DNA from: Planococcus sp. 107-1
GTDB lineage: Bacteria > Bacillota > Bacilli > Bacillales_A > Planococcaceae
Length of the DNA stretch: 64,000 nucleotides
Direction of reading: 5' to 3'
NCBI RefSeq assembly: GCF_021513255.1
Contig: NZ_CP090977.1
Location: 682,001 to 746,000 of the forward strand
Each line of letters opens with the position of its first letter. Within the stretch, counting starts at the first letter, position 1. The notes below the pieces were generated by a model, which saw only the letters and a list, made by a program, of their open reading frames with translations, was not told the origin of the DNA and did no database searches. A program made the position numbers and the translations under genes. Positions 1 to 64,000 of this stretch are shown here, in pieces.

Positions 1-13
1 GAGAGTGGAATAA

Positions 14-691
14 ATGACAGGTTTAGCTTTAAAAAATGTAACGAAATCATTTAAAGAAGGCGACTCCACAGTTGATGCGCTGAAAAATGTTTCATTGACT
101 GTTGAGCCTGGCGATTTTATCGCCATCATCGGGCCATCGGGTTCAGGGAAAAGCACCTTGCTTTCCATTGCAGGTGCTTTGCTGCAGCCTTCATCAGGTG
201 AAGTACTGGTGAACGGAACGAATATCGGTGAGATGAAAGAAACGGATCTTTCGTCATTCCGCTTAACCGACATCGGGTTCATCTTGCAGACAGCGAATTT
301 GATCCCGTACTTGAACGCATTGGATCAGCTCTTATTAGTTCGCCGGATGAAAGGGAAAGTCACTTCTAAAGATATGGAGTTTGCGCGAACTTTGTTGAAC
401 GATTTAGGGCTTGGACAAAAGCTTGGGAAATTCCCGAACGAATTGTCCGGTGGGGAACGCCAGCGCGTCGCTATTGCCCGTGCGTTCGTCAACAACTCTA
501 ATATCATTCTTGCAGATGAACCTACGGCAAGTTTGGATTCAAACCGGGCATTTGAAGTCGTGAAACAAATCCGCAAAGAAGTGAAAGACCGCAACAAAGC
601 AGCCGTCATGGTGACCCATGATGAGCGCATGCTTGAGTTCTGCGATAAAGTCTACCGCATGGAAGACGGCGTGTTAACGTTGCAAGCTTAA
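14..691 (+). CDS. ABC transporter ATP-binding protein (LolD/MacB-like)
   Basis: A 225-residue ATPase of the size and type that pairs with FtsX-like permeases. Walker A GPSGSGKST lies at residues 40-48, the signature LSGGE at about 144-148, and Walker B IILADE at about 164-169 followed by the D-loop and a switch His in the VTHDE segment. The ATG follows a purine-rich stretch at the window edge. No permease follows it, since a terminator sits directly downstream, so any partner should lie left of the window. Substrate cannot be told from sequence; lipoprotein, peptide or macrolide export, or envelope-stress systems, are all possible. Confidence 0.9.
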   Translation: MTGLALKNVTKSFKEGDSTVDALKNVSLTVEPGDFIAIIGPSGSGKSTLLSIAGALLQPSSGEVLVNGTNIGEMKETDLSSFRLTDIGFILQTANLIPYLNALDQLLLVRRMKGKVTSKDMEFARTLLNDLGLGQKLGKFPNELSGGERQRVAIARAFVNNSNIILADEPTASLDSNRAFEVVKQIRKEVKDRNKAAVMVTHDERMLEFCDKVYRMEDGVLTLQA

Positions 692-743
692 TATAGAAGA
701 AAGTTGTTCGCGGTGTTTCAAGAACATCGCAGCTAATAGGAAA

Positions 744-780
744 AGATTGGACAGGAATACTGTCCAGTCTTTTTTTGTTT
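744..780 (+). terminator. Rho-independent terminator
   Basis: An 11-bp stem (744-754 with 760-770, one G-T wobble) and 5-nt loop are followed by a T-rich run. It closes the ABC ATPase transcript. Confidence 0.85.
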
Positions 781-833
781 TTCTAACCCCAGTCTTGGAG
801 AAAAAGGAGGGGAAGGAGCTCAGGGAAGTCTAT

Positions 834-862
834 TTGACAGAATAAATTGTCATTGTTACGAT
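834..862 (+). promoter_or_regulatory. candidate sigma-A promoter for the YfcC/M20 pair
   Basis: A perfect TTGACA at 834-839 is separated by 17 bases from TACGAT (857-862, 4 of 6 matches to TATAAT). It lies about 110 bases before the start at 973. The rest of the 692-972 gap shows only the upstream terminator. Confidence 0.5.
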
Positions 863-972
863 TATTATCGGAAAATAATGAAAATAAAAGAAGTCGGTGT
901 ACGGAATGCGGCAGGCAAAAATAACGCTGCCTGCTGGTATGAAAGGTATCGGTTTCCAAAGGAGACTAGAGG

Positions 973-2364
973 ATGGAGAAGGTGAAGAAAAGAAGATTTG
1001 AAATGCCGGATGCGTTTGTCATCATCTTTGCGATTTTGTTGTTGGCGGTTCTATTGACGTATGTTGTGCCGGCAGGGGAATTTCAGCGTGAAGAGGTCGA
1101 TGGACGAAGTCTGGTAATTGAAGGCACATACGAACGCATTGATAACGACCCAACGACGCTGCTGTCGATTTTTACATCGATTCAGCAAGGACTCGTCGAT
1201 TCTGCGCCCATCATTTTCATGGTGTTGATCATCGGCGGTGCGGTGGGAGTTATTGACCATACGGGGGCTATCAATTCAGGAGTCAACGCTTTGATAGGCC
1301 GGGCGAAAAATCAAAAATACATATTGGTTGCTGTCTTTATCATGATTTTTGCCGTGATGGATTTTGTCGGCATTAGCGGAAATGCCATCATTGCATTTAT
1401 TCCGATTGGGATTATTTTAGCAAGGGCGTTAAAGCTGGACCCGATCATCGGTGTGGCCATGGTGTATCTCGGGCAGTACGTCGGAGTGGCAACTGGGACG
1501 TTCGATCCCGTCATCACGGGGCTTGCTCAATCGATTGCTGAATTGCCGCTGTTCTCCGGATGGCATCTGCGGCTCATGGCATTCTTTATCTTGCTCGCGA
1601 TTACGATGACTTACATCTTGCTTTATGTAAAACGCGTCAGTAAAGATCCATCGAAGAGCATCGTCAAGTTCTCAGAGACAGACGGCGTGGATGAGCAAAA
1701 AGCAGAAGAGTTTGGGCCATTCACGGGCCGGCATAAACTGGTGCTTTTGACGTCCTTGCTTTTTATGGCCTCGTTCATCTACGGCGTGTTCCAATTTGAA
1801 TGGAGCACAAATGAACTGGCTGGAATATTCATCATGATGTCAATTGCCGCTGCGATTGTGGGCGGCCTCCGCATGAACGAATACGTGCAAGTATTCATCA
1901 AAGGTGCCCAAGGGATTGTTTATGGTGCACTGGTCATCGGATTGGCAAGATCAGTCGTCATCGTGCTCGAAAACGGCAAAGTGCTCGATACGATCGTCAA
2001 CGCAGCATTTATCCCGATGGCAGAACTTCCGCTATTCTTGGCAGCCATTGCCATGTTCATCTTTAACCTATTGTTCAATCTGATCATCACATCAGGCACT
2101 GGTCAAGCGGCGATCGTTATGCCGTTTATGGTGCCGCTTGCGGATATGCTCGACATTACAAGACAGACGGCGGTACTCGCCTTTAAACTTGGCGACGGCA
2201 CGACGAATATTATTGCCCCGACTTCCGGAATTTTAATGGCGGTTCTCGCTGTCGGAAAAATCCCGTACTTGAAATGGTTCAAGTTCGTCTTGCCGCTTAT
2301 GCTCCTTTGGGTGCTCGTCGGCATCATCATGGTCGGGATTGCCGTCCTTACCGGCTATCAATAA
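973..2364 (+). CDS. YfcC-family membrane carrier (DcuC/ArgD-like transporter)
   Basis: A 463-residue polytopic membrane protein with about 12 hydrophobic segments. It starts with a short basic N-terminus, then the PDAFVIIF and VVPAGEF motifs typical of the C4-dicarboxylate anaerobic carrier / YfcC family, with conserved membrane re-entrant-like stretches (for example GISGNAIIAF and TSGTGQAAIVMP). The start is set by AGGAG-like bases before ATG 973. An M20 peptidase follows after 40 bases on the same strand. In this family such pairing usually means the carrier imports a peptide or amidated amino acid that the peptidase cleaves. The substrate is not known. Confidence 0.85.
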   Translation: MEKVKKRRFEMPDAFVIIFAILLLAVLLTYVVPAGEFQREEVDGRSLVIEGTYERIDNDPTTLLSIFTSIQQGLVDSAPIIFMVLIIGGAVGVIDHTGAINSGVNALIGRAKNQKYILVAVFIMIFAVMDFVGISGNAIIAFIPIGIILARALKLDPIIGVAMVYLGQYVGVATGTFDPVITGLAQSIAELPLFSGWHLRLMAFFILLAITMTYILLYVKRVSKDPSKSIVKFSETDGVDEQKAEEFGPFTGRHKLVLLTSLLFMASFIYGVFQFEWSTNELAGIFIMMSIAAAIVGGLRMNEYVQVFIKGAQGIVYGALVIGLARSVVIVLENGKVLDTIVNAAFIPMAELPLFLAAIAMFIFNLLFNLIITSGTGQAAIVMPFMVPLADMLDITRQTAVLAFKLGDGTTNIIAPTSGILMAVLAVGKIPYLKWFKFVLPLMLLWVLVGIIMVGIAVLTGYQ

Positions 2365-2404
2365 ACATTTCAGTGCGTGAGAAAATTAAACGAAAGAGGT
2401 GGCA

Positions 2405-3532
2405 ATGATGGATCCAGTAATGAAGTATATGGAAGAACATCAAAAAGAAATACTTGAAGATATTCGCTATCTTGTAGAAAGTGATTCGCCTTCGCTCGAT
2501 AAAGAACAAACCGACCGCTGCGGAATGCGCATCCAGGAATTGCTGGAGCGCCATATTGGCAAGCAAGCGAAAGTGATTCCGGAAAAAGAATACGGGGACC
2601 ACTATAAACTTGAGTTCGGTGAAGGGGAAGAGAAAGTACTCATCCTCTCCCATTTTGATACAGTATGGGATCCAGGCGAACTGACCTACCGTGAGGAAGA
2701 GGGCATCGTTTATGGTCCGGGCATACTCGACATGAAAGGCGGGCTTGTCCAGGGAATCTGGGCGCTAAAGGCGATCAAAGAATTAGAGCTCCCGATGCAG
2801 AAGAAAATTGTCTACTTGTTTACAAGTGAAGAAGAAATCGGCAGTCCAGCTTCGAGAGAAGTTATCCGCCGCACAGCAGAAGGCTGCAGTGGAGTTCTGG
2901 TAACGGAGCCGCCGGTAGTCGGAACAGGCGCGTTGAAAACGGCGCGGAAAGGATCGGCCCGCTACACGATCCGCTTCACAGGAAAATCCGCTCATGCCGG
3001 GAACAACCATCATGAAGGCGCAAATGCGCTGCGTGCAGCAGCGCGTGCTATCGAATACTTGGAATCGCAGACGGATTACGAAAAAGGCACAACCATTAAT
3101 ATCGGGCTGGTTAAAGGCGGCGGCAAATTGAACGTTGTCCCGGACAGCGCAGAAATCGGTGTGGATGTCCGGGCGGCTTCGAGCAGCGAACAACAGCGCA
3201 TCGATCAATTGATCCGCGGCTTAGAGCCGTTTTTGGAAGGCACGGAACTTACTGTTGATGGGGACATTTCTCGCCCGCCGATGGAGCGTACTGAACAAAC
3301 TGCAGGGCTTTTTGAAATGGCGAAAGCAGCTGGTGCAGAACTTGGTTTAGAGCTTGACGAGGCATCGGTCGGCGGAGCAAGCGACGGCAATATCACCGCT
3401 GCTATGGGAATTCCAACAATTGATGGCTTAGGGGCACTTGGTGTCGGCATTCACGCGCGAAATGAACAAATCATCATTTCAGAACTGCCGAAGCGGGCCG
3501 CACTCATTACAAAACTGCTTTTAAAAATATAA
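2405..3532 (+). CDS. M20 family zinc peptidase, carboxypeptidase G2-like
   Basis: About 375 residues, the usual length for M20 exopeptidases. Metal-site motifs are visible: SHFDTVW (first His and Asp), GILDMKGG (bridging Asp), TSEEEIG (catalytic Glu then metal Glu), and a late IHARNE motif (last His). The dimerisation domain sits between (KSAHAGNNHHEGANA). The nearest family memory is glutamate carboxypeptidase (CPG2). Cytoplasmic, since no signal peptide is seen. An in-frame GTG at 2399 overlaps the AAGAGGTGG ribosome site, so ATG 2405 or 2408 is preferred. It probably works with the carrier just upstream. Confidence 0.88.
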   Translation: MMDPVMKYMEEHQKEILEDIRYLVESDSPSLDKEQTDRCGMRIQELLERHIGKQAKVIPEKEYGDHYKLEFGEGEEKVLILSHFDTVWDPGELTYREEEGIVYGPGILDMKGGLVQGIWALKAIKELELPMQKKIVYLFTSEEEIGSPASREVIRRTAEGCSGVLVTEPPVVGTGALKTARKGSARYTIRFTGKSAHAGNNHHEGANALRAAARAIEYLESQTDYEKGTTINIGLVKGGGKLNVVPDSAEIGVDVRAASSSEQQRIDQLIRGLEPFLEGTELTVDGDISRPPMERTEQTAGLFEMAKAAGAELGLELDEASVGGASDGNITAAMGIPTIDGLGALGVGIHARNEQIIISELPKRAALITKLLLKI

Positions 3533-3545
3533 AGATCGATTGAAG

Positions 3546-3585
3546 AGTGCAGTGGGATTATTTTCCGCTGTGCTTTTTCTTTTTA
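3546..3585 (+). terminator. Rho-independent terminator
   Basis: A 12-bp stem (3546-3557 with 3563-3574, four G-T wobbles) and 5-nt loop are followed by a T-rich run. It ends the YfcC-M20 transcript. Confidence 0.75.
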
Positions 3586-3661
3586 CATTTTTAGGAGAAG
3601 CTGTTATTCGGTTTGATAACTCGTTATACTTGAACAAAGAACTTATTAGGAGGCGAATATC

Positions 3662-4384
3662 TTGGGTTTATTCGATAAATTAGGCCTTTTCAAAAAGCCG
3701 GAGCAAGAAGAAAAAATCAGCGGCATCTCGCTAAAGAAAAAAGCCGCAACGATTGTGTTGGAGAAGAAAAAACTGACGGATGTCTCGGCGAGAGTGGGGA
3801 TTGTGCTGGATATTTCCGGATCGATGAGAAAACTTTACAACGAAGGCGTCGTCCAGGAAGTGGTCGAACGGGTGCTGGCGGTCGCAAGCCAGTTTGATGA
3901 CGACGGCGAATTGGATGTCTGGGTCTACGACAACGAATTCTCCAGGCTGCCGAGTGCCACCGAAGCGACCTTCATGGGGTATGTGGAAAAGAACATTCTG
4001 TCGAATACAGGCGTCCATAAATTCGGCCGCAATGACGAGCCGAAAGTGATGGAAGACGTTATTCGCAAGTACACGAAACAAGAACCGGGCGATGAACCGG
4101 TATTTCTGGTATTCATCAATGACGGCGGGTGCAAACCCGGCATCAAGAAATTCATCGTGGAATCATCGGACAAGCTGATTTTTTGGCAGTTTGTCGGAAT
4201 TGGCGATTCGAATTTCGATGTTTTGCGGAAACTCGATACCATGGGTGGCCGCGTGGTCGACAATGCGAACTTCTTCCATGTGGATGATATCAGCCAAGTA
4301 TCGGACGAGGAATTATACAATCAGCTGTTGAATGAATTTCCGATGTGGCTGAAAGAAGCAAAAGATAAAGGGATTTTGAAATAA
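3662..4384 (+). CDS. VWA domain protein (TerF/TerY-like)
   Basis: A 240-residue protein that is almost entirely a von Willebrand A fold. The MIDAS motif DISGS is at residues 50-54, with further acidic MIDAS-type residues around FINDGG. A short basic/hydrophobic head (MGLFDKLGLF) precedes it. It resembles the VWA part of tellurium-resistance TerF/TerY proteins, but no ter genes (TerD, TerC) are nearby, so a stress role is only suggested by family. The TTG start is chosen because TTAGGAGG lies 8 bases before it and there is no better in-frame ATG. Transcribed alone. Confidence 0.85.
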   Translation: MGLFDKLGLFKKPEQEEKISGISLKKKAATIVLEKKKLTDVSARVGIVLDISGSMRKLYNEGVVQEVVERVLAVASQFDDDGELDVWVYDNEFSRLPSATEATFMGYVEKNILSNTGVHKFGRNDEPKVMEDVIRKYTKQEPGDEPVFLVFINDGGCKPGIKKFIVESSDKLIFWQFVGIGDSNFDVLRKLDTMGGRVVDNANFFHVDDISQVSDEELYNQLLNEFPMWLKEAKDKGILK

Positions 4385-4474
4385 AAGAGTCCAGTTTACA
4401 AAATCTTGTCCCATTGGTATATTGAGCGTGAACCGAACGATGACAAATACACATATGGGAAAGAGGTTGGACAA

Positions 4475-4984
4475 ATGGATGTAAGATTTCCGATTGGAAA
4501 ATTAGAAGTTCCTGAACATGTGAAAGCTGAAAATCTTCAAGAATGGTTCAGCAAAATCGAAAGTTACACGACGCGCTTAAGAGAAGCGGTGGATTCGTTG
4601 GACGATGCAGAGCTTGGCAAACGGTACAGAGAAGGCAGCTGGACGGTCCGTCAACTCGTGCATCATATTGCGGATTCGCAGCTCAATATGTACCAGCGGC
4701 TGAGACTCGCGTTGACAGACGACAATCCGACAGTTCCTGCTTTTGACCAAGAAAAATGGGCAGAACTTCCGGACAACGCTTTGCCGGTGGAAAGTTCCAT
4801 CCGGATGCTTGAAGGGCTGAACGAACGGATTGTGGCACTTGGGAAGCAAGTGACAGAAGAGCAATTGAAGCGCATATTCACTCACGAAACAAACGGTGAA
4901 ATCAGTGTCGCGACGAAACTTGCGAAATTGTGCTGGCACGAAGAGCATCATTTGGCACATATAAAGATAGCTTTGGAAAACTGA
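4475..4984 (+). CDS. DinB/YfiT-family protein, putative bacillithiol transferase
   Basis: A 169-residue four-helix DinB-fold protein that resembles B. subtilis YfiT (BstA). The metal triad is visible as one His in RQLVHHIAD and two in CWHEEHHLAHI near the C-terminus. Family knowledge: these proteins transfer bacillithiol to electrophiles, or act as metal-dependent hydrolases. A TTG 23 codons upstream keeps the frame open but has no ribosome site; ATG 4475 has AAGAGG 8 bases before it and begins at the conserved MDVRFPIG-type N-terminus. Confidence 0.85.
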   Translation: MDVRFPIGKLEVPEHVKAENLQEWFSKIESYTTRLREAVDSLDDAELGKRYREGSWTVRQLVHHIADSQLNMYQRLRLALTDDNPTVPAFDQEKWAELPDNALPVESSIRMLEGLNERIVALGKQVTEEQLKRIFTHETNGEISVATKLAKLCWHEEHHLAHIKIALEN

Positions 4985-5002
4985 ATCAGCAGAAGTTCTA
5001 AA

Positions 5003-5035
5003 AGCACATTCCGCAGTTGTCGAATGTGCTTTTTT
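5003..5035 (+). terminator. Rho-independent terminator
   Basis: Perfect 9-bp stem (5003-5011 with 5022-5030) followed by TTTTT. It ends the DinB gene. Confidence 0.85.
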
Positions 5036-5040
5036 CAATG

Positions 5041-5081
5041 AAAAGACGGAAGAGCTGAAAATTAAGCCCTTCCGTCTTTTT
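5041..5081. terminator. terminator hairpin, mainly for the minus-strand gene
   Basis: AAAAGACGGA at 5041 pairs with TCCGTCTTTT ending at 5080. It gives T-runs on both strands and lies just past the stop of the DUF3592-like gene. Confidence 0.7.
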
Positions 5082-5118
5082 ACTTGCGATTCAGCTGTAT
5101 GTATAAACTCAAATTTAA

Positions 5119-5553
5119 CTAAGCCATAAAAAAGAAAAGAGCTGCAAGCGCGACAAATATCAAACCTGTCGCGAGAAACATGATTGGCAGGATCATCTGC
5201 TCTTTGGAATCATTCATCATCCAGCGGGTTGGTTTTGCGGGATCGTAATTGACGGTTACTTGTTGGCCGCGCTCGTAGCCATTGCTGACATGAATGCTGC
5301 CGAGCCTCTGTTTGGTAATGGAAGCAGAATTCCGCTTGCGGTACATTTTTCCGTTTGCTTGAAATTCCACCACCGGATACAGGCGGTCCGGACTGCCTGC
5401 TTGGTCTACGATTGTGCCAACCGTTTCAGCGGTGCATTTTTTCTTTTTTCCTATTTTGAAGTAGTAAAAAGTGTAGAAACCTACTGCCAGCATAATCAAA
5501 CCGATGGGCAAGAGAATGTAAGCTGTTGCTAACAGTCCTTGTTGTTCTGTCAT
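5119..5553 (-). CDS. DUF3592-type small membrane protein
   Basis: 144 residues: one N-terminal transmembrane segment (about 9-31), a soluble beta-rich middle (about 35-110: cleft residues PVVEFQANGKMYR and VNYDPAKP), and a second transmembrane segment at the C-terminus. This layout and the VxYDPxxP motif fit DUF3592. Function unknown. The ATG has AGGAGG 7 bases upstream. Monocistronic, convergent with the DinB gene. Confidence 0.75.
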   Translation of the reverse strand: MTEQQGLLATAYILLPIGLIMLAVGFYTFYYFKIGKKKKCTAETVGTIVDQAGSPDRLYPVVEFQANGKMYRKRNSASITKQRLGSIHVSNGYERGQQVTVNYDPAKPTRWMMNDSKEQMILPIMFLATGLIFVALAALFFFMA

Positions 5554-5731
5554 TGTAAATCCTCCTATTCATTAGTTGGTAATATTTTATTTAAATGGAT
5601 AATAAAAGTATATCACAAAAGTACTAAACGATAAGACTCAGGAGAAGTTCATTTCCTGGGTAGCCTTTTTTCAGAAAAGCCGTTTTGCCGCAAAGCCAAT
5701 TAGGGAAGAGAGAAGGAAGGAGGGGTTACGA

Positions 5732-6718
5732 ATGGATTCTTTTAAAGCGATTGTCATTAACGAACAGGAAGGCGAACTGGCTTACGGAGTGGAACAAATC
5801 GGCGAAGACCGATTGGCGCAAGGTGAGGTCTTCATCAAAGTGGCGTTTTCTTCGATCAATTATAAAGACATGCTGGCGGTGCAGAAAAACGGCGGCGTGA
5901 TCCGCAACTACCCGATGATTCCGGGGATCGATTTGAGCGGTACGGTGGTGCGTTCGGAGGATTCCCGTTTTAAAGAAGGGCAGGAAGTCATCGTCACCGG
6001 ATTTGAAATGGGGATGAGCCATACCGGCGGATTCGCTGAATATGCGCGGATTCCGGCTGATTGGGTGGTGCCGCTGCCAGAACGTTTAAGCTTACGAGAT
6101 GCGATGATTTTCGGTACTGCCGGATTCACAGCGGCTCTTTCGGTAGTGGCATTGGAAAAAGCGGGCATGGATCCGAAAAACAATCCAGCGGTTCTCGTGA
6201 CGGGGTCAACGGGCGGAGTCGGAAGTATCGCCGTGCAGATGCTCGCAAAAATCGGCTACGAAAACATCACGGCATTGGTCCGCAAAGACCATCAAGTAGA
6301 GGTAGCTAAATCACTTGGTGCTCATACGGTCATATTCCCGGACGATTTGGGCGAACTGAAAAAGCCGCTGAATAAACAAAAGTTCGATTATGTACTGGAT
6401 ACCGTTGGAGGAGACGTGACGTCGGTCTTGATTCCACAGGTTTCCTATGGCGGCAGCATCAGTACATGTGGAATGGCAGCCGGTGTCGAACTGAAAACAA
6501 CGGTCCTGCCGTTTATCTTGCGCGGCATCAATTTGCTGGGCATCGATTCCGTCAATGTGCCGATCCAAAAACGGCCGGCGATTTGGGAAAAGATCGCAAC
6601 CGACTGGAATATTGCGGGAACAACATTGGTGGATGAAGTTGCGCTTGAAGAAGTGCCGACAACCATTGATGCCCTTAAAAATGGAGAACATTTAGGCCGT
6701 ACGATTGTGAAATGCTAA
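5732..6718 (+). CDS. YhdH/YhfP-family quinone oxidoreductase (acrylyl-CoA reductase-like)
   Basis: A 328-residue zinc-free medium-chain dehydrogenase/reductase. The N-terminal GroES-like half carries SSINYKDMLA and PGIDLSG; the Rossmann half carries TGSTGGVGSIAVQML for NADPH. These are hallmark motifs of the YhdH/AcuI/YhfP group, which reduces acrylyl-CoA or quinones. There are no zinc ligands. A strong GGAGGGG site precedes the ATG. The TspO-like gene follows with at most a 26-base gap, so the two are probably cotranscribed. Confidence 0.88.
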   Translation: MDSFKAIVINEQEGELAYGVEQIGEDRLAQGEVFIKVAFSSINYKDMLAVQKNGGVIRNYPMIPGIDLSGTVVRSEDSRFKEGQEVIVTGFEMGMSHTGGFAEYARIPADWVVPLPERLSLRDAMIFGTAGFTAALSVVALEKAGMDPKNNPAVLVTGSTGGVGSIAVQMLAKIGYENITALVRKDHQVEVAKSLGAHTVIFPDDLGELKKPLNKQKFDYVLDTVGGDVTSVLIPQVSYGGSISTCGMAAGVELKTTVLPFILRGINLLGIDSVNVPIQKRPAIWEKIATDWNIAGTTLVDEVALEEVPTTIDALKNGEHLGRTIVKC

Positions 6719-6744
6719 GAGGAGTTAGAAAGGATGAGGACATT

Positions 6745-7554
6745 GTGACTGATCAAATGCTGAAAAAAACGCAGCTGTTCGCGATATTGAATCTGGTGTT
6801 TTATTTTTTGACGCTTGGCGTGAATTACCTCGGTTCGTCCGGGTTCTTTAATGGGCAGAGCCAAGGGGATATTTCCGACCAATACTTGACGCTCATTTCC
6901 CCGGCGCCTTTTACGTTTTCGATTTGGGGCGTCATTTATAGTTTGTTGTTCATTACCTTAGCCTATTTCTTCATCAAGAGAAAACAGAGAAATGTCAGTG
7001 AGCTGATCTTGCTGATTTCTCCTTGGTTTATCTTGAGTTCGGTGTTTAATATGGCTTGGATTGTGGCGTTTTCTTATGAGCGACTGGGCATCTCGACGAT
7101 TTTAATCATCGGCCTGCTGTTTTCATTGCTCGTCATCATCGGGAAAATCTACACGCACCGTTTTGAAGTTCCGTCTACGCTTGCGGGGCTTAGTTTCACG
7201 CTTTACTGTGCATGGGTGACGATTGCGACAGTCGTTAACACTTCTTTGCTATTGGTGCAGCTGGAATGGAACGGTTTCGGCATTTCCTATTCGGTTTGGA
7301 CATTGATCATCTTAGTGGTTGCGATCGCCTTTGTCCTTATTTACATCTCCCGGTACAAAAACGCGGCTTACCCGCTGCCTTTGGCCTGGGCGTTCTTCGG
7401 AATCTACGGTTCGTATAGAAGCGGGCGCGTCGATCCGGAACTGTCGACTGCTATTCAAGGGCTTCTGATTGCTGGCATCGTGATTTTCTTGATCGCAGCG
7501 ATATGGAGATTCATCAAAAATGGAAATGCGCTGTTCTTGAAACATGCGCGTTAA
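6745..7554 (+). CDS. TspO/MBR-family tryptophan-rich membrane protein
   Basis: About 269 residues with 7-8 hydrophobic segments, longer than classical five-helix TspO (about 160). The N-terminal half carries SPAPFTFSIWGVIY, close to the TspO signature around the first two helices, and tryptophans lie near membrane edges. TspO proteins bind porphyrins or regulate stress responses; the role of this long version is not known. Frame is open from ATG 6712, inside the previous gene and without a ribosome site, so GTG 6745 after GAGGA is preferred. A four-codon reading frame (6734-6748) overlaps this GTG. Confidence 0.75.
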   Translation: MTDQMLKKTQLFAILNLVFYFLTLGVNYLGSSGFFNGQSQGDISDQYLTLISPAPFTFSIWGVIYSLLFITLAYFFIKRKQRNVSELILLISPWFILSSVFNMAWIVAFSYERLGISTILIIGLLFSLLVIIGKIYTHRFEVPSTLAGLSFTLYCAWVTIATVVNTSLLLVQLEWNGFGISYSVWTLIILVVAIAFVLIYISRYKNAAYPLPLAWAFFGIYGSYRSGRVDPELSTAIQGLLIAGIVIFLIAAIWRFIKNGNALFLKHAR

Positions 7555-7570
7555 AGGTTGTAAGCACGTC

Positions 7571-7607
7571 AAACAGGCTTAAGATTTTTCTTATGCCTGT
7601 TTTTTTA
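7571..7607 (+). terminator. Rho-independent terminator
   Basis: AAACAGGC pairs with GCCTGTTT around a loop rich in T, followed by a T-run. It ends the oxidoreductase-TspO unit. Confidence 0.8.
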
Positions 7608-7711
7608 TTGTCTGCCTTCCGAGAAAAAAAGAGTTCGTTTAGCTGAATTTGCAGCGGGTAAATAAAGGAATGTGTTTCATTTAAACAACTAACAAAAAGA
7701 GGTGTCTATCC

Positions 7712-8694
7712 ATGAAAAACGAAGTGACGATAAAGAATAAACTTGGGCTCGGGACTGCGCCGCTTGGCAATATGTTCAGAGAAGTTCCGGAAGATGAAGC
7801 GATGGAGACCATCCGTTCTGCCTGGGATGAAGGAATCCGGTATTTTGATACAGCGCCGTTCTACGGGGCGGGGCTCGCTGAGTTGCGGCTAGGTGAAGTT
7901 TTATCTTCCTACAACCGAGATGAATTTCTCTTAAGTTCGAAAGTCGGCCGGATTATCCTCGATGAAAAAGAAGAAAAAGAAGGGCTGTTTGAAGATGGCC
8001 GGCAAAATAAAATCGAAACAGATTATACGGAAGACGGCACGCTGAAATCGATTGAAGACAGCTTGAAGCGCCTGAAAACGGACCGCCTCGATATGGTTTT
8101 CGTCCACGATCTGTCCCCGGACTTTTTAGGGGATGAATGGATTACGAAATTTGACGAAGCACGCCATGGAGCTTTTAAAGTACTGGACCGTCTTCGTGAT
8201 GAAGGGGTCATTAAAGCGTGGGGGCTTGGCGTCAATACAACGACTCCAATTGAAGTGGCACTTGAACTGGAAGAAGCTCATCCCGATTTGAGTTTATCAG
8301 CGACCCAATACACCATTCTGCAGCATGAACGGGCTCTTGAACGCATGATGCCGCTGGCGCTTGAAAAAGACGGCGGACTTATCATCGGCGGTTCCTTCAA
8401 TTCAGGTGCACTGTTTGGCGGAGATTATTTCGATTACAAAGAAATCACGCCCGAACAAAAAAGAAAGTCGAGCGCTTTACGGAAATCGCTAAAAATCACG
8501 GCGTTAACTTAAAAGATGCCGCGATCCAATTTTCAACAGCGCATCCTGCTGTCAAAGCCGTCGTGACGGGTTCGACAAGACCCGATCGCATCAAAGAAGA
8601 CATGCAGGCATTGAAAGCGGTTATTCCATCAGCATTCTGGCAAGAGCTGCTTGAAGCGAAGCTGATTTCTGCAAAAGCCGTATTGCCGAAATAA
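7712..8694 (+). pseudogene. aldo/keto reductase (pyridoxal 4-dehydrogenase / D-threo-aldose type), frameshifted
   Basis: The first 250 codons give a typical AKR barrel: GLGTAPLG, YFDTAPFYGAG with the catalytic Asp and Tyr, SSKVGR with the catalytic Lys, and VHD with the His. At the A6 run 8457-8462 the frame shifts by one. The second frame continues KVERFTEIAKNHGV through NADP-binding VVTGSTRPDRI to a stop at 8692, giving the family's normal length of about 327. One missing A restores a single frame. The ribosome site AAGAGGTG before ATG 7712 is good. Most likely an intact gene with a sequencing error. Confidence 0.85.
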
Positions 8695-8717
8695 GCACCA
8701 GCCACGGAAATAGTAGA

Positions 8718-8757
8718 AGAAATCCAAAATGGTGCCCGCCCATTTTGGATTTCTTTT
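8718..8757 (+). terminator. Rho-independent terminator
   Basis: A 15-bp perfect stem (8718-8732 with 8740-8754) is followed by a T-rich run. Confidence 0.85.
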
Positions 8758-8859
8758 GTTCATGCAGAATCTCCTGTTTCGCGAGCTAGAATTCTTGTAG
8801 TCCACATGAGCCTATGCTAATTTGGATAAATGAGCCAAAAGAAAAGGGGAATATAATAG

Positions 8860-9996
8860 ATGAAACCAGAATTCAATGCTTTATTCGAAGAAATCAAATT
8901 GCCGAACGGCGTCGTTTTGAATGACCGCTTAGGCGTTGCACCAATGACAACATACTCAGGAAATCCGGATGGTACGGTATCGGACGAAGAATTGCTTTAC
9001 TACCGCCGCCGCTCGAATATTGGCAGCCTGTTCATCACTGCCTGCATCGCCGTTTCAGAGAATGGCATCGCATTCCCAGGGCAATTCATCGCGTTTAAGG
9101 AAGACCTGATCATGCCGCGTCTGAAGCAATTGGCCGCTGAAATGAAAACTAACGGCAATAAAGCCATTCTGCAAATGCAGCACGGTGGACGCCAAGGGCA
9201 GCCGGAACTGATTGAAGCAAATGAAACGGTAGCACCAAGTTCAGTTGGGGGAACGCCTGAGAAAGCAGCACCCCGTGAATTGACAGCTGAAGAAATCACG
9301 AACATTATCCGTGACTTCGGCGAAACGACGCGCCGTGCAATCGAAGCCGGTTTTGACGGAGTGGAAATCCACGGAGCGAATACGTATTTGCTTCAGCAAT
9401 TCGTCTCGGAAGCGACCAATCGCCGCGAAGACGAATGGGGCGGAAGCTTTGAGAACCGTTTGAAATTCCCGCTTGCAGTTCTATCGGAAGTAAAGCGCGT
9501 AGCGGCAGAATTCGCAAATGAAGAATTTATCGTCGGCTACCGGTTGTCTCCGGAAGAATACAGCGATTTGGGCGTTGGCTACACGATCGAAGAAACAAAA
9601 GTTCTGACTGAGAAGTTGATCGAAGGCGGCATCCACTACTTGCACGTATCATTGATGGATTATAAAAAACGTCCGCATAATGAAGCGATTGAAGGGACAA
9701 TCGTTGAGATTCTGTCTAAGCAAATCGCAGGTCGCGTAGCGTTTGTCGTTGTCGGAAACGTAAGAAAACCGGAAGACGCCGTTGCAGCACTTAAAGAAGG
9801 CGCGGATATTGTCGTGATGGGCCGCCAAGCATTGGTCGATCCGGAATGGACGGAAAAAGTGAAACAAGGAAAAGAAGTTGAGATTTTCCACAATGTTCCA
9901 AAAGAGCGTCGCGGCAAGCTTGATATCCCAGGACCGCTTTGGCAGTTGATGTCGATGTACAAAATGGTCGAAATCGAAGAAGAAGTGAACGTTTAA
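8860..9996 (+). CDS. NADH-dependent flavin oxidoreductase, old yellow enzyme family (YqiG-like)
   Basis: A 378-residue FMN-dependent TIM barrel. Visible landmarks are RLGVAPMTT near the N-terminus (FMN contact), LQMQHGGRQ, VEIHGANTYLLQQF (substrate-binding His/Asn), the RREDEWGGSFENR signature, and VVGNVR / VVMGRQALVDPEW for the phosphate site. It resembles B. subtilis YqiG. It would reduce activated alkenes (enones, nitro-compounds) with NAD(P)H in the cytosol. AAGGGG lies 12 bases before the ATG. Monocistronic, between two terminators. Confidence 0.88.
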   Translation: MKPEFNALFEEIKLPNGVVLNDRLGVAPMTTYSGNPDGTVSDEELLYYRRRSNIGSLFITACIAVSENGIAFPGQFIAFKEDLIMPRLKQLAAEMKTNGNKAILQMQHGGRQGQPELIEANETVAPSSVGGTPEKAAPRELTAEEITNIIRDFGETTRRAIEAGFDGVEIHGANTYLLQQFVSEATNRREDEWGGSFENRLKFPLAVLSEVKRVAAEFANEEFIVGYRLSPEEYSDLGVGYTIEETKVLTEKLIEGGIHYLHVSLMDYKKRPHNEAIEGTIVEILSKQIAGRVAFVVVGNVRKPEDAVAALKEGADIVVMGRQALVDPEWTEKVKQGKEVEIFHNVPKERRGKLDIPGPLWQLMSMYKMVEIEEEVNV

Positions 9997-10016
9997 TTTT
10001 CGATATCTTTCAAAAC

Positions 10017-10057
10017 AAGAGGCAAGCGCCATTTTTCAGCGCTTGCCTCTTTTATTT
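10017..10057. terminator. bidirectional terminator
   Basis: A 13-bp perfect stem (10017-10029 with 10039-10051) with a 9-nt loop. It serves both the flavin oxidoreductase and the convergent MetE-like gene. Confidence 0.85.
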
Positions 10058-11181
10058 ATTTTCCGAAAATCTCTTCAGATACTTCGACGATATAGCGAAG
10101 TTTATCCCATTGTTGCTGTTCAGTGAGGATATTGCCGTGGTGGGTTGAGGCAAATCCACATTGCGGGCTGATGCATAGCTGCTCAAGCGGGACGTATTTG
10201 GCTGCTTCTGCTACACGTGCTTTAATGATTTCTTTGTCTTCGAGTTCACCGTTTTTCGAGGTGAAGACACCGAGCACCACTCTTGGCCCGCCAGCGGAAT
10301 ATGTTCAAGCGGTTGGAAACTGCCGGAGCGGTCGTCATCGTATTCCAGGAAAAAGCCATCGACTTTTTCTTTAGCGAATAGGGTCGGTGCGATCAGCGCA
10401 TAGCTTCCTTCGAATGCCCAGTCGGATTGGTAGTTGCCTCGGCACAGGTGGGTCGTTACGGTAAGGTCTTCCGGTTTGCCTTCAAGGACGCCGTTTGCGA
10501 CGCGAAGTGCAAGGTCAATCAAGTATTCGCGGCTATACTGGCCGTCGTTGAACGGGATATCCGGAGATGATAAGCCGGCAATGTAAACATCGTCAATTTG
10601 AATATAGCGGGCGCCTAAATCATAGAACGTTTTAAAAGCATCGCGGTAAGCTTGGATTACGTCTGTCGCGTAGTCTTCAAGATCCGGATAAATTGCTTCG
10701 TCGCGGATGCCTTCATTGAAGAATTGGTTCGGACTTGGAATCGTCAGCTTCGGAACTGCACGGCCGCCGACAATTTCTTTGAACTCGGTAAAGTCTTTGG
10801 TAAAAGGATGATTGTCGTTAAAGGAAATTTTGCCGATATTCCGCACGTCATACGCTTCCGTTTCAACATTTTTGAATCGGTAGCCCGTTTCCGGCGTATA
10901 GCCTTCAAAACCGTTGATATGGGCCATGAAATCAGTGTGCCAGAATGTTCGGCGGAATTCGCCATCAGTCACAGCCTTTAAACCGACTTCAATTTGTTTG
11001 TCGACGATGCGTTTGATTTCAGTCGTTTCCACTTCCGCAGCTGTTCCGCTGTGATAATGCCTTCTTTAAATTCTTTTCGTGCTTGATGAATGCTATCCGG
11101 ACGGAGAAGGCTGCCGACGTGATCTGCTTTGAACGGAGCATTAACTAAAGTTTTTGGTGTTTCGGTAATTGGGTTTACCAT
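10056..11181 (-). pseudogene. MetE C-terminal-type methyltransferase (YxjG/YxjH-like), two frameshifts
   Basis: Three consecutive frames together make one protein of about 375 residues like B. subtilis YxjG/YxjH, the zinc-dependent C-terminal half of cobalamin-independent methionine synthase. Zinc ligands survive: HLCRGN (His and Cys), Glu in LEYDDDRS, and Cys in ISPQCGFAS. The first break is at 11033-11034 (an A missing on the coding strand), the second at 10287-10289 (a G missing in GGG). Restoring one base at each gives continuous homology. ATG 11181 starts the conserved MVNPITE segment. A SAM riboswitch lies upstream, as for yxjG/yxjH, placing it in methionine metabolism. Confidence 0.87.
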
Positions 11182-11245
11182 GTGGAATTCCTGCTTTCTG
11201 TTTTTAATTTGGGTCAAGCTCGTTTTGCAGGGCTCTCATTCAAAT

Positions 11246-11279
11246 GAAAAAGAGCCCTCTTCAATAAAGAAGAAAGCTC
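11246..11279 (-). terminator. riboswitch expression-platform terminator
   Basis: On the minus strand an 11-bp stem with two wobbles (11279-11269 with 11262-11252) and a TTTATT loop runs into TTTTTC. The 3' P1 strand of the aptamer (AGAAGAA) can pair with the terminator's 5' arm (TTCTTCT), giving an antiterminator. Confidence 0.8.
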
Positions 11280-11290
11280 CCGTCAGGAAA

Positions 11291-11402
11291 TCTGTTCTTC
11301 TCATCTTCTAGGCTTTCGCCTATTGGAATTAGCACCTTGCCCGTGGGCGGTTGCTGAGACATCGTAGGGCCAAATCCCTCCGTCTCTCTTGATAAGAAAT
11401 CG
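11291..11402 (-). ncRNA. SAM-I (S-box) riboswitch aptamer
   Basis: Read on the minus strand it has the S-box signature in order: CTTATCAAGAGAG-type P1/P2 start, GGAGGGA...GGCCC, GCAACC-like P3 segment, GGTGCTAATTCC, and a 3' GATGAGAAG closing P1. It senses S-adenosylmethionine and should terminate transcription of the MetE-like gene when SAM is plentiful. The rest of the 11182-11601 gap holds a second hairpin (11229-11258) without a T-run, and nothing else recognised. Confidence 0.95.
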
Positions 11403-11601
11403 ATTATTCAATTTGTTGTGATTCGATGTTTATAACCATAAGCCAGTTCCAAAGGAAATGCAAGGATATTCGGGAAATTTATTTTTCTAAACGGGTGAAG
11501 GGAACATCAGTAGAGCATGTGGCGTCTAAAAAATGCTGTCTAAAATCGTCCAGTTATACTACGATAAGTGAAGAGAAATAAGAAAAAAGAGGGAATTGAA
11601 G

Positions 11602-12144
11602 ATGGGGAAAATAAATGCATTTGTCAAGACAAAATGGAAGTATCTATTGGCTGTCGTCATTGCGTTTGCAGTCGGCGGAGGCATCGGGTTCTTACAATCC
11701 CCAGCCCATAGTTCTACAATCGAAAATCAAAAAAAGCAGGAAAAGTTCGAAGCGACGACTAAAGATTTGGCAGAAAAAGTGGAAATGTTGGAAGCGGCGA
11801 ACAGCGAGTCTAATGAAAGAATCGATGATTTGAAAGCGCAAATGAAAAAAATGGAGACACCTTCCCAGCAGCAGGCAGTCGCTCGCGCAAAGAATTTCTT
11901 GAAATACTCGCCTTTTTCAGAGAGCGGGCTGATTGACCAATTAGTGGTTGAAGGCCATGGCAAGGAAGATGCAACGTATGCGGTTCAAAACTTGGGAGTG
12001 GACTGGCGGGCCAATGCTGTAGAAGAGGCGGAGGGCTATGTGAAGTATGGCGCTTTTTCGCGTAAAGAGTTAATTGATCAATTGAAGTCTGGCGGCTACA
12101 GTGAAGAAGACGCCACATATGCAGTAGATTCCGTAGGGTTATAA
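11602..12144 (+). CDS. membrane-anchored protein with two Ltp-type repeats
   Basis: 180 residues: a basic N-terminus, one transmembrane or uncleaved signal segment (about 14-33, glycine-rich), a coiled-coil-like acidic/basic stretch (about 45-88), then two about 45-residue copies of the Ltp/host-cell-surface-exposed lipoprotein repeat, each ending EDATYAV (around 128 and 174). It lacks a lipobox, unlike true Ltp lipoproteins. Function unknown. Start ATG 11602 has AAAGAGGG 8 bases upstream; TTG 11596 is less well placed. Confidence 0.75.
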   Translation: MGKINAFVKTKWKYLLAVVIAFAVGGGIGFLQSPAHSSTIENQKKQEKFEATTKDLAEKVEMLEAANSESNERIDDLKAQMKKMETPSQQQAVARAKNFLKYSPFSESGLIDQLVVEGHGKEDATYAVQNLGVDWRANAVEEAEGYVKYGAFSRKELIDQLKSGGYSEEDATYAVDSVGL

Positions 12145-12148
12145 AAAA

Positions 12149-12192
12149 TAGACGCTGAGTCCCTCTAATTCTAGGGAGCTCAGCGTCTTTTA
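12149..12192. terminator. bidirectional terminator
   Basis: AGACGCTGAG pairs with CTCAGCGTCT, extended by inner TCCCT/AGGGA pairs. It lies between two convergent genes. Confidence 0.85.
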
Positions 12193-12203
12193 TATGGGAA
12201 GGA

Positions 12204-13079
12204 TTAATGGATATCCCGTTTCTTAAAGTTCCCGCCTCGGACTTCAGCAACGTCATAAACCACTACAAATGCATTTTTGTCGATTTCGTAGATGATTTCT
12301 TTCATTTTACTATCTTCCAGACGGTTGATGATGCAAGTGACTTCTTTGTATTGCTCATTTGTGTAAGCCCCTTTAACCAGACTGTACGTAGCGTTTCGGC
12401 CAAGGCGGTCGAAAATGGTTTGTACAAGAAGGTCGGGTTCTTGCGAAATGATTTTATACGTTTTCGAGCCGCTGAATCCTTCTTCAACCAAATGAATGAC
12501 TTTAGAAGCGATGAAATAAGCGATTCCGGAAAGGAAAGCGCCTTGCAAGCCGAAAACGAACGAAACGACGATAAAGACAAATAAATTTAAGAATAAGATC
12601 ATGTCACTTGTACCAAACGGCAATTTACGGGCTAGCAGCACAGCGAGCATGTCGATTCCATCTAAAGCGCCGCCGTTCCGCAAAGCAAGGCCCATTCCGA
12701 AACCGATGATGATTCCTCCGATAACTGTGACGAGCAGCGTATCGCCTTCGATGATCGTTGGAATGTGGTGCATGACAGTTGTCGCATAAGCTAAGGAAGC
12801 GATGCCGGTGATGGAGTAGATCGCAAAGCTTTTCCCGATCTGTTTATAGCCGAGATAGACAAATGGAATGTTGAGGACAGCGATCAGTAAGCCAAGCGGC
12901 AAACCGAATAATTGCGATCCAACGATGCTGAGGCCTGTGACGCCGCCATCTGAGACGTTATTTGGAATTAATACAGCTTCAAGTCCATAGGCTGTAATAA
13001 AGGCACCGATAATGATCGGCAATGCTTTTTTGATTATTTTCCCGATGCTTATTTTACGTTTTTCGGGTATTGCACTCAT
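12204..13079 (-). CDS. YitT family membrane protein
   Basis: A 291-residue protein with five to six N-terminal hydrophobic segments (residues about 18-190; motif NNVSDGGVTGLS and RNGGALDGIDMLA typical of YitT/DUF161) and a C-terminal soluble DUF2179 domain (about 205-285, containing YTNEQYKEV). Members are abundant in Firmicutes but the transported substrate or role is not established. Monocistronic. The 13080-13335 gap upstream is AT-rich and holds no recognised gene or confident site. Confidence 0.85.
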   Translation of the reverse strand: MSAIPEKRKISIGKIIKKALPIIIGAFITAYGLEAVLIPNNVSDGGVTGLSIVGSQLFGLPLGLLIAVLNIPFVYLGYKQIGKSFAIYSITGIASLAYATTVMHHIPTIIEGDTLLVTVIGGIIIGFGMGLALRNGGALDGIDMLAVLLARKLPFGTSDMILFLNLFVFIVVSFVFGLQGAFLSGIAYFIASKVIHLVEEGFSGSKTYKIISQEPDLLVQTIFDRLGRNATYSLVKGAYTNEQYKEVTCIINRLEDSKMKEIIYEIDKNAFVVVYDVAEVRGGNFKKRDIH

Positions 13080-13335
13080 ATACTATTCCTTCTTTCCAAC
13101 AATTTCTTGAATATTTTTTTACTCTAACTATTAAATATAAACTTTTTTATCCTTTTTTAACAGGGTAAATGGAAAATAGCAGGGCTTGAAAAATCGCAAT
13201 CTTTCGTATAATAAACAGAAAATTCTGTTTTATTTAAGGCGCTAGGCACGTATAATTGACCTAGGAAGTAGTTAGACTTTCTCCATACATAACACCTTGC
13301 TTCCTAAACTGAGGGAAATTCATGGGAAGGGCGGA

Positions 13336-14412
13336 ATGTTGATGATTGAGAATTTGTTTTATTCACAAGAAAATCACGGGCCATTTGAGATTTATGAGTT
13401 AGGGGATTTTCAGCTGGAAGAAGGAGGGGTAATACCCAACTGCCAGTTGGCTTATACAACCCATGGCCAACTGAATGAAGCAAGAGATAATGTCATCCTG
13501 ATTCCCACTTGGTTTTCAGGAACCAGCAAAGATTATGAAACTTACATCGGGGAAGGCAGAGCGCTTGATCCGACTGAATATTTTATCGTAGTCATTAACC
13601 AGATTGGAAATGGCTTGTCGAGTTCGCCGCATAATAGCCCGGATTCTGTCGGTATGAGCGCCTTCCCGAAAGTACGCATCGGAGACGATGTACGGGCGCA
13701 GCATCAATTGATTACGGAAAAATTCGGAATCGGGGAATTAGCTTTAGTGGTCGGCGGTTCGATGGGCGCGCAGCAAACTTACGAATGGGCAGTTCGTTTC
13801 CCGGATATGGTAAAGCGGGCGGCGCCGATTGCGGGCACTGCTAAAAATACGGTCCATGATTTTCTTTTCACCCAGACCTTGATGGATGCCATTACTTCTG
13901 ATCCGGGTTGGAATGGCGGCAATTACACTTCCCATACAGAAGTCGCAGACGGCTTGAAGCGGCACGCCGATATTTGGGCCGTTATGGGCTTTTGTCTGGA
14001 GTTTTTCAATCAAGAAAAATGGGATTTGTTTGGTGTAGCGACTGTGGATGAATTGGTCGGAGGGTTTTTGGAACCGTTTTTCCAAGCGATGGACCCGAAT
14101 GCGCTGCTTGCCATGGGTTGGAAGTGGCAGCGCGGCGATGTCAGCCGGTTAACGGATGGTGACTTGGAGAAAGCACTTGGGCGCATTAAAGCCGTCACTT
14201 ACGTGATGCCAATCGATACCGATATGTTCTTTCCGCCAAGCGATTGCGAACGGGAACAGAAAATGATCCCGAATAGCGAGCTCCGGGTCGTTACGAGCAT
14301 CGCCGGCCATTTCGGCTTATTCGGAGGAGAAGGGGAAGCGTATCACGGCCAAATCGACCGCCACTTGAAAGAGCTGCTTGCGGTGCCGGTTAAACAAGGT
14401 GTCCATGATTGA
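13336..14412 (+). CDS. alpha/beta-hydrolase, homoserine O-acetyltransferase (MetX)-like
   Basis: About 358 residues of the MetX-like alpha/beta hydrolase group. The nucleophile elbow is GGSMGAQQ (catalytic Ser), and the C-terminal Asp and His are in PIDTDMFF and AGHFGLFGG. An N-terminal strand segment, CQLAYTTHGQLNEARDN, also matches MetX. True MetX makes O-acetylhomoserine in methionine synthesis; divergent members act on other acyl esters, so the exact substrate is open. No S-box precedes it, unlike the other methionine genes here. ATG 13336 or 13342 fits the AAGGGCGG ribosome site; the frame is open to TTG 13297. Confidence 0.8.
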   Translation: MLMIENLFYSQENHGPFEIYELGDFQLEEGGVIPNCQLAYTTHGQLNEARDNVILIPTWFSGTSKDYETYIGEGRALDPTEYFIVVINQIGNGLSSSPHNSPDSVGMSAFPKVRIGDDVRAQHQLITEKFGIGELALVVGGSMGAQQTYEWAVRFPDMVKRAAPIAGTAKNTVHDFLFTQTLMDAITSDPGWNGGNYTSHTEVADGLKRHADIWAVMGFCLEFFNQEKWDLFGVATVDELVGGFLEPFFQAMDPNALLAMGWKWQRGDVSRLTDGDLEKALGRIKAVTYVMPIDTDMFFPPSDCEREQKMIPNSELRVVTSIAGHFGLFGGEGEAYHGQIDRHLKELLAVPVKQGVHD

Positions 14413-14474
14413 TCAGACTATAAACGCATTTCGACCAACTCATCGAGGGGAACGATAAAAGAAAAATATACGGA

Positions 14475-14507
14475 AAAAAGCGGCCTTCAACATGAAGGCC
14501 GCTTTTT
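14475..14507. terminator. bidirectional terminator
   Basis: A 14-bp perfect stem (14475-14488 with 14494-14507) flanked by A- and T-runs, between convergent genes. Confidence 0.9.
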
Positions 14508-14514
14508 CATTTCG

Positions 14515-15273
14515 TTAACGGTGTTGGTGGTGTACGTGTTTGTGGCTTAATGCTTTTAAGCCGATTTTCGCGAGCTTTTCATGGCCGGCTTTAGTTGGGT
14601 GAATGTCTCCTTTGATCAAATATTTCGCTTGCTTATCGCCAAATGCCTGGTAGGAATCGGCCAATTTCACATTCTTATGCGAGTTAGCGACGTCTTTATA
14701 CATGGCGTTAAGTTCCGGCAAGTACAGATCAGCGACATTATGGAATGGGCTGTTTAAGTGGAACGGATTGTATAAGTTGTACAGCACAACTTTCGCTTTC
14801 GTCAACGAGCGAATTTCTTTGACGATGGCATGGAGATTTTTAAACGCATCATTTCCAGCCAATTTTTTCTCAAGTAAACGATGGAACAATTTCGTATCGC
14901 CGCGGCTTTCTGCATAAGCAGCTCTCAAACTGGCAAGGAAATCGTTGCCGCCAATTTGGACAGTCACATAATCTGCTTTCTTCACTGACTGGCGGAAATG
15001 TTTATTTTTCTTGAGTGCAGCGAGCAGGTCATCGGTCTCTGCACCCGAAACCGCCAAATTTTTCACATGCACATCGGCTTTCTCTCCGATCAAATACGGA
15101 TAGGCGTATTTTGCAGGCTGTTCGTTATTGCGCTCGGGGCTAAAGCCGAACGGGATGGAATCTCCTAAAGAAACTAAGGAATCGTGATGGCGGTCGTTAT
15201 GGGCAAAAGCAGTCGTCAAAGGCAAAGAAAGAGCCATCACCAACAGGATGACAATTCGAAACAATTTGCTCAT
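14515..15273 (-). CDS. secreted SGNH/GDSL hydrolase
   Basis: About 252 residues. A clear signal peptide (basic start, hydrophobic core, TAFAH cleavage region at about residue 23) is followed by the SGNH blocks: SLGDSIPFGF (block I nucleophile Ser), GGND (block III Asn), and GDIHPTKAGH (block V Asp and His). It should be an exported esterase or lipase. Both ends of the mature protein are His-rich (HNDRHHD and SHKHVHHQHR). Start ATG 15273 has AAGGAGG 9 bases before it; an upstream GTG-type extension lacks a ribosome site. Confidence 0.88.
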   Translation of the reverse strand: MSKLFRIVILLVMALSLPLTTAFAHNDRHHDSLVSLGDSIPFGFSPERNNEQPAKYAYPYLIGEKADVHVKNLAVSGAETDDLLAALKKNKHFRQSVKKADYVTVQIGGNDFLASLRAAYAESRGDTKLFHRLLEKKLAGNDAFKNLHAIVKEIRSLTKAKVVLYNLYNPFHLNSPFHNVADLYLPELNAMYKDVANSHKNVKLADSYQAFGDKQAKYLIKGDIHPTKAGHEKLAKIGLKALSHKHVHHQHR

Positions 15274-15457
15274 CAGGCGCACCTCCTTTCCTGTTTTTTT
15301 ACTCAAAGTGTAATCCTCTGCAAAAAGAATGTCTGTAGTCAGAAAATACTGTTTTTTAATAAAACATCAGTTTATTAATACTGTACCTTTTGAAGAATAA
15401 CGGATGAAACAATCTAACAAAGGGTATAGGGAAGAAAACTGGAAAGGGTGATGGGGA

Positions 15458-15883
15458 ATGAAAGCAAGATTGAACTGGAACGGTGGAATGGCTTTTGATG
15501 GCTTGACGGAATCGGGCCACCGGGTGCTGCTCGATGCGGGGGAAGAAAGTGGGGGCGCGAATAGCGGACCTCGGCCGCCGGAAGTTTTATTGCATGCGGC
15601 GGCGGTTTGTACCGGAATGGACATTGTCTTAGTGCTCAATAAAATGCGCTTAAAAGTGGATGAATTTTATATGGATATCGAAGGCACTCGTGCTGAAGAG
15701 CATCCAAAGCGTTTCACTGAAATTGCCATCACGTATTATTTAAAAGGAGAGCTTCCGGAAGACAAAGTCATTCGAGCGATCAAATTATCGAGCGAAACTT
15801 ACTGCACTGTCATCCATTCACTCAATGCCACGACCAGCTACCATTATGCGATCAATGATGAGCCTGTAAAAACCGTGGATTAA
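15458..15883 (+). CDS. OsmC/Ohr family protein
   Basis: 141 residues, the usual OsmC size. The two redox cysteines are at residues 51 (HAAAVCTGMD) and 116 (SETYCTVIH), the spacing expected for thiol-dependent hydroperoxide reduction in this fold. It is the YhfA-like rather than the organic-peroxide Ohr branch, judged from the long N-terminal hairpin, but this is uncertain. Ribosome site GGAAAGGGTGATGGGG. Transcribed alone and followed by a strong terminator. Confidence 0.85.
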   Translation: MKARLNWNGGMAFDGLTESGHRVLLDAGEESGGANSGPRPPEVLLHAAAVCTGMDIVLVLNKMRLKVDEFYMDIEGTRAEEHPKRFTEIAITYYLKGELPEDKVIRAIKLSSETYCTVIHSLNATTSYHYAINDEPVKTVD

Positions 15884-15896
15884 GGAAGGCAATTCA

Positions 15897-15932
15897 AAAA
15901 AACACCTCCGACAAAAATCGGAGGTGTTTTTG
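15897..15932. terminator. bidirectional terminator
   Basis: AACACCTCCGA (15901) pairs with TCGGAGGTGTT (15918) with A- and T-runs outside, between convergent genes. Confidence 0.9.
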
Positions 15933-15943
15933 TATATCGCTTA

Positions 15944-16660
15944 TTACGGGTTTGTTGACCAAAGGCCAGCTGATTTCAAGAGAACGCGTGGGTGAAGTTT
16001 CAATTGAGCCACCATCATTTCAGCCAAATCTTCCGGCTGCATGACTTTCTCCGGGTTGCCGTCTGTCAAGTTTCCTTCAATCGCAAGGTCGGTAGCGACG
16101 GTGCTTGGCGTCAAAGCCGTCACACGGATATTGTGTTTTCTGACTTCGAGCATCAACGATTCCGTTAATCCCATGACGCCGAATTTCGAAGCACTGTATG
16201 CGCTTGTTACTGGCGCGCCTTTTTGTCCAGCAGTTGATGAAATGTTGATGATTTCGCCGGATTGGCGCTCGATCATTTGCGGCAATACGGCACGGGTTAC
16301 GTAATAGACACCCATTAAATTCGTATCGATCGTGTTTTTGAATTCTTCAGCCGATAATTCAAGGAATTTACCGAATTTGCCGATTCCAGCGTTGTTGATC
16401 AAAATGTCGATCGGTCCAAGTTCAGCCGTGATGTGCTCGACTGCTGCATTGACCGCGTCCATATCTGCTACGTCTGCGACAGCAAATACGGTTTTTACGC
16501 CGTATTGCTCAAGTTCTGCGGCTGTTTTTTCCAAATTGGCTGCCGTACGTCCGACAAGCCCTACATTGATGCCTTCTGCTGCAAAAGCAATCGCTGTTGC
16601 GCGTCCGATTCCTCGGCCAGCCCCTGTGATCAACGCCGTTTTTCCTGTTAAGTTTTGCAT
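15944..16660 (-). CDS. short-chain dehydrogenase, 3-ketoacyl-(ACP) reductase-like
   Basis: 238 residues. Cofactor motif [10 protein letters not shown] at 13-22, NNAG in the middle, catalytic Ser in ISSTAG and YSASK (Tyr, Lys). This is the classical FabG-like SDR pattern; a basic VGRTAAN after the second strand suggests NADPH. Housekeeping FabG sits in a fatty-acid operon, which is absent here, so this is probably a paralogue with its own substrate. GAGGAGCGG precedes the ATG. Confidence 0.85.
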
Positions 16661-16747
16661 ATATACCGCTCCTCTAGTGTGAAGAAATAAGTTCCATTCA
16701 TCAGTGTAGCAAAATGCCGCGGAAAAACTAACTGAAGCGCTCAGGAA

Positions 16748-16777
16748 AAAGAAAAACAGCAGGAAAAATTCCTGCTG
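16748..16777 (-). terminator. Rho-independent terminator for ade
   Basis: On the minus strand CAGCAGGAA (16777-16769) pairs with TTCCTGCTG (16765-16757), followed by a T-rich run. Confidence 0.85.
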
Positions 16778-16791
16778 CGGGTGAAACGGGT

Positions 16792-18519
16792 TTATTCGGC
16801 TTCTGCAGCGACTTCGATGTGCCGGAAGCTTGCAACGTCGAACAAACCGCGGTCGGTCAATTTTAAATGGGGGATGACCGGCAATGACAAGAACGACAAA
16901 GTGAGAAAGGCATTGAAATGAGTGGGCGCACCGATTTGCAGCAAACTTTCATCCAAGGTTTTGAGCTGGCTATAAACGGCAGTAAAGGGTTCTTTGGACA
17001 TGAGTCCGGCAATCGGAAGCGAGAGGCTCGCCAAAATTTTGCCATTTTGAACGACCACGAGGCCGCCTTGCAGTTGATGAAGGGCATCCGCTGCGCATTT
17101 GATGTCTTCATCATTCGTTCCGACGGCAATGATATTATGCGAATCATGTGCAACCGTTGTTGCAATCGCGCCGTTTTGAATGCCGAGCCCTTTGACGATG
17201 CCAAGCCCGATATTGCCGGTCGCCCGGTGGCGTTCAATGACTGCCATCTTCAAAAGGTCCTGATTGGCATCTGAAACAAAGAAGCCATTGGAAACAGAGG
17301 CTTTTTCAATGAGATGCTCTGTGATGAGATTGTTCGGGTTGATGCCGATGATATGGGCCGCCTTGCTTTCGCCTAAAGGGATCCGCAAGTCGCGAATCGA
17401 CAGCTCCGCCATTTGAACCGTGTCTTGAACAGAAGAAGCATCGCTCTTTTCTTCGTTTGGCCCCGTGTAGCGGCCTTCTTTTGCAGCAAGCACACCGCCT
17501 TTATAGACTTCTGAAATCGTGAAATCCTCTAAGCTGTCGAGCAGCAGGAAATCTGCATCATAGCCTGGAGCAATCGCGCCTTTTTGAGTTAATCCAAAGC
17601 ATTGCGCCGCATAAAAACTGCCCATTGAAATGGCTGTGATCGGCTGGATTCCTTGTTGGATGGCAACGCGTACGTTGTAATCGACGCTGCCTTCTTCCAC
17701 TAAGTCATCCAGATGCTTATCGTCCGTACAGAACAAACAGCGATGCGCATTTTGTTCTGTGACGCCTTCAAGCAATGCATGAAGGTTTTTCGCGACGGAC
17801 CCTTCACGCAGCATCACATATAAGCCGCGTTCAAGGCGTGACACCATTTCTTCTTTAGAGACGCATTCGTGGTCGGTTAAAATACCGGCAGTCCCGTATA
17901 CATTGATGTCGTTTTCGGAAAGTCCCGCCGCATGGCCGTCGATTTGCGTGCTGAGCAAAAGCTTATCCAGCATTGCATCGTCTCCGCGCAAGACAGCAGG
18001 GAAATCCATTACTTCCGCTAAGCCGAGAACTTGGCCGCGCTGAAGAAAAGGGGCCAAGTCTTCTGCAGATAGCTTCGCTCCAGCGTTTTCAAAAGGAGTG
18101 GAAGGGACACACGAAGGAAGCATCACTTTGATGTCGAGCAACGTGGATTCTGCGTCTTTAAGCATGAATTCAATTCCTGCTATCCCGCTGACGTTGGCGA
18201 TTTCATGTGGATCCGTTATCACGGTCGTAACTCCGTGCGGCAAGACGACTTGTGAAAATTGCCGTGGCGTCACCATCGACGATTCGATATGGACATGAGC
18301 ATCGATCAAGCCAGGTGCGATAAATTTTCCAGCTGCGTCGATTTCAACTGCGCCTTCGTAATTGCCGATGCCGACGATCATGCCATCAGCAATGGCCACA
18401 TCTCCAGTCGTTAAGCTTTTTGTAAAGACGTTGACGATGGACGCGTTTCGAATGACGAGGTCCGCCTTTTGTTGCTTGTTGGCGGCGTCGATTCTTTTTT
18501 TCAATTGGGCTTTATTCAC
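16792..18519 (-). CDS. ade: adenine deaminase
   Basis: 575 residues, matching AdeC. It converts adenine to hypoxanthine and ammonia for purine salvage. The amidohydrolase metal motif DAHVHIES lies around residues 73-80, followed by [19 protein letters not shown] (metal His) and TDDKH. The C-terminal adenase-specific region ([14 protein letters not shown]) is complete. It starts at GTG, set by AAAGGAGC upstream. No purine riboswitch is seen in the leader. Monocistronic. Confidence 0.93.
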
Positions 18520-18612
18520 AGTGCTCAGGCTCCTTTGAGTGGTTTCGGATAAAATAAACTATGCTTCATTTTACCTGAAAAAGAATGAAGGGACAGCAAC
18601 AAATAAGAAAAT

Positions 18613-18645
18613 AAAAAAGCGGCTGCATCTGCCTGCAGCCGCCTT
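18613..18645 (-). terminator. Rho-independent terminator
   Basis: GCGGCTGCA (18619) pairs with TGCAGCCGC (18634); on the minus strand it runs into TTTTTT. It ends the symporter gene. Confidence 0.9.
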
Positions 18646-18653
18646 TCAATTCG

Positions 18654-19889
18654 TTAAATAGATGCTTTCGCTGTATTTCGTTTCTTTTCGTTTTGATCGA
18701 TTACAGCAGTTCCGACCAAATCGCCGGTCACGTTCAAGGCAGTACAGCCCATTCCGACAAGTGCATCGATAGCTGTCAGCAAGGCCACAGCTTCCATAGG
18801 CAAGCCGAGCTGGACAAATACGGTTGCAATCATGACGATACCGGCACCAGGAATCCCGGCTGTTCCGATGGAAGCAAGCGTTCCGACAAGCACGACCAAT
18901 AACATATCCGTAAGGCTCAGTGGATCGCCGATTAGATTAGCGGCAAACACAGCCGACACAGCGATTCGGATTGCGGCGCCGTCCATATTGATTGTCGCAC
19001 CGAGCGGAATGCTGAAGCCGTAGAGGCTTTTCGGTACGCCAAGATTTTTCGCCGCTGTTAAAGTCAGCGGCAATGTGCCTGAACTGCTTTGCGTAACGAA
19101 GGCCGTAAGCATCGGTGTACGCGCCTGTTTAAAGAATCGGCCAGGTTTGACTTTGAACAGGATCAAAATAAGGGTGTAGAGAACGATTTGAACAGCAAGT
19201 GCCGCATACAAGACAAGAATCATTTCCCCTAAAGAGAAGAGCGTATCCAAGCCTTGGCTGCCGACCGTTTTCGCCATGATGGCAAAGACGCCGATCGGCA
19301 CGTATTGAAGGACGATTTTCAAAATCAGCAGCGTCGCTTCATTCAACGCTTCGATTGATTTATAAAGATGGCCGCCGAGTTCTCCGAGTTCGGAGGAACT
19401 GCGCATATAAGAAATGGCGATGCCGAATGCAAATGCTGTGAAAATGATGCCAAGCAAATTGAGTTCGCTGAACGCAGTGAAAATATTAGACGGTACAATA
19501 TTCAACAGAACGCTGACGATGCCTGGATTATCCGGAACATCAAACGTTTCGCTGCCGTCCAGCTGCATGCCGGTTCCCGGCTGGAAAATGCTCGCCACTG
19601 CCAACCCGACTATGATGGCAAATGCGGAACTGAACGTGTAGTAAAGGAATACTTTTCCGCCCATGCGCCCGAGGTCGCCGATCTGGGTCTGGTTAACGCC
19701 GACAATAAGAGTGAATAAGATCAGCGGGATGATTAAGAACGTCAGCAAATTCAAAAGCAAATCGCCGAAAGGGGCAAGTACAACAGCGTCTTCTCCAAAA
19801 ATGACGCCGACCACGATGCCGAGAATAAGTGCAACGGTAATTTTTAAAATTAACGAGGCATCTAAATATTTTTTCCAAATGGCTTTCAT
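18654..19889 (-). CDS. dicarboxylate/amino acid:cation symporter (DAACS, GltP/DctA-like)
   Basis: A 411-residue glutamate-transporter-fold protein with about eight membrane segments. The HP1 motif SSSGTLPLT and the NMDGAAI motif that binds cation and substrate are both present, and the cytosolic end is basic. Likely substrates are glutamate, aspartate or C4-dicarboxylates. The start follows a leader rich in GGAGGACC. Transcribed alone; the upstream gap (19890-20033) shows an AT-rich stretch with no clear operator. Confidence 0.88.
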   Translation of the reverse strand: MKAIWKKYLDASLILKITVALILGIVVGVIFGEDAVVLAPFGDLLLNLLTFLIIPLILFTLIVGVNQTQIGDLGRMGGKVFLYYTFSSAFAIIVGLAVASIFQPGTGMQLDGSETFDVPDNPGIVSVLLNIVPSNIFTAFSELNLLGIIFTAFAFGIAISYMRSSSELGELGGHLYKSIEALNEATLLILKIVLQYVPIGVFAIMAKTVGSQGLDTLFSLGEMILVLYAALAVQIVLYTLILILFKVKPGRFFKQARTPMLTAFVTQSSSGTLPLTLTAAKNLGVPKSLYGFSIPLGATINMDGAAIRIAVSAVFAANLIGDPLSLTDMLLVVLVGTLASIGTAGIPGAGIVMIATVFVQLGLPMEAVALLTAIDALVGMGCTALNVTGDLVGTAVIDQNEKKRNTAKASI

Positions 19890-20033
19890 AGACTAAGGTC
19901 CTCCTGAAGGGATAATTAATTATCTAGTTAATACTGATAGATTTACTAGGAATTATATTTTAAGTTATAGCACAAAAGGAATCTTGTCAAAACCAATGCT
20001 CAAATTACAGGATTATCAGAAAGAAGCAAAAGA

Positions 20034-20069
20034 AAAAGATGCAAAACGGCCACCGCTTTGCATCTTTTC
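20034..20069 (-). terminator. Rho-independent terminator for aldA-like gene
   Basis: AAAAGATGCAAA pairs with TTTGCATCTTTT around a short inner CGG/CCG helix. Confidence 0.85.
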
Positions 20070-20075
20070 AATTCC

Positions 20076-21527
20076 TTATTGTTTATCATTTTTGTATTGC
20101 ATATAGACGACTTGAGTGGCCAGAAAATCTTCCATCCCGTGTTTCCCATCAGCTCCGCCAAGTCCGGACTGGCGCATGCCGGCATGATAGCCTTGAATGG
20201 CTTCGAAATTCTCCCGGTTTACGTAAGTTTCACCGAATTTCATTTCATTGACGACGCGCATCGCTTCGTTTAGATCATCTGTGTAAACGGAAGACGATAA
20301 ACCGTAGACGGTGTCATTCGCTTTTTCAATGGCTTCGTCCAAGGTTTTAAACGTAGTGATTGGAAGGACGGGCCCGAAAATCTCTTCCCGGATGATCGCT
20401 GAATCATGTTCTACATTCGTCAAAATGGTTGGCTTGTAGAAAAAGCCGTTGTCAAAATCAGGACGCTCTCCGCCAGTCGCGACTACAGCACCTGCAGCTA
20501 CAGCTTCTTGAACCATTTCTTCAACCGTTTCAAGACGGTCTTCGCTGATTAGCGGACCTACTTCGACGTCTTTGTCCTGTCTCGGATTTCCGAGTTTTTT
20601 CGCTTCAAATGCTTTGATCAATTTCTCGGTCAATGCTTCCGCTACGCTTTCATGGACATAAACACGTTCTGCATTTGTGCAGGCCTGGCCGCCATTCGCT
20701 AACCGTGAAGCGGTGATGGCTTCGGCCGCAAGATCCAAATCGGCGTTCTGTGTCACGATGGCCGGTGCTTTGCCGCCCAGCTCCAAGTTTACTTTCGTGA
20801 TGTTCTGCGCTGCCGCTTCCATCACTTTCGTTCCAGCCTGGACACTGCCTGTCATGGTGATCAATTGCACTTTTTTGTGGGAAGCAAGTGCGTTGCCGAT
20901 TTCAGAACCGGTACCCATCACGACATTGTAAACACCAGCTGGAATTTCTTCCATTGCATCTACGATCTTGGTGAATTCCATGGTGGTATTTGGCGTCTGC
21001 TGGCTCGGTTTGATAACAATCGTACAGCCTGTCACTAAAGCCGTCGCAACTTTGCGCGCTAAAATGAAAACCGGGAAATTCCATGGAATGATTCCCGCTA
21101 CAACGCCGATCGGCTTTTTGTAGACGAGGATATTTTCATTCGGGCGGTCGCTTGGCACGATTTCGCCTTCAATTCTTCTGGCCCATTCGGACATATAATG
21201 GAAATAATCAATGGCTAAATCCACTTCTCCGCTCGCTAATTCATAATCCTTTCCTTGTTCTTCCTGCAATAAATCAATGAACGTATCGCGTCTTTTCGCG
21301 ATTTCGTCGCCTAGTTTCCGGACAATCTTCCCGCGTTCGATATTTGGGGTCAATTCCCAGGCTTGCTGAGCTTGAAAAGCAGCTTCGACGGCTTTATCTA
21401 CATCTTCTGCCGTGCCTTTTGGGATTCTGGAGATGACTTCTTCAGTGGAAGGATTGAGGATATCAATCCATTCAGTGCCAGTGGATTCTACGTATTTGCC
21501 GTTCACGTACAGTTGGTGGTTTTGCAA
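20076..21527 (-). CDS. aldA: AldA-like NAD-dependent aldehyde dehydrogenase
   Basis: 483 residues with very close pattern similarity to E. coli AldA (lactaldehyde/glycolaldehyde dehydrogenase). Oxyanion Asn150 (IPWNFP), catalytic Glu249 (LELGGKAP) and Cys283 (GGQACTNAE) are all present. The AldA-typical C-terminal segment YVNRENFEA and GGADGKHG are kept. It should oxidise lactaldehyde, glycolaldehyde or similar small aldehydes to acids. Start is TTG, with TAGGAGG 8 bases upstream. Three TTTAGT-type inverted elements lie in its promoter region. Glycolaldehyde oxidation would feed the glycerate genes further right. Confidence 0.88.
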   Translation of the reverse strand: MQNHQLYVNGKYVESTGTEWIDILNPSTEEVISRIPKGTAEDVDKAVEAAFQAQQAWELTPNIERGKIVRKLGDEIAKRRDTFIDLLQEEQGKDYELASGEVDLAIDYFHYMSEWARRIEGEIVPSDRPNENILVYKKPIGVVAGIIPWNFPVFILARKVATALVTGCTIVIKPSQQTPNTTMEFTKIVDAMEEIPAGVYNVVMGTGSEIGNALASHKKVQLITMTGSVQAGTKVMEAAAQNITKVNLELGGKAPAIVTQNADLDLAAEAITASRLANGGQACTNAERVYVHESVAEALTEKLIKAFEAKKLGNPRQDKDVEVGPLISEDRLETVEEMVQEAVAAGAVVATGGERPDFDNGFFYKPTILTNVEHDSAIIREEIFGPVLPITTFKTLDEAIEKANDTVYGLSSSVYTDDLNEAMRVVNEMKFGETYVNRENFEAIQGYHAGMRQSGLGGADGKHGMEDFLATQVVYMQYKNDKQ

Positions 21528-21549
21528 ATCAATTCCTCCTAATATTTTG

Positions 21550-21605
21550 AGTTTAGTGTATTTTTCCCTTAAACCAATTTACTAAACTGAGGACAATACA
21601 CTAAA
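21550..21605. promoter_or_regulatory. inverted-repeat cluster upstream of aldA-like gene
   Basis: TTTAGTGTATT (21552-21562) is an exact inverse of AATACACTAAA (21595-21605), and AGTTTAGT (21550) is an exact inverse of ACTAAACT (21581). The three TTTAGT elements lie in the probable promoter of the aldehyde dehydrogenase. Read as a possible repressor or activator site; the protein is unknown. Confidence 0.5.
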
Positions 21606-21747
21606 AATAGGATAAATTCGTTGTACAAGAAATTCTTTCCTTTGGAAAAGGGGTGAAGGAAGAAACAAATGGAATTCATGTATAATGGATAAAAGCAAGT
21701 GGCATTAGCAAATCGGGAACCAATCAATTTCCAAAAGGAGGCGGACC

Positions 21748-22528
21748 ATGAATATTGGGATTATCGGAACGGGTAATATTGCTTCGTATCTATTGGAACA
21801 AATCAACCAGTATCAACAGGCAGATGGGCGGGTCATTGCCATTTTCGGACGCAACGAAGAAATGGGCCAGCAATTGAGCGAACGGTTTGAAGCTGATTTC
21901 TATACGGACCTTCAAGGCTTCTTGAATCTGCCGCTTGATATTGTAGTCGAAGCAGCAACGGTCGAAGCGGCGGGGATTTATGTGAAAGATGTCGTGGAGC
22001 ATCAAAAGGACCTCGTCGTCGGCAGCATCGGCGTCTTCAAGGACATCGCCTTTCTGGAAGAATTGAAAAGCTTGGCGGAAGCAAAAGGGACGAATATTTA
22101 TTTGCCTTCCGGAGCGATTGGCCGGGTTGGATGTGCTGCAATCGGCGAAAGCGGCTGGCGGCTTGGAACGTGTCCAAATCACGACCCGAAAATCTCCGGC
22201 ATCACTCGGCGTAGAAGCAGAAGAAGAAAGAGTGATTTTCGAAGGCTCTGCGTTTGAAGCGGTTGAGAAATTCCCAAAGAATATCAATGTGGCTCTAGTG
22301 CTTGCGATTGCCGGCATCGGCGTCGATAAGACACGCGTCCGCATCATTGTCGATCCGGATATCGAGCGGAATACCCATACGATTGAAGCGGAAGGGACAT
22401 TCGGCCGGATGAAACTGCAGGTTGAAAACAATCCGATGCCAAGCAATCCGAAAACAAGCTTGCTTGCGGCTTTGAGTATCCTTTCAGTACTGCAGAATCG
22501 AGGGAATGCGCTGCGGATCGGAAATTGA
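21748..22528 (+). pseudogene. nadX: L-aspartate dehydrogenase, frameshifted
   Basis: The first frame gives an N-terminal Rossmann half (GIIGTGNIASYLL; VEAATVEAA; YLPSGAIG). The second frame continues GLDVLQSAKAAGGLERV, TTRKSP and the C-terminal NPKTSLLAA to a stop at 22526. One extra C at about 22122 (GGCCGGG, expected GGCGGG) explains the break. Corrected length is about 259 residues, normal for NadX-type aspartate dehydrogenase, which makes iminoaspartate for NAD synthesis or oxaloacetate from aspartate. A good GGAGGCGG site precedes ATG 21748. Confidence 0.83.
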
Positions 22529-22650
22529 TTTGGGAATAATAGACATAATTTTTTCTGCTGTATGTTACACTTGTACTAGCAAAACAAATGATAGAGTCAT
22601 GCAATCGACATGATGGTTCTTCATTCCAACACTCTGCAAGGAGGGCTAAA

Positions 22651-22905
22651 ATGAAAAAGACATTTGAAACAACTTACGAAGGACGCAGCATCGTAGTGGA
22701 AAATCGCTGGCTGGACGGCGAAAAGCTGTTCATCGACGGGGAGCTGCAGGATGAAAACCTGGGCCTCAGTTTTCGGGGGAATCTAACGGGGCAGTTGAAA
22801 GGCCTCGATGGCATGCAACAGGTGAAAGTAACGATTGGCGGTTTCTTCACAATTGAATGCAAAGTGTTCGTGGATAACGCTTTGGTTTATTCCAGCAGTT
22901 ATTAA
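22651..22905 (+). CDS. small protein of unknown function (84 residues)
   Basis: A short, beta-rich, cytosolic-looking protein with no signal peptide and no motif I recognise. The frame is open upstream to 22588, but the ribosome site CAAGGAGGG lies 7 bases before ATG 22651, and the peptide from there begins MKKTFETTYEGRSI. It has its own terminator. Codon use looks ordinary for the region, so I accept it as a gene. The alternating charged and hydrophobic strands suggest a small beta-sandwich. Confidence 0.7.
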   Translation: MKKTFETTYEGRSIVVENRWLDGEKLFIDGELQDENLGLSFRGNLTGQLKGLDGMQQVKVTIGGFFTIECKVFVDNALVYSSSY

Positions 22906-22923
22906 ACTGAATAGAAACAGTGA

Positions 22924-22977
22924 AACCCCTGAATTCCAGGCCGTTATTAAAAGGCTCTGGATTCAGGGGTTTTTTTA
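22924..22977. terminator. bidirectional terminator
   Basis: AACCCCTGAAT pairs with ATTCAGGGGTT, with an inner CCAG/CTGG extension, followed by a long T-run on the plus strand. Confidence 0.85.
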
Positions 22978-22991
22978 ATCGACCGAGGAAA

Positions 22992-23507
22992 TTAAATCAG
23001 TTTTTCCGCTCTTCTCATTTGCCGCAGCAATTTGATGAAGAGGAAGATGTACAGGATGACGACAGCACTTACTAAAATCAGTGCGAATTTTGACAGCAAA
23101 TTGCCATTCCATGTCAGCACGATGCCGATTTGGCTGACAAGCATGCAGATGAAAATAGCGACATAGAAAAGCAGCATCCGCTTGTACATGCTTTTAATGG
23201 AAGCGGGATCGGAATATATCCGTTCGTCTCCGATGGTATTTTTGTCGGCACGGAAATAATGGTATTGGCCAAGCTCGGTTTGCATATGCTCCCAGCCGGC
23301 TTCTGTGTAAAGCTCGAAATATTCTTCGCTCGATTCCTGAAAATCCGTTTGGTAAATATACGATTTCGATGGATCTTCTTCAAAATAATAAAATCCCCAA
23401 CGGTATTTATAGAAATGGAATCCTTTCGCAGACATTTCCGTCAGCCAATTGGCTTCTTTTTCGATATCGTAGGCGAGCGTGAGTTTAAATTTCTTCATCG
23501 TCTTCAT
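22992..23507 (-). CDS. DUF2812 domain membrane protein
   Basis: 171 residues. The soluble N-terminal part carries the DUF2812 pattern (DIEKEANWLTEMSAKGFHF, then YRWGFYYFEED, and AGWEH). Two transmembrane segments follow at about 110-130 and 138-158. Function is not known, but this domain is habitually encoded right after a PadR regulator, as here: the genes overlap by 23 bases. It is probably the target the PadR protein controls. Confidence 0.82.
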   Translation of the reverse strand: MKTMKKFKLTLAYDIEKEANWLTEMSAKGFHFYKYRWGFYYFEEDPSKSYIYQTDFQESSEEYFELYTEAGWEHMQTELGQYHYFRADKNTIGDERIYSDPASIKSMYKRMLLFYVAIFICMLVSQIGIVLTWNGNLLSKFALILVSAVVILYIFLFIKLLRQMRRAEKLI

Positions 23508-23823
23508 CTGTTTCAGCTCCCTTCAAGATTTCATCGCTGATGGCCAGCATCTTTTTAAAGCGCTCGTACTCCAGTTCGAAAACCGTTTGCCCTTCATCGG
23601 TCAGCCGGTATGTCTTTTTTTGGCGGCTTTCTTTTTCAGCGGTGACAAGTTCGATGAGTTTCTGTTTCTGCAAATTAGTTAAGACACCGTATAGTGTGCC
23701 CGGTGCGAGGACAATGTCCCCGTCGCTGTATTTCTCAATTTTCTTGATGATGCCGTAGCCGTGCAATGGTTTTTTCGATAACGCGAGTAAGACCAGATAC
23801 GTGGATTCCGATAAAGCTTGCAT
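23485..23823 (-). CDS. PadR-family transcriptional regulator
   Basis: 112 residues, the short PadR-s2 type. A winged helix occupies about 5-85: YLVLLALSKKPLHGYGI, then GTLYGVLTNLQKQKLIEL (recognition helix) and the wing KKTYRLTDEG. A short acidic helix follows for dimerisation. AAGAGGTGAC precedes the ATG. It shares its message with the DUF2812 gene and is read from a promoter embedded in a 22-bp inverted repeat, which suggests self-repression. Confidence 0.88.
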   Translation of the reverse strand: MQALSESTYLVLLALSKKPLHGYGIIKKIEKYSDGDIVLAPGTLYGVLTNLQKQKLIELVTAEKESRQKKTYRLTDEGQTVFELEYERFKKMLAISDEILKGAETDEDDEEI

Positions 23824-23842
23824 GCCGTCACCTCTTTCATTA

Positions 23843-23907
23843 ATACCTTGACACTCGATATATCGTTACTCATAGTATATTCGCTGATATATCGAGTGTC
23901 AAGGTAT
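23843..23907 (-). promoter_or_regulatory. PadR promoter inside a perfect 22-bp inverted repeat
   Basis: Arms 23843-23864 and 23886-23907 are exact inverses with a 21-bp centre. On the minus strand TTGACA (23902-23897), 17 bases, and TATACT (23879-23874) form a near-consensus promoter lying across the right arm and the centre. The other arm carries the mirror TTGACA facing right, toward the esterase, without a good -10. Each arm includes CGATATATC, itself close to palindromic. Confidence 0.8.
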
Positions 23908-24020
23908 CAGAGATTTAATTCGAAAATTAAAGAGGCGAGATTTGTTTCTTGCCGCAAAGTTCTTGGTAAGATAGCATACAAATTAAGATGAAAAAGCACT
24001 GCACTAAGCGGGAGAAGCGA

Positions 24021-24992
24021 TTGAATATCACGCCGGACATGATCGATAAAGAATTAAAGCTGCGGGGAAAACTTTTGGACCGCTTGGTCACCAAATCGAC
24101 GGAAGAAGAGTTTATCGCATCCATGCATAACTCCAAAAAACAGATGGATAAAAGCAAAGGGAAAGATGTAAAGGGCCTGGATTGCAACGAAGTGCTGATC
24201 AGCCGAAAAGATGATTCCTTGATTCGTGTGCGGATCTATAAACCGCTTTATCCGGTGAAAGATGTTCCGGGGGTGCTATGGATGCATGGAGGCGGCTACG
24301 CGCAAGGGGTGCCTGAAATGAGCGGCAAGATGTATCAGCGTTTAATCGAAACGAAAGATTGTGTGATCATCGCACCGGATTACCGGCTATCGATTGAGGC
24401 ACCGTATCCGGCGGCGCTTGAAGACTGCTACGAAGTTTTAATGTGGATGAAAAACCATGCAAACGAACTGGGCATCCGAGCCGATCAATTGATGGTCGGT
24501 GGGGAAAGCGCTGGCGGCGGATTGACGGCTGCTTTGGCCTTATATGCACGAGACCGGGGAGAAGTGAATCTCGCTTTTCAGATGCCCCTTTATCCGATGA
24601 TAGACGACCGCATGGAAACAGAATCCGCACGTGAAAATAATGCGCCGGTCTGGAATTCGGACACGAATCGCTGGGCATGGAAATTGTACTTAGGGAAGCT
24701 GGAGGGACAAGATGTGCCTGCCTATGCAGCAGCAGCACGGGCAGCGGATTATCGCGAGTTGCCGCCGGCTGCGACCTTTGTCGGCGACATTGAGCCGTTT
24801 CGGGACGAAACTGTGCAATACGTCGAAAACTTGCGGAATGCAGGTGTGCCGGTAGATTTCAACATCTACAAAGGTGCTTACCACGGTTTTGATATCATCC
24901 ATTCAAAAGCGGAAATCAGCCGCGCAGCGAGAAATTTCCTAATGGACTCTTTCAAATACGCTGCAGAAAATTACTTCGCACCGCAAACTTAA
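24021..24992 (+). CDS. alpha/beta-hydrolase, hormone-sensitive-lipase family
   Basis: About 323 residues. The oxyanion motif HGGGY and nucleophile elbow GESAGGG mark the HSL (family IV) esterases; the acid is probably in GDIEPFRDE and the catalytic His in AYHGFD. It should hydrolyse short-chain esters. Start is uncertain: ATG 23988 has no ribosome site, while TTG 24021 has GGGAG 6 bases upstream. Read away from the PadR operator, which it could share. No signal peptide; cytosolic. Confidence 0.85.
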   Translation: MNITPDMIDKELKLRGKLLDRLVTKSTEEEFIASMHNSKKQMDKSKGKDVKGLDCNEVLISRKDDSLIRVRIYKPLYPVKDVPGVLWMHGGGYAQGVPEMSGKMYQRLIETKDCVIIAPDYRLSIEAPYPAALEDCYEVLMWMKNHANELGIRADQLMVGGESAGGGLTAALALYARDRGEVNLAFQMPLYPMIDDRMETESARENNAPVWNSDTNRWAWKLYLGKLEGQDVPAYAAAARAADYRELPPAATFVGDIEPFRDETVQYVENLRNAGVPVDFNIYKGAYHGFDIIHSKAEISRAARNFLMDSFKYAAENYFAPQT

Positions 24993-25033
24993 AAGAGCTC
25001 GGCAGATGAGTTGATCTGCCGAGCTCTTTTTTT
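24991..25033. terminator. bidirectional terminator
   Basis: A 16-bp stem (AAAAGAGCTCGGCAGA with its inverse) and a short loop, between convergent genes. Confidence 0.9.
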
Positions 25034-26111
25034 AGGAGTTTCGAAGTGCAAGTGCGAGGTAGATGACAACCGCATCCTTGAATTCAGTTGGATCTAAACC
25101 TGTCAGCTCATGAATTTTTTTCAAGCGGTAAGTCAATGTGTGGCGGTGAATGTTCAAGCGTGCAGAAGTATCCGCATGGTTTTTATTGCACGACAGGAAT
25201 TCGGTCAAGGTCTGGCATAAGGTATCGCTGAGTCCACTTAGGATCCGGTTTGTGAATTTCTCGAGTTCATCTTTTGGATTTCGCTTCAGGAGGGCCATCA
25301 GCTCAACGTCTTCAAAATAAATCAATTGCTGGCCAGGCTTGCCGAATTTCAAAGCATTTCGTGCAGCCAAATAGGAAGTGCGGATATCGAAAATGCTGTC
25401 GACTAGGATACCGACCCCAATTCTGCCAGGAGCGGTTTTCTGCAGAAAATGAAGCAAGCTATACAGTTCCTCTTCGAGTTTTGACGGGCCGGCACCTGCA
25501 ATGAGCAGAAAGATTTCGTTCAGCTGTGAATGGCCGGCGATGACGGTTTGGCTGTCAAAATGCGATTCGAGCTGTTCAATGATCCGCTGCGAAGAAGAAG
25601 GCGGTTTTTTCAATTCAATCAAAAGGGTGGTAAAAGACATTTTCCCTTCGAGGCCCATTTGGAAAATCCGTTCATGGATGGCTGCGGATAAGGGTTTGCC
25701 GCTCGTCAATTCTTCGAAAATCAATTCGTTGCGCTTCCGGTTCCATTCGATATGGGAAGTGATGAGCGACTGGTGGACCATCATTTCCGTCGTCAGTTGA
25801 ACGAGTGTCGAAATTTCTTTCAGCTCTTCAGGGTTGCCCGTAATGCCGATCACACCGACGAGATTTCCTTGAAAGTGGATCGGCATATTGATGCCGGGTT
25901 TGACGCCTTGCCATTCAGTAAGGTCTGCTTCTAATATCACTACGGTTTCACCGGTTCTTGCAACCTGTGCTGCACCTTCATGAATTTTTTCAATCCGCTC
26001 CGCTTCCCCTGATGCCAAAATCATGCCTTTTGTATCCATGACATTCAAATTGCGGTTTAGCCGGATCATCGTTTGTTCGACAATTTCTTCCGCTAGCTGT
26101 TTTGTAATCAT
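25032..26111 (-). CDS. CdaR-type sugar-diacid/glycerate regulator
   Basis: 359 residues. The N-terminal diacid-recognition domain (about 5-135; NVMDTKGMILASG and GVIGITG) is followed by a GGDEF-like linker and a C-terminal helix-turn-helix of the PucR/CdaR type (NIHRHTLTYRLKKI near residue 325). E. coli CdaR activates glucarate, galactarate and glycerate genes; B. subtilis has similar regulators. It is divergent from a glycerate kinase and GntP permease, which it most likely controls, with glycerate as the probable effector. Confidence 0.88.
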   Translation of the reverse strand: MITKQLAEEIVEQTMIRLNRNLNVMDTKGMILASGEAERIEKIHEGAAQVARTGETVVILEADLTEWQGVKPGINMPIHFQGNLVGVIGITGNPEELKEISTLVQLTTEMMVHQSLITSHIEWNRKRNELIFEELTSGKPLSAAIHERIFQMGLEGKMSFTTLLIELKKPPSSSQRIIEQLESHFDSQTVIAGHSQLNEIFLLIAGAGPSKLEEELYSLLHFLQKTAPGRIGVGILVDSIFDIRTSYLAARNALKFGKPGQQLIYFEDVELMALLKRNPKDELEKFTNRILSGLSDTLCQTLTEFLSCNKNHADTSARLNIHRHTLTYRLKKIHELTGLDPTEFKDAVVIYLALALRNS

Positions 26112-26145
26112 GATTACTCCTCAATGTATATATATTCTCATTATT

Positions 26146-26175
26146 TTGTTAGTAAAGTTATACGTTAAGTATAAT
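26146..26175 (+). promoter_or_regulatory. promoter of the glycerate kinase operon
   Basis: TTGTTA (26146-26151), 18 bases, TATAAT (26170-26175), in the divergent gap with cdaR. Confidence 0.6.
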
Positions 26176-26205
26176 GTATCCGCTTTGCCTTTTCACTATA
26201 ATTCA

Positions 26206-26219
26206 TGTAAGCGCTTTAT
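26206..26219 (+). promoter_or_regulatory. cre-like catabolite site
   Basis: TGTAAGCGCTTTAT matches the cre consensus core (AAGCGCTT) with deviations in the last two positions. It lies about 30 bases after the -10, where CcpA would block elongation. Confidence 0.55.
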
Positions 26220-26242
26220 TTAAAAGCAAGGAGGTTTGGGCA

Positions 26243-27372
26243 GTGAAGATTTTAGTAGCACCGGATTCATTTAAAGGCAGCTTGTCTGCAATGGAAGCAG
26301 CTCAAGCGATGAAAGAAGCGATAGCAGAAATGGATCAAAATCCAGAAATCGTATTGCTGCCGGCAGCGGACGGTGGGGAAGGCACTATGGCAACCATGGT
26401 GGAAGCAACAGAAGGCAATTTGGTCAGCCATACTGTCGAAGATCCGCTCGGTCGCCAAGCAGCAGCCGCTTATGGCGTATTAGGTGACGGCAGCACCTGT
26501 GTCATCGAAATTGCGGAAGCATCGGGACTTATGCTTCTCGGTCAACATGAACGGAATCCTTATGCGGCATCGTCATACGGCACCGGGGAATTGATCCGCC
26601 ATGCACTTGATGCAGGGTTCCGGAATTTTATCATCGGGCTCGGTGGAAGTGCCACAAATGATGGAGGTGCTGGAATGCTTGAAGCACTCGGCATGAAGTT
26701 TCTGGATGAGAAAGGGGAAGTGCTTCCACGCGGCGGCGGGCGTTAGGTGACCTTGCGAGGATTGATGATTCCGGTTTTGATAAGAGGATTTTAGAAAGCC
26801 GTTTTGTCATCGCCAGTGATGTGGAAAACCCGCTTGTCGGATCAAACGGTGCCTCCGCTGTATTCGGTCCGCAAAAAGGAGCTTCCAAAGAAGCGGTCGA
26901 GAAGCTTGACGCCAATCTTCGAAACTATGCAGATATTGTCGAGCGGCAGACGGGCATTGCTTTGCACGACCGCAAAGGAGCGGGAGCTGCAGGTGGTGCA
27001 GGCGGCGCCATGCAGGCCTTTTTCGGAGGGCAGATGCAGCGCGGCATTGATGTCGTACTGGATGCCATTCTTTTCCACCAGCATCTCGGGACAGTCGATC
27101 TCATTTTAACGGGAGAAGGAAAAACCGATAGCCAGACTTTATCCGGCAAGACGCCACTCGGCATCGCTGAAGCGGCACAAAAAGCAGGAAAGCCCGTTAT
27201 TTTAGTTTCCGGTATGGTGGACGCAGCAAGCTTGCCACTTCTCAAGCCTTATTTTACAGAAATCCATTCGGTGGTCGGGGAAGATGTAACAGCTAAACAG
27301 TCAATCGCTGAACCCTATCATCAGTTGAAGTTGAAGACAAAAAAAATCATGACAGCGTATTTAAAAAACTAA
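26243..27372 (+). pseudogene. glycerate kinase (GlxK/GarK type), frameshifted
   Basis: The first frame reads KILVAPDSFKGSLSA, PAADGGEGT and GLGGSATNDGGAGMLEALG, unmistakable for the GlxK family, then hits a stop at 26744. The second frame continues ALGDLARIDDSGF and GSNGASAVFGPQKGA, through LTGEGKTDSQTLSGKTP, to a stop at 27370. One missing G in the GGG at 26738-26740 explains it. Corrected length is about 376. It phosphorylates D-glycerate to 2-phosphoglycerate. GTG 26243 is the start, with AAGGAGG 9 bases before it. Confidence 0.9.
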
Positions 27373-27385
27373 AAGGGGTGTTGAG

Positions 27386-28735
27386 ATGTTATTCGTGATT
27401 ATTGCTTTAAGTGTTGTCCTGGTTGTGTTGTTGACGGCCGTATTCAAGCTTCATCCGTTCTTATCGCTATTGATTGGCGCGTTTTTCATGGGAATCGCTT
27501 CCGGTATGCCGCTTGCAGATGTGGTCTTAAGCGTCAACGAAGGCTTCGGCGGGTTGATGACCAGCATCGGGATCGTCATCGTTGCCGGAACCATTATCGG
27601 TGTCATTTTAGAAAAATCTGGCGCCGCTTACCGGATGGCGGAAGTGGTATTGCGCCTGATTGGGGAAAAGCGGCCGCAGCTTGCGATGTCAATCATCGGC
27701 TTTATCGTTTCGATTCCCGTTTTTTGTGATTCTGGATTCATTATTTTATCAAGCTTGAAAAAAGCTTTGGCGAAACGTGCAAAAGTCTCGATTGCCTCGA
27801 TGTCTGTTGCACTTGCAACCGGTTTGTATGCAACGCATACTTTAGTGCCGCCGACGCCGGGCCCGATTGCAGCTGCCGGCAATATCGGCGCTGAAAATTA
27901 CCTCGGCACAATCATTTTAATCGGTTTGATCGTCGCGATTCCTGCTGCAGTGGTCGGCTATTTCTGGGCAGTCAAAGTCGCTTCGAAAATTGAAGTCCCT
28001 GAAGATACCGTTAAAAGCGGGGATTTGAGCTATGAAGAAGTGATCAAGTCTTTTGGTGAAATGCCAACTACTTTTAAAGCTTTCTTGCCAATTGTTCTTC
28101 CGGTTATCTTGATCGGTGCGGGTTCTGTAGCAAGTGTGCTCGGTGGAGAGGATGGATTTACGAATGTCTTGAAATTCCTCGGTTCGCCGACTGTTGCCCT
28201 TTTAATCGGTGTTTTCGCAGCATTCTTCTTGCTGCCAAAATGGAATGAAGAAAGTTTGACCGGATTAATTGGGGAAGGGCTTGTCAGTGCGGCGCCGATC
28301 CTATTGATCACTGGCGCCGGCGGAGCTTTCGGCCGCGTCATAACTAATTCAGGTGTCGCAGATTTGATAGCGGAAATGGATTTGTCGGCACTTGCGGGCG
28401 GTTCGCTGTTCCTGCTGATTCCGTTCCTGATTGCTGCAGCTTTGAAAACAGCGCAAGGTTCTTCAACAGCGGCACTTGTCATCACTTCAACATTGATCGC
28501 ACCGCTTCTGCCGTCGCTCGGCGTTGAAGGGGCTGTACCGTTAGCGTTGGTCGTTATGGCAATTGGTGCCGGCGCCATGACAGTGAGCCATGTAAACGAT
28601 AGTTTCTTCTGGGTCATCACTCAGTTCAGCGGCATGAAAGTGACCGATGCGTACAAAGCGCAGACAATGGCCACTTTGCTGCAAGGAGTGACAACGATCG
28701 TCTTTACGATGATCTTATGGACGATACTCGTCTAA
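27386..28735 (+). CDS. GntP-family permease (probable glycerate/gluconate:H+ symporter)
   Basis: 449 residues, 12 or more hydrophobic segments, typical of GntP. Motifs VIPVFCDSGF-like (SIPVFCDSGFIIL), THTLVPPTPGP and VSHVNDSFFWV are the family's signature stretches. It follows the glycerate kinase by 13 bases with AAGGGGTG before the ATG, so they are cotranscribed. Together with CdaR it forms a compact glycerate uptake and phosphorylation system; gluconate is less likely because no gluconate kinase is present. Confidence 0.9.
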   Translation: MLFVIIALSVVLVVLLTAVFKLHPFLSLLIGAFFMGIASGMPLADVVLSVNEGFGGLMTSIGIVIVAGTIIGVILEKSGAAYRMAEVVLRLIGEKRPQLAMSIIGFIVSIPVFCDSGFIILSSLKKALAKRAKVSIASMSVALATGLYATHTLVPPTPGPIAAAGNIGAENYLGTIILIGLIVAIPAAVVGYFWAVKVASKIEVPEDTVKSGDLSYEEVIKSFGEMPTTFKAFLPIVLPVILIGAGSVASVLGGEDGFTNVLKFLGSPTVALLIGVFAAFFLLPKWNEESLTGLIGEGLVSAAPILLITGAGGAFGRVITNSGVADLIAEMDLSALAGGSLFLLIPFLIAAALKTAQGSSTAALVITSTLIAPLLPSLGVEGAVPLALVVMAIGAGAMTVSHVNDSFFWVITQFSGMKVTDAYKAQTMATLLQGVTTIVFTMILWTILV

Positions 28736-28739
28736 AGAT

Positions 28740-28778
28740 AAAGTCATTTTCCTTCGGGAAGATGGTTTTATTTTTTAT
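28740..28778 (+). terminator. Rho-independent terminator with UUCG loop
   Basis: A 13-bp stem (28740-28752 with 28757-28769, three wobbles) capped by TTCG, then a T-run. It ends the glycerate operon. Confidence 0.85.
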
Positions 28779-28962
28779 TAGTATTTAGTGAGTCGAAGTA
28801 TTTAGTTGCATTAAACTTTTGATGCATGAATTTACAGGAGATTGGCTGGAAATAAAGACTAAAGAATTGAAAATTCAAAATAAATTTACTATTCGTTTTA
28901 GGCTTGTTATGCTGATTTCGGTAAAGTAAATAATTTGAAGAAAAAAGAGTCTAAGGGAGTGG

Positions 28963-30165
28963 ATGTTTTTGAAGAGGAAGTTTGCGAGTACGCTTGGGGT
29001 ATTGGGTTTATGTACGGCACTGGCGATGCCGGTATATGCGGTAGGCAATGATGTAAAGCCGGCCACGCATCATCACGACAACAGTATTTCTGGATTTATC
29101 GATTATCAGGAACTGCAAAAAAGTTTGCGGCAAATTGAATCGACAAGTAAAGGTGTTGTTCAAGTAGATGTAGCTGGGCAATCGCATGAAGGCTTGGACA
29201 TTTATACGGCAAGAGTGGGTACTGGAGACAAAGTCTTGTTGATTCAAAGTGAAATTCACGGCAATGAAAAGACTGGAACGGTAGCGATTTTGAACTTGCT
29301 GAAAACTTTGTCCAGCAATTCGAAGCAGGCACGTGAAATTCGCGAAGAAGTCACGCTTGTATTCATGCCGATGATGAATCCAGACGCTTCTGAAGCCGAC
29401 AAGCGCCGCAATAGCCTGACATGGACCGAAATGCTTGAGAGCTTCCCGCAATTAGAAGGTGCAGCAAAATCATGGAATTATCTCGACCGCGGCATTAGCC
29501 AGAATTATGACTACGGTGCGAATCCTGGATTTGATGTAAACCGCGACTTTAACCCGGATCTCAATTATGTGCCAGAAGCCCAAGATTTTCCGGGTGCATC
29601 CGATCAGCCGGGCTGGTTTATCACACCTGAATCGCAAACTTCCCGTGATGTCTACAAATCCTTGCAGGAAGAGTTTGGCAACGTTGATGTGTTCGTCGAC
29701 TTGCATCACCAAGGGCTTTATTATGTCGACGGAACGGCTGATCCTGTAACGCTTTCCTTGTCTGCCGAATTTGTGCCGGATCCGACAACGCCTGATGGTT
29801 CGAAATACGCGGCCTATGCAGATAACTACAATTTCGATTTCTCGAGACAATTGAATTTATTGGCCTACAACGAACTTCAATCTTACGGCAACTCGAAATT
29901 CACGAATATCTCCCTGTATTCGCAAGACCTGGATCTGCCAGGGACGGCGCTCGGCTCGTATGCACTCAATGGCAGCGGAACTGTGCTTTTTGAAGTGCGG
30001 GGACAGACGCAGAGCTTAGGGCAGAAGGAAAAAGGGCAGCTGGTCAAATCGGTTGAGCGCGGACTTTCCGCTATTATCGAAGGAGTAGCCGATGATTCGG
30101 TTAACCAATTGAATCCAGAAGACTATGAAGATATTCCGCTTACTTCCTACAGCCCGGCTTTTTAA
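28963..30165 (+). CDS. secreted M14 zinc carboxypeptidase
   Basis: About 400 residues. A signal peptide (KRKF, hydrophobic core, cleavage near VYAVG) leads to an M14 domain. The zinc motif is SEIHGNEKTG (His and Glu) with the third ligand in DLHHQG, and the catalytic Glu in LFEVRGQ. A His triplet (THHHD) follows the signal peptide. It should trim C-terminal residues from peptides outside the cell; murein peptides are another possible target. Start ATG 28963 lies only 3 bases after GGGAG, so TTG 28969 is possible. Confidence 0.83.
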   Translation: MFLKRKFASTLGVLGLCTALAMPVYAVGNDVKPATHHHDNSISGFIDYQELQKSLRQIESTSKGVVQVDVAGQSHEGLDIYTARVGTGDKVLLIQSEIHGNEKTGTVAILNLLKTLSSNSKQAREIREEVTLVFMPMMNPDASEADKRRNSLTWTEMLESFPQLEGAAKSWNYLDRGISQNYDYGANPGFDVNRDFNPDLNYVPEAQDFPGASDQPGWFITPESQTSRDVYKSLQEEFGNVDVFVDLHHQGLYYVDGTADPVTLSLSAEFVPDPTTPDGSKYAAYADNYNFDFSRQLNLLAYNELQSYGNSKFTNISLYSQDLDLPGTALGSYALNGSGTVLFEVRGQTQSLGQKEKGQLVKSVERGLSAIIEGVADDSVNQLNPEDYEDIPLTSYSPAF

Positions 30166-30173
30166 AACTTGTA

Positions 30174-30211
30174 AAACCTGCAATTCCTTTTACGGAGCTG
30201 CAGGTTTTTTT
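30174..30211 (+). terminator. Rho-independent terminator
   Basis: AAAACCTGCA (30174) pairs with TGCAGGTTTT (30199), followed by T-run. Confidence 0.88.
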
Positions 30212-30369
30212 CTGTTTTAGAAAACTTATACAATCATTATATTTACTAGGTTTTTAAAAGCTCTAGGGAGGGAATAAAGAGGATTATGGCTATAGCTGAA
30301 GAATCTTTACGTTAAGGTTAAAGAGGCGGCTATAGAAGAATATCGGGGGGAAAGAAGGGCGGTACATAT

Positions 30370-31863
30370 ATGGTGAATCAGAAAAAATCCGTAATCGTAA
30401 TTGGAGGAGGCCTTGGCGGTCTATCTGCTGCGATTTCTCTTGCACAAAAAGGCTACCAGGTTTCTTTATATGAAAAAAATGAACACATTGGCGGGAAAGT
30501 GAATCGGTTGGAACAAGACGGTTTTGGCTTTGATCTTGGCCCGTCCATTTTAACGATGCCGCATATTTTTGACCGATTGTTCCAAGGCAGCGGCAAGCGC
30601 TTGGAAGATTATGTACCGATCCAACGGCTTGAGCGGGAATGGCGTTCGTTCTTCCCGGACGGCACAGTGCTTGACCTTTTCCACGATCTTCGGTTGATGG
30701 AACGGGAAAACCCGTCACTGTCCAAAAAGGACATGAAAGAATACTATGCGCTGCTGAAGTACGCTCGCCGCATCTATAAAACCACCGAGCACAGTTATTT
30801 AAAAGAAGGCTTTGAATCGCCAAAAGAAGCGGTTGCCCAAAACGGCATCCTTGCGACTTTGACCGGCTTCGATTTGACTTCGACAATGTACAGCGCAATC
30901 TCTAAACGCATCAGCAATCCACATTTGCGCGATATGCTGTCTTATTACGTCAAATACGTCGGCTCATCGCCTTATAGCGCACCGGCCGTCCTTAATATGA
31001 TGATTTACATGCAGCATGCACAAGGCTGCTGGTATGTAAAAGGCGGTACGCATAAACTGGCAGAAGGCTTAGAAAGATTGGCGCGGGAAGAAGGCGTACA
31101 AATCCATACGGGTATGGGCGTTGTTCGCGCACATACCAACCAGAACAAAGAAATTGCAGGCGTTGAACTGGAAGACGGCTCGTTCAAAACAGCTGACTAC
31201 TATGTTTCCAATATGGAAGTCATTCCGTTCTATAAAAAAATGGTCAAAACGGATGAGAAGTTTGTCGAGAAGCTGGAGAAGAAATACGAACCGGCAAGCT
31301 CCGGGCTTGTGCTTCATCTGGGCGTAAACCGGCTATATCCACAGCTGAACCACCATAATTTCTTCTTTTCCGAGAATTTAAAAGAACAGATGGACAAAGT
31401 GTTCGAAAAGCACGAGCTGCCGGACGATCCGACAATTTACCTTGTCAATGTCAATAAAACCGATCCAACACAGGCACCGCCAGGACATGAGAACATTAAG
31501 ATCCTGCCCCATATTCCGTATATCCAAGACAAGCCGTTCACACCGGAACAATACCGGGAATTTGAAGAGCGCGTGCTCATTAAATTGGAACGGATGGGAC
31601 TTCATGGCCTGCGAAATCACATCGTAACGCGCGACGTCTGGACGCCGCATGACATTGAGCGGGTTTATGGCTCAGACCGCGGCGCAATTTACGGCACAGT
31701 TTCCGATAAAAACAAAAACGGAGGCTTCAAGCATAAAAAACAAAGCGACCTTTACGACAATCTGTATTTCGTCGGCGGCACCGTCAACCCGGGCGGAGGC
31801 ATGCCAATGGTGACGCTCAGCGGCATGCAAGTAAGCGATAAGATTGTAAAGCGCGATCAATAA
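30370..31863 (+). CDS. crtP: 4,4'-diaponeurosporene oxygenase CrtP (CrtNb)
   Basis: 497 residues, the same length as Staphylococcus aureus CrtP and alike along its whole length. The FAD motif [13 protein letters not shown] is at about 9-21. Further CrtP stretches are [56 protein letters not shown] and a late VWTPHDIE. It oxidises the terminal methyl of a C30 carotene to an aldehyde on the way to a staphyloxanthin-like pigment, at the membrane. No crtM, crtN, crtO or crtQ gene is in the window. AAGAAGGGCGG precedes the ATG. Confidence 0.92.
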
Positions 31864-31871
31864 AGAATATA

Positions 31872-31908
31872 AAAAGGCACACTCAGTTTTAAAGAGTGTG
31901 CCTTTTAA
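31872..31908. terminator. bidirectional terminator
   Basis: A 13-bp perfect stem (AAAAGGCACACTC with its inverse) between crtP and the convergent sulfurtransferase gene. Confidence 0.9.
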
Positions 31909-31913
31909 TTTGT

Positions 31914-32810
31914 TTACTTCGTACTTTTAACGATCGGGCAAGAAGGGTCGCTCGCCCATTCGTTCATCGATCCATCGTAGACCGCCACGTTCGGCTGGCC
32001 AAGCTTATTCAAAATCAAAGCATTCCAAGTGGCTGCAATACCGCCGCCGCAATAAGCAATGACTTTTTTGCCTGGATCCAGGGCGCCGGTATGTTCAAAC
32101 AAAGCCCGGAGTTTGTCGTCGTCATAAAGCGCTTTTGTTTGCTCATCCGCATGAAGGCCGAAAAAGACGTTCTCACTTCCGGGGATATGGCCGCTTCTTG
32201 GGTCATCTGTTTGAGTGCCGGCATATTCTTCCGGTGACAAGCTGTTGATCAAAATGGTTTGTTCATCGTCCATCGCTTTTTGGACCTCTTCTTTAGTAGC
32301 GAGCATGCCATCATCACGCTGTCCGGAAAAGTTCGCTTTCGGGTAATCAGGCGTCTCCGTTGATAAGGGCCGTTCCTCTGCAAGCCATTTCTGCAAACCG
32401 CCTTCTAAAATCGCCACTTGGCCGAATCCCTCATAGCGCATCTGCCAAGAAAGCCGTGATGCCCAGTAGGAAGAGGCGATGGATTCACCGACTAACGCGT
32501 TTTGGTCATAAATTACGGTATAGAGGCCGTCTCCAATTCCAAGCTCCGTCATTTTTTCAATGAAGGTTTCACGGGAAGGCACGGTGAACGGAAGAGCGGA
32601 ATCCGTGTCCGATAATTCACCGACAATGTCCGCATAAACTGCTCCTGGGATATGGCCATTCTCGTAAGAAGCTCTGCCGGACTCGACTTCAGGCGGCCCG
32701 CCGGCTTCCGGAAATTTCATGAAGACTGTTGCATCAACGATCCGCAATTTTGGATCGTCGAGATGTTCAGCAAGCCATTCGGTTGTTACAATCAATGGAA
32801 TATCATTCAT
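31914..32810 (-). CDS. sulfurtransferase with two rhodanese domains
   Basis: 298 residues, the length of thiosulfate / 3-mercaptopyruvate sulfurtransferases. The first, inactive rhodanese domain carries GHIPGAVYAD; the second carries SGHIPGSENV and the catalytic Cys254 in the six-residue loop CGGGIAA. The loop lacks the CRKG of classical thiosulfate rhodanese and CGSGVT of typical mercaptopyruvate enzymes, so the donor is open. AAGGAGG precedes the ATG. Monocistronic. Confidence 0.88.
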   Translation of the reverse strand: MNDIPLIVTTEWLAEHLDDPKLRIVDATVFMKFPEAGGPPEVESGRASYENGHIPGAVYADIVGELSDTDSALPFTVPSRETFIEKMTELGIGDGLYTVIYDQNALVGESIASSYWASRLSWQMRYEGFGQVAILEGGLQKWLAEERPLSTETPDYPKANFSGQRDDGMLATKEEVQKAMDDEQTILINSLSPEEYAGTQTDDPRSGHIPGSENVFFGLHADEQTKALYDDDKLRALFEHTGALDPGKKVIAYCGGGIAATWNALILNKLGQPNVAVYDGSMNEWASDPSCPIVKSTK

Positions 32811-32978
32811 TTAAGTTCCTCCTTTGCCTCATTGCTTCCACTCTACGCTGTAGGAAAGAAAGGCGTCAAAAATTATGCATTCACTTTATGGGTGGAATAG
32901 TTTCCGAAAGAAATTTAACCCGTATTTAATCTTTGGAATTTAAAATTAACGCTAAACCAGTCGGAAAGGGTGAAAGCG

Positions 32979-33341
32979 TTGAAGAAAATCATTGAAGTCA
33001 GTGGCATCACTTCAATCAAGCACAACCATTTTACATTTATCGGCGAAAAAAGATTGATTGAGTCTTCTCCATTTGTCATTAAGAAAGCGCCAGACGGAAG
33101 CCGGTATCATTTCGACAAAGAAGATCTGGAAAAAATGAGTGAATACGAAAAGGACCTTGCGCCTCATGATGAAAAAGACCAGATGAGCAGAAAAGAATAC
33201 ATTGAAAGCATGAAAAAGGAATTTTACCATCAAATCCGTTCGGGAAATATGGATGAAATTTTAGCCAAATTCTATCGATTGGAAGAAGGAAGCCTCGAAT
33301 TGAAGTGGGTGGGGCCAATTGATCCGAAATTTAAAATTTAA
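32979..33341 (+). CDS. small cytosolic protein of unknown function (120 residues)
   Basis: A charged, soluble protein with no recognised domain. Residues about 45-75 (KEDLEKM...KKEFYHQ) should be helical, the ends look beta-rich. GTG 32970 overlaps the ribosome site GGAAAGGGTGA, so TTG 32979 is the better start. It is transcribed alone and followed by a terminator. The upstream gap 32811-32978 shows no clear promoter. Confidence 0.65.
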   Translation: MKKIIEVSGITSIKHNHFTFIGEKRLIESSPFVIKKAPDGSRYHFDKEDLEKMSEYEKDLAPHDEKDQMSRKEYIESMKKEFYHQIRSGNMDEILAKFYRLEEGSLELKWVGPIDPKFKI

Positions 33342-33360
33342 AGCGTTTTAAAGGAATAGA

Positions 33361-33392
33361 AAAAAAGCTTCCATTTCGGAAGCTTTTCTTTT
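33361..33392. terminator. bidirectional terminator
   Basis: AAAAGCTTCC pairs with GGAAGCTTTT, with A-run before and T-rich after. It also ends the 38.9-33.4 kb minus operon. Confidence 0.85.
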
Positions 33393-34356
33393 ATTCTCCT
33401 GGCCAAGCTTTGGCAATGTAATTCTCAAAAACTTGCCGGGAAGTGAAAGTAGGGGTGAAGCCGAATTCTTTTTTCAAGCGCGTGTTGTCCAATACTGGGC
33501 GGTAGCGGAGGAAGTTGAGCTGTTCTTCTCCGTATTGGGTCAAGTTCAAGCGCTTTAAGACGAATAATCCATTTTTAACGACTCCTGCAGGCAAGCGCAT
33601 CGTCTTTTTGCCAAGCAGGCGGCTAAGGTCAGTAATTGTCACGGCGCCGTCGCCGGCGACATTGAAGATGCCGGTCTGTTCATTGGAAATGGCTTGGATG
33701 AGGCATGCGACGACATCCTGGTCCCAGATGAAAACGAACGGGCTTTCAGATCCACGGATGCCCAGCACTACAGGTTTTTCGAAAAGGGCCGTGATTTGAT
33801 TGTTGACGTTCTTCCCAAGAATGGTCCCGATCCGGAAAATGATTTGTTCAAGTTCCGGATGGGCAATCCGGTAATCCGCCATCATCTTTTCAACGAGCCG
33901 TTTATGGTGGGAATAGGCGAATTCCTCGTTTCCGCGCAGCGGATCCGTTTCCACCAGCCATTCCGGATTATCCGGGCGGTAGCCGTATGCTGCCCCGCTC
34001 GAAGTCACAACAATCCGCTTAACGCCTGTTGCCACACAGGCATCCAACACATTTTGGGTGCCGAGGACATCTACAGAATACTCGAACTCCCGGTTGCTTT
34101 TCTTGCCAGGCGTCACAATGGTCGCTAAATGGACGACGGTATCGATCTGTTGGCTTTGCATGAAATCGGCAAACTCGGGTGCGCGAACGTCCATTTTATG
34201 ATAATCCGTCATAACGTCTGGAATATAAGCAGGCTGGTCGCGGATATCGGTAGCTACAATCCGCCAGTCTTTTTCCTCTGTTGAAATCTTTTTTTCTAAT
34301 TTCTGTACGAGCTGGCTGCCGATATAGCCGGCTGCTCCTGTGATTAAGATATTCAT
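33391..34356 (-). CDS. NAD-dependent epimerase/dehydratase family protein
   Basis: 321 residues, an extended SDR. NILITGAAGYIGSQLVQKL gives the nucleotide-binding loop, VHLATIVTPG and VVTSSGAAYG the centre, and the YSHHK motif (Tyr, Lys) the active site. Sugar-nucleotide epimerase, reductase or similar. Its ATG overlaps the stop of the BASS symporter gene (ATGA), with GAGGAGGTC before it, so it is the last gene of the coupled operon starting at 38886. Upstream in-frame codons to 34446 lie within the symporter gene and are not used. Confidence 0.83.
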   Translation of the reverse strand: MNILITGAAGYIGSQLVQKLEKKISTEEKDWRIVATDIRDQPAYIPDVMTDYHKMDVRAPEFADFMQSQQIDTVVHLATIVTPGKKSNREFEYSVDVLGTQNVLDACVATGVKRIVVTSSGAAYGYRPDNPEWLVETDPLRGNEEFAYSHHKRLVEKMMADYRIAHPELEQIIFRIGTILGKNVNNQITALFEKPVVLGIRGSESPFVFIWDQDVVACLIQAISNEQTGIFNVAGDGAVTITDLSRLLGKKTMRLPAGVVKNGLFVLKRLNLTQYGEEQLNFLRYRPVLDNTRLKKEFGFTPTFTSRQVFENYIAKAWPGE

Positions 34357-35270
34357 ATAGTGACCTCCTCGACTTTCGGGGCCGGTCGTTTTGACCAATA
34401 GAGCGCAAGCGTCAACCCGCTGATGATATGCCAGACCGACCACCAAGCAGCAACGATGGCCATGCCGCCGAGCCCGTCAAAAAAGTTGAAGACGAGAATC
34501 AGGCAAAGCCCGGAGTTCTGGATGCCCACTTCGATGGCAATTGCCCGGCGGTCTTTTTCAGGAAGTTTGAACGCACGTGCTGAAAAATAACCGGTTAACA
34601 GAGCGACCAAGTTATGCAGGAAGACAGCAATAACGACCATGCCGACGTATTCCACGAAATAATTGAAGTTAGCGGCTAAAGCCCCGGCAACAAAGATCAA
34701 GAAGAAGACGATAGAGAATTTCTTCATCCAGCCACTTGCTTTTAAAGACCACCGGGGCGCTTTGTGATTGACATACATACCGAGCGCCAGCGGAATGCCG
34801 AGCAGGATTACGATTGATTGGACCAAGTCTCCCGGAGCAATGCTGAATGACTTCAAAATTTCATTAGTCGGTCCGTACAAAGAGCCCCAAAGTATCGTAT
34901 TGAACGGCATCATGATAATTGATAGGGCAGTTGAAACGGCTGACATGCTGATGGACAGCGGTGTATTGCCTTTTGCCAAATGCGTCAGGAAATTTGATAG
35001 GTTTCCGCCAGGTGCTGCAGCGACTAAGAACATGCCGAGGGCAATGCTCGGTTGCGGCTGGAGGACCAAAACCAATAGGAAAGTCAGCGCCGGCATAATG
35101 AAAAATTGTGCGCTGAGCCCGATCAGGAACGGTTTCGGTGAACGCAATGTCCGTTTAAAATCTTCCGGCTTCAAGTCCAGGGCCACGCCGAACATAATGA
35201 AGCCGATTAAAATATTCATCAACAGCAAAGTCGTCGGATTGAAATTGAGTTGAATATCATCGATTCCCAT
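34353..35270 (-). CDS. bile acid:sodium symporter family (BASS) transporter
   Basis: 305 residues with nine to ten hydrophobic segments. Conserved stretches are MFGVALDLKPEDF, AAPGGNLSN (crossover helix with GGN) and GIQNSGLCLIL near the end, all BASS hallmarks for Na+-coupled uptake of organic anions such as 2-oxo acids, pantoate or bile-acid-like molecules. It lies 3 bases after the thiamine-diphosphate enzyme and overlaps the next gene. In the operon it should import the substrate. Confidence 0.88.
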   Translation of the reverse strand: MGIDDIQLNFNPTTLLLMNILIGFIMFGVALDLKPEDFKRTLRSPKPFLIGLSAQFFIMPALTFLLVLVLQPQPSIALGMFLVAAAPGGNLSNFLTHLAKGNTPLSISMSAVSTALSIIMMPFNTILWGSLYGPTNEILKSFSIAPGDLVQSIVILLGIPLALGMYVNHKAPRWSLKASGWMKKFSIVFFLIFVAGALAANFNYFVEYVGMVVIAVFLHNLVALLTGYFSARAFKLPEKDRRAIAIEVGIQNSGLCLILVFNFFDGLGGMAIVAAWWSVWHIISGLTLALYWSKRPAPKVEEVTI

Positions 35271-35273
35271 AGT

Positions 35274-37022
35274 TTATTTCCCCTTTGGTTCGGCGTGTAG
35301 GTCTTTAAAATACTTAAGTCCCGGAGCCCACATATGCTGAACAGGGTTGACGTCGCAATGGATGACTGCACATTTTCCGCTGGCATAGGCTTGTTCAAGT
35401 GCAAAGCGCAAGTCTTTCGGATCGCTAACCCGTGCCCCGTGTGCGCCCATGCTTTGAGCCAGTTTGTCGAACTGGATTTCGCCAAGATCGGATTTGATGC
35501 TTTCTTCTGCGCTGAGCGATTTTTTAATCAAAGTTTTAACGGGTTTTAAGGCGAAATGCTGGTTCATCTTCACCATGCCCCATTGCTTATCGCAGAATAC
35601 GATATAAATGACGCGTAGATTATTGCGCACAGCCGTTTCGATTTCTTGCGGATGGAAGCCCATCGCGCCGTCGCCGATCATGCAGACAACGGGTTTGCCA
35701 GGATTCGCTGCCGCAGCACCGAGTGCCTGAGCCGTTCCGGCACCGAGCATGCCGAATTTGAATGTCGAAAAGACAGTAGCCGGCTTTTCAATTTGATAAT
35801 AGAAGTTCGACCAGATCACCGTATTGCCGCCATCGAAAACAACAGGTGTATCAGGCGGAAATACTTTTTGGACGGTTGCCGGAATGATCGCGGAATTCAT
35901 CGGCACGGACGAATCGGATAACTTTTCATCCAGTTTTCTTCGGTCTTTTTGGCGTTCCTGATTAAAGCGGTCGATGTATTTTTGCATCGAAGCGCGATCG
36001 ATTTGAACTTTTTTCATTTCTAATTTTGCCAGCAGCTTGGTCAGGAAACTTGCAATATCGCCTTGAATGGCAAGCTCTGCGGGTTTATTGCCGCCGAGAA
36101 TGGCTGGGTCGATATCGACTTGGATCACTTTCTGCTCTTTGTTCCAGTAAGGCGCTTTGCCCCACCAGTCGGTTTCGCCAAGCCTTGAACCGAGCACAAG
36201 GACTAGATCGGATTCGTTATGGATGTTGTTCGTCGCTTCGATATGGACCATCGGCATCGTGTGCTGGCTGCTTTCAGGAATTGCGCCGCGGCCTGCCCAG
36301 CTCGTCGTCACAAGGGTATTAAGCAATTGCGCCACTTTTTCAAGCGGGGCAGAAGCTTTCGCATGAGTGACACCATAGCCCGCATGGATTGTCGGGAACT
36401 TCGCTTTCAGCAAAAGTTCGACGGTTTGGTCAATCTGAGCATCAGAAGGTTCAACTTGGGTGATGGAGCGATATTGATGAGGCTGCAAAAAAGCCGGTTC
36501 CTCTTTGAATTTGCCATTCATGATGTTTTCAGGAATGTCTAGATGGACGACACCTGGACGGCCTTCGTAGCATTTGCGCAAAGCCCGCCGCATCATTTCT
36601 GGAATCCGTTCGAATGATGGAACCGCTTCGCTCCATTTGGCGAGCTGTGAAATGACGCCGGATTGGTTGAAGCATTGGTAGGTGCCGACGCGGTCCGGAT
36701 ACATGATGCCGGTGCGGCGTGAACTCGTGATGACCAAAACCCGGTTGCCTTCTGCTTCTTCTACGACCAACCCAGGGAGGATGTTCGCTACCCCCGGTCC
36801 GTTGCTTGCCATACAGACACCCAGTTTCCCGGTAGAACGGGCATAAGCGCCGGCCATATGTGCAGCACTCGTTTCGTGGCGCGGTGTGATCAGTTCAATG
36901 CCGTGCGGCTTCAGTTTGGAATAAAAGCCGAAATACGTGCCATCGATGATGCCGAATAGATGTTGAACCCCTTCAATTTCCAACATTCTTGCTAAAACTT
37001 CTCCGCCTGTAATTTCTCCCAT
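35274..37022 (-). CDS. thiamine-diphosphate-dependent enzyme (acetolactate-synthase-like)
   Basis: 582 residues with three domains: N-terminal PYR domain with the cofactor-activating Glu50 (TPRHETSAAHMAGAYAR), central TPP_enzyme_M with LVLVLGSRLGETD, and PP domain with GDG at 450-452. Where most relatives have NN before the WG pair, this one reads CD (Cys477-Asp478, FCDKQWG), so the second Mg ligand is probably Asp. Likely a 2-oxoacid decarboxylase or carboligase. The neighbours are an alcohol dehydrogenase (reduces an aldehyde product) and an organic-anion importer. Substrate not recognised. Confidence 0.85.
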   Translation of the reverse strand: MGEITGGEVLARMLEIEGVQHLFGIIDGTYFGFYSKLKPHGIELITPRHETSAAHMAGAYARSTGKLGVCMASNGPGVANILPGLVVEEAEGNRVLVITSSRRTGIMYPDRVGTYQCFNQSGVISQLAKWSEAVPSFERIPEMMRRALRKCYEGRPGVVHLDIPENIMNGKFKEEPAFLQPHQYRSITQVEPSDAQIDQTVELLLKAKFPTIHAGYGVTHAKASAPLEKVAQLLNTLVTTSWAGRGAIPESSQHTMPMVHIEATNNIHNESDLVLVLGSRLGETDWWGKAPYWNKEQKVIQVDIDPAILGGNKPAELAIQGDIASFLTKLLAKLEMKKVQIDRASMQKYIDRFNQERQKDRRKLDEKLSDSSVPMNSAIIPATVQKVFPPDTPVVFDGGNTVIWSNFYYQIEKPATVFSTFKFGMLGAGTAQALGAAAANPGKPVVCMIGDGAMGFHPQEIETAVRNNLRVIYIVFCDKQWGMVKMNQHFALKPVKTLIKKSLSAEESIKSDLGEIQFDKLAQSMGAHGARVSDPKDLRFALEQAYASGKCAVIHCDVNPVQHMWAPGLKYFKDLHAEPKGK

Positions 37023-37025
37023 TTT

Positions 37026-38167
37026 TCATTCCCCCAATAAGTCAGTTGCTAGTTTTTGATAAATATCGATGATGTCTTGTTTTATAGGTGTTTTCCGGTT
37101 GGTTGCAATGCCGTTGCCGGCTAATGCATCTTCTGCCAATGTCGGAATGGCCGATTGGAATTGTTCCAGATCCAACCGTTTTTTCGCTGCTTCTTTTAAC
37201 TGGAATGCATCATTTAAGCTCTCGATATATGCGGCTATATTTTCAGTCTGCAGTGCTTTTGCAATTTCCGCATACCGGGCGCTGGCCGCTTTTTCGCCGA
37301 ATGAAATCACGTACGGATGCATTAAAGCGACACTCAAGCCATGCGGCAGCGAAAAGCTGGTGCCAAGCGGCCGGGCAGTGGCATGCGCCAGATTCGTTGA
37401 ACTGTTCGAAAAGGCGAGTCCGGCAAAAAAACTGCCCCGAAGCATATCATCGCGCGCTTTTAAGTTTTCTGGTTCGTGATAAACAGTGCGGATGGAATTG
37501 CCGATCAAGCGGATTGCTTCAAGTGCAAAAGCATCGCTGATCGGGGTCGCCCGGGTCGAGACAAATGCTTCCATGGCATGGGTTAGGGCATCCAGGCCCG
37601 TTTCCGCAGTGATTTGCGGCGGCATACTGATCGTCAGTTCCGGATCTAAAATGACGGCATCCGGAATCAAGGCTGGATGCCCCGGATTCAATTTTCGGTT
37701 TTGGGCCGTATCGGTGATCACCGTGACTTTGGTGGCTTCACTGCCGGTTCCAGAAGTGGTTGGTACCGCGATCAACGGGATTTTCTCCAATCTTTTTTGC
37801 TGCGGTATATCGGCTAACCCGAGCTGTGGATTTGCAGCTAATACGGATAAAGCTTTGGCGAGATCAAGTGCTGTACCGCCGCCGATTGCCAGAATGCCGT
37901 TGGCTTGAGTTTCTTTGAAGTGCTTTAAAGCATCCTGCAAATGACCGGTCGTCGGTTCACTTTGGAAATCAGTGAAATAATGAAAATCGAAACCGTTTGA
38001 AGCGGCTTCCTCAAAACTCCTATTTAGCGTGGAGCGGTTCTTTCGCTCAGCAAAACGAAAATGGAATTCATATGTAAGTCTTTGCAGAGTGCCGGCAACT
38101 CCCTGATGCTTCCGGCCCCGTGGATGATTTGAGGTCCAAAGTAAAAATGCGAAACCAGCTGACTCAC
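37026..38167 (-). pseudogene. iron-containing alcohol dehydrogenase, frameshifted
   Basis: The main frame (37026-37940 and upstream) carries GGGTALDLAKAL, PTTSGTGSEATK, and metal ligands in TGLDALTHAMEAF, LPHGLSV and MHPYV. Its N-terminus lies in another frame: GTG 38167, FYFGPQIIHGAGS through HMNSIFV, then a break at the A4 run 38052-38055 (plus strand) and AERKNRSTLNRSFEEA in the main frame. One missing base joins them into a 380-residue enzyme of normal size. GTG overlaps the GntR stop (GTGA). It should interconvert an aldehyde and alcohol. Confidence 0.87.
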
Positions 38168-38886
38168 CGTCCTTGTTTGGTCATCTTGAGCCGGAATACA
38201 TACATTTCCGGTTTTACGACACTCGTATAATATTCAATCGGTTGACCCGCAGCGTCTTTGATCAGGCGGTCGACCACCATGCCGTTAATGCCCGTTTCAA
38301 GTTGAAGATGTACGGCATCTTCTTTTTGTAAGGGCTTACAAGTTATCGCTTGCTCGGCTTCATGCAGCGTGACATTCAAGTCATTTTCCAACACTTCGTA
38401 GATGGTGATGCTTTGTAAATCATAGGTATCAAGTGCTGCTCCGAGTTCCGTCGAATAGTAATGGCTTTCGATGGCAATCGGTTCACCATCTGCTGTCCGG
38501 AGACGTTTGATCAAATGCAAACGGTCTTTTTTCATGTAATGAGCAATCGATTCCGGCGGTGCAACTTCACCGCTGAAAAGCAGTTTCGATCCTGGCTTCA
38601 TGCCCATCTGTTTAACGGTATCCGTTAAGCTATGGATTGCATGGAGCCATTCGTGGACTTGTTTATTGCGTTTGATGAACGTTCCTTTTCCGTGAACTTT
38701 TTCCAATATCCCGTCATTGACAAGATGATTTACGGCTTCCCGAATCGTCGTCCGACTAACAGAAAATCGTTCCATCAATTCCCGTTCGCTCGGAACTTTT
38801 TCCTGATAAGCCCCATCGGCAATTTCTTGCTTAAGTAAATCCCTTATTTGAAAGTGATAGGGAACAGGGCTGTCTGTATCGAACAT
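38164..38886 (-). CDS. GntR-family regulator, HutC/PhnF type
   Basis: 240 residues: winged helix at about 8-75 (SERELMERFSVSRTTIREAVNHLV) and a C-terminal UTRA ligand domain (about 95-230, with YYTSVVKPEMY). HutC-type regulators are usually repressors released by a pathway metabolite. First gene of the operon; its stop overlaps the alcohol dehydrogenase start, so it very likely regulates its own transcript. AAGGAGG sits 7 bases before the ATG. Confidence 0.9.
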   Translation of the reverse strand: MFDTDSPVPYHFQIRDLLKQEIADGAYQEKVPSERELMERFSVSRTTIREAVNHLVNDGILEKVHGKGTFIKRNKQVHEWLHAIHSLTDTVKQMGMKPGSKLLFSGEVAPPESIAHYMKKDRLHLIKRLRTADGEPIAIESHYYSTELGAALDTYDLQSITIYEVLENDLNVTLHEAEQAITCKPLQKEDAVHLQLETGINGMVVDRLIKDAAGQPIEYYTSVVKPEMYVFRLKMTKQGR

Positions 38887-38915
38887 TAAAATCCTCCTTT
38901 ATTCATCATGACGTC

Positions 38916-38943
38916 ACTACCAGTTGGTCTAATTGCTATTATA
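38916..38943 (-). promoter_or_regulatory. -10 box and probable GntR operator
   Basis: Minus-strand TATAAT (38943-38938) is followed by an ACCA-GT-TGGT palindrome at 38919-38928, near the start of transcription. The position suits a repressor site; no convincing -35 is seen. Confidence 0.5.
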
Positions 38944-39168
38944 AGGAGCTCTTGGAAGAATTACTAGAGTCAATGTTAAAAAATTCTAAACATTCTGTAT
39001 TATATTATTTTAGAAAAATGAATTTGGAAGAAGGATTTTATAAGTGTAAGAATTGAATTGATAGTGAAACTTAAGTTTTATATTTATTCAAAAATTATAG
39101 GTATTTTGTTGTGGTGTAGAACGTATAATGGATAAGTAAGAATTTTAGAAAGTGGGGAAAGAGTTCGT

Positions 39169-40068
39169 ATGAGAAAAGAAAACAGATTTAAGCGTTTCGT
39201 CTTAACTGGTCTTGCAGTAAGTTTAATCTTCACAGGTGGAGTGGGAAGTGCTTTCGCCAAAGGGGAAGCAGTGCATTCCAGTTCTTCTGTAATGCTGCAA
39301 GGGAAGCAGGAAGCCAAGTATTCAAAGCAAGTCATGCGCAAGTTGCGGGAGGAATTGGGTTTCGATAAGAAATCTACCGTGCACGATAGTAAAATCGAAT
39401 CCATGCCGAAAGTAAAAGTGATGGATCTTTATCTCACTTCATTCGGTAAAAAAATTAAAGGCAAAGAAGTTCGAAAAGCAGTTGAAGAAGTGTTCTTTGT
39501 TGATTTAGATATTATTTCAAAAAACAATTACGGATCGCAAGTGAGTATCTATCCAGAACAGGTCATGAACAGTTTGCGTCTTTCATTCAACGAAAAGGCT
39601 GACTCGACAAAGCAAGATGCCCGCATCATGAAGCTGAAGAAAAGTGAAGTGATGGACCGTTACATCAAAGAACAAGGCGAACAGCTGACGGGTGCAGAAA
39701 GCCGCATCCTAATCAACCAAATTTTTGGCGTGAACTTGGACGGCATTTCGACGTTGGAATATTCACAGCTGGCCATTTCATCAAAAGGGCAGTGGATTTT
39801 GAAAAGCGATACGGATCTCTTTATCCTCGAATCGAGCCTGGACGATGTGGATGTTTCCGTCTATGCGACTCCATACTTCGAACAAGTGACCGGAAGCAAC
39901 AAGTTGCCAGAGTCCTTGAAAACGAAATTGATGAGTCTTGGATTTAAATATAATGAGGAAAAGGAACTGCTTTACTATATAAATCCGACGGGCGAATCGG
40001 TCCCGGATGCATTCAAGGGGCAAGTGCTTGGCATTATTGTAGGGACGATTATGGGGGAGTACAAGTAA
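39169..40068 (+). CDS. secreted protein with an internal duplication, unknown function
   Basis: 299 residues. A signal peptide (KENRFKRF, hydrophobic core, cleavage after SAFA at about 30) precedes the mature chain. Two about 75-residue units are similar: the first from about 55 (VMRKLREELGF..., VKVMDLYLTSFGKKIKGKEVRKAVEEVF), the second from about 140 (VMNSLRLSFNE..., SEVMDRYIKEQGEQ, LINQIFGVNLDGIS). The C-terminus is different and ends in a hydrophobic tail. No family recognised. TATAAT at 39124 could be its -10. The 38944-39123 gap is AT-rich without other signal. Confidence 0.7.
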   Translation: MRKENRFKRFVLTGLAVSLIFTGGVGSAFAKGEAVHSSSSVMLQGKQEAKYSKQVMRKLREELGFDKKSTVHDSKIESMPKVKVMDLYLTSFGKKIKGKEVRKAVEEVFFVDLDIISKNNYGSQVSIYPEQVMNSLRLSFNEKADSTKQDARIMKLKKSEVMDRYIKEQGEQLTGAESRILINQIFGVNLDGISTLEYSQLAISSKGQWILKSDTDLFILESSLDDVDVSVYATPYFEQVTGSNKLPESLKTKLMSLGFKYNEEKELLYYINPTGESVPDAFKGQVLGIIVGTIMGEYK

Positions 40069-40164
40069 AGTTCAGGATAGATGATATGTTGTAATTCTGG
40101 CTTTTTTGTGGAACTTTCTAGGAAATATTTTCTTGATATCTTTTATTTATTTCAAGTAATCGGA

Positions 40165-40258
40165 TTTACTATCCGTCTGTTCACAAATACTGTCCAAGTG
40201 CTTCAAAATACTGTCCAACAGGAGACAAATACTGTCCGTCAGGCCATAAATACTCGCC
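40165..40258. repeat. intergenic 21-bp repeat array, copy A (five units)
   Basis: The 10-mer AATACTGTCC or a close variant starts at 40165, 40186, 40207, 40228 and 40249, exactly 21 bases apart. The flanks (for example TCAAGTAATCGGAT before it) also match the copies at 42.8 and 50.7 kb. It lies between a plus-strand gene and the terminator of an SDR gene. Confidence 0.9.
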
Positions 40259-40275
40259 GGCCAGCGAATAAACCC

Positions 40276-40314
40276 AAAAAAGGGCGCACTCAATTTTAAT
40301 GAGTGCGCCTTTTT
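40276..40314. terminator. terminator for the minus-strand SDR gene
   Basis: GGCGCACTC (40283-40291) pairs with GAGTGCGCC (40301-40309), with an A-run before and T-run after, so it can act in both directions. It is like the hairpins at 42.7 and 50.86 kb. Confidence 0.85.
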
Positions 40315-40327
40315 GAGGTGTTTTGAA

Positions 40328-41122
40328 TCAACCGACAATCCCTGCATCGACTTGCATTTCAGCTCGGTTTATAAATGGATTTTTTACTATTTCTACTGCT
40401 ACTGAAGCGATATTTTCAGGTTTACCACCTTGTTTCGGGAACAATTGCATTGGAGCCCAAATTTCATCAGCTACACCCGTTGCAGCCGTTAATGGGGTTT
40501 TAATATATCCTGGTTTGATACTGTTCACTCGGATGCCATGATGGCTTAAAGTAACGGCCAAATCCCGGTTCAAACCAAGAATAGCCGCTTTAGAAGCTCC
40601 GTAGTCATAAGCAAATGCGGTGCTTGCTACTCGTTCATCGAACCAGTTCCAAACCTTGTCGGCAGCCATTGATGCTAAGAAGATGATATTCCCTTTCTCT
40701 CCGTTTTCATCTGGCTCGTTATTCTTCATATAGTTCGCTGCAATTTGCGCTGTGTTATAAGATCCATACAAGTTAACTTTGATGCCCGCATCCCAGTTTT
40801 TAAAACTTTGCTCAATCACATCTTCGTCATCAGAAAGGAAGACACCGCCAAAGCCGCGTCCTGCACAGTTAATCATAATATCCAAATGTCCCCATTTATC
40901 AACAGCCTGTTTTGCTGCATTTTTTAATTCTTCCCGATTCGTTACATCTGCTTTCACAAAAAGAGCGTCATCCCCGAATTGTTTCGCATATTCAATGCCT
41001 GCTTCTTCATTGATATCTGTCAATAATAGTTTTGCTCCTTGTTCATAGAAAGCGATTGAAGTTGCTCCCCCGATTCCAGAAATGCCCCCTGTAATCCATG
41101 CCACTTTATTCTCCATATTCAT
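40328..41122 (-). CDS. short-chain dehydrogenase/reductase
   Basis: 264 residues. WITGGISGIGGATS gives the cofactor loop; Asp in LLTDINEE suggests NAD(H). NCAGRGFG and catalytic Tyr/Lys in YDYGASKAAI are present, and the C-terminus is QVDAGIVG. The open frame extends to 41191 but the ribosome site AGGGGGAT lies before ATG 41122. It has a TetR gene upstream on the same strand (gap about 140) and a repeat array downstream. Substrate not identified. Confidence 0.83.
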   Translation of the reverse strand: MNMENKVAWITGGISGIGGATSIAFYEQGAKLLLTDINEEAGIEYAKQFGDDALFVKADVTNREELKNAAKQAVDKWGHLDIMINCAGRGFGGVFLSDDEDVIEQSFKNWDAGIKVNLYGSYNTAQIAANYMKNNEPDENGEKGNIIFLASMAADKVWNWFDERVASTAFAYDYGASKAAILGLNRDLAVTLSHHGIRVNSIKPGYIKTPLTAATGVADEIWAPMQLFPKQGGKPENIASVAVEIVKNPFINRAEMQVDAGIVG

Positions 41123-41264
41123 CCTAAATCCCCCTTGTTTTTTGAAAATTAATGCTATTAGAGCATAACAAAGTATTTTTAATAAAATCAATTATAAAGA
41201 CCTACGTTAGAGAGGGCACTTAGAGCTATTTGTAAATAAGAGATTTAAACTTAGTAAGAGGCTA

Positions 41265-41774
41265 TTACCGTTTATTTTCTTCAAAAGTAAGGTTTTCTGT
41301 CCAATTCGTAAACCCGATTTTCATCAGTTTTTCTGCAGCTTCAGACGGGCTTTTTTGAAAATCTGAATTGACCCAGGCACTCAAATAGCCAATGGTGCCA
41401 TAGCTTGCGAAAATGGCATAATCCGGATCTTTATATACTTGATGCATATAGGCTGCGAGCTGATCAGACAGCTGATGGATGGCCACTGCATTTGAAAACT
41501 CCCGCTTATAGAAAGACTGATGAGTGTAAATGTGTTTGCAAATATGGTCAGTGACCGAATACGCCTCAGATTGGCCGGTGTAAAACTTTAAGAATTGGCC
41601 GTTCAGTTGATTCCTCACTTCATCGAGCAGCTCGAATTTATCGGTGAAATGCAGGTAAAAAGTAGAGCGTGATATTCGGGCTTCTGCAACAATGTCCTTC
41701 ACATACAGCTCCTCAAAATGTTTATGGGTTAATAGCTTTAAAAAAGCTTCGATAATCTGTTCTTTAGCAGTCAT
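41265..41774 (-). CDS. TetR/AcrR-family regulator
   Basis: 169 residues with an N-terminal helix-turn-helix at about 5-50 (VKDIVAEARISRSTFYLHFTDK) and a C-terminal all-helical part of the TetR_C_7-like type. It is divergent from the SDR gene at 41876, and a 21-bp palindrome lies between them. The same operator design precedes the second TetR gene at 51.8 kb. It probably represses itself and the neighbouring SDR genes. Confidence 0.87.
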   Translation of the reverse strand: MTAKEQIIEAFLKLLTHKHFEELYVKDIVAEARISRSTFYLHFTDKFELLDEVRNQLNGQFLKFYTGQSEAYSVTDHICKHIYTHQSFYKREFSNAVAIHQLSDQLAAYMHQVYKDPDYAIFASYGTIGYLSAWVNSDFQKSPSEAAEKLMKIGFTNWTENLTFEENKR

Positions 41775-41793
41775 TATCTGTGTCTCCTAACTG

Positions 41794-41814
41794 GACATTT
41801 TGGCTGAAAGTGTC
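41794..41814. promoter_or_regulatory. TetR operator candidate 1
   Basis: A 21-bp palindrome of the form GACAnTTTnnnnnAAAnTGTC in the gap between the TetR gene and the divergent SDR gene. Confidence 0.65.
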
Positions 41815-41875
41815 GCGTGCATTTTCAGCGGATACGCTTACAATTAATTATAGTAAATGACAGGAGGAATAGCTC

Positions 41876-42700
41876 ATGGCAAATGAAGTTTATGTAATTA
41901 CAGGCGGTTCAGGCGGAATGGGAAAAGCGGCAGCTGAATTGGTCGGCAAAAAAGGAACAGTCCTGCTTGCGGACATTTCAGAAGAACGTTTAGCACAGAC
42001 GAAAGAAGAACTTGCTGGAAAAGGTGTGACGGATGTCCACTACCAGACAGTCGATATCACGTCAAAAGAAGATGTGGCGCGCCTTGCAGAAAAAGCTGCA
42101 GAGCTTGGCACATTAAAAGGTTTGGTGCACACTGCGGGATTGTCGCCGACAATGGCGGACTCGAAACGCATCACAGCGGTGAATTTAGTAGGAACTGGAT
42201 TAATATTGGACGCTTTCTTGCCGCTTGCAACAGAAGGTACAGCAGCAGTCATGGTTTCGTCGATGAGCGCCTACATGGTGCCGCGCCAAGGGCCGTTTAT
42301 GGAAGTGCTGGTTCAGCCATTAGCTGAAAATGCAGTGGAAACAATGGAGCAATTCACACAAGGAAATCCAGGCGCAGCCTACAGCCTTTCAAAACTGGGA
42401 GTCATCCTGCTAGTTGAAGATCAGGCATGGGCATGGGGAGCAAAAGGCGCACGTCTGAACTCGCTTTCACCAGGAACGATCAACACACCAATGGGCCGCC
42501 AAGAAGCTTCGCAGCAAGCACAAATGAAAGTCATGCTGGATCACACACCGCTTCGCCGTGAAGGGGAGCCGTCTGAAATCGCATCGGCATTGGAATTCCT
42601 GCTGAGCGATGCAGCTTCATATATTTCAGGGATCGACCTCCGCGTAGACGGCGGTACGATTGCGAATATGCCAAGAATGAAAGATGCTTTATCGAAATAA
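41876..42700 (+). CDS. short-chain dehydrogenase/reductase
   Basis: 274 residues. TGGSGGMGKAAAEL is the cofactor loop; LLADISEERLAQ gives the acidic residue for NAD(H). The middle motif is HTAGLSP rather than NNAG, and catalytic Tyr/Lys are in YSLSKLG. The C-terminal DLRVDGGTIA is canonical. A longer insert (about 135-165, VPRQGPFMEVLVQPL) sets it apart from FabG. ACAGGAGGAAT precedes ATG. Divergent from the TetR gene, which should control it. Confidence 0.85.
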   Translation: MANEVYVITGGSGGMGKAAAELVGKKGTVLLADISEERLAQTKEELAGKGVTDVHYQTVDITSKEDVARLAEKAAELGTLKGLVHTAGLSPTMADSKRITAVNLVGTGLILDAFLPLATEGTAAVMVSSMSAYMVPRQGPFMEVLVQPLAENAVETMEQFTQGNPGAAYSLSKLGVILLVEDQAWAWGAKGARLNSLSPGTINTPMGRQEASQQAQMKVMLDHTPLRREGEPSEIASALEFLLSDAASYISGIDLRVDGGTIANMPRMKDALSK

Positions 42701-42713
42701 ATAATGAAACTGC

Positions 42714-42751
42714 AAAAGGCGCACTCGGTGATAGACGAGTGCGCCTTTTTG
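42714..42751. terminator. terminator of the plus-strand SDR gene
   Basis: A 14-bp stem (42714-42727 with 42736-42749) followed by T's. Its stem sequence resembles the terminators at 40.28 and 50.85 kb. Confidence 0.88.
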
Positions 42752-42807
42752 GGATGTTTTTTAGGGAATATTTTCTTGAATTCTTTTGTTTATTTTAAGT
42801 AATCAGA

Positions 42808-42859
42808 TTTACATTCCTTCTGCGGAGGAATATGATCTGTCAGGCAATAAATACTTTTC
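42808..42859. repeat. intergenic 21-bp repeat array, copy B (three decayed units)
   Basis: Units start at 42808, 42829 and 42850 (21-base spacing kept), but the 10-mers are worn (TTTACATTCC, AATATGATCT, AATACTTTTC). The flanks still match copy A, including GTCAGG and ATTTTAAGTAATCAGAT. Two units appear lost. Confidence 0.75.
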
Positions 42860-42871
42860 AGCATCTAAAAT

Positions 42872-42917
42872 AAAAGCCTCTGAGAAATTTGAGTAAACAT
42901 TTCTCAGAGGCTTTTTA
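42872..42917 (-). terminator. terminator of the importer/kinase/aldolase operon
   Basis: A 16-bp stem (42872-42887 with 42900-42915) with a T-rich run on the minus strand, just past the aldolase stop. Confidence 0.88.
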
Positions 42918-42953
42918 AAAAGTGATATGCACTTTATGAAGTTTGGAATGAAA

Positions 42954-43616
42954 TTATGGGTTTTCTACTTTTACTTGTTGTTGCCCATAAGCCTGAAACT
43001 TTTGATTCATAAATTCCATTTCTTGTTTATCTAAAATGACAGGAGATCCAATAGATTTGGCCCGATAGTAAACTTCACAGCAAAGTTCAATTTCTTCAGC
43101 CACTGTAAAAGCGTTAACTAGCGAATCAGATCCAGCCAACAAGCCATGATTGGCTAAAAGGACAGCTCTTCTATCTTTCATTGCCTCGAAGGCATTCTCT
43201 GCTAATTCTGGAGTCCCGAAGCTTGCATAGTCAGCGCAGCGGACATTTTCACCCGCATGTGCTACTAAATAGGAAACTGCTGGCAGTTCCCATCTTAAAG
43301 AAGCTAAAGTTTTAGCAAAAGGGCTATGGGTATGCACAACTGCATTTATGTCTTCTCTTCTTTGATAAAATATTGCATGCATGGACCATTCGCTTGAAGG
43401 CTTGCATTCGCCTTCAATAATATTTCCGTTCAAGTCAGTTACTACAACATCCTGGGGCTTTAATTGGTTATATTCTATTCCGCTTGGACTAATAGCCATA
43501 TAACCGGTTTCTCTGTTAAATACACTAATATTGCCGCCAGTGCCTTTTGTTAATCCACTCGATATCAATTTATTCAAATGAATCACTATTTCAGTTCTTT
43601 CTTTTTCTAATAACAT
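42954..43616 (-). CDS. class II aldolase (FucA/DrdA-like)
   Basis: 220 residues, the length of L-fuculose-1-phosphate aldolase. GTGGN phosphate loop at 26-30, catalytic Glu76 (SSEWSMH), zinc His95 and His97 (HTHS) and His157 (NHGLL) match FucA's E73/H92/H94/H155. Beside MtnK- and MtnA-like genes it is best read as the 5-deoxyribulose-1-phosphate (or methylthioribulose-1-phosphate) aldolase, giving dihydroxyacetone phosphate plus acetaldehyde (or methylthioacetaldehyde). FucA-type activity alone is the alternative. AGGGGTGAG precedes ATG. Confidence 0.87.
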   Translation of the reverse strand: MLLEKERTEIVIHLNKLISSGLTKGTGGNISVFNRETGYMAISPSGIEYNQLKPQDVVVTDLNGNIIEGECKPSSEWSMHAIFYQRREDINAVVHTHSPFAKTLASLRWELPAVSYLVAHAGENVRCADYASFGTPELAENAFEAMKDRRAVLLANHGLLAGSDSLVNAFTVAEEIELCCEVYYRAKSIGSPVILDKQEMEFMNQKFQAYGQQQVKVENP

Positions 43617-43626
43617 ATACTCACCC

Positions 43627-44409
43627 CTATTCGGCTATATAAACTTCTGTCCCGTTTGATCGGTATTGATTGATAAAGTCGAGCTGAGCCTCAGTTGGAT
43701 ATTTAGGTTGATCTGTGATAATTGCTTGAATAGCTGATGCGGAACATACTTGGAAAAAAGCGACTGTATCAAGTTTTGTATGGTCTGCTAATACGATAAC
43801 CTGATTGGATTTTCGAATCATTGCTTGTTTTGCTTCACCCTCATCAATTGTGGCATCCGTTAATCCTTCTTCAAAGCTAATTGCTTTACTGGAAATGAAG
43901 CATTTATCGATGTTAATTGATTGAAGATATTGGGATAAAGATCCCCCGATAGTTGAGAGGGATTTACCTCTTACATACCCACCAAGTAAAATAACGGTAA
44001 TTCCTTTGACGCTTGCAAGCTCTACTGCGATGGAAATATTATTAGTAACTACGGTTAAAGAATCGAAACCTTTAAGCCTTTTACTTACTTCAAGTGCAGA
44101 AGTACTGGCGTCAAAAGCAATTACATCCCCATTTTCAATTAAAGAAAGTGCTTTATCAGCAATCTTTTGTTTTTCTGCTAAATTGGTTGATGATCGTTCA
44201 TCTATCGTACCTTCGTACACTTTCTTGGTACTCAATTTAGCGCCGCCCAAAACCCGAATGAGTTCTCCCTCTTTTTCAAGCTTTTCCAAATCGCGTCGGA
44301 TAGTCATCTCGGAAACATTAAATTCTTGGCTTAAATAAGATACTTCTGCGTAATCTTTTTTTTCAAGAATAGTAAGTATTCTTTTTTGGCGTTGTAAAGG
44401 TACTGACAT
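43627..44409 (-). CDS. DeoR/GlpR-family regulator
   Basis: 260 residues. The N-terminal helix-turn-helix covers about 5-60 (EVSYLSQEFNVSEMTIRRDLEKLEKEG). The C-terminal sugar-phosphate-sensing domain has AFDASTSALEVSKRL, VTNNISIAVEL and ILLGGYVRG (the DeoRC pattern). Effector is likely a sugar phosphate made by the neighbouring kinase. It sits inside the operon between isomerase and aldolase genes, and the GlpR-like operator at 50393-50407 is its probable target. Confidence 0.88.
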   Translation of the reverse strand: MSVPLQRQKRILTILEKKDYAEVSYLSQEFNVSEMTIRRDLEKLEKEGELIRVLGGAKLSTKKVYEGTIDERSSTNLAEKQKIADKALSLIENGDVIAFDASTSALEVSKRLKGFDSLTVVTNNISIAVELASVKGITVILLGGYVRGKSLSTIGGSLSQYLQSINIDKCFISSKAISFEEGLTDATIDEGEAKQAMIRKSNQVIVLADHTKLDTVAFFQVCSASAIQAIITDQPKYPTEAQLDFINQYRSNGTEVYIAE

Positions 44410-44426
44410 ATACTTAACCGTCCTTT

Positions 44427-45479
44427 TTATATAAACAATTTTTTCAGATTCTCTTCGAAAGGAGCTTTTATAATTCCTTTTTCAGTGACGATTGCTGTAA
44501 TTAAATTTGCAGGAGTTACATCAAAAGCAGGATTATAGGCTTGAATGTCTTTTGGTGCTGTCCATTTTCCAAGACCGTTTATAATTTCATCGATATGCCG
44601 TTCTTCAATCGGGATCAATGATCCGTCACTCGTGTTCATATCAATAGTTGGCGTCGGTGCTGCCACATAAAAAGGGATCCCGTAATGTTTTGCTAAAATC
44701 GCAACACCAAGAGTGCCAATTTTGTTTGCAGTATCTCCATTAGCTGCAACACGATCGCAGCCAACAATTGCAGCTTGGACCTTTCCTTGTGACATGACCA
44801 TTGCTGCCATATTGTCAGTGATGACAGTTACGTCAATTCCTGCACGCTGCAGTTCTAAAGCGGTTAATGTAGATCCCTGTAAGCGAGGGCGAGTTTCATC
44901 TGCATAAACTTTTATATCCCAGCCTTTTTCTTTTGCAAGGTAGAAGGGGGCGGTGGCGGTTCCATATTTCGTTGTGGCCAGAGCGCCAGCGTTGCAATGG
45001 GTCAACACACCATTTCCATTTTGTAAAAGAGTAAGCAAATTCTCGCCAATTTGGCGATTGATTTCTTCATCTTCCCGGTGTATTGTTTTTGCCTCTTCAA
45101 GAAGCGCATCTTTGACCATTTCTATTTTATCACTATCTATAGAAGTTACGCACTTCACCATACGGTCAATTGCCCAAAAGAGATTGACTGCAGTAGGTCT
45201 TGAAGTAGCAAGATAATCTCTGTTCTTTTGAACTTGATTTCTCATTTTATCTATTGTGCCTTCGAAGTTTCTGATGCCTAGATACATACCGTAAGCAGCT
45301 GTTACTCCAATTGCCGGAGCACCTCGAACTTTCATGGTAACAATAGCATCCCAAACACTTTCAATTGTATGGTACTCATCGTAAGATATTTCATTCGGCA
45401 AAATCGTTTGATCTAACAGGATCAATGCATTATTTTCCCATTTAATTGATGTCAAAGCTTCTTTCAATGTATCATTCAT
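44427..45479 (-). CDS. MtnA-like aldose-1-phosphate isomerase (methylthioribose-1-P / 5-deoxyribose-1-P)
   Basis: 350 residues, normal for MtnA. RGAPAIGV at 52-59, catalytic Cys162 ([10 protein letters not shown]) and Asp242 ([17 protein letters not shown]) match known MtnA residues. It converts the 1-phosphate aldose to the ketose. With a class II aldolase rather than MtnB/W/X/D next door, it looks like the isomerase of the DHAP-shunt route (DrdI-like), not of full methionine salvage. Its ATG overlaps the kinase stop by 4 bases. Confidence 0.9.
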
Positions 45480-46686
45480 TGGAAATCCTCCTTAACTTCT
45501 TGCAAAACTTGTACAAAGTCAATTCCTTTTGTATATTGATGCCGGTTTAAAATGAAACGATTGGCGATTGAAATGCATATTTTTTCAGCTTTAATTCGCT
45601 GGTGATGATCGAGTCCCGTTATATCTTTTACTTTTGCCAATCCGACGATTCTACGATTGAGCTCTAATCCGGCCATCCCAGCAGTATCATTCATAATGTC
45701 CTGAAGATAATATTCCATGAATTCGTCCGTTTTAGCTGCAAAAATCTCGCGGGCTTCGCGCTTCCAAACTTCTTTAAATTTCACTTGGAATAAATCCACT
45801 GTTTCTTGGATTGTATCTTCAATCCATTGAGAAAACTCTATCTTATTATTTGCTAATCCATTAACCCAAGAAAAGGTCAAGTTTGCAATTACATTTCCGA
45901 CATCGTATCCGATGGGACCGTAAAAAGCGAATTCAGGATCGATGACCTTCGTTTCTTTCTCAGTAATGAAAATTGAACCGGTGTGCAAATCACCATGCAA
46001 TAAACTTTGAGCTTTAGTCAAAAATAAATATTTTAGTTTTGCTACTTCTAATTTTAACGGTTCATTTTCATAAAGGCATTCTTTCACAAACTGAATATTT
46101 TCATCAAGAACTTCATTTCGATTATTTTGATCGAAGTAAGGTTCGGTGAAAACAAGGTCTTCTGAGATTTCGCAAAGTTCCGGGTTAATAAATGTTTCAA
46201 CACATTTCTTTTTCTCTTTATGCTCCATGATTACATCAGAAGAAGGCAAGAGGTTCTCAGCCATATATGTAGAGATATGGTCTGCAAAGTTCGGGAAAAT
46301 TTGATGATCCATTAGTGCAGTTCGCATAATGGTGAAATCACCTAAATCTTCCATTGCACAGCAGCTCATCACTTCATCAAAAAGATAAATTTTCGGAACA
46401 AAATGTGGTGTTCTTTCATAACTGAGCTGGAGCGCTCTAGTTTCGATTCTTATGCGATCAGTAGATAATTTTATATCCTCTGATATTCTCGCAGTATGGC
46501 CGGCCTGTTTAACAATAACAGATTTCTTGGTATCTAAATCTTTCACCCGAAAGACATAATTTAAATTCCCATCGCCAATCTCGATGGCTTCTAAATTATT
46601 TGAATCTCGCATAAAAGAAATATTTTTTTTACATAAGATTTAATTTCTTCCGTATCCATTAAAAAATATGTTGAAAATAATGCCAT
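45476..46686 (-). pseudogene. MtnK-like methylthioribose / 5-deoxyribose kinase, frameshifted
   Basis: Main frame: EIGDGNLNYVFRV (nucleotide loop), LLHGDLHTGSIF (catalytic Asp) and VIDPEFAFYGPIGYDVGN, close to B. subtilis MtnK. Its N-terminus is cut at 46612, but ATG 46686 has GGAGGG just before it and encodes MALFSTYFLMDTEEIKSYVKK in another frame. One base missing from the T8 run 46623-46630 joins them into about 403 residues. It phosphorylates the sugar at C1 with ATP. It is 16 bases after the permease gene. Confidence 0.88.
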
Positions 46687-46701
46687 ACTTTTTCCCTCCA
46701 A

Positions 46702-47721
46702 TTAATTTTTACGCCGTGTGTAATAAGTAGATGCCAATGCTAAAGCAAGTACTGCACCTTTAATAATATTTAATGAATAGTAAGGGACTGACATCATGAC
46801 TAATCCGTTTTCTAAAATACCAATCAATGTAGCGCCTACTAAAGTACCGATTGCATTCGGTTTGCCTTGGCCAGCAAAAGAAGAACCGATAAAAGCGGCA
46901 GCTACAGCTGGCATTAAATAACCACCGCCAGCATTAATTTGTGCAGAGCCGATTTGAGAAGCTAAAACAACTCCTCCTAGAGCAGCAAGTAAAGCAGAAA
47001 TAACATAAGCTAATGTCCGATAACGATTAACTGGGATACCCGAGAGGCGAGAAGCTTCTATATTTCCTCCAATCATGTAAAGGTAGCGACCGTGCTTTGT
47101 ATGTTTTAAGAAGAAATAAACAGATCCCACAACAATTAACATTAAAATGATGATATAAGGAGTTTGACTAATTAATGCAAATGCTGAAGGAATTGTTCCA
47201 TTAGTAGGAGTGCCGTCTAATCTAGGCATTCCAACGCTGATAGAACCACCGCCTGTATAGGTCATGGCTACACCTTCGACAATAAACATAGTCGCAAGCG
47301 TAGCGAATAAGTCTGGGATCTTAATCTTAACAATTAAAAATGCGTTAAATAGTGCTACACTCAAGGCGAGAATCAAAGCAAGTGCAATTGATATGCCTGT
47401 TGGCAAGCTGTACCATACAAAAAAGGAAACTACGAGCGAATTTGCTAATGTAGCGGTAGATCCAATAGATAAGTCAAATCCATTAACAGTGAGTGAAACG
47501 GTCAGTCCAATCGCGATAATGGTAACGATTGAAATACTTCTCATAATATTAACGATATTTGACCCTGTCATAAATTGCGGAACGGCTACTGCAAAAAATA
47601 CAATTAATACGACAATTGCAATTACAGTCCCCCAATTATTAATAAAGTTTAGGGGTTTTTGCCAAGGAGATTCTTTCTTTATAGGGTTGTCTATTTTGAG
47701 TGCTCTTTGTTCCATTTTCAT
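46702..47721 (-). CDS. ribose-type ABC transporter permease
   Basis: 339 residues with eight to ten hydrophobic segments of the BPD_transp_2/RbsC family. NGFDLSIGSTATLANSLVV and GGVVLASQIGSAQINAGGGYLMPAVAAAFIGSS are signature stretches. It overlaps the ATPase stop by 4 bases (ATGA), showing tight translational coupling. The single permease probably forms a homodimer, as in the ribose and autoinducer-2 systems. Confidence 0.9.
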   Translation of the reverse strand: MKMEQRALKIDNPIKKESPWQKPLNFINNWGTVIAIVVLIVFFAVAVPQFMTGSNIVNIMRSISIVTIIAIGLTVSLTVNGFDLSIGSTATLANSLVVSFFVWYSLPTGISIALALILALSVALFNAFLIVKIKIPDLFATLATMFIVEGVAMTYTGGGSISVGMPRLDGTPTNGTIPSAFALISQTPYIIILMLIVVGSVYFFLKHTKHGRYLYMIGGNIEASRLSGIPVNRYRTLAYVISALLAALGGVVLASQIGSAQINAGGGYLMPAVAAAFIGSSFAGQGKPNAIGTLVGATLIGILENGLVMMSVPYYSLNIIKGAVLALALASTYYTRRKN

Positions 47722-49222
47722 TGACCTCCTGTTGAATAAAACAAGATTTCTTCTTCGTTAGTCTCGCTAGTCACTAGCTCCTTAACAATCTGACCATCGT
47801 ACATCACATAAATACGGTCTGTTACATTTAAGATTTCATTAAGTTCACTGCTTGCGTAAATTATTCCTTTTCCTTCTTCCGCTAGTTTGGTAATGAGGTC
47901 GAAAATATCCCCTTTTGCTCCTACATCGACTCCTTTAGTAGGTTCGTCGAACATTAAGAGTTCCGCGTCAGTTAACAACCATTTTCCAACGGCTACTTTT
48001 TGCTGGTTCCCTCCGCTTAATAAAGATACTTTTTGATTTTCGTTAGGCGTTTTAATTCCTAAAGATTCAATAAGCTTACGAGCTTTTTCACGTTCTCGAT
48101 CTGGCTTAAGGATAGAGAAGGGAAGAGTGAATCTTTTTAAACTGGCTGCAGTCAAATTCGTAAAAACAGGTTCATCTACGAGGACGCCTTCTTTTCTTCG
48201 TTCTTCTGGCACTAAAGCAAATCCATTTTTTACCGCTTGTGAAGGGTTTTGATTTACTACCAATTTATTTTTCAAATAAATTTCACCAGATGAATTGGCG
48301 TTTTCTCCGAAAATGGCTTTGCACAATTCTGTTTTCCCTGCCCCTACAAGCCCAGCGATACCAACAATTTCATGCTCTTTTACTACTACAGAAACATTTT
48401 TTAAAAAGTTTGCTTCATCGGTTAAATTCGTGACTTTTAATAGGGTGTTGCCGATAGGGATTTGGTGTTTTTGATGTGCTTCATTAAAGCTCTTGCCTAA
48501 CATCAGTTCGATCACTTTTTTCTGGTTAATCGATTTTATTGCTTCAGTTGTAATCATTTTTCCATCTTTCATGATCGAAATTGCCTCGCAAATTTCAAAC
48601 AGTTCTGGCAAGCGATGAGAGATGAAAATAATTCCTAAACCCTGATTTTTACTCAACTCACGTACGATTCTAAATAACTCAGCAGTTTCTCTGTTGCTGA
48701 GAGGAGCTGTAGGTTCATCTAAAATAAGGAACTTTCGTTCATGTACAATAGCTCTTGCGATAAGTACCAATTGCTTTTCGGCCAGCGACAGTTGGTTAAC
48801 TCTTTTTTTGTATCAATGTTGACGTTGAGGCGTTCGAGTGTTGCTTTTGCCTTTTCATGCATATTCTTCCAAGAAACAAGGGCTTTGCCTTTCATTTCAT
48901 TAACCATCTCATCGAGCATGATATTTTCTGCAACATCTAAATATGGAATTAACGCTGTATCCACTTCCTGGTAAACAATGTCGATCCCGTATTTTTTTGC
49001 ATCACGGGGAGAATGAATCTCAAGCAATTGGCCATCAAGAAAAACTTGGCCAGTGTAGTGAGTATAAGCGCCTGATAAAACCTTCATTAAAGTCGATTTA
49101 CCCGCACCATTCGCACCGATCAAGGCACGAATTTCTCCAGAATCCATCGAAAAATCGACATTTTGAAGAGCTTTTACTCCTGGGAATTCGATTGATATAT
49201 CTTTCATTTCCAATACGGTCAT
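47718..49222 (-). pseudogene. ribose-type ABC transporter ATPase with two cassettes, frameshifted
   Basis: First frame: GANGAGKSTLMKVLSG (Walker A) and the Q-loop region DIVYQE. Second frame: NQLSLAEKQLVLIARAI (degenerate signature), LILDEPTAPLS (Walker B), then a full second cassette with GLVGAGKTELC, LSGGNQQKV and MFDEPTKGVD. The break is at the T7 run 48803-48809; one missing base gives about 500 residues, normal for RbsA-like ATPases. ATG 49222 has GGAGGG 10 bases before it. It energises import by the permease and binding protein around it. Confidence 0.88.
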
Positions 49223-49242
49223 CAAGTTGTTTCCCTCCAATT

Positions 49243-49267
49243 AAAAAGAGAGGGGAGGACCCTCTCT
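49243..49267 (-). terminator. intercistronic hairpin between binding-protein and ATPase genes
   Basis: On the minus strand AGAGAGGG-loop-CCCTCTCT runs into TTTTT. It is likely a leaky terminator that lets the binding-protein gene be expressed above the rest. Confidence 0.7.
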
Positions 49268-49274
49268 ATATGGA

Positions 49275-50354
49275 TTACTTTTTGAACTCTTTACGCAATT
49301 CATCCATCCAAGGCTCGTTATGATCGTCAGAAACGCCCCAACCTTCAATGATTTGATCCAGATTGAACATTGTTGTGTCTTCTTTTAAATCAGATTGCTT
49401 AATTAATCTAGCTTCTAAGTTGTAGCTTTCTGGCGTTTCATCACCAGCAAGTTTTTTCGCCAATAAACGCATATTCATTTGACCGATTAAAAATGGATCT
49501 ACTGCAGCTGTGGCTATCCAATTGCTTCCTTCTTCACGCATTAAATTAATGTCTTGGTTGGAAACATCGATCGAAACCATTTTAATATCGTCGCGTTTAT
49601 TATCTTTCATTGCTTTGTAAGCACCTTTAGCCATTTCATCCCAAGATCCCCAGACAGCATCAACTGTACCTTCAGGATATTTAGCTAAAATTGCATTCAT
49701 TTTTGTAGCAACATCGCCTTGCACGTCTTGCATATTTGTTGGTCCCACAGTCTCAAGTGTTTCGAATTTGCCTTCTTCTTCATATTGCTTATAAATTTCT
49801 TGGCGACTGTCTAAAGGGGGAACCCCAGGACCAAACCAAACTTTAATCACTTTAGGTTTGTCGCCTAAGGCAGCGATTTCATCCAGTGATAGTTCAGCGA
49901 GCTTATGATCGTCTTGGAATGTTTCGGTTACACCTTCTAGTTTTTTCCCGTCTTTTTCTGCCACAGTATCAAAGGTTACAACTTTCATTCCTTTATCAAT
50001 GGCAGGTTGAATCATATCGTAAGAATAGTCAGCTTTGCCGTGCGAAATAATAAGGCCATCGTAATCTTGTTGAATTGCTTGAGCTACTAATTCCTGGAAT
50101 TTAGCATCATTGTTTTCAGCAATCATTGTGTCCACTTTAAAGCCGAAAGCTTCTCCTTCTTGCCGAGCTCCATCTAAAAATTGTTTAGTATGATCGTCAG
50201 CTGGCAAGTTGCGAATGATTGCAATCTTTATGCCGCCTTGAACACTTTCAGGTACGTTTTCTAATTTTGTTGCGGTAGCAGTAGTTGTATCCGAGGAGTT
50301 ACAAGCACTTAATAATAGAACCAGCGACAATAATAAAAATAATAATTTTTTCAC
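49275..50354 (-). CDS. sugar ABC transporter substrate-binding lipoprotein
   Basis: 359 residues. A lipoprotein signal peptide ends in the lipobox LLSAC at about residue 17; the rest is a periplasmic-binding-protein-like domain (Peripla_BP_4) with QAIQQDYDGLIIS and VWGSWDEMAKGAYKAM. It should bind the sugar outside the membrane. GTG 50354 has AAGGGGGAT upstream; an extension to 50429 runs into the operator region and is rejected. First gene of the operon, with a catabolite-repressed promoter. Confidence 0.88.
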   Translation of the reverse strand: MKKLLFLLLSLVLLLSACNSSDTTTATATKLENVPESVQGGIKIAIIRNLPADDHTKQFLDGARQEGEAFGFKVDTMIAENNDAKFQELVAQAIQQDYDGLIISHGKADYSYDMIQPAIDKGMKVVTFDTVAEKDGKKLEGVTETFQDDHKLAELSLDEIAALGDKPKVIKVWFGPGVPPLDSRQEIYKQYEEEGKFETLETVGPTNMQDVQGDVATKMNAILAKYPEGTVDAVWGSWDEMAKGAYKAMKDNKRDDIKMVSIDVSNQDINLMREEGSNWIATAAVDPFLIGQMNMRLLAKKLAGDETPESYNLEARLIKQSDLKEDTTMFNLDQIIEGWGVSDDHNEPWMDELRKEFKK

Positions 50355-50382
50355 ATAAATCCCCCTTGTTAATGTTTTTTTA

Positions 50383-50417
50383 AAACATAAGTTGTTCGAG
50401 ATGAACATCTTATGTTT
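50383..50417 (-). promoter_or_regulatory. DeoR-type operator (35-bp near-perfect palindrome)
   Basis: Two 15-base arms (50383-50397, 50403-50417) with one mismatch flank GAGAT. The core TGTTC-GAGAT-GAACA (50393-50407) is a perfect match to GlpR/DeoR-type half-sites. It lies immediately downstream of the -10 box, a repressing position. Confidence 0.75.
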
Positions 50418-50418
50418 G

Positions 50419-50446
50419 ATTATAAACAATGTGTAAGCGCTGTCAA
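50419..50446 (-). promoter_or_regulatory. operon promoter with overlapping cre
   Basis: Minus-strand TTGACA (50446-50441), 16 bases, TATAAT (50424-50419): both boxes perfect. TGTAAGCGCTGTCA on the plus strand (50432-50445) matches the cre consensus with one deviation and covers most of the -35 and the spacer, so CcpA binding should block RNA polymerase. Confidence 0.85.
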
Positions 50447-50734
50447 TATATTTTCTGAAAATTTTTTATTGTTTTTAAATAGAAATAACTTTAATGTTAT
50501 TTTAAAATTATTCCGCTAGGAGAGGATTTTTAGAAGTATGCTAATTGATGAATTTGAAAGCTATAATTTAAAGTGAACTCGAGGGAAGAGATAGGATCAT
50601 ATTATTTAGAAAACAAAAGTACAGTTGATTTTTATTATTAGGATTTCGTTTAAGACATGATAGTTTGTTATATCTTTTTTGAAAGATCTCAAAAAGTATT
50701 TATTGGATTTCTTTCTACGCTTCAACTAATCGGA

Positions 50735-50828
50735 TTTACTGTCCGCCTGTTCGCAAATACTGTCCAAATGCTTCGGAATACTGTCCAACAGGGGACAAAT
50801 ACTGTCCGTTCAACATGTAATACTTGCC
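50735..50828. repeat. intergenic 21-bp repeat array, copy C (five units)
   Basis: AATACTGTCC or close variants start at 50735, 50756, 50777, 50798 and 50819, exactly 21 bases apart, in the same register, order and orientation as copy A, and highly similar between units too. It sits between the operon promoter and the terminator of an SDR gene. The stretch 50447-50734 is otherwise very AT-rich with nothing recognised. Confidence 0.9.
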
Positions 50829-50844
50829 GATCGTCGAATAAAAT

Positions 50845-50880
50845 AAAAAAAGCGCACTCCATTTTCAGGAGTACGCTTTT
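50845..50880 (-). terminator. terminator of the minus-strand SDR gene
   Basis: AAAAGCGCACTCC pairs with GGAGTACGCTTTT (one C-T mismatch) with T's on the minus strand. Confidence 0.8.
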
Positions 50881-50885
50881 AATCA

Positions 50886-51668
50886 TTAATATTTATAAGA
50901 TTGACCGCCGTCGATCGGAATGACGGTAGCGTTGATGAATTTCGCTGCATCGGAGAGAAGGAAAGCGACGAGGTTGCCGACTTCTTCCGGTTTGCCGAAG
51001 CGTTTCATCGGGTTGACGCTGACAAATTCTTTGCCTGCTGCTTCCCAATCATCGCCTGCCATTTGTTTCAAGGAGCCTTCGACCATTGGCGTCATGATGG
51101 CACCTGGTGCGATGGCATTGATGCTGACGCCGAATTGGCCGTATTCGATTCCGGAGTTGCGCGTCAAACCGACAACGCCGTGTTTGCTCGCTGCATAGCC
51201 AGACTGGTTGCCGACGCCGCGGATCCCGCCGACGGAAGCCGTGTTGACGATTGAGCCGTAGCCTTGTTCTTTCATCACTTTCAAGACATGCTTCATGCCG
51301 TAGAAAACACCGTTCAAGTTAACGCTCACGACTTTGTCGAATTCATCAGAGCCGAAGTCTTCTGTCAGATTCTGTTTGCCTTCGATGCCCGCATTGTTAA
51401 AGAATCCGTCGATCTTGCCGAATTTGTCGATGGTGAATTGAACATAGTTCTTCACTTCTTCTTCGTTCGTCACATTCGCTTCGACGATTTCAATTTGAGC
51501 TTCTGGAGCCGCTGCAAGGATTTCTTTTTTTGTGTCTTCCAAGCTGTTTTTGTTCATGTCGACAAGGACGAGTTTGCCGCCTTGTTGGGCGATGGAAAGT
51601 GCCGCTGCGCGTCCAAGACCGGAGCCGCCGCCTGTGATAATAACCACTTTATCTGTGTAATTAATCAT
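50886..51668 (-). CDS. short-chain dehydrogenase/reductase
   Basis: 260 residues. TGGGSGLGRAAAL, acidic LVDMNKNS (NAD-type), NNAGIEGK, catalytic Ser in TASVGG and YAASK, and a late PIDGGQSYKY. A classical SDR resembling levodione or cyclohexanol dehydrogenases. Transcribed away from a TetR gene at 51826, with a shared operator between. An AGGAGAGATATC stretch precedes ATG. It mirrors the SDR/TetR arrangement at 40.3-42.7 kb. Confidence 0.87.
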   Translation of the reverse strand: MINYTDKVVIITGGGSGLGRAAALSIAQQGGKLVLVDMNKNSLEDTKKEILAAAPEAQIEIVEANVTNEEEVKNYVQFTIDKFGKIDGFFNNAGIEGKQNLTEDFGSDEFDKVVSVNLNGVFYGMKHVLKVMKEQGYGSIVNTASVGGIRGVGNQSGYAASKHGVVGLTRNSGIEYGQFGVSINAIAPGAIMTPMVEGSLKQMAGDDWEAAGKEFVSVNPMKRFGKPEEVGNLVAFLLSDAAKFINATVIPIDGGQSYKY

Positions 51669-51785
51669 CTGATATCTCTCCTTTTTAATGGGTATGCTAA
51701 ACTGAATTTATTGGATCTATCGCTAGTGTAAGCCTTTGCACAAAGAGCTTCAATCAGTAAAAATAGCGAATGCGTTGAGTAATGC

Positions 51786-51806
51786 GACAGTTTCGTTGAA
51801 AGTGTC
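51786..51806. promoter_or_regulatory. TetR operator candidate 2
   Basis: A second 21-bp palindrome with the form GACAnTTTnnnnnAAAnTGTC, between the divergent SDR and TetR genes, the same design as at 41794. Confidence 0.65.
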
Positions 51807-51825
51807 GATTTTGGAGGTAAAGATC

Positions 51826-52422
51826 ATGGATGTGAAGAAAGAAAAGCTTTCTCCGCAAGCCGAGCGGACAAAGCATCAATTTAAGCAGGCGTTCACTGAG
51901 TTGATCAATGAAAAAGGATATAGCCATGTATCGGTGACGGACATCGTCCAGCGCGCGCAATATAACCGGGCAACTTTCTATCTTTATTATTTGGATAAGC
52001 CGGATATTACGGAAGAGCTGCGGAAAGAAATGTTCCAACAGATCAAGCGCACGAGCATGGAGCGCTACGAACCGGGCAAGGAAATTTCCACAGAATCGAT
52101 GGACGCCAATTCTTTTGAGCTCGTCGCATTCATCTATGACAACCGTTCGTTTTTCAATCTCTATTTGATGGAAGATACAATTCCTGGCCTGTATCAGGAC
52201 TTGCCGCGCGCTATCTTCGAGTTGTTCGAGGAACAATTCACGTTTACACCTATAGGCAACCATGATATCAATTCCTCTTCTTTTAAATTGTATATGGCGC
52301 ATGGAACAGCGGGTCTGATTCTTGACTGGGCAAGAAATGGCTATCAGAAATCACCGCACGAGGTATCAAAGGATCTGATCGGAATTTTGCAGGCGATTGC
52401 TTCAGGTTTTAAAGTTGGGTAA
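51826..52422 (+). CDS. TetR/AcrR-family regulator
   Basis: 198 residues. Helix-turn-helix at about 14-62 (VSVTDIVQRAQYNRATFYLYYLDK) and a C-terminal domain of the same TetR_C_7-like type as the regulator at 41.5 kb (YMAHGTAGLILDWARNGYQKSPHEV compares with its YGTIGYLSAWVNSDFQKSPSEA). ATG 51826 is set by GGAGG 8 bases upstream. The operator just before it implies self-repression and control of the divergent SDR gene. Confidence 0.88.
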   Translation: MDVKKEKLSPQAERTKHQFKQAFTELINEKGYSHVSVTDIVQRAQYNRATFYLYYLDKPDITEELRKEMFQQIKRTSMERYEPGKEISTESMDANSFELVAFIYDNRSFFNLYLMEDTIPGLYQDLPRAIFELFEEQFTFTPIGNHDINSSSFKLYMAHGTAGLILDWARNGYQKSPHEVSKDLIGILQAIASGFKVG

Positions 52423-52476
52423 ATTTCATTGCATCAATCACACGTAAAATGACTACTTAGGACAAAGGGGTTTCTT

Positions 52477-52929
52477 ATGGAAATAAATTTATTTGCAGAA
52501 AACGATTTCCAAAAATGCATCATCACTTTCATGGAAGTCTTCAACGCGGACCCATGGAACGACCAGTGGGAAGAAAGTAGAGCAGAACGCTACTTGATGG
52601 ATTTTGTCCGCACCCCGGGATTCATGGGGATTGTCGCAACGGAAGGCGAAGAAGTTATCGGTTTCCTTTTGGGTGCAAAGCGTGCTTGGTGGAGCGGGGA
52701 CGAATTTTTCATTTATGAGATGTGCGTTAAAGCAAGTGTGCAAAATCAAGGAGTCGGGAAAGCGCTGCTGAAGCGTCTGCTTGAAAAGCTGGAGTCAGAA
52801 AAAGTGGACAGTGTATCGCTCCTGACCGACCGCGGCATCCCGGCGGAAGCATTTTATAAGAACAATGGATTTGAGGAAATTGAACGGCTCGTGTATCTCA
52901 GTCGGGAAGTTCGGATGAATTTATCCTAA
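52477..52929 (+). CDS. GNAT-family N-acetyltransferase
   Basis: 150 residues: a single GNAT fold with the acetyl-CoA loop VQNQGVGKALLKRL (the Q/RxxGxG/A motif) around 86-100, preceded by the MCVKASV strand and followed by LTDRGIPAEAFYKNNGFEE. The acceptor cannot be told; small molecules or antibiotics are typical for stand-alone members. AAAGGGG before ATG. Followed by a membrane protein gene after 21 bases, perhaps cotranscribed. Confidence 0.87.
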   Translation: MEINLFAENDFQKCIITFMEVFNADPWNDQWEESRAERYLMDFVRTPGFMGIVATEGEEVIGFLLGAKRAWWSGDEFFIYEMCVKASVQNQGVGKALLKRLLEKLESEKVDSVSLLTDRGIPAEAFYKNNGFEEIERLVYLSREVRMNLS

Positions 52930-52950
52930 TTGAAAAGGGAGTAGACCCAA

Positions 52951-53472
52951 TTGATGGAAATAAATTACGACGTGACGGAAGAAGCATTTATTGATTTTAA
53001 TTTATACCATTCGAAAAACTCGAAAACCTATAGAAAGTCGATGGCATTGCAGCGCTTTCTGATTCCCGTGATGTATGTGATGCTGGCCGGGATTTTCTCT
53101 CTTATTTTGGATATGCCTCTGCTGTTTTTATTGATCCCCTTTTTGATCCTTTCAATTGTATGGGTGATTTTTTCACCATCGCTGTATTATGGGATGATTA
53201 AAAGGACAGCCCGTAAGATGATTCGTGAAGGGGATAATGGAAGCATGCTGGGAGAGCATTCGATGGTATTTACAGAAGAAGGCCTCAAAGAAATCAGTAA
53301 GACTGGCGAAGCTTCGGTTTCATGGTCCGGGATTGTGGATTTCGGAGAAGATGATTCGAACTTCTATCTGTACAATAGCAGTTTGTCCGCATATATATTG
53401 CCGAAAAAAGATCTGCAGGACGCAGAAACGTTAAGAAAGCTGATCCATGAGAAAGTGAAAAAAACAGCTTGA
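52951..53472 (+). CDS. YcxB-like membrane protein
   Basis: 173 residues. Short soluble head, two transmembrane segments (about 35-53 and 55-76), then a C-terminal beta-rich domain with EGLKEISKTGEASVSWSGIVDFGED and YLYNSSLSAYILPKKD, which is the YcxB pattern. Function unknown. TTG 52951 and ATG 52954 are both possible; AAGGGAG is 9 bases before the TTG. Confidence 0.75.
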   Translation: MMEINYDVTEEAFIDFNLYHSKNSKTYRKSMALQRFLIPVMYVMLAGIFSLILDMPLLFLLIPFLILSIVWVIFSPSLYYGMIKRTARKMIREGDNGSMLGEHSMVFTEEGLKEISKTGEASVSWSGIVDFGEDDSNFYLYNSSLSAYILPKKDLQDAETLRKLIHEKVKKTA

Positions 53473-53480
53473 TACATAAA

Positions 53481-53515
53481 CAAACCCGTTCCAGCAAAAG
53501 GCTGGAGCGGGTTTG
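53481..53515. terminator. hairpin between convergent genes
   Basis: CAAACCCG...CCAGC pairs with GCTGG...CGGGTTTG. T-runs are weak on either side, so it may work as a weak or processed 3' end. Confidence 0.55.
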
Positions 53516-53521
53516 TGCGTT

Positions 53522-55353
53522 TTATCCTTTCGGCAATACGAGCTTTCGGTAAAGATGGACGGTGAAGAAATAATAACTGCCGTAGATTGCCAGGAAAATG
53601 AGCAAGGAAATCCACAACCGGTAATACGGATCGATGATGACGAACGTGAACATCCGCATGCCGACGAATACGTGGAGCAGGCCGAGCAAGGCAGGAAATA
53701 AAAAGACGATGAAGATTTCTTTTGAGATTGATGCTTCCAAGGCTTTTTTCGGACCCCGAGTTTTCGGAGGCTGTCATAGCGGCGGAGATCGCTGTTTGCT
53801 CCTGAGAGGATTTTGAACATTAAGATGCTCGCCATCATGGTCAAGAAGGCAAGGCCGAGGAAGAAGCCCATGAAAAACGTGCCGCTTGCAAATGCATATT
53901 GGCTTTCGAAATTCGAATACTTGCTGGAAAGCGATTCGTACTCAAGGTCCAAGGGGATATACAGTCTCGATTCTTCCTGCAACTGCAGCCGGTCCAGTGT
54001 TTGCCATTCTTCAATATAGCGAGAAAACTCTTCACTTTTTGCAAGGACGATCGTTATTTCTTCTGCATCAACTCGTTCGAATGCTTCCGTTGAAACAAGC
54101 CGGTGCATCCCTAAAGTGGAAAAGGCGGGATTAATCGTCTCAAGGGCAGTTGTCCAATCATCTCCAAGATTTTGGTAGCCTCCTTCATCAATTTCAAGAT
54201 TTTCAGGCAGCGGGTCAGGACGCTTTCTTCTATAGCTGATCCAATCGACGATCCAAGGCGGATTGGCCTCAAGCTCATCTTGGACATAATAAACAAATTC
54301 TTCGTCCATTTTAAAACGGTAAGAAAGCCGTTCTTCTAACGGAATCATCTTCAATACCTCTTCTTCTGCCTCCCCGGGATTGTAAAGGGCTGCATCGTAT
54401 AGCCGCTCTTCGTCAACAGATAACAAAGCATTGTTCTTGAAAGCGAAACCGCCCGCAATGGCGCCAGCCGATAAAGCGATCAGCATAGCAATCGTTGCAA
54501 GCACCCATTTCAATTCATTTAGCCGGAAACTGAGCTGGGCGAATGTGAACGCGTTGAGCCCTTTGAAATTCAAGGCTTTATTGCGCTTCCACTTGCGGAC
54601 GATGATTGGCATTAGTGAGATGAACAGCAGATACGTGCCGATCGTTGTCGCTGTCGGCGCAAGGAAGAGCCCGATAAACCGGAGGATTTCCATAAAGAAA
54701 AGAGCGATATAGCCGACCCCTAAAAAGACAATTCCAGCAAAGATCATCAAAGCCGAATGTTTAGGCTTTGACGGCAATAGGTCGTTTTTCACATCCGCTT
54801 TCAGCAAGTCATTGATCGATGCTTTCGCAAGCTTCCGGTTGTTAATGAAAGAAACCGCATAAGCGACAGTTAAAAAATAGACGATTGTCCAAAAGGCAGC
54901 CGGCCAGTAGAAAACCTTGAAAGCAGTGAATTCGACATTCAATTGGGCTGCTAAAAGACTGGATACAAGCCAGGAGAGCAGCGAGCCGAAGAGAATGCCA
55001 ATCCCGAGAGTTGCTGCTGCAATCATCATTGTTTCAAGCAGGAAAACTTGCTTGATTTGCTTTTTCTTGGCGCCGATCAGTTCATACATGCCAAATTCTT
55101 TTTTCCTTAATGAAAGAAGGAATGCATTTGTGTAAAAGAGGTAGAAAAAAGTGATTACGGATAAGAGAACAATGCCGACGATGAACACCAACTGAATGTG
55201 GTTGATGACTGAATTGCCGGTGATGAATTCTTTGTTTAAACCTAAAGTCAGGAACATATAAAAAACCGCGATGGAGACAATGAGTCCGGTGAATAGGATG
55301 GAATAATCGCGTTGTTTCCGCTTTAAGCCTTCTAGCGATAATTTTAGGATCAT
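53522..55353 (-). pseudogene. BceB-like FtsX-type ABC permease, frameshifted
   Basis: The first frame covers about 535 residues: four N-terminal membrane segments, a YELIGAKKKQIKQVF motif, a long extracellular domain (about 285-490) and an FtsX segment up to YDSLRKLGVRKK. The other frame continues ALEASISKEIF with two last membrane helices to a stop at 53522. One missing A in the T6 run 53744-53749 (plus) restores about 610 residues. With its ATPase it would export or sense antimicrobial peptides such as bacitracin. Start overlaps the ATPase stop (ATGA). Confidence 0.85.
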
Positions 55354-56123
55354 CTTGCACCACCTGCGGCAGCACGCTGGTCCGAGCCAGCAAGAACTTC
55401 CAAGATTTCTTTGTAGAACTGTTCCCGGTTGCTTGCGGCATAGAGTTCCTTATCGATTTTTCCGTCCTTGATGAATAGCAGGCGGCTGCAATAGCTTGCG
55501 CTGAGCGGATCGTGCGTCACCATTAAGACGGAGACTTTTTGTTTTTTGTTCAAATCGCTTAAGGTTTCCATCAAAATTGCTGCATTTTTCGAATCCAAGG
55601 CGCCGGTCGGTTCATCAGCGAGAAGCAAGGCCGGGTTATGGATAAGCGCACGCGCGATAGCTGTCCGCTGTTTTTGCCCACCTGAAATTTCTGTAGGGAA
55701 TTTCTCCAGAATGTCGTTAATTCCAAGGAGAGCCGAAACTTGTTGGACCGTGGCAGTTATTTTAGGAACCGCTGTATTCCGGAGAGAAAGCGGCAAGGCG
55801 ATATTTTCAAAGACACTCATATTTTCGAGCAAATTGAAATCTTGGAAGATGAAGCCGAGCTGTTGGGACCGGAAATCGGACAGTTCTTCTTCGTTCATTG
55901 TGGACAAGGAAGTTCCGCCGATCGTGATTTCGCCTTCAGTGACAGGATCCAAAGTTGCAATCGTATTCAGCAAGGTCGTTTTGCCAGAACCGGAAGGGCC
56001 CATGATGCCGATGAATTCTCCTTTTTCCATGGTGAAAGATAGGTTGCGGATGGCGGTATAGGCATTTGCCCCTTTTTTTCCATATACTTTTGAAATGTTT
56101 TTAGCGGTTAAAATGGCCGTCAT
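55350..56123 (-). CDS. BceA-like ABC transporter ATPase
   Basis: 257 residues. Walker [12 protein letters not shown], signature ISGGQKQRTAIARAL and Walker B LLLADEPTGALDS; the region around LGFIFQDFNLLENMSVFENI fits the peptide-detoxification (BceA/YxdL) branch. ATG 56123 has GGAGGAAT just upstream. It overlaps the permease gene by 4 bases. No two-component system of the BceRS type is adjacent; the next gene upstream is an unrelated antiporter on the other strand. Confidence 0.9.
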   Translation of the reverse strand: MTAILTAKNISKVYGKKGANAYTAIRNLSFTMEKGEFIGIMGPSGSGKTTLLNTIATLDPVTEGEITIGGTSLSTMNEEELSDFRSQQLGFIFQDFNLLENMSVFENIALPLSLRNTAVPKITATVQQVSALLGINDILEKFPTEISGGQKQRTAIARALIHNPALLLADEPTGALDSKNAAILMETLSDLNKKQKVSVLMVTHDPLSASYCSRLLFIKDGKIDKELYAASNREQFYKEILEVLAGSDQRAAAGGAR

Positions 56124-56357
56124 ATGAATTCCTCCATTCATTGTTAACACTTACTATAACGAGGAAAAGTGAAGAAATTCCGTAGGGAAAAATGAAGGAT
56201 TTCTTAAGAAACAGCTATGATTTTTAAAAAATTCATTTTTTGCCGTTACAATTGCCCTTGTTTGGGGAATATAAAATTTAAGTGCCATAAGCACCATAAA
56301 ATTATTCAATCGTTAGTTGATCGAAGTTCAGACTCTAAAAAGCAAGGAGTACATAGG

Positions 56358-57813
56358 ATGAAGAAAAAACAACAAGATATTGAGATACCGTTTCTATTAG
56401 CTCTTATTCCACTCGTTACCATGATAGCCATTATGGCGGTCACGATTATTTTATTTGAAGGCAGCCCGCATATTCCGCTGGCTGCGGGCAGTGTCGTTGC
56501 CGCATTTATCGCTTGGCGGCTTGGCTATAAATGGAAGACGATTGAACAAGGTGCTTATAAAGGCATTCGTTTGGCGCTTCCGGCAGTATTGATTATCATC
56601 GTGGTGGGAATGATCATTGCTTCATGGATTGGCGGCGGTGTGATTGCTACGATGATTTACTATGGACTTCGAATCATTACTCCATCCCTCTTTTTAGTGA
56701 CAATCTGCCTTATTTGCGGTGTCGTCGCTTTTGCCATCGGGAGCTCATGGTCAACCATGGGCACGATCGGAGTTGCTGGCATGGGAATTGGCATGAGTAT
56801 GGGAATCGCGCCTGCCATGGTAAGCGGGGGCGGTTATTTCGGGTGCTTATTTTGGCGATAAAATGTCGCCGTTGTCGGATACGACCAATATGGCGGCAGG
56901 TGTGACAGGGACGAATCTGTTTGAACATATTAAACATATGACGTATACGACGATTCCAGGACTTGTTCTGGCTTTGATCGTCTATTTTGTGCTTGGCCGG
57001 CAGTTCGGCGGAGCGGATGTGGATGAAGAAAATATTCAAGGCATCTTAACCGCGCTCAACAGCAATTTCATTATTTCGCCATGGCTAATGCTGGTGCCGG
57101 TCGCGATTGCTGTACTGGTTATCATGAAAGTGCCAGCACTTCCTGCGTTGATAGTTGGGGTAGTTTTAGGTTTTTTTTGTGAGATTTTCGTTCAAGGCGG
57201 AAATGTCGGAAATGCAATCAATGCGCTTCATGATGGTTATGTGATGTCATCCGGCAATGAAATGGTGGATGAACTGTTTAACCGCGGCGGCATCGAATCG
57301 ATGATGTTCACCGTCTCATTGGTTATTTTCGCCATGGTATTTGGCGGCATATTGGAACATACGGGAATGCTGCAAGCAATTGTAAAACAGATATTGAAAG
57401 TCGCGAAGTCGGCAGGCAGCTTGATTGCGGCAACCATTGTTTCCGCGTTTTTCACGAACGCGACTGCATCTGAGCAGTACATATCTATTCTTTTACCCGG
57501 CAGAATGTATGCAAAAGCCTATCAGGATAAAGGGCTGCATCCAAAGAATCTTTCCCGTGCCCTTGAAGACGGAGGTACGGTAACCTCACCTTTTGTACCT
57601 TGGAATACATGCGGCGTCTTTATCATGGCGACGCTTGCTGTGCATCCGTTTGATTATGCCCCTTATGCCGTGCTCAATTATGCCGTGCCGATCATCGGAA
57701 TTATACTGGCCTTTACCGGATTTAAAATTGAGCTATTAAGCGAACAAGATATGAAGCAAATGGAAAAAGAACAGGAAAAAACAAATCGCGAAACTGAATT
57801 AGAAGGTGTATAA
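56358..57813 (+). pseudogene. NhaC-type Na+/H+ antiporter, frameshifted
   Basis: First frame: a membrane protein to IAPAMVSGG. The second frame continues SGAYFGDKMSPLSDTTNMAAGVTG (the NhaC signature) to a normal C-terminus. One extra G in the G5 run 56826-56830 explains the break. Corrected length is about 484 residues. It exchanges Na+ for H+ in pH and salt homeostasis, or malate/lactate with Na+ (MleN-like). AAGGAGT lies 7 bases before ATG. Confidence 0.88.
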
Positions 57814-57821
57814 ACACTGAA

Positions 57822-57860
57822 AAATAGAGCCTCCCAAGAAAAAGTGGGAGGCTCTATTTA
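57822..57860 (+). terminator. Rho-independent terminator
   Basis: A 15-bp stem (57822-57836 with 57845-57859) after the antiporter gene. Confidence 0.85.
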
Positions 57861-57892
57861 AGTTATAATAAAAGGAAAAAGGGGTTTTGGCT

Positions 57893-58336
57893 ATGGTTGA
57901 AAAACAGCTGATTGACAAAAAGGCAACACAGGACTTTTTCGTTTATATGTCGAATCGGGGAATTGAAAGCACGTTTCCTTTAATTGGAGAAGACCCGTCT
58001 GCGCTTTTGAAGCGTGCCTACGAGGAGGTCGGCATGGGCTACACGGCTTTGTTCATATACAAACGGATGGCTATCGTTGAGTTGGACGAGTGGACGGATC
58101 TATCTTTAGCGGACGTCGGACAGCCTAAGTCCTTTCGGAATTTCCTCTTTGTCCAAGTGCATCCGCAGAGTGAACACATCGCTTTTTCAGCTTTTGAAAA
58201 ATACGAAGATTTCTATTCGCTGAAGGAAGCAGTGGAAGCTGCTCAAGAATCCATAAAACAGAAGCAGCAGGTTTATCCCAGAAGGAAATTCACTGTTGTC
58301 TGTGCGGCTTTTGTCGATTCACATAACTGGCATTAA
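57893..58336 (+). CDS. orphan protein of unknown function (147 residues)
   Basis: A soluble acidic/basic protein with no recognised domain or signal peptide. The C-terminal third (SLKEAVEAAQESIKQKQQ) looks helical; VHPQSEHIAFSAF and FTVVCAAFVDS look like strands. ATG 57893 has AAAGGGG 8 bases upstream. It is followed after 18 bases by the SMI1/KNR4-LRR gene and probably shares its transcript. Confidence 0.7.
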   Translation: MVEKQLIDKKATQDFFVYMSNRGIESTFPLIGEDPSALLKRAYEEVGMGYTALFIYKRMAIVELDEWTDLSLADVGQPKSFRNFLFVQVHPQSEHIAFSAFEKYEDFYSLKEAVEAAQESIKQKQQVYPRRKFTVVCAAFVDSHNWH

Positions 58337-58354
58337 AGAAAGGAGAGTGGCTGT

Positions 58355-59881
58355 ATGCAGCAATTAATGGATCAAATCAATAGAAAGCTTCGGCCTTATT
58401 TCGGTGAATTTTTAAACGGATCTGCAACCCTTGAGGAGATCAGTCAAGCTGAGGAAGAAATCGGCATCGGTTTTCCGGAAGATCTAAAAGGATTGTATCA
58501 ATTACATAATGGAAATGCAGATGAAACGGCGGGGCTGTTCTTTGGGATGGCCTTCCTACCGCTTGAAGCCATGCTTTCCGAATGGCGGTTTTCAGCGGGT
58601 ATAGTTGATGAGGATCTGAACGATGAAATTCCTTCCTACTCTGTCCCGGCAGGAGCGATCAAAGAGCTGTACTTCAATAAAAAATGGATACCGCTTGCCC
58701 ATGATTCCGGAGGCAATTATTTAGGGCTCGACTTCGACCCTGGTGAAAAAGGGACAGTTGGGCAAGTCATCAACTACGGACGCGACGAAGAAGTGAAATA
58801 TGTTGTTGCAAGGAGCCTCAAAGACTTTCTAGCTTTTATCCTGAAAACGCTGGAAGACGGATTTTACACCATCGATGAAGAAGAAAGCTGGAGCTATAGC
58901 AAGTTAGAAGACACCCATTTTTTTGACGCGCTGAAAAACCTGGCGCTGCCAGTCTTGCAAAGAGAGGCAAAAGGAACTGAAGTGGCCGCATCATTAGATG
59001 GATACGGAGAAGAATGGAAAGCACGGATTGAAAAAGAGTATGGCAGCTTTAAAGCGTTTATTGGAAAAAAGAACTTGTATCTCGGCGCAAAAGGAATGCG
59101 GGAGATTGCGCCTCTTGCTGCATGCAGTGATCTTCGGGAACTGGTCTTGAGCAGCAATGAAATCTCAGATCTTACTCCGCTGGAGAATTTGAAATCACTC
59201 AAGCGGCTTTACATTGGCGGAAACCCGGTAGAATCAGTGGAAGCTTTGAGAGGACTAGTGAATCTGGATTATTTGTACTTGGCCCATACTCCAATTGCAG
59301 ACGGGAAGCCGCTAAAGTCTTTAGTAAAGTTGAAAGAACTGAATATGGCCAATACCCATATCGAAGATTTTGGCTTTTTAAGCCAGCTGCGAAACTTGAA
59401 AACCCTCTCGGTTTCGATTTACAGTCCAAAACAATTGAATGCTCTAAGCGAATTGCCGAAATTAAAACATTTGACGATTGAACAAATGGCAGGCGTAACA
59501 CGCGGTGATTTGACTGCTTTTTATCGCTTAAAGAACTTGGAGTCATTGACGATTAAGCATGCAGCATTTCGGGAGCTTTCTTTTTTGACAGGCTGCAAGA
59601 AATTGAAGACTCTCCACTTGATCGATTGTTCAATAGAAGATGCCAAAGAGTTATTAAAAATACCGGTTGAAAATCTAGAGTGTGAGGGCACATTCATCAA
59701 TAATTTAGAAGTAATCGCTGAATCAGCGTCGCTGCAGTTTTTTGCCGGCAATTTCCAGCAATTCTGGACCTTAAAACAAAAGGTCAGCCGGCCAATTGAC
59801 TTCTCCAAAATCTCAGGACCTATGACCGAGGTTGAGGAAGAACTATGGCTCACTAGTCTGCGCGAGGGAAGAAAAGGCTGA
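58355..59881 (+). CDS. SMI1/KNR4 (SUKH) domain plus leucine-rich repeats
   Basis: 508 residues in two parts. The N-terminal SMI1/KNR4 fold (about 15-160) shows EEIGIGFPEDLKGLYQLHNG and WIPLAHDSGGNYLGLDFDP, the usual SUKH signatures. A linker with a helical region follows, then about seven leucine-rich repeats from about 245 to 450 (LRELVLSSNEISDLTPLENLKSL and similar). SUKH proteins are commonly immunity proteins against polymorphic toxins. The LRR tail is unusual for a plain immunity protein. GAAAGGAGAG precedes ATG. Confidence 0.85.
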   Translation: MQQLMDQINRKLRPYFGEFLNGSATLEEISQAEEEIGIGFPEDLKGLYQLHNGNADETAGLFFGMAFLPLEAMLSEWRFSAGIVDEDLNDEIPSYSVPAGAIKELYFNKKWIPLAHDSGGNYLGLDFDPGEKGTVGQVINYGRDEEVKYVVARSLKDFLAFILKTLEDGFYTIDEEESWSYSKLEDTHFFDALKNLALPVLQREAKGTEVAASLDGYGEEWKARIEKEYGSFKAFIGKKNLYLGAKGMREIAPLAACSDLRELVLSSNEISDLTPLENLKSLKRLYIGGNPVESVEALRGLVNLDYLYLAHTPIADGKPLKSLVKLKELNMANTHIEDFGFLSQLRNLKTLSVSIYSPKQLNALSELPKLKHLTIEQMAGVTRGDLTAFYRLKNLESLTIKHAAFRELSFLTGCKKLKTLHLIDCSIEDAKELLKIPVENLECEGTFINNLEVIAESASLQFFAGNFQQFWTLKQKVSRPIDFSKISGPMTEVEEELWLTSLREGRKG

Positions 59882-59913
59882 AGAATAGAGAATCGAGCTG
59901 GGAGAGTGAATGT

Positions 59914-60345
59914 ATGGGGTATCAAGAGTTGATTGGAAAAGAGGGGTATTATCTCTCTTTTCAAGGGTTTGAACAGACAAAGGGAGCAAACAAATCATTA
60001 ACTGTTCGTTTCGATGGAAGCCCTAACGAAACGGATCTGCTCATCGGGAATCCGCAGACTTTGGAACGCTGGCAAATCAGTTTTTCTTCCTATGCATTCT
60101 ATTCGGCAACGTTTGAAGACTTTACCGCAGCCAAGGAACATGAAGTGTATCAAGGATATGCGTTTCGGATCTATGAGAAGTCGGATTTGATGGATCGATT
60201 AAGAACAGATGCAAACTTAGAGGTGCAAGAGAAAAATAGAGGGAAAATCTACCGGCATTATTCATTCGCTTGTATGGAACACCAGGTTGATGTGGTGTCT
60301 TGTGATGAACCCAGTACAAAAATGCTCTGTTCTTATTCCAATTAA
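59914..60345 (+). CDS. orphan protein of unknown function (143 residues)
   Basis: Soluble, no signal peptide, no recognised domain. Mixed alpha/beta pattern with a WQISFSSYAFYS strand and a final VDVVSCDEP. Third gene of the 57.9-60.3 kb unit, 32 bases after the SMI1/KNR4 gene, so it could be a partner or another immunity-type protein, but that is only context. GGGAGA lies 9 bases before ATG. Confidence 0.65.
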   Translation: MGYQELIGKEGYYLSFQGFEQTKGANKSLTVRFDGSPNETDLLIGNPQTLERWQISFSSYAFYSATFEDFTAAKEHEVYQGYAFRIYEKSDLMDRLRTDANLEVQEKNRGKIYRHYSFACMEHQVDVVSCDEPSTKMLCSYSN

Positions 60346-60391
60346 AACAGCCGAGCTCTCCGCTTTGATGGACGAGTTCGGCTGTTTTTAT
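60344..60391. terminator. bidirectional terminator
   Basis: A 15-bp stem (60344-60358 with 60374-60388, one wobble) between convergent genes. Confidence 0.85.
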
Positions 60392-60394
60392 GAA

Positions 60395-61144
60395 TTAAGC
60401 TCTTTTCAGCAAGACCTTTTGCAGAAATTTCTTTGTCCGTTCTTCTGTAGGGGCTGTGAAAATATCTTCGGGCTTTCCTTGTTCGACAATGTGCCCCTCT
60501 GCGATAAATACGACGCGATCCGAAACTTCTCGTGCAAAATCCATCTCATGCGTTACGATAACCATGGTTTGTCCTTCTAAGGCGAGCTCCTGGATGACCG
60601 TCAACACTTCGCCAACAAGTTCAGGATCTAGTGCAGAAGTCGGTTCATCAAATAATAGGAGATCCGGTTTCAGTGCGAGAATCCGGGCAATCGCCGCCCG
60701 TTGCTTTTGGCCGCCCGACAATTGTTCCGGATATTGGTTTTTATGTTCCAATAGTCCAACTTTTTCCAGCAATCCTTCTGCTTCACGCACCAATTCCTGC
60801 TTGTTCCGTTTCTGCACGACAAGCGGTGCTTCAATAATATTGTCAATCACGGTTTTATGCGGAAATAAATGAAAATGCTGAAAGACCATACCAGAAAATT
60901 GGCGAACATCAACTTTTTGCTTTTTACTTGGTGTTTTCCCAGTGAATGAAACATGGACATCATTGATTTGAAGTGAACCGCCTGAAGGCGTTTCTAAGAG
61001 ATTCAGGCATCTCAGTAAGGTTGTTTTGCCAGAACCGGATGGGCCAATGATGCTGACAACTTCGCCTTTTTTTATTTCCAATGAAATGGATTTCAGGACT
61101 TCTACCTGTTTGAATTGCTTGCTTAAATTTTCAACTTTGATCAA
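60395..61144 (-). CDS. amino-acid ABC transporter ATPase (GlnQ/TcyN-like)
   Basis: 249 residues. Walker [30 protein letters not shown], signature [15 protein letters not shown] and Walker [15 protein letters not shown], with [14 protein letters not shown], which is the pattern of the polar amino acid group. Last gene of a three-gene importer under a SAM riboswitch, so sulfur amino acids (cystine, methionine or S-alkyl-cysteine) are the likely cargo. Confidence 0.9.
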
Positions 61145-61159
61145 TTTGGGAACCTCCTA

Positions 61160-61843
61160 TCAAGCAGTGACATAGCGGTTTGCTTTTTTCTCTAAATAAT
61201 CTTGAAGCAAGGTGACAAGGATACAAATGGACCAGTAAATGAGTGCCACGAGAATATATAAGGTTAGGCTTTCATAAGTTTGCCCGACCACCACTTTGGC
61301 GCGGTAGAACATTTCAGAAACAGTGATGACCATCGCTAGCGAAGTTCCTTTGATGATATCCATGAAAGTGCTCGATAGCGGAGGCAAAGCAATACGAGTC
61401 GCCTGCGGCAGAATGATGCGCGTCATGGTTTGCCAATAGCTCATCCGAAGCGTCTCAGCAGCTTCCCATTGCCCTTTCGATACAGAAGAAATGGCAGAAC
61501 GGATAATTTCGGCCGTATAGGCAGAAAAATGAATACTGATGCCGATAATGGCAGCAGTAAGCGGCTGCATTTCAATGCCGATCATGGGAAAGCCGAAATA
61601 CAGGATAAACAGCATCACCAAAAGCGGAGTGCCCCGCATAAAGGAGATGAAAAGCCGGGCTGGGAGAGACAGTCCGATAAAGCGGTTCATTCGGGCAAGA
61701 GCTACAAATAAACCGAGGATCAAAGCAAATACTAGGCTGACAAGTGCAATCAAAATGGTTTGCCAAGCTCCTTCCAGAATAAAAGGAAGAGAATCAATTG
61801 CGATTTCTACATTAAAAAGATATTCCCATTTAAAGTCGGCCAT
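61160..61843 (-). CDS. amino-acid ABC transporter permease
   Basis: 227 residues, five hydrophobic segments; the His/Glu/Gln family motif (FISFMRGTPLLVMLFILYF, then the EAA loop EAAETLRMSYWQTMTRIILPQ) is clear. It forms the pore of the sulfur amino acid importer with the ATPase 15 bases downstream. GAGTC-rich leader before ATG. Confidence 0.9.
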   Translation of the reverse strand: MADFKWEYLFNVEIAIDSLPFILEGAWQTILIALVSLVFALILGLFVALARMNRFIGLSLPARLFISFMRGTPLLVMLFILYFGFPMIGIEMQPLTAAIIGISIHFSAYTAEIIRSAISSVSKGQWEAAETLRMSYWQTMTRIILPQATRIALPPLSSTFMDIIKGTSLAMVITVSEMFYRAKVVVGQTYESLTLYILVALIYWSICILVTLLQDYLEKKANRYVTA

Positions 61844-61867
61844 TGGAAGACTCCTTTACTTAGTATC

Positions 61868-61894
61868 TAGAAAAGAGGAATCCGAGGATTCCTC
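61868..61894 (-). terminator. intercistronic hairpin between binding-protein and permease genes
   Basis: GAGGAATCC pairs with GGATTCCTC on a 2-base-loop stem, followed on the minus strand by TTTTCT. Probably a leaky terminator favouring the binding protein. Confidence 0.65.
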
Positions 61895-61903
61895 AAAAAA
61901 TTT

Positions 61904-62752
61904 TTATTCTTCTTCAAGCGGCTGTGTTACATCAGCACCAAGAAATTTAGTTGAAATTTCTTTCAATGTGCCATCAGCAAGAAGCTCCTCAATAGCACCG
62001 TCAAGTTTTTCTTTCAGCTCCGGGCTATCTTTCGGCATTACGATAGCACTGCTGCTGAATGAGAATCTAACATCTTCAGCCAGTTTCAATCCCGGTTTAT
62101 CAAATTGTTCAAGTGAGCGCAACAAGACAAGATAGTCATTTAGCGTAGCATCGACGCGGCCGCTGACGATTTCTGGAAGCACCGTGTCAGAGCCTGTGTA
62201 GACAATCACTTCAGCCCCTTGTTCTTGAGCAAATTTTGAGTAATTGCTTGTCGCGGACCCCCCGACTTTTTTGCCTTTCAAATCTTCTACTGATTCAATG
62301 CCGGAGTTGTCACTTTCACGGACAATGGCTGAACCATATGAATGCTTGACTGGAATCGTGAAATCAAATATCTCTTTGCGTTCGTCGGTAATCGAAAAAT
62401 CATTCGCGGCAATATCAATTTGGCCATTGCGAAGAGCTGGCAGCAATCCGTCAAATTCCATTTCTTTGAATTCAACTTCCAATCCAAGCTTTTCTCCTAA
62501 GGCACGAGCAAGTTCTACATCATATCCTGTTAATTCTTTTGTTTCTTCATCGTGATATGTAATCGGGTAGTAAAGCCCTTCTGTGCCGACAACGATTTTG
62601 CCTGCTTCTTCAATTCGATCCCAAGTGTTCTGTTCCTTGTTTTCTGTTGAAGCATTCACTTCATTTGAAGATTCATTGCTGCTGCATGCGGTTAGAAATA
62701 AACCGATTACTGTAATTGCGACGAGCCATAAAAGCTGTTTGGTCTTTTTCAT
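61904..62752 (-). CDS. amino-acid ABC transporter substrate-binding lipoprotein
   Basis: 282 residues. Lipoprotein signal ending in LTACSS at about residue 23, then a type-3 solute-binding fold: KIVVGTEGLYYPITYHD, LTGYDVELARALGEKLG, and IDIAANDFSITDERKEIFDF. The family includes TcyA/TcyK/YxeM cystine and S-alkylcysteine binders. The upstream SAM riboswitch supports a sulfur substrate. GAAAAGGAAGGTGC precedes ATG. Confidence 0.9.
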   Translation of the reverse strand: MKKTKQLLWLVAITVIGLFLTACSSNESSNEVNASTENKEQNTWDRIEEAGKIVVGTEGLYYPITYHDEETKELTGYDVELARALGEKLGLEVEFKEMEFDGLLPALRNGQIDIAANDFSITDERKEIFDFTIPVKHSYGSAIVRESDNSGIESVEDLKGKKVGGSATSNYSKFAQEQGAEVIVYTGSDTVLPEIVSGRVDATLNDYLVLLRSLEQFDKPGLKLAEDVRFSFSSSAIVMPKDSPELKEKLDGAIEELLADGTLKEISTKFLGADVTQPLEEE

Positions 62753-62824
62753 GTCTTTGCACCTTCCTTTTCTATTGGTTTACTTGGTTTTAAGTTAATA
62801 GAATTGTCCAGATATGAGGGCAAA

Positions 62825-62851
62825 CAAAAAGCCTCTTCTATAAGAAGAGGC
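62825..62851 (-). terminator. riboswitch expression-platform terminator
   Basis: GCCTCTTCT pairs with AGAAGAGGC, then TTTTTG on the minus strand. ATAAGAAGAG in the 3' P1 strand (plus 62880-62889) is fully complementary to CTCTTCTTAT of this hairpin (plus 62840-62849), giving a 10-bp antiterminator. Confidence 0.9.
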
Positions 62852-62881
62852 AGGCATGCGAAATCACATTGATATTCTGCT

Positions 62882-62992
62882 CTTCTTATCTCTCAAGCTA
62901 ATCAAAGCTTGTTGGATTTGGCACAGTGCTCTAAAGTGAGCCCGCTGCCGAGGTTTCGTAGGGCCAATCCCTCCACCTCTCATGATAAGAAC
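62882..62992 (-). ncRNA. SAM-I (S-box) riboswitch aptamer
   Basis: Minus-strand order: CTTATCATGAGAGGTGGAGG, GGATTGGCCCTACGAAACC, CGGCAG, a P3 arm, GTGCCAAATCC, a P4 hairpin AAGCTTTGATTAGCTT, and GAGAGATAAG closing P1. All S-box landmarks are present. It switches off the ABC importer when SAM is high. Confidence 0.95.
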
Positions 62993-63017
62993 AAATTGCT
63001 ATTAAACTATGTTGACA

Positions 63018-63046
63018 ACTGTATCATCATTATATTTTACCGTCAA
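63018..63046 (-). promoter_or_regulatory. promoter for the riboswitch-importer transcript
   Basis: Minus-strand TTGACG (63046-63041), 17 bases, TACAGT (63023-63018), about 30 bases before the aptamer. Confidence 0.5.
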
Positions 63047-63090
63047 CACAAAATTCTGATAAATCTCATCTTATTTTTTATTAGAAGTTG

Positions 63091-63648
63091 TTAAACGTTC
63101 AACGATCCCCTGAATCCCCTAGCGGCATAATACGAATCCGCTCCGTTATGATACAGAAACACTTGCCCGTAGCGGAAATCACAGAAAAGAGCGCCGCCGC
63201 GATCTCTGATTTCAACAGGAGTCTGCACCCAGCTCGATGTCTTCATATCGAATTTGCCTAGCGACTGCAGCTTTCGATATTGTTCTTCTGTCAGCAATTC
63301 AATTCCCATGTCAGCCGCCATGCCGACGGCGTTGTTTTCGGGCTTGTTTTTCTTGCGCGATTCCAATGCTTCCGGGTCATAGCAGACGCTTCTTCGGCCA
63401 GTCGGGCTTTCTGCGGAGCAATCAAAGAAAATGAATTCATCTGCTGCAGCGTCATAATCCACGACATCCGGTTCGCCGCCAGTCCGTTCCATTTCATGGA
63501 GTGACCATAATTTGTCTTCTTTCGCTTCCAGTTTGTCCTGGATTTTGGCCCATTCGAAGTTTTCGTGGCGAGTGATGTTTTTCTCGAACCGCTCTTTTAA
63601 CGTGCTGAGAAATGCTTCGCGTTGTTCGGGTGATAATTGCTTGCTCAT
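63091..63648 (-). CDS. DUF4256 domain protein
   Basis: 185 residues, all one domain: MERTGGEPDVV, FFDCSAESPTGRRSVCYDPEALE, GIELLTEEQYRKLQ and a C-terminal FLYHNGADSYYAARGFRG. These are the DUF4256 landmarks. Function unknown; soluble and cytosolic. ATG 63648 has AGGAGGAAT upstream; the open frame extends to 63726 without a ribosome site. Confidence 0.88.
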   Translation of the reverse strand: MSKQLSPEQREAFLSTLKERFEKNITRHENFEWAKIQDKLEAKEDKLWSLHEMERTGGEPDVVDYDAAADEFIFFDCSAESPTGRRSVCYDPEALESRKKNKPENNAVGMAADMGIELLTEEQYRKLQSLGKFDMKTSSWVQTPVEIRDRGGALFCDFRYGQVFLYHNGADSYYAARGFRGSLNV

Positions 63649-63826
63649 GCCGATTCCTCCTTTAATGGATCTTGCTATTGTTGGTTTTAGTATATAAGAA
63701 AGCAGCAGGGTTTTGGAGAGGTGCATCTATTTTATTTTCAGTAGAGGATTGTCCGGAGCTTTTGCAGAATTAAAGAAGCAGGAAAGCAGATCGTTTTTCA
63801 TTCAGTAAATTGTAGGAGGAGTGTAT

Positions 63827-64000
63827 GTGAATATCTTGATCCTTGGAGGGACCCGTTTTTTGGGGAGATTTCTGACCGAGGCGGCTCTGAGCAGCGGCCA
63901 TGAAGTGACCTTGTTCAATAGAGGAAAAGCGAATCCGGATTTGTTTCCAGAAGTGGAAAAGTTGACCGGCGACCGGTACGGGGATTTACAAGCGTTGAGA
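63827..64000 (+). CDS. NAD-dependent epimerase/reductase family protein, partial
   Basis: The first 58 codons, cut by the window edge: NILILGGTRFLGRFL at the start is the dinucleotide loop of the extended SDR / isoflavone-reductase-like group, then HEVTLFNRGKANPDLFPEVEKL and DRYGDLQAL. The whole gene cannot be judged. GTG 63827 has TAGGAGGAG upstream. Confidence 0.75.
   Translation, partial: MNILILGGTRFLGRFLTEAALSSGHEVTLFNRGKANPDLFPEVEKLTGDRYGDLQALR

Follow-up and report, generated by a model that had tools for sequence, protein, structure and literature searches.

The closest described counterpart of the locus analysed here is the DHAP-shunt promoter P1 of E. coli, which is under control of MtnR and CRP, with a predicted CRP site at -35.5 (PMC12632272). 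According to the same source, MtnR is the renamed YjhU and is called a DeoR-family protein; its recognition sequence is stated there to be unknown, with a semi-palindrome over the -10 offered as a possible MtnR site. In B. thuringiensis the pathway is represented by the drdK-drdI-drdA genes for kinase, isomerase and aldolase, with the solved structure 6BTD being named DrdA in the 5-deoxyribose paper (PMC6079011), the main text of which holds no words beginning with DeoR, regulat or repress. Regarding uptake, mtrACB represents a candidate methylthioribose importer, associated with metboxes in gammaproteobacteria and with an S-box in B. cereus (PMC3228920). Within the regulator family, the FruR of L. 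lactis is described as binding to what are potentially four repeats (PMC2222622).

The locus lies in a 64-kb stretch of DNA from Planococcus, hereafter the window, and combines features of several of these systems. As for E. coli P1, the same pathway would be governed by a substrate-specific repressor together with catabolite control; however, CRP activates in E. coli, while CcpA should repress here, and the candidate MtnR site differs (PMC12632272). The repressors also appear unrelated: YjhU of strain K-12 (L123:9339-10325, minus strand) carries a SorC-type sugar-binding domain (PF04198) and no DeoRC match, and this K-12 copy shows no meaningful similarity to the DeoR of the operon, the best BLASTP hit being E 0.059 over 34 columns. 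Similar to drdK-drdI-drdA, the operon encodes a kinase, an isomerase and an aldolase, and DrdA is the closest solved relative of the latter (PMC6079011); unlike in the drd cluster, a regulator and an ABC importer are part of the operon. Analogous to mtrACB, the importer gene set adjoins mtnK and mtnA, yet with a cre and a DeoR in place of metboxes or an S-box (PMC3228920).

Gene content and the likely substrate

All genes are found on the minus strand. An MtrB-like substrate-binding lipoprotein of a sugar ABC transporter (49275-50354; PF13407, searched as 49275-50357), the start of which was read by eye as a GTG at 50354 behind AAGGGGG, is followed by a sugar ABC ATPase (47718-49240) and a sugar ABC permease (46702-47721; PF02653). 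Next come an MtnK/DrdK-like kinase (45476-46612; TIGR01767, 417.3 bits, cut-off 275) and an MtnA/DrdI-like isomerase (44427-45479; TIGR00512, 448.1 bits, cut-off 279), then a DeoR/GlpR-family regulator, the proposed repressor (43627-44409; PF00455 (DeoRC) and PF08220 (HTH_DeoR) above cut-off), and a DrdA-like class II aldolase (42954-43616; best solved relative 6btd, 321 bits). The DeoR gene thus resides in the same co-oriented run, as the original prediction had it. The ATPase is distributed over two reading frames (48719-49240 and 47718-48770), and its orthologue in a second Planococcus (L032) is a single frame with 501 residues between stops. The split (48719-48809, minus strand) represents a frameshift or an assembly error; as the frame is divided in the assembly, a real split could leave this strain without a functional importer.

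With MtnK-, MtnA- and FucA/DrdA-like genes found together, the DHAP-shunt gene set is present. Judged from this content, the operon probably serves the uptake and degradation of 5-deoxyribose-type sugars through the 5-deoxyribose/methylthioribose DHAP shunt. Either 5-deoxyribose or methylthioribose is the most likely sugar, and the occurrence of the importer family beside mtnK-mtnA elsewhere also points towards these two. The binding protein was detected in 2 of 46 genomes of the genus (E<=1e-60) and in 10 of 261 genomes of the order (E<=1e-80), the own genome included in both counts, and the operon therefore looks accessory. A plasmid search with the DeoR returned 3270 records, all below 60% identity, and no solved structure was recovered for this protein at E<=0.001.

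The same importer is also found in other settings. In Exiguobacterium and family f9, homologous importer genes come after mtnK-mtnA, with no DeoR or aldolase match in 13 such loci, and an Rfam search of five of the 13 (L085, L087, L093, L101 and L102) placed a SAM riboswitch just upstream of mtnK in each. A binding-protein homologue on a Klebsiella plasmid (44.8% identical) likewise shares its neighbourhood with mtnK and mtnA. The riboswitch-linked loci would fit an operon belonging to ordinary methionine salvage, responding to methionine or SAM rather than to carbon. We consider this quite unlikely and set it aside, since the operon lacks an S-box in the Rfam search of the window, and no MtnB is detected above cut-off in the genome. 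The single sub-cut-off MtnB match is the aldolase of the operon (66.1 bits, cut-off 137.05), which itself is DrdA-like; the lack of MtnB argues against ordinary methionine salvage, though with a genome completeness rated at only 94.28%. The five DeoR-type loci given to the same Rfam search were devoid of SAM riboswitches as well.

Elsewhere in the window, two SAM riboswitches are present, both on the minus strand: one at 62883-62991 (93.9 bits), preceding an amino-acid-type ABC transporter operon (60395-62752), and one at 11298-11398 (93.3 bits), preceding a methionine-synthase-like ORF (10211-11032), the downstream genes being named by eye. A third layout was observed in L097, L098 and L099 of family f25, where a divergently transcribed DeoR (38-41% identical) sits beside the importer operon and the aldolase is only 32% identical; a single strict operator pattern yielded no match in these three loci.

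The promoter and its cre

Upstream of the operon, the perfect minus-strand promoter of the original prediction, TTGACA-16-TATAAT, is recovered. The -35 hexamer TTGACA (50441-50446) is separated by a 16-bp spacer from the -10 hexamer TATAAT (50419-50424), and the pair is the best match in a scan of 42600-51800. With spacers of 15-19 permitted, it is the sole 12/12 promoter of the window, as compared to a mean of 0.1 in 30 shuffles. A cre, TGTAAGCGCTGTCA (50432-50445, plus strand), overlaps the -35 by five of its six bases and takes in nine of the 16 spacer positions. It fits TGWAANCGNTNWCA, which PMC5263246 quotes as the cre consensus of B. subtilis, without mismatch. No other exact match is present in the window, and 30 shuffles gave a mean of 0.23. 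The cre had been correctly positioned in the original prediction, but the single mismatch assigned to it was too modest, as there is none to TGWAANCGNTNWCA. Measured against a longer cre consensus, WWTGNAARCGNWWWCAWW, the site has 2 mismatches and is not rare, with 10 strand-matches at <=2 mismatches in the window (the cre at 50432-50445 being counted on both strands) versus 13 expected. Together with the palindrome discussed below, the perfect promoter and the exact cre are stacked within 64 bp (50383-50446, minus strand). The genome encodes CcpA, as detected by profile search (517.9 bits, cut-off 442.35).

For comparison, 15 orthologous promoters were assembled, the one of the window included, each covering about 230 bp before the start (about 170 bp for G334, due to the contig end); G218 and G334 entered the set without a check of their DeoR. 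Genomes present in duplicate were counted once (L032=G142, the second Planococcus; L033=L084=G558; L035=L044=G180; L036=G036; L037=G161). The set excludes the 13 loci of Exiguobacterium and family f9 in which mtnK comes first (L085, L087-L096, L101 and L102), the short f9 loci L079 and L080 of the same layout, some short Exiguobacterium loci, the f25 loci L097-L099 with their divergent DeoR, and the more distant loci L081-L083 that were found via the substrate-binding protein (SBP).

An exact cre is present in 6 of the 15 promoters, versus 0.01 expected, and absent from the other 9. It overlies the -35 in the window, the second Planococcus (G142) and G559, is placed upstream of the likely -35 in Exiguobacterium flavidum, and is found 31 bp before the start codon in G008 and G229, where the distances are estimates from alignments. 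Such variable placement would be congruent with a chance match or a site serving activation only; however, both are very unlikely considering the six exact occurrences, and the overlap with the -35 favours repression.

Half-sites downstream of the -10

One base past the -10 begins the 35-bp palindrome that had been predicted directly downstream of the promoter (50383-50417), with arms of 15 bp, 14 of 15 pairs matched, and a loop of 5. The window harbours five palindromes of this shape, versus none in 30 shuffles, and when loops of 0-20 are allowed, 41 entries (many of them nested) against a shuffle mean of 0.1. A palindrome of such size is therefore not special here, and alone does not constitute the strongest evidence; what marks 50383-50417 out are its position and its half-site lattice. 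A row of five TGTTY-type half-sites, spaced exactly on a 10-bp lattice, describes the element better. The palindrome contains the first four, and a fifth, AAACA, 5 bp beyond it, stretches the element to 50373, yielding a proposed DeoR operator of 45 bp, AAACA-N5-TGTTC-N5-GAACA-N5-TGTTT-N5-AAACA (50373-50417, minus strand). It is the only 10-bp chain of at least three half-sites in the window, control periods of 8, 9, 11, 12 and 13 giving zero, and shuffling the promoter region 400 times never produced a chain of five.

GlpR operators are 20 bp long, with TGTTC half-sites separated by a 6-bp gap. The core TGTTC-GAGAT-GAACA, put forward as GlpR/DeoR-type, shares the half-sites; its gap is, however, 5 bp, and the GlpR string TGTTC-N6-GAACA is thus not matched (nor was that string found in the literature searched). 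The regulator, in turn, has the HTH_DeoR and DeoRC domains of GlpR and Lactococcus FruR. Unlike the GlpR arrangement, all gaps here are 5 bp, and the orientation of the half-sites varies among orthologues at a constant 10-bp step.

The 10-bp step was first spotted by eye in several of the promoters in which it was subsequently counted, with a half-site defined as TGTT[ACT] or [TGA]AACA. Across the 15 promoters, 20 half-site pairs have a 5-bp gap (16 without the window), versus 0.6 expected, a number reached by 0 of 400 shuffle sets. Of the other gaps between 0 and 20 bp, the one corresponding to the next step of the lattice, 15 bp, also stands out with 12 pairs. Elevated counts were further seen for 6 bp (4 pairs, attained by 0.5% of the shuffle sets) and 16 bp (5 pairs, attained by none); the remainder are unremarkable, the fraction of shuffle sets reaching them being >=0.09. 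With a looser and a stricter five-letter half-site, counted without shuffles, the 5-bp peak persists in the promoters other than that of the window, at 18 and 9 pairs, respectively. A four-letter half-site (TGTT or AACA) blurs it, with 4, 10 and 6 pairs at gaps of 5, 6 and 7 outside the window, because the fifth base is on opposite sides in the two orientations.

Chains of at least three half-sites are present in 6 of the 15 promoters: five half-sites in the window, four each in the second Planococcus and E. flavidum, and three each in Alkalihalobacillus sp. CinArs1, G306 and G229. G008 has two, and in 8 of 15 (the shortened G334 among these) no two half-sites fall on the lattice. In each of the six chain-bearing loci the chain is unique within the whole locus (12-64 kb), and control periods of 9, 11 and 12 gave no chain in the five other than the window. 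The orientation alternates in both Planococcus and, in the other phase, in Alkalihalobacillus, is mixed in E. flavidum and G306, and direct in G229. The second Planococcus has the same promoter, with its cre in the same place, and retains AAACA-N5-TGTTC-N5-GAACA-N5-TGTTC, with all three 5-bp spacers changed. In Alkalihalobacillus, E. flavidum (where two promoter matches tie at 10/12) and the two Planococcus, the chain closely follows the likely -10. In G306, the best promoter match near the chain is no better than 9/12, and in G229 the direct-repeat half-sites overlie the spacer and -10 of the best match (10/12). Searches for fresh orthologous loci returned only those already at hand: 2 of 5 genomes in the family of G306, 1 of 23 in the family of G559, 1 of 38 in the order of G558, and, in a phylum draw with the DeoR at E<=1e-58, 1 of 398, namely the window itself. 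The lattice was therefore counted without an independent hold-out set.

Rather than serving as a DNA operator, the palindrome could be transcribed into a 5'-terminal RNA hairpin with a role in stability or attenuation. Among five of the 15 promoters folded as RNA, the window (-13.3 kcal/mol, z -5.8) and the second Planococcus (-12.1 kcal/mol, z -4.4) agree with such a role. On the other hand, E. flavidum (z -0.9), Alkalihalobacillus (z -0.4) and G229 (z +0.8) keep the lattice but fold unremarkably. In G229 the direct-repeat half-sites, overlying the spacer and -10, would moreover be largely untranscribed if the 10/12 promoter is used. On the grounds of these three lattice promoters we set the hairpin aside as most improbable. 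It is conceivable, and we put this forward tentatively, at somewhat less than even chances, that the DeoR of the operon recognises a helical lattice rather than a palindrome, with several subunits occupying identical 5-bp half-sites, spaced by one helical turn, on one face of the DNA and either orientation being tolerated.

The promoters devoid of a chain are real limits on the lattice claim. In 6 of the 8, but in none of 9 others, two direct TAAC copies 21 bp apart (TAAC-N17-TAAC) are found just upstream of the -35; the carriers are L. antri, Metasolibacillus, Lysinibacillus FJAT-14745, G065, G139 and G218. These six promoters, upstream of the SBP gene, are those of the loci L035, L036, L037, L041, L042 and L049. 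TAAC-N17-TAAC, placed in an activator-like position, is a possible operator of the DeoR of those loci. The five aligned DeoR proteins of TAAC promoters form one branch of the DeoR tree (support 1.0), separate from those of the lattice promoters. Their recognition-helix region (VSEMT-I/V-RRD) is nevertheless nearly identical to that of the window. Hence the arrangement is set either elsewhere in the protein or by the promoter context, or else a different protein binds at these promoters. G559 has a cre and no chain, though its DeoR groups with those of the lattice promoters, and G334, with its approximately 170 bp of upstream sequence ended by the contig, displays neither a cre nor a chain.

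These observations bear on whether the operator instead serves a regulator encoded elsewhere, with the DeoR of the operon acting at another site or being a bystander. The five orthologues with near-identical recognition helices behind lattice-less promoters and the equally lattice-less G559 are in line with this, as is a second DeoR-type match in the genome. Nonetheless we regard it as unlikely: the exact operator core is present at a single genomic location, at this very operon, the half-sites resemble the TGTTC of GlpR, and the distribution of lattice and TAAC promoters on separate DeoR branches is as expected if DeoR binds. No regulon past this operon emerged, since the pattern at <=2 mismatches gave 44 strand-matches in the genome (own operator included) versus 34 for the reversed control, and relaxed genome searches with the operator pattern were near background.

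A proposed double lock

Aggregated, the data make it likely that a double lock by CcpA and DeoR on the operon for 5-deoxyribose/5-methylthioribose uptake and the DHAP shunt explains this region. RNA polymerase would use the perfect promoter (50446-50419), with an inferred start near 50412. Without substrate, DeoR would occupy the five TGTTY-type half-sites (50417-50373) over the start point and the early transcribed region, thereby blocking initiation or escape. Once the sugar enters, it would be phosphorylated by the MtnK-like kinase, and the sugar phosphate would release DeoR, candidate ligands being 5-deoxyribose-1-P, 5-deoxyribulose-1-P or the methylthio analogues. In the presence of glucose, CcpA on the cre over the -35 would shut the promoter whatever DeoR does. 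Because its gene is inside the operon, DeoR would also control itself. We infer binding, start point, inducer and repression from knowledge of the families and from the operon content. The layered switch originally predicted here, with a cre overlapping the -35 and an operator of the DeoR type after the -10, is supported by the comparison of orthologues (exact cre and chains of at least three half-sites in six of the 15 promoters each), by CcpA in the genome and by the confinement of the operator to one genomic place, but the single palindrome is replaced by a row of half-sites.

In the literature searched, which left most subscription journals out of reach, we found no paper describing this operator, nothing combining 5-deoxyribose with CcpA and nothing useful for the TGTTT-lattice string. 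Within the DeoR family, arrays of half-sites have a precedent, cf. FruR, and the operator grammar is unusual rather than unheard-of.

With this element, the regulator of a pathway by which Gram-positive bacteria dispose of, or feed on, the by-products of SAM chemistry gains a precise, testable candidate operator. The comparison suggests that E. coli and Bacilli have reached the same logic, a substrate repressor combined with catabolite control, using unrelated repressors, and that one importer family is subject to two control systems, a SAM riboswitch beside mtnK-mtnA elsewhere and a cre with DeoR here. Should the lattice reading be true, evolution can swap alternating, mixed and direct half-site arrangements as long as the 10-bp period is kept, and a simple grammar would be at hand to predict DeoR-family operators that are missed by palindrome searches.
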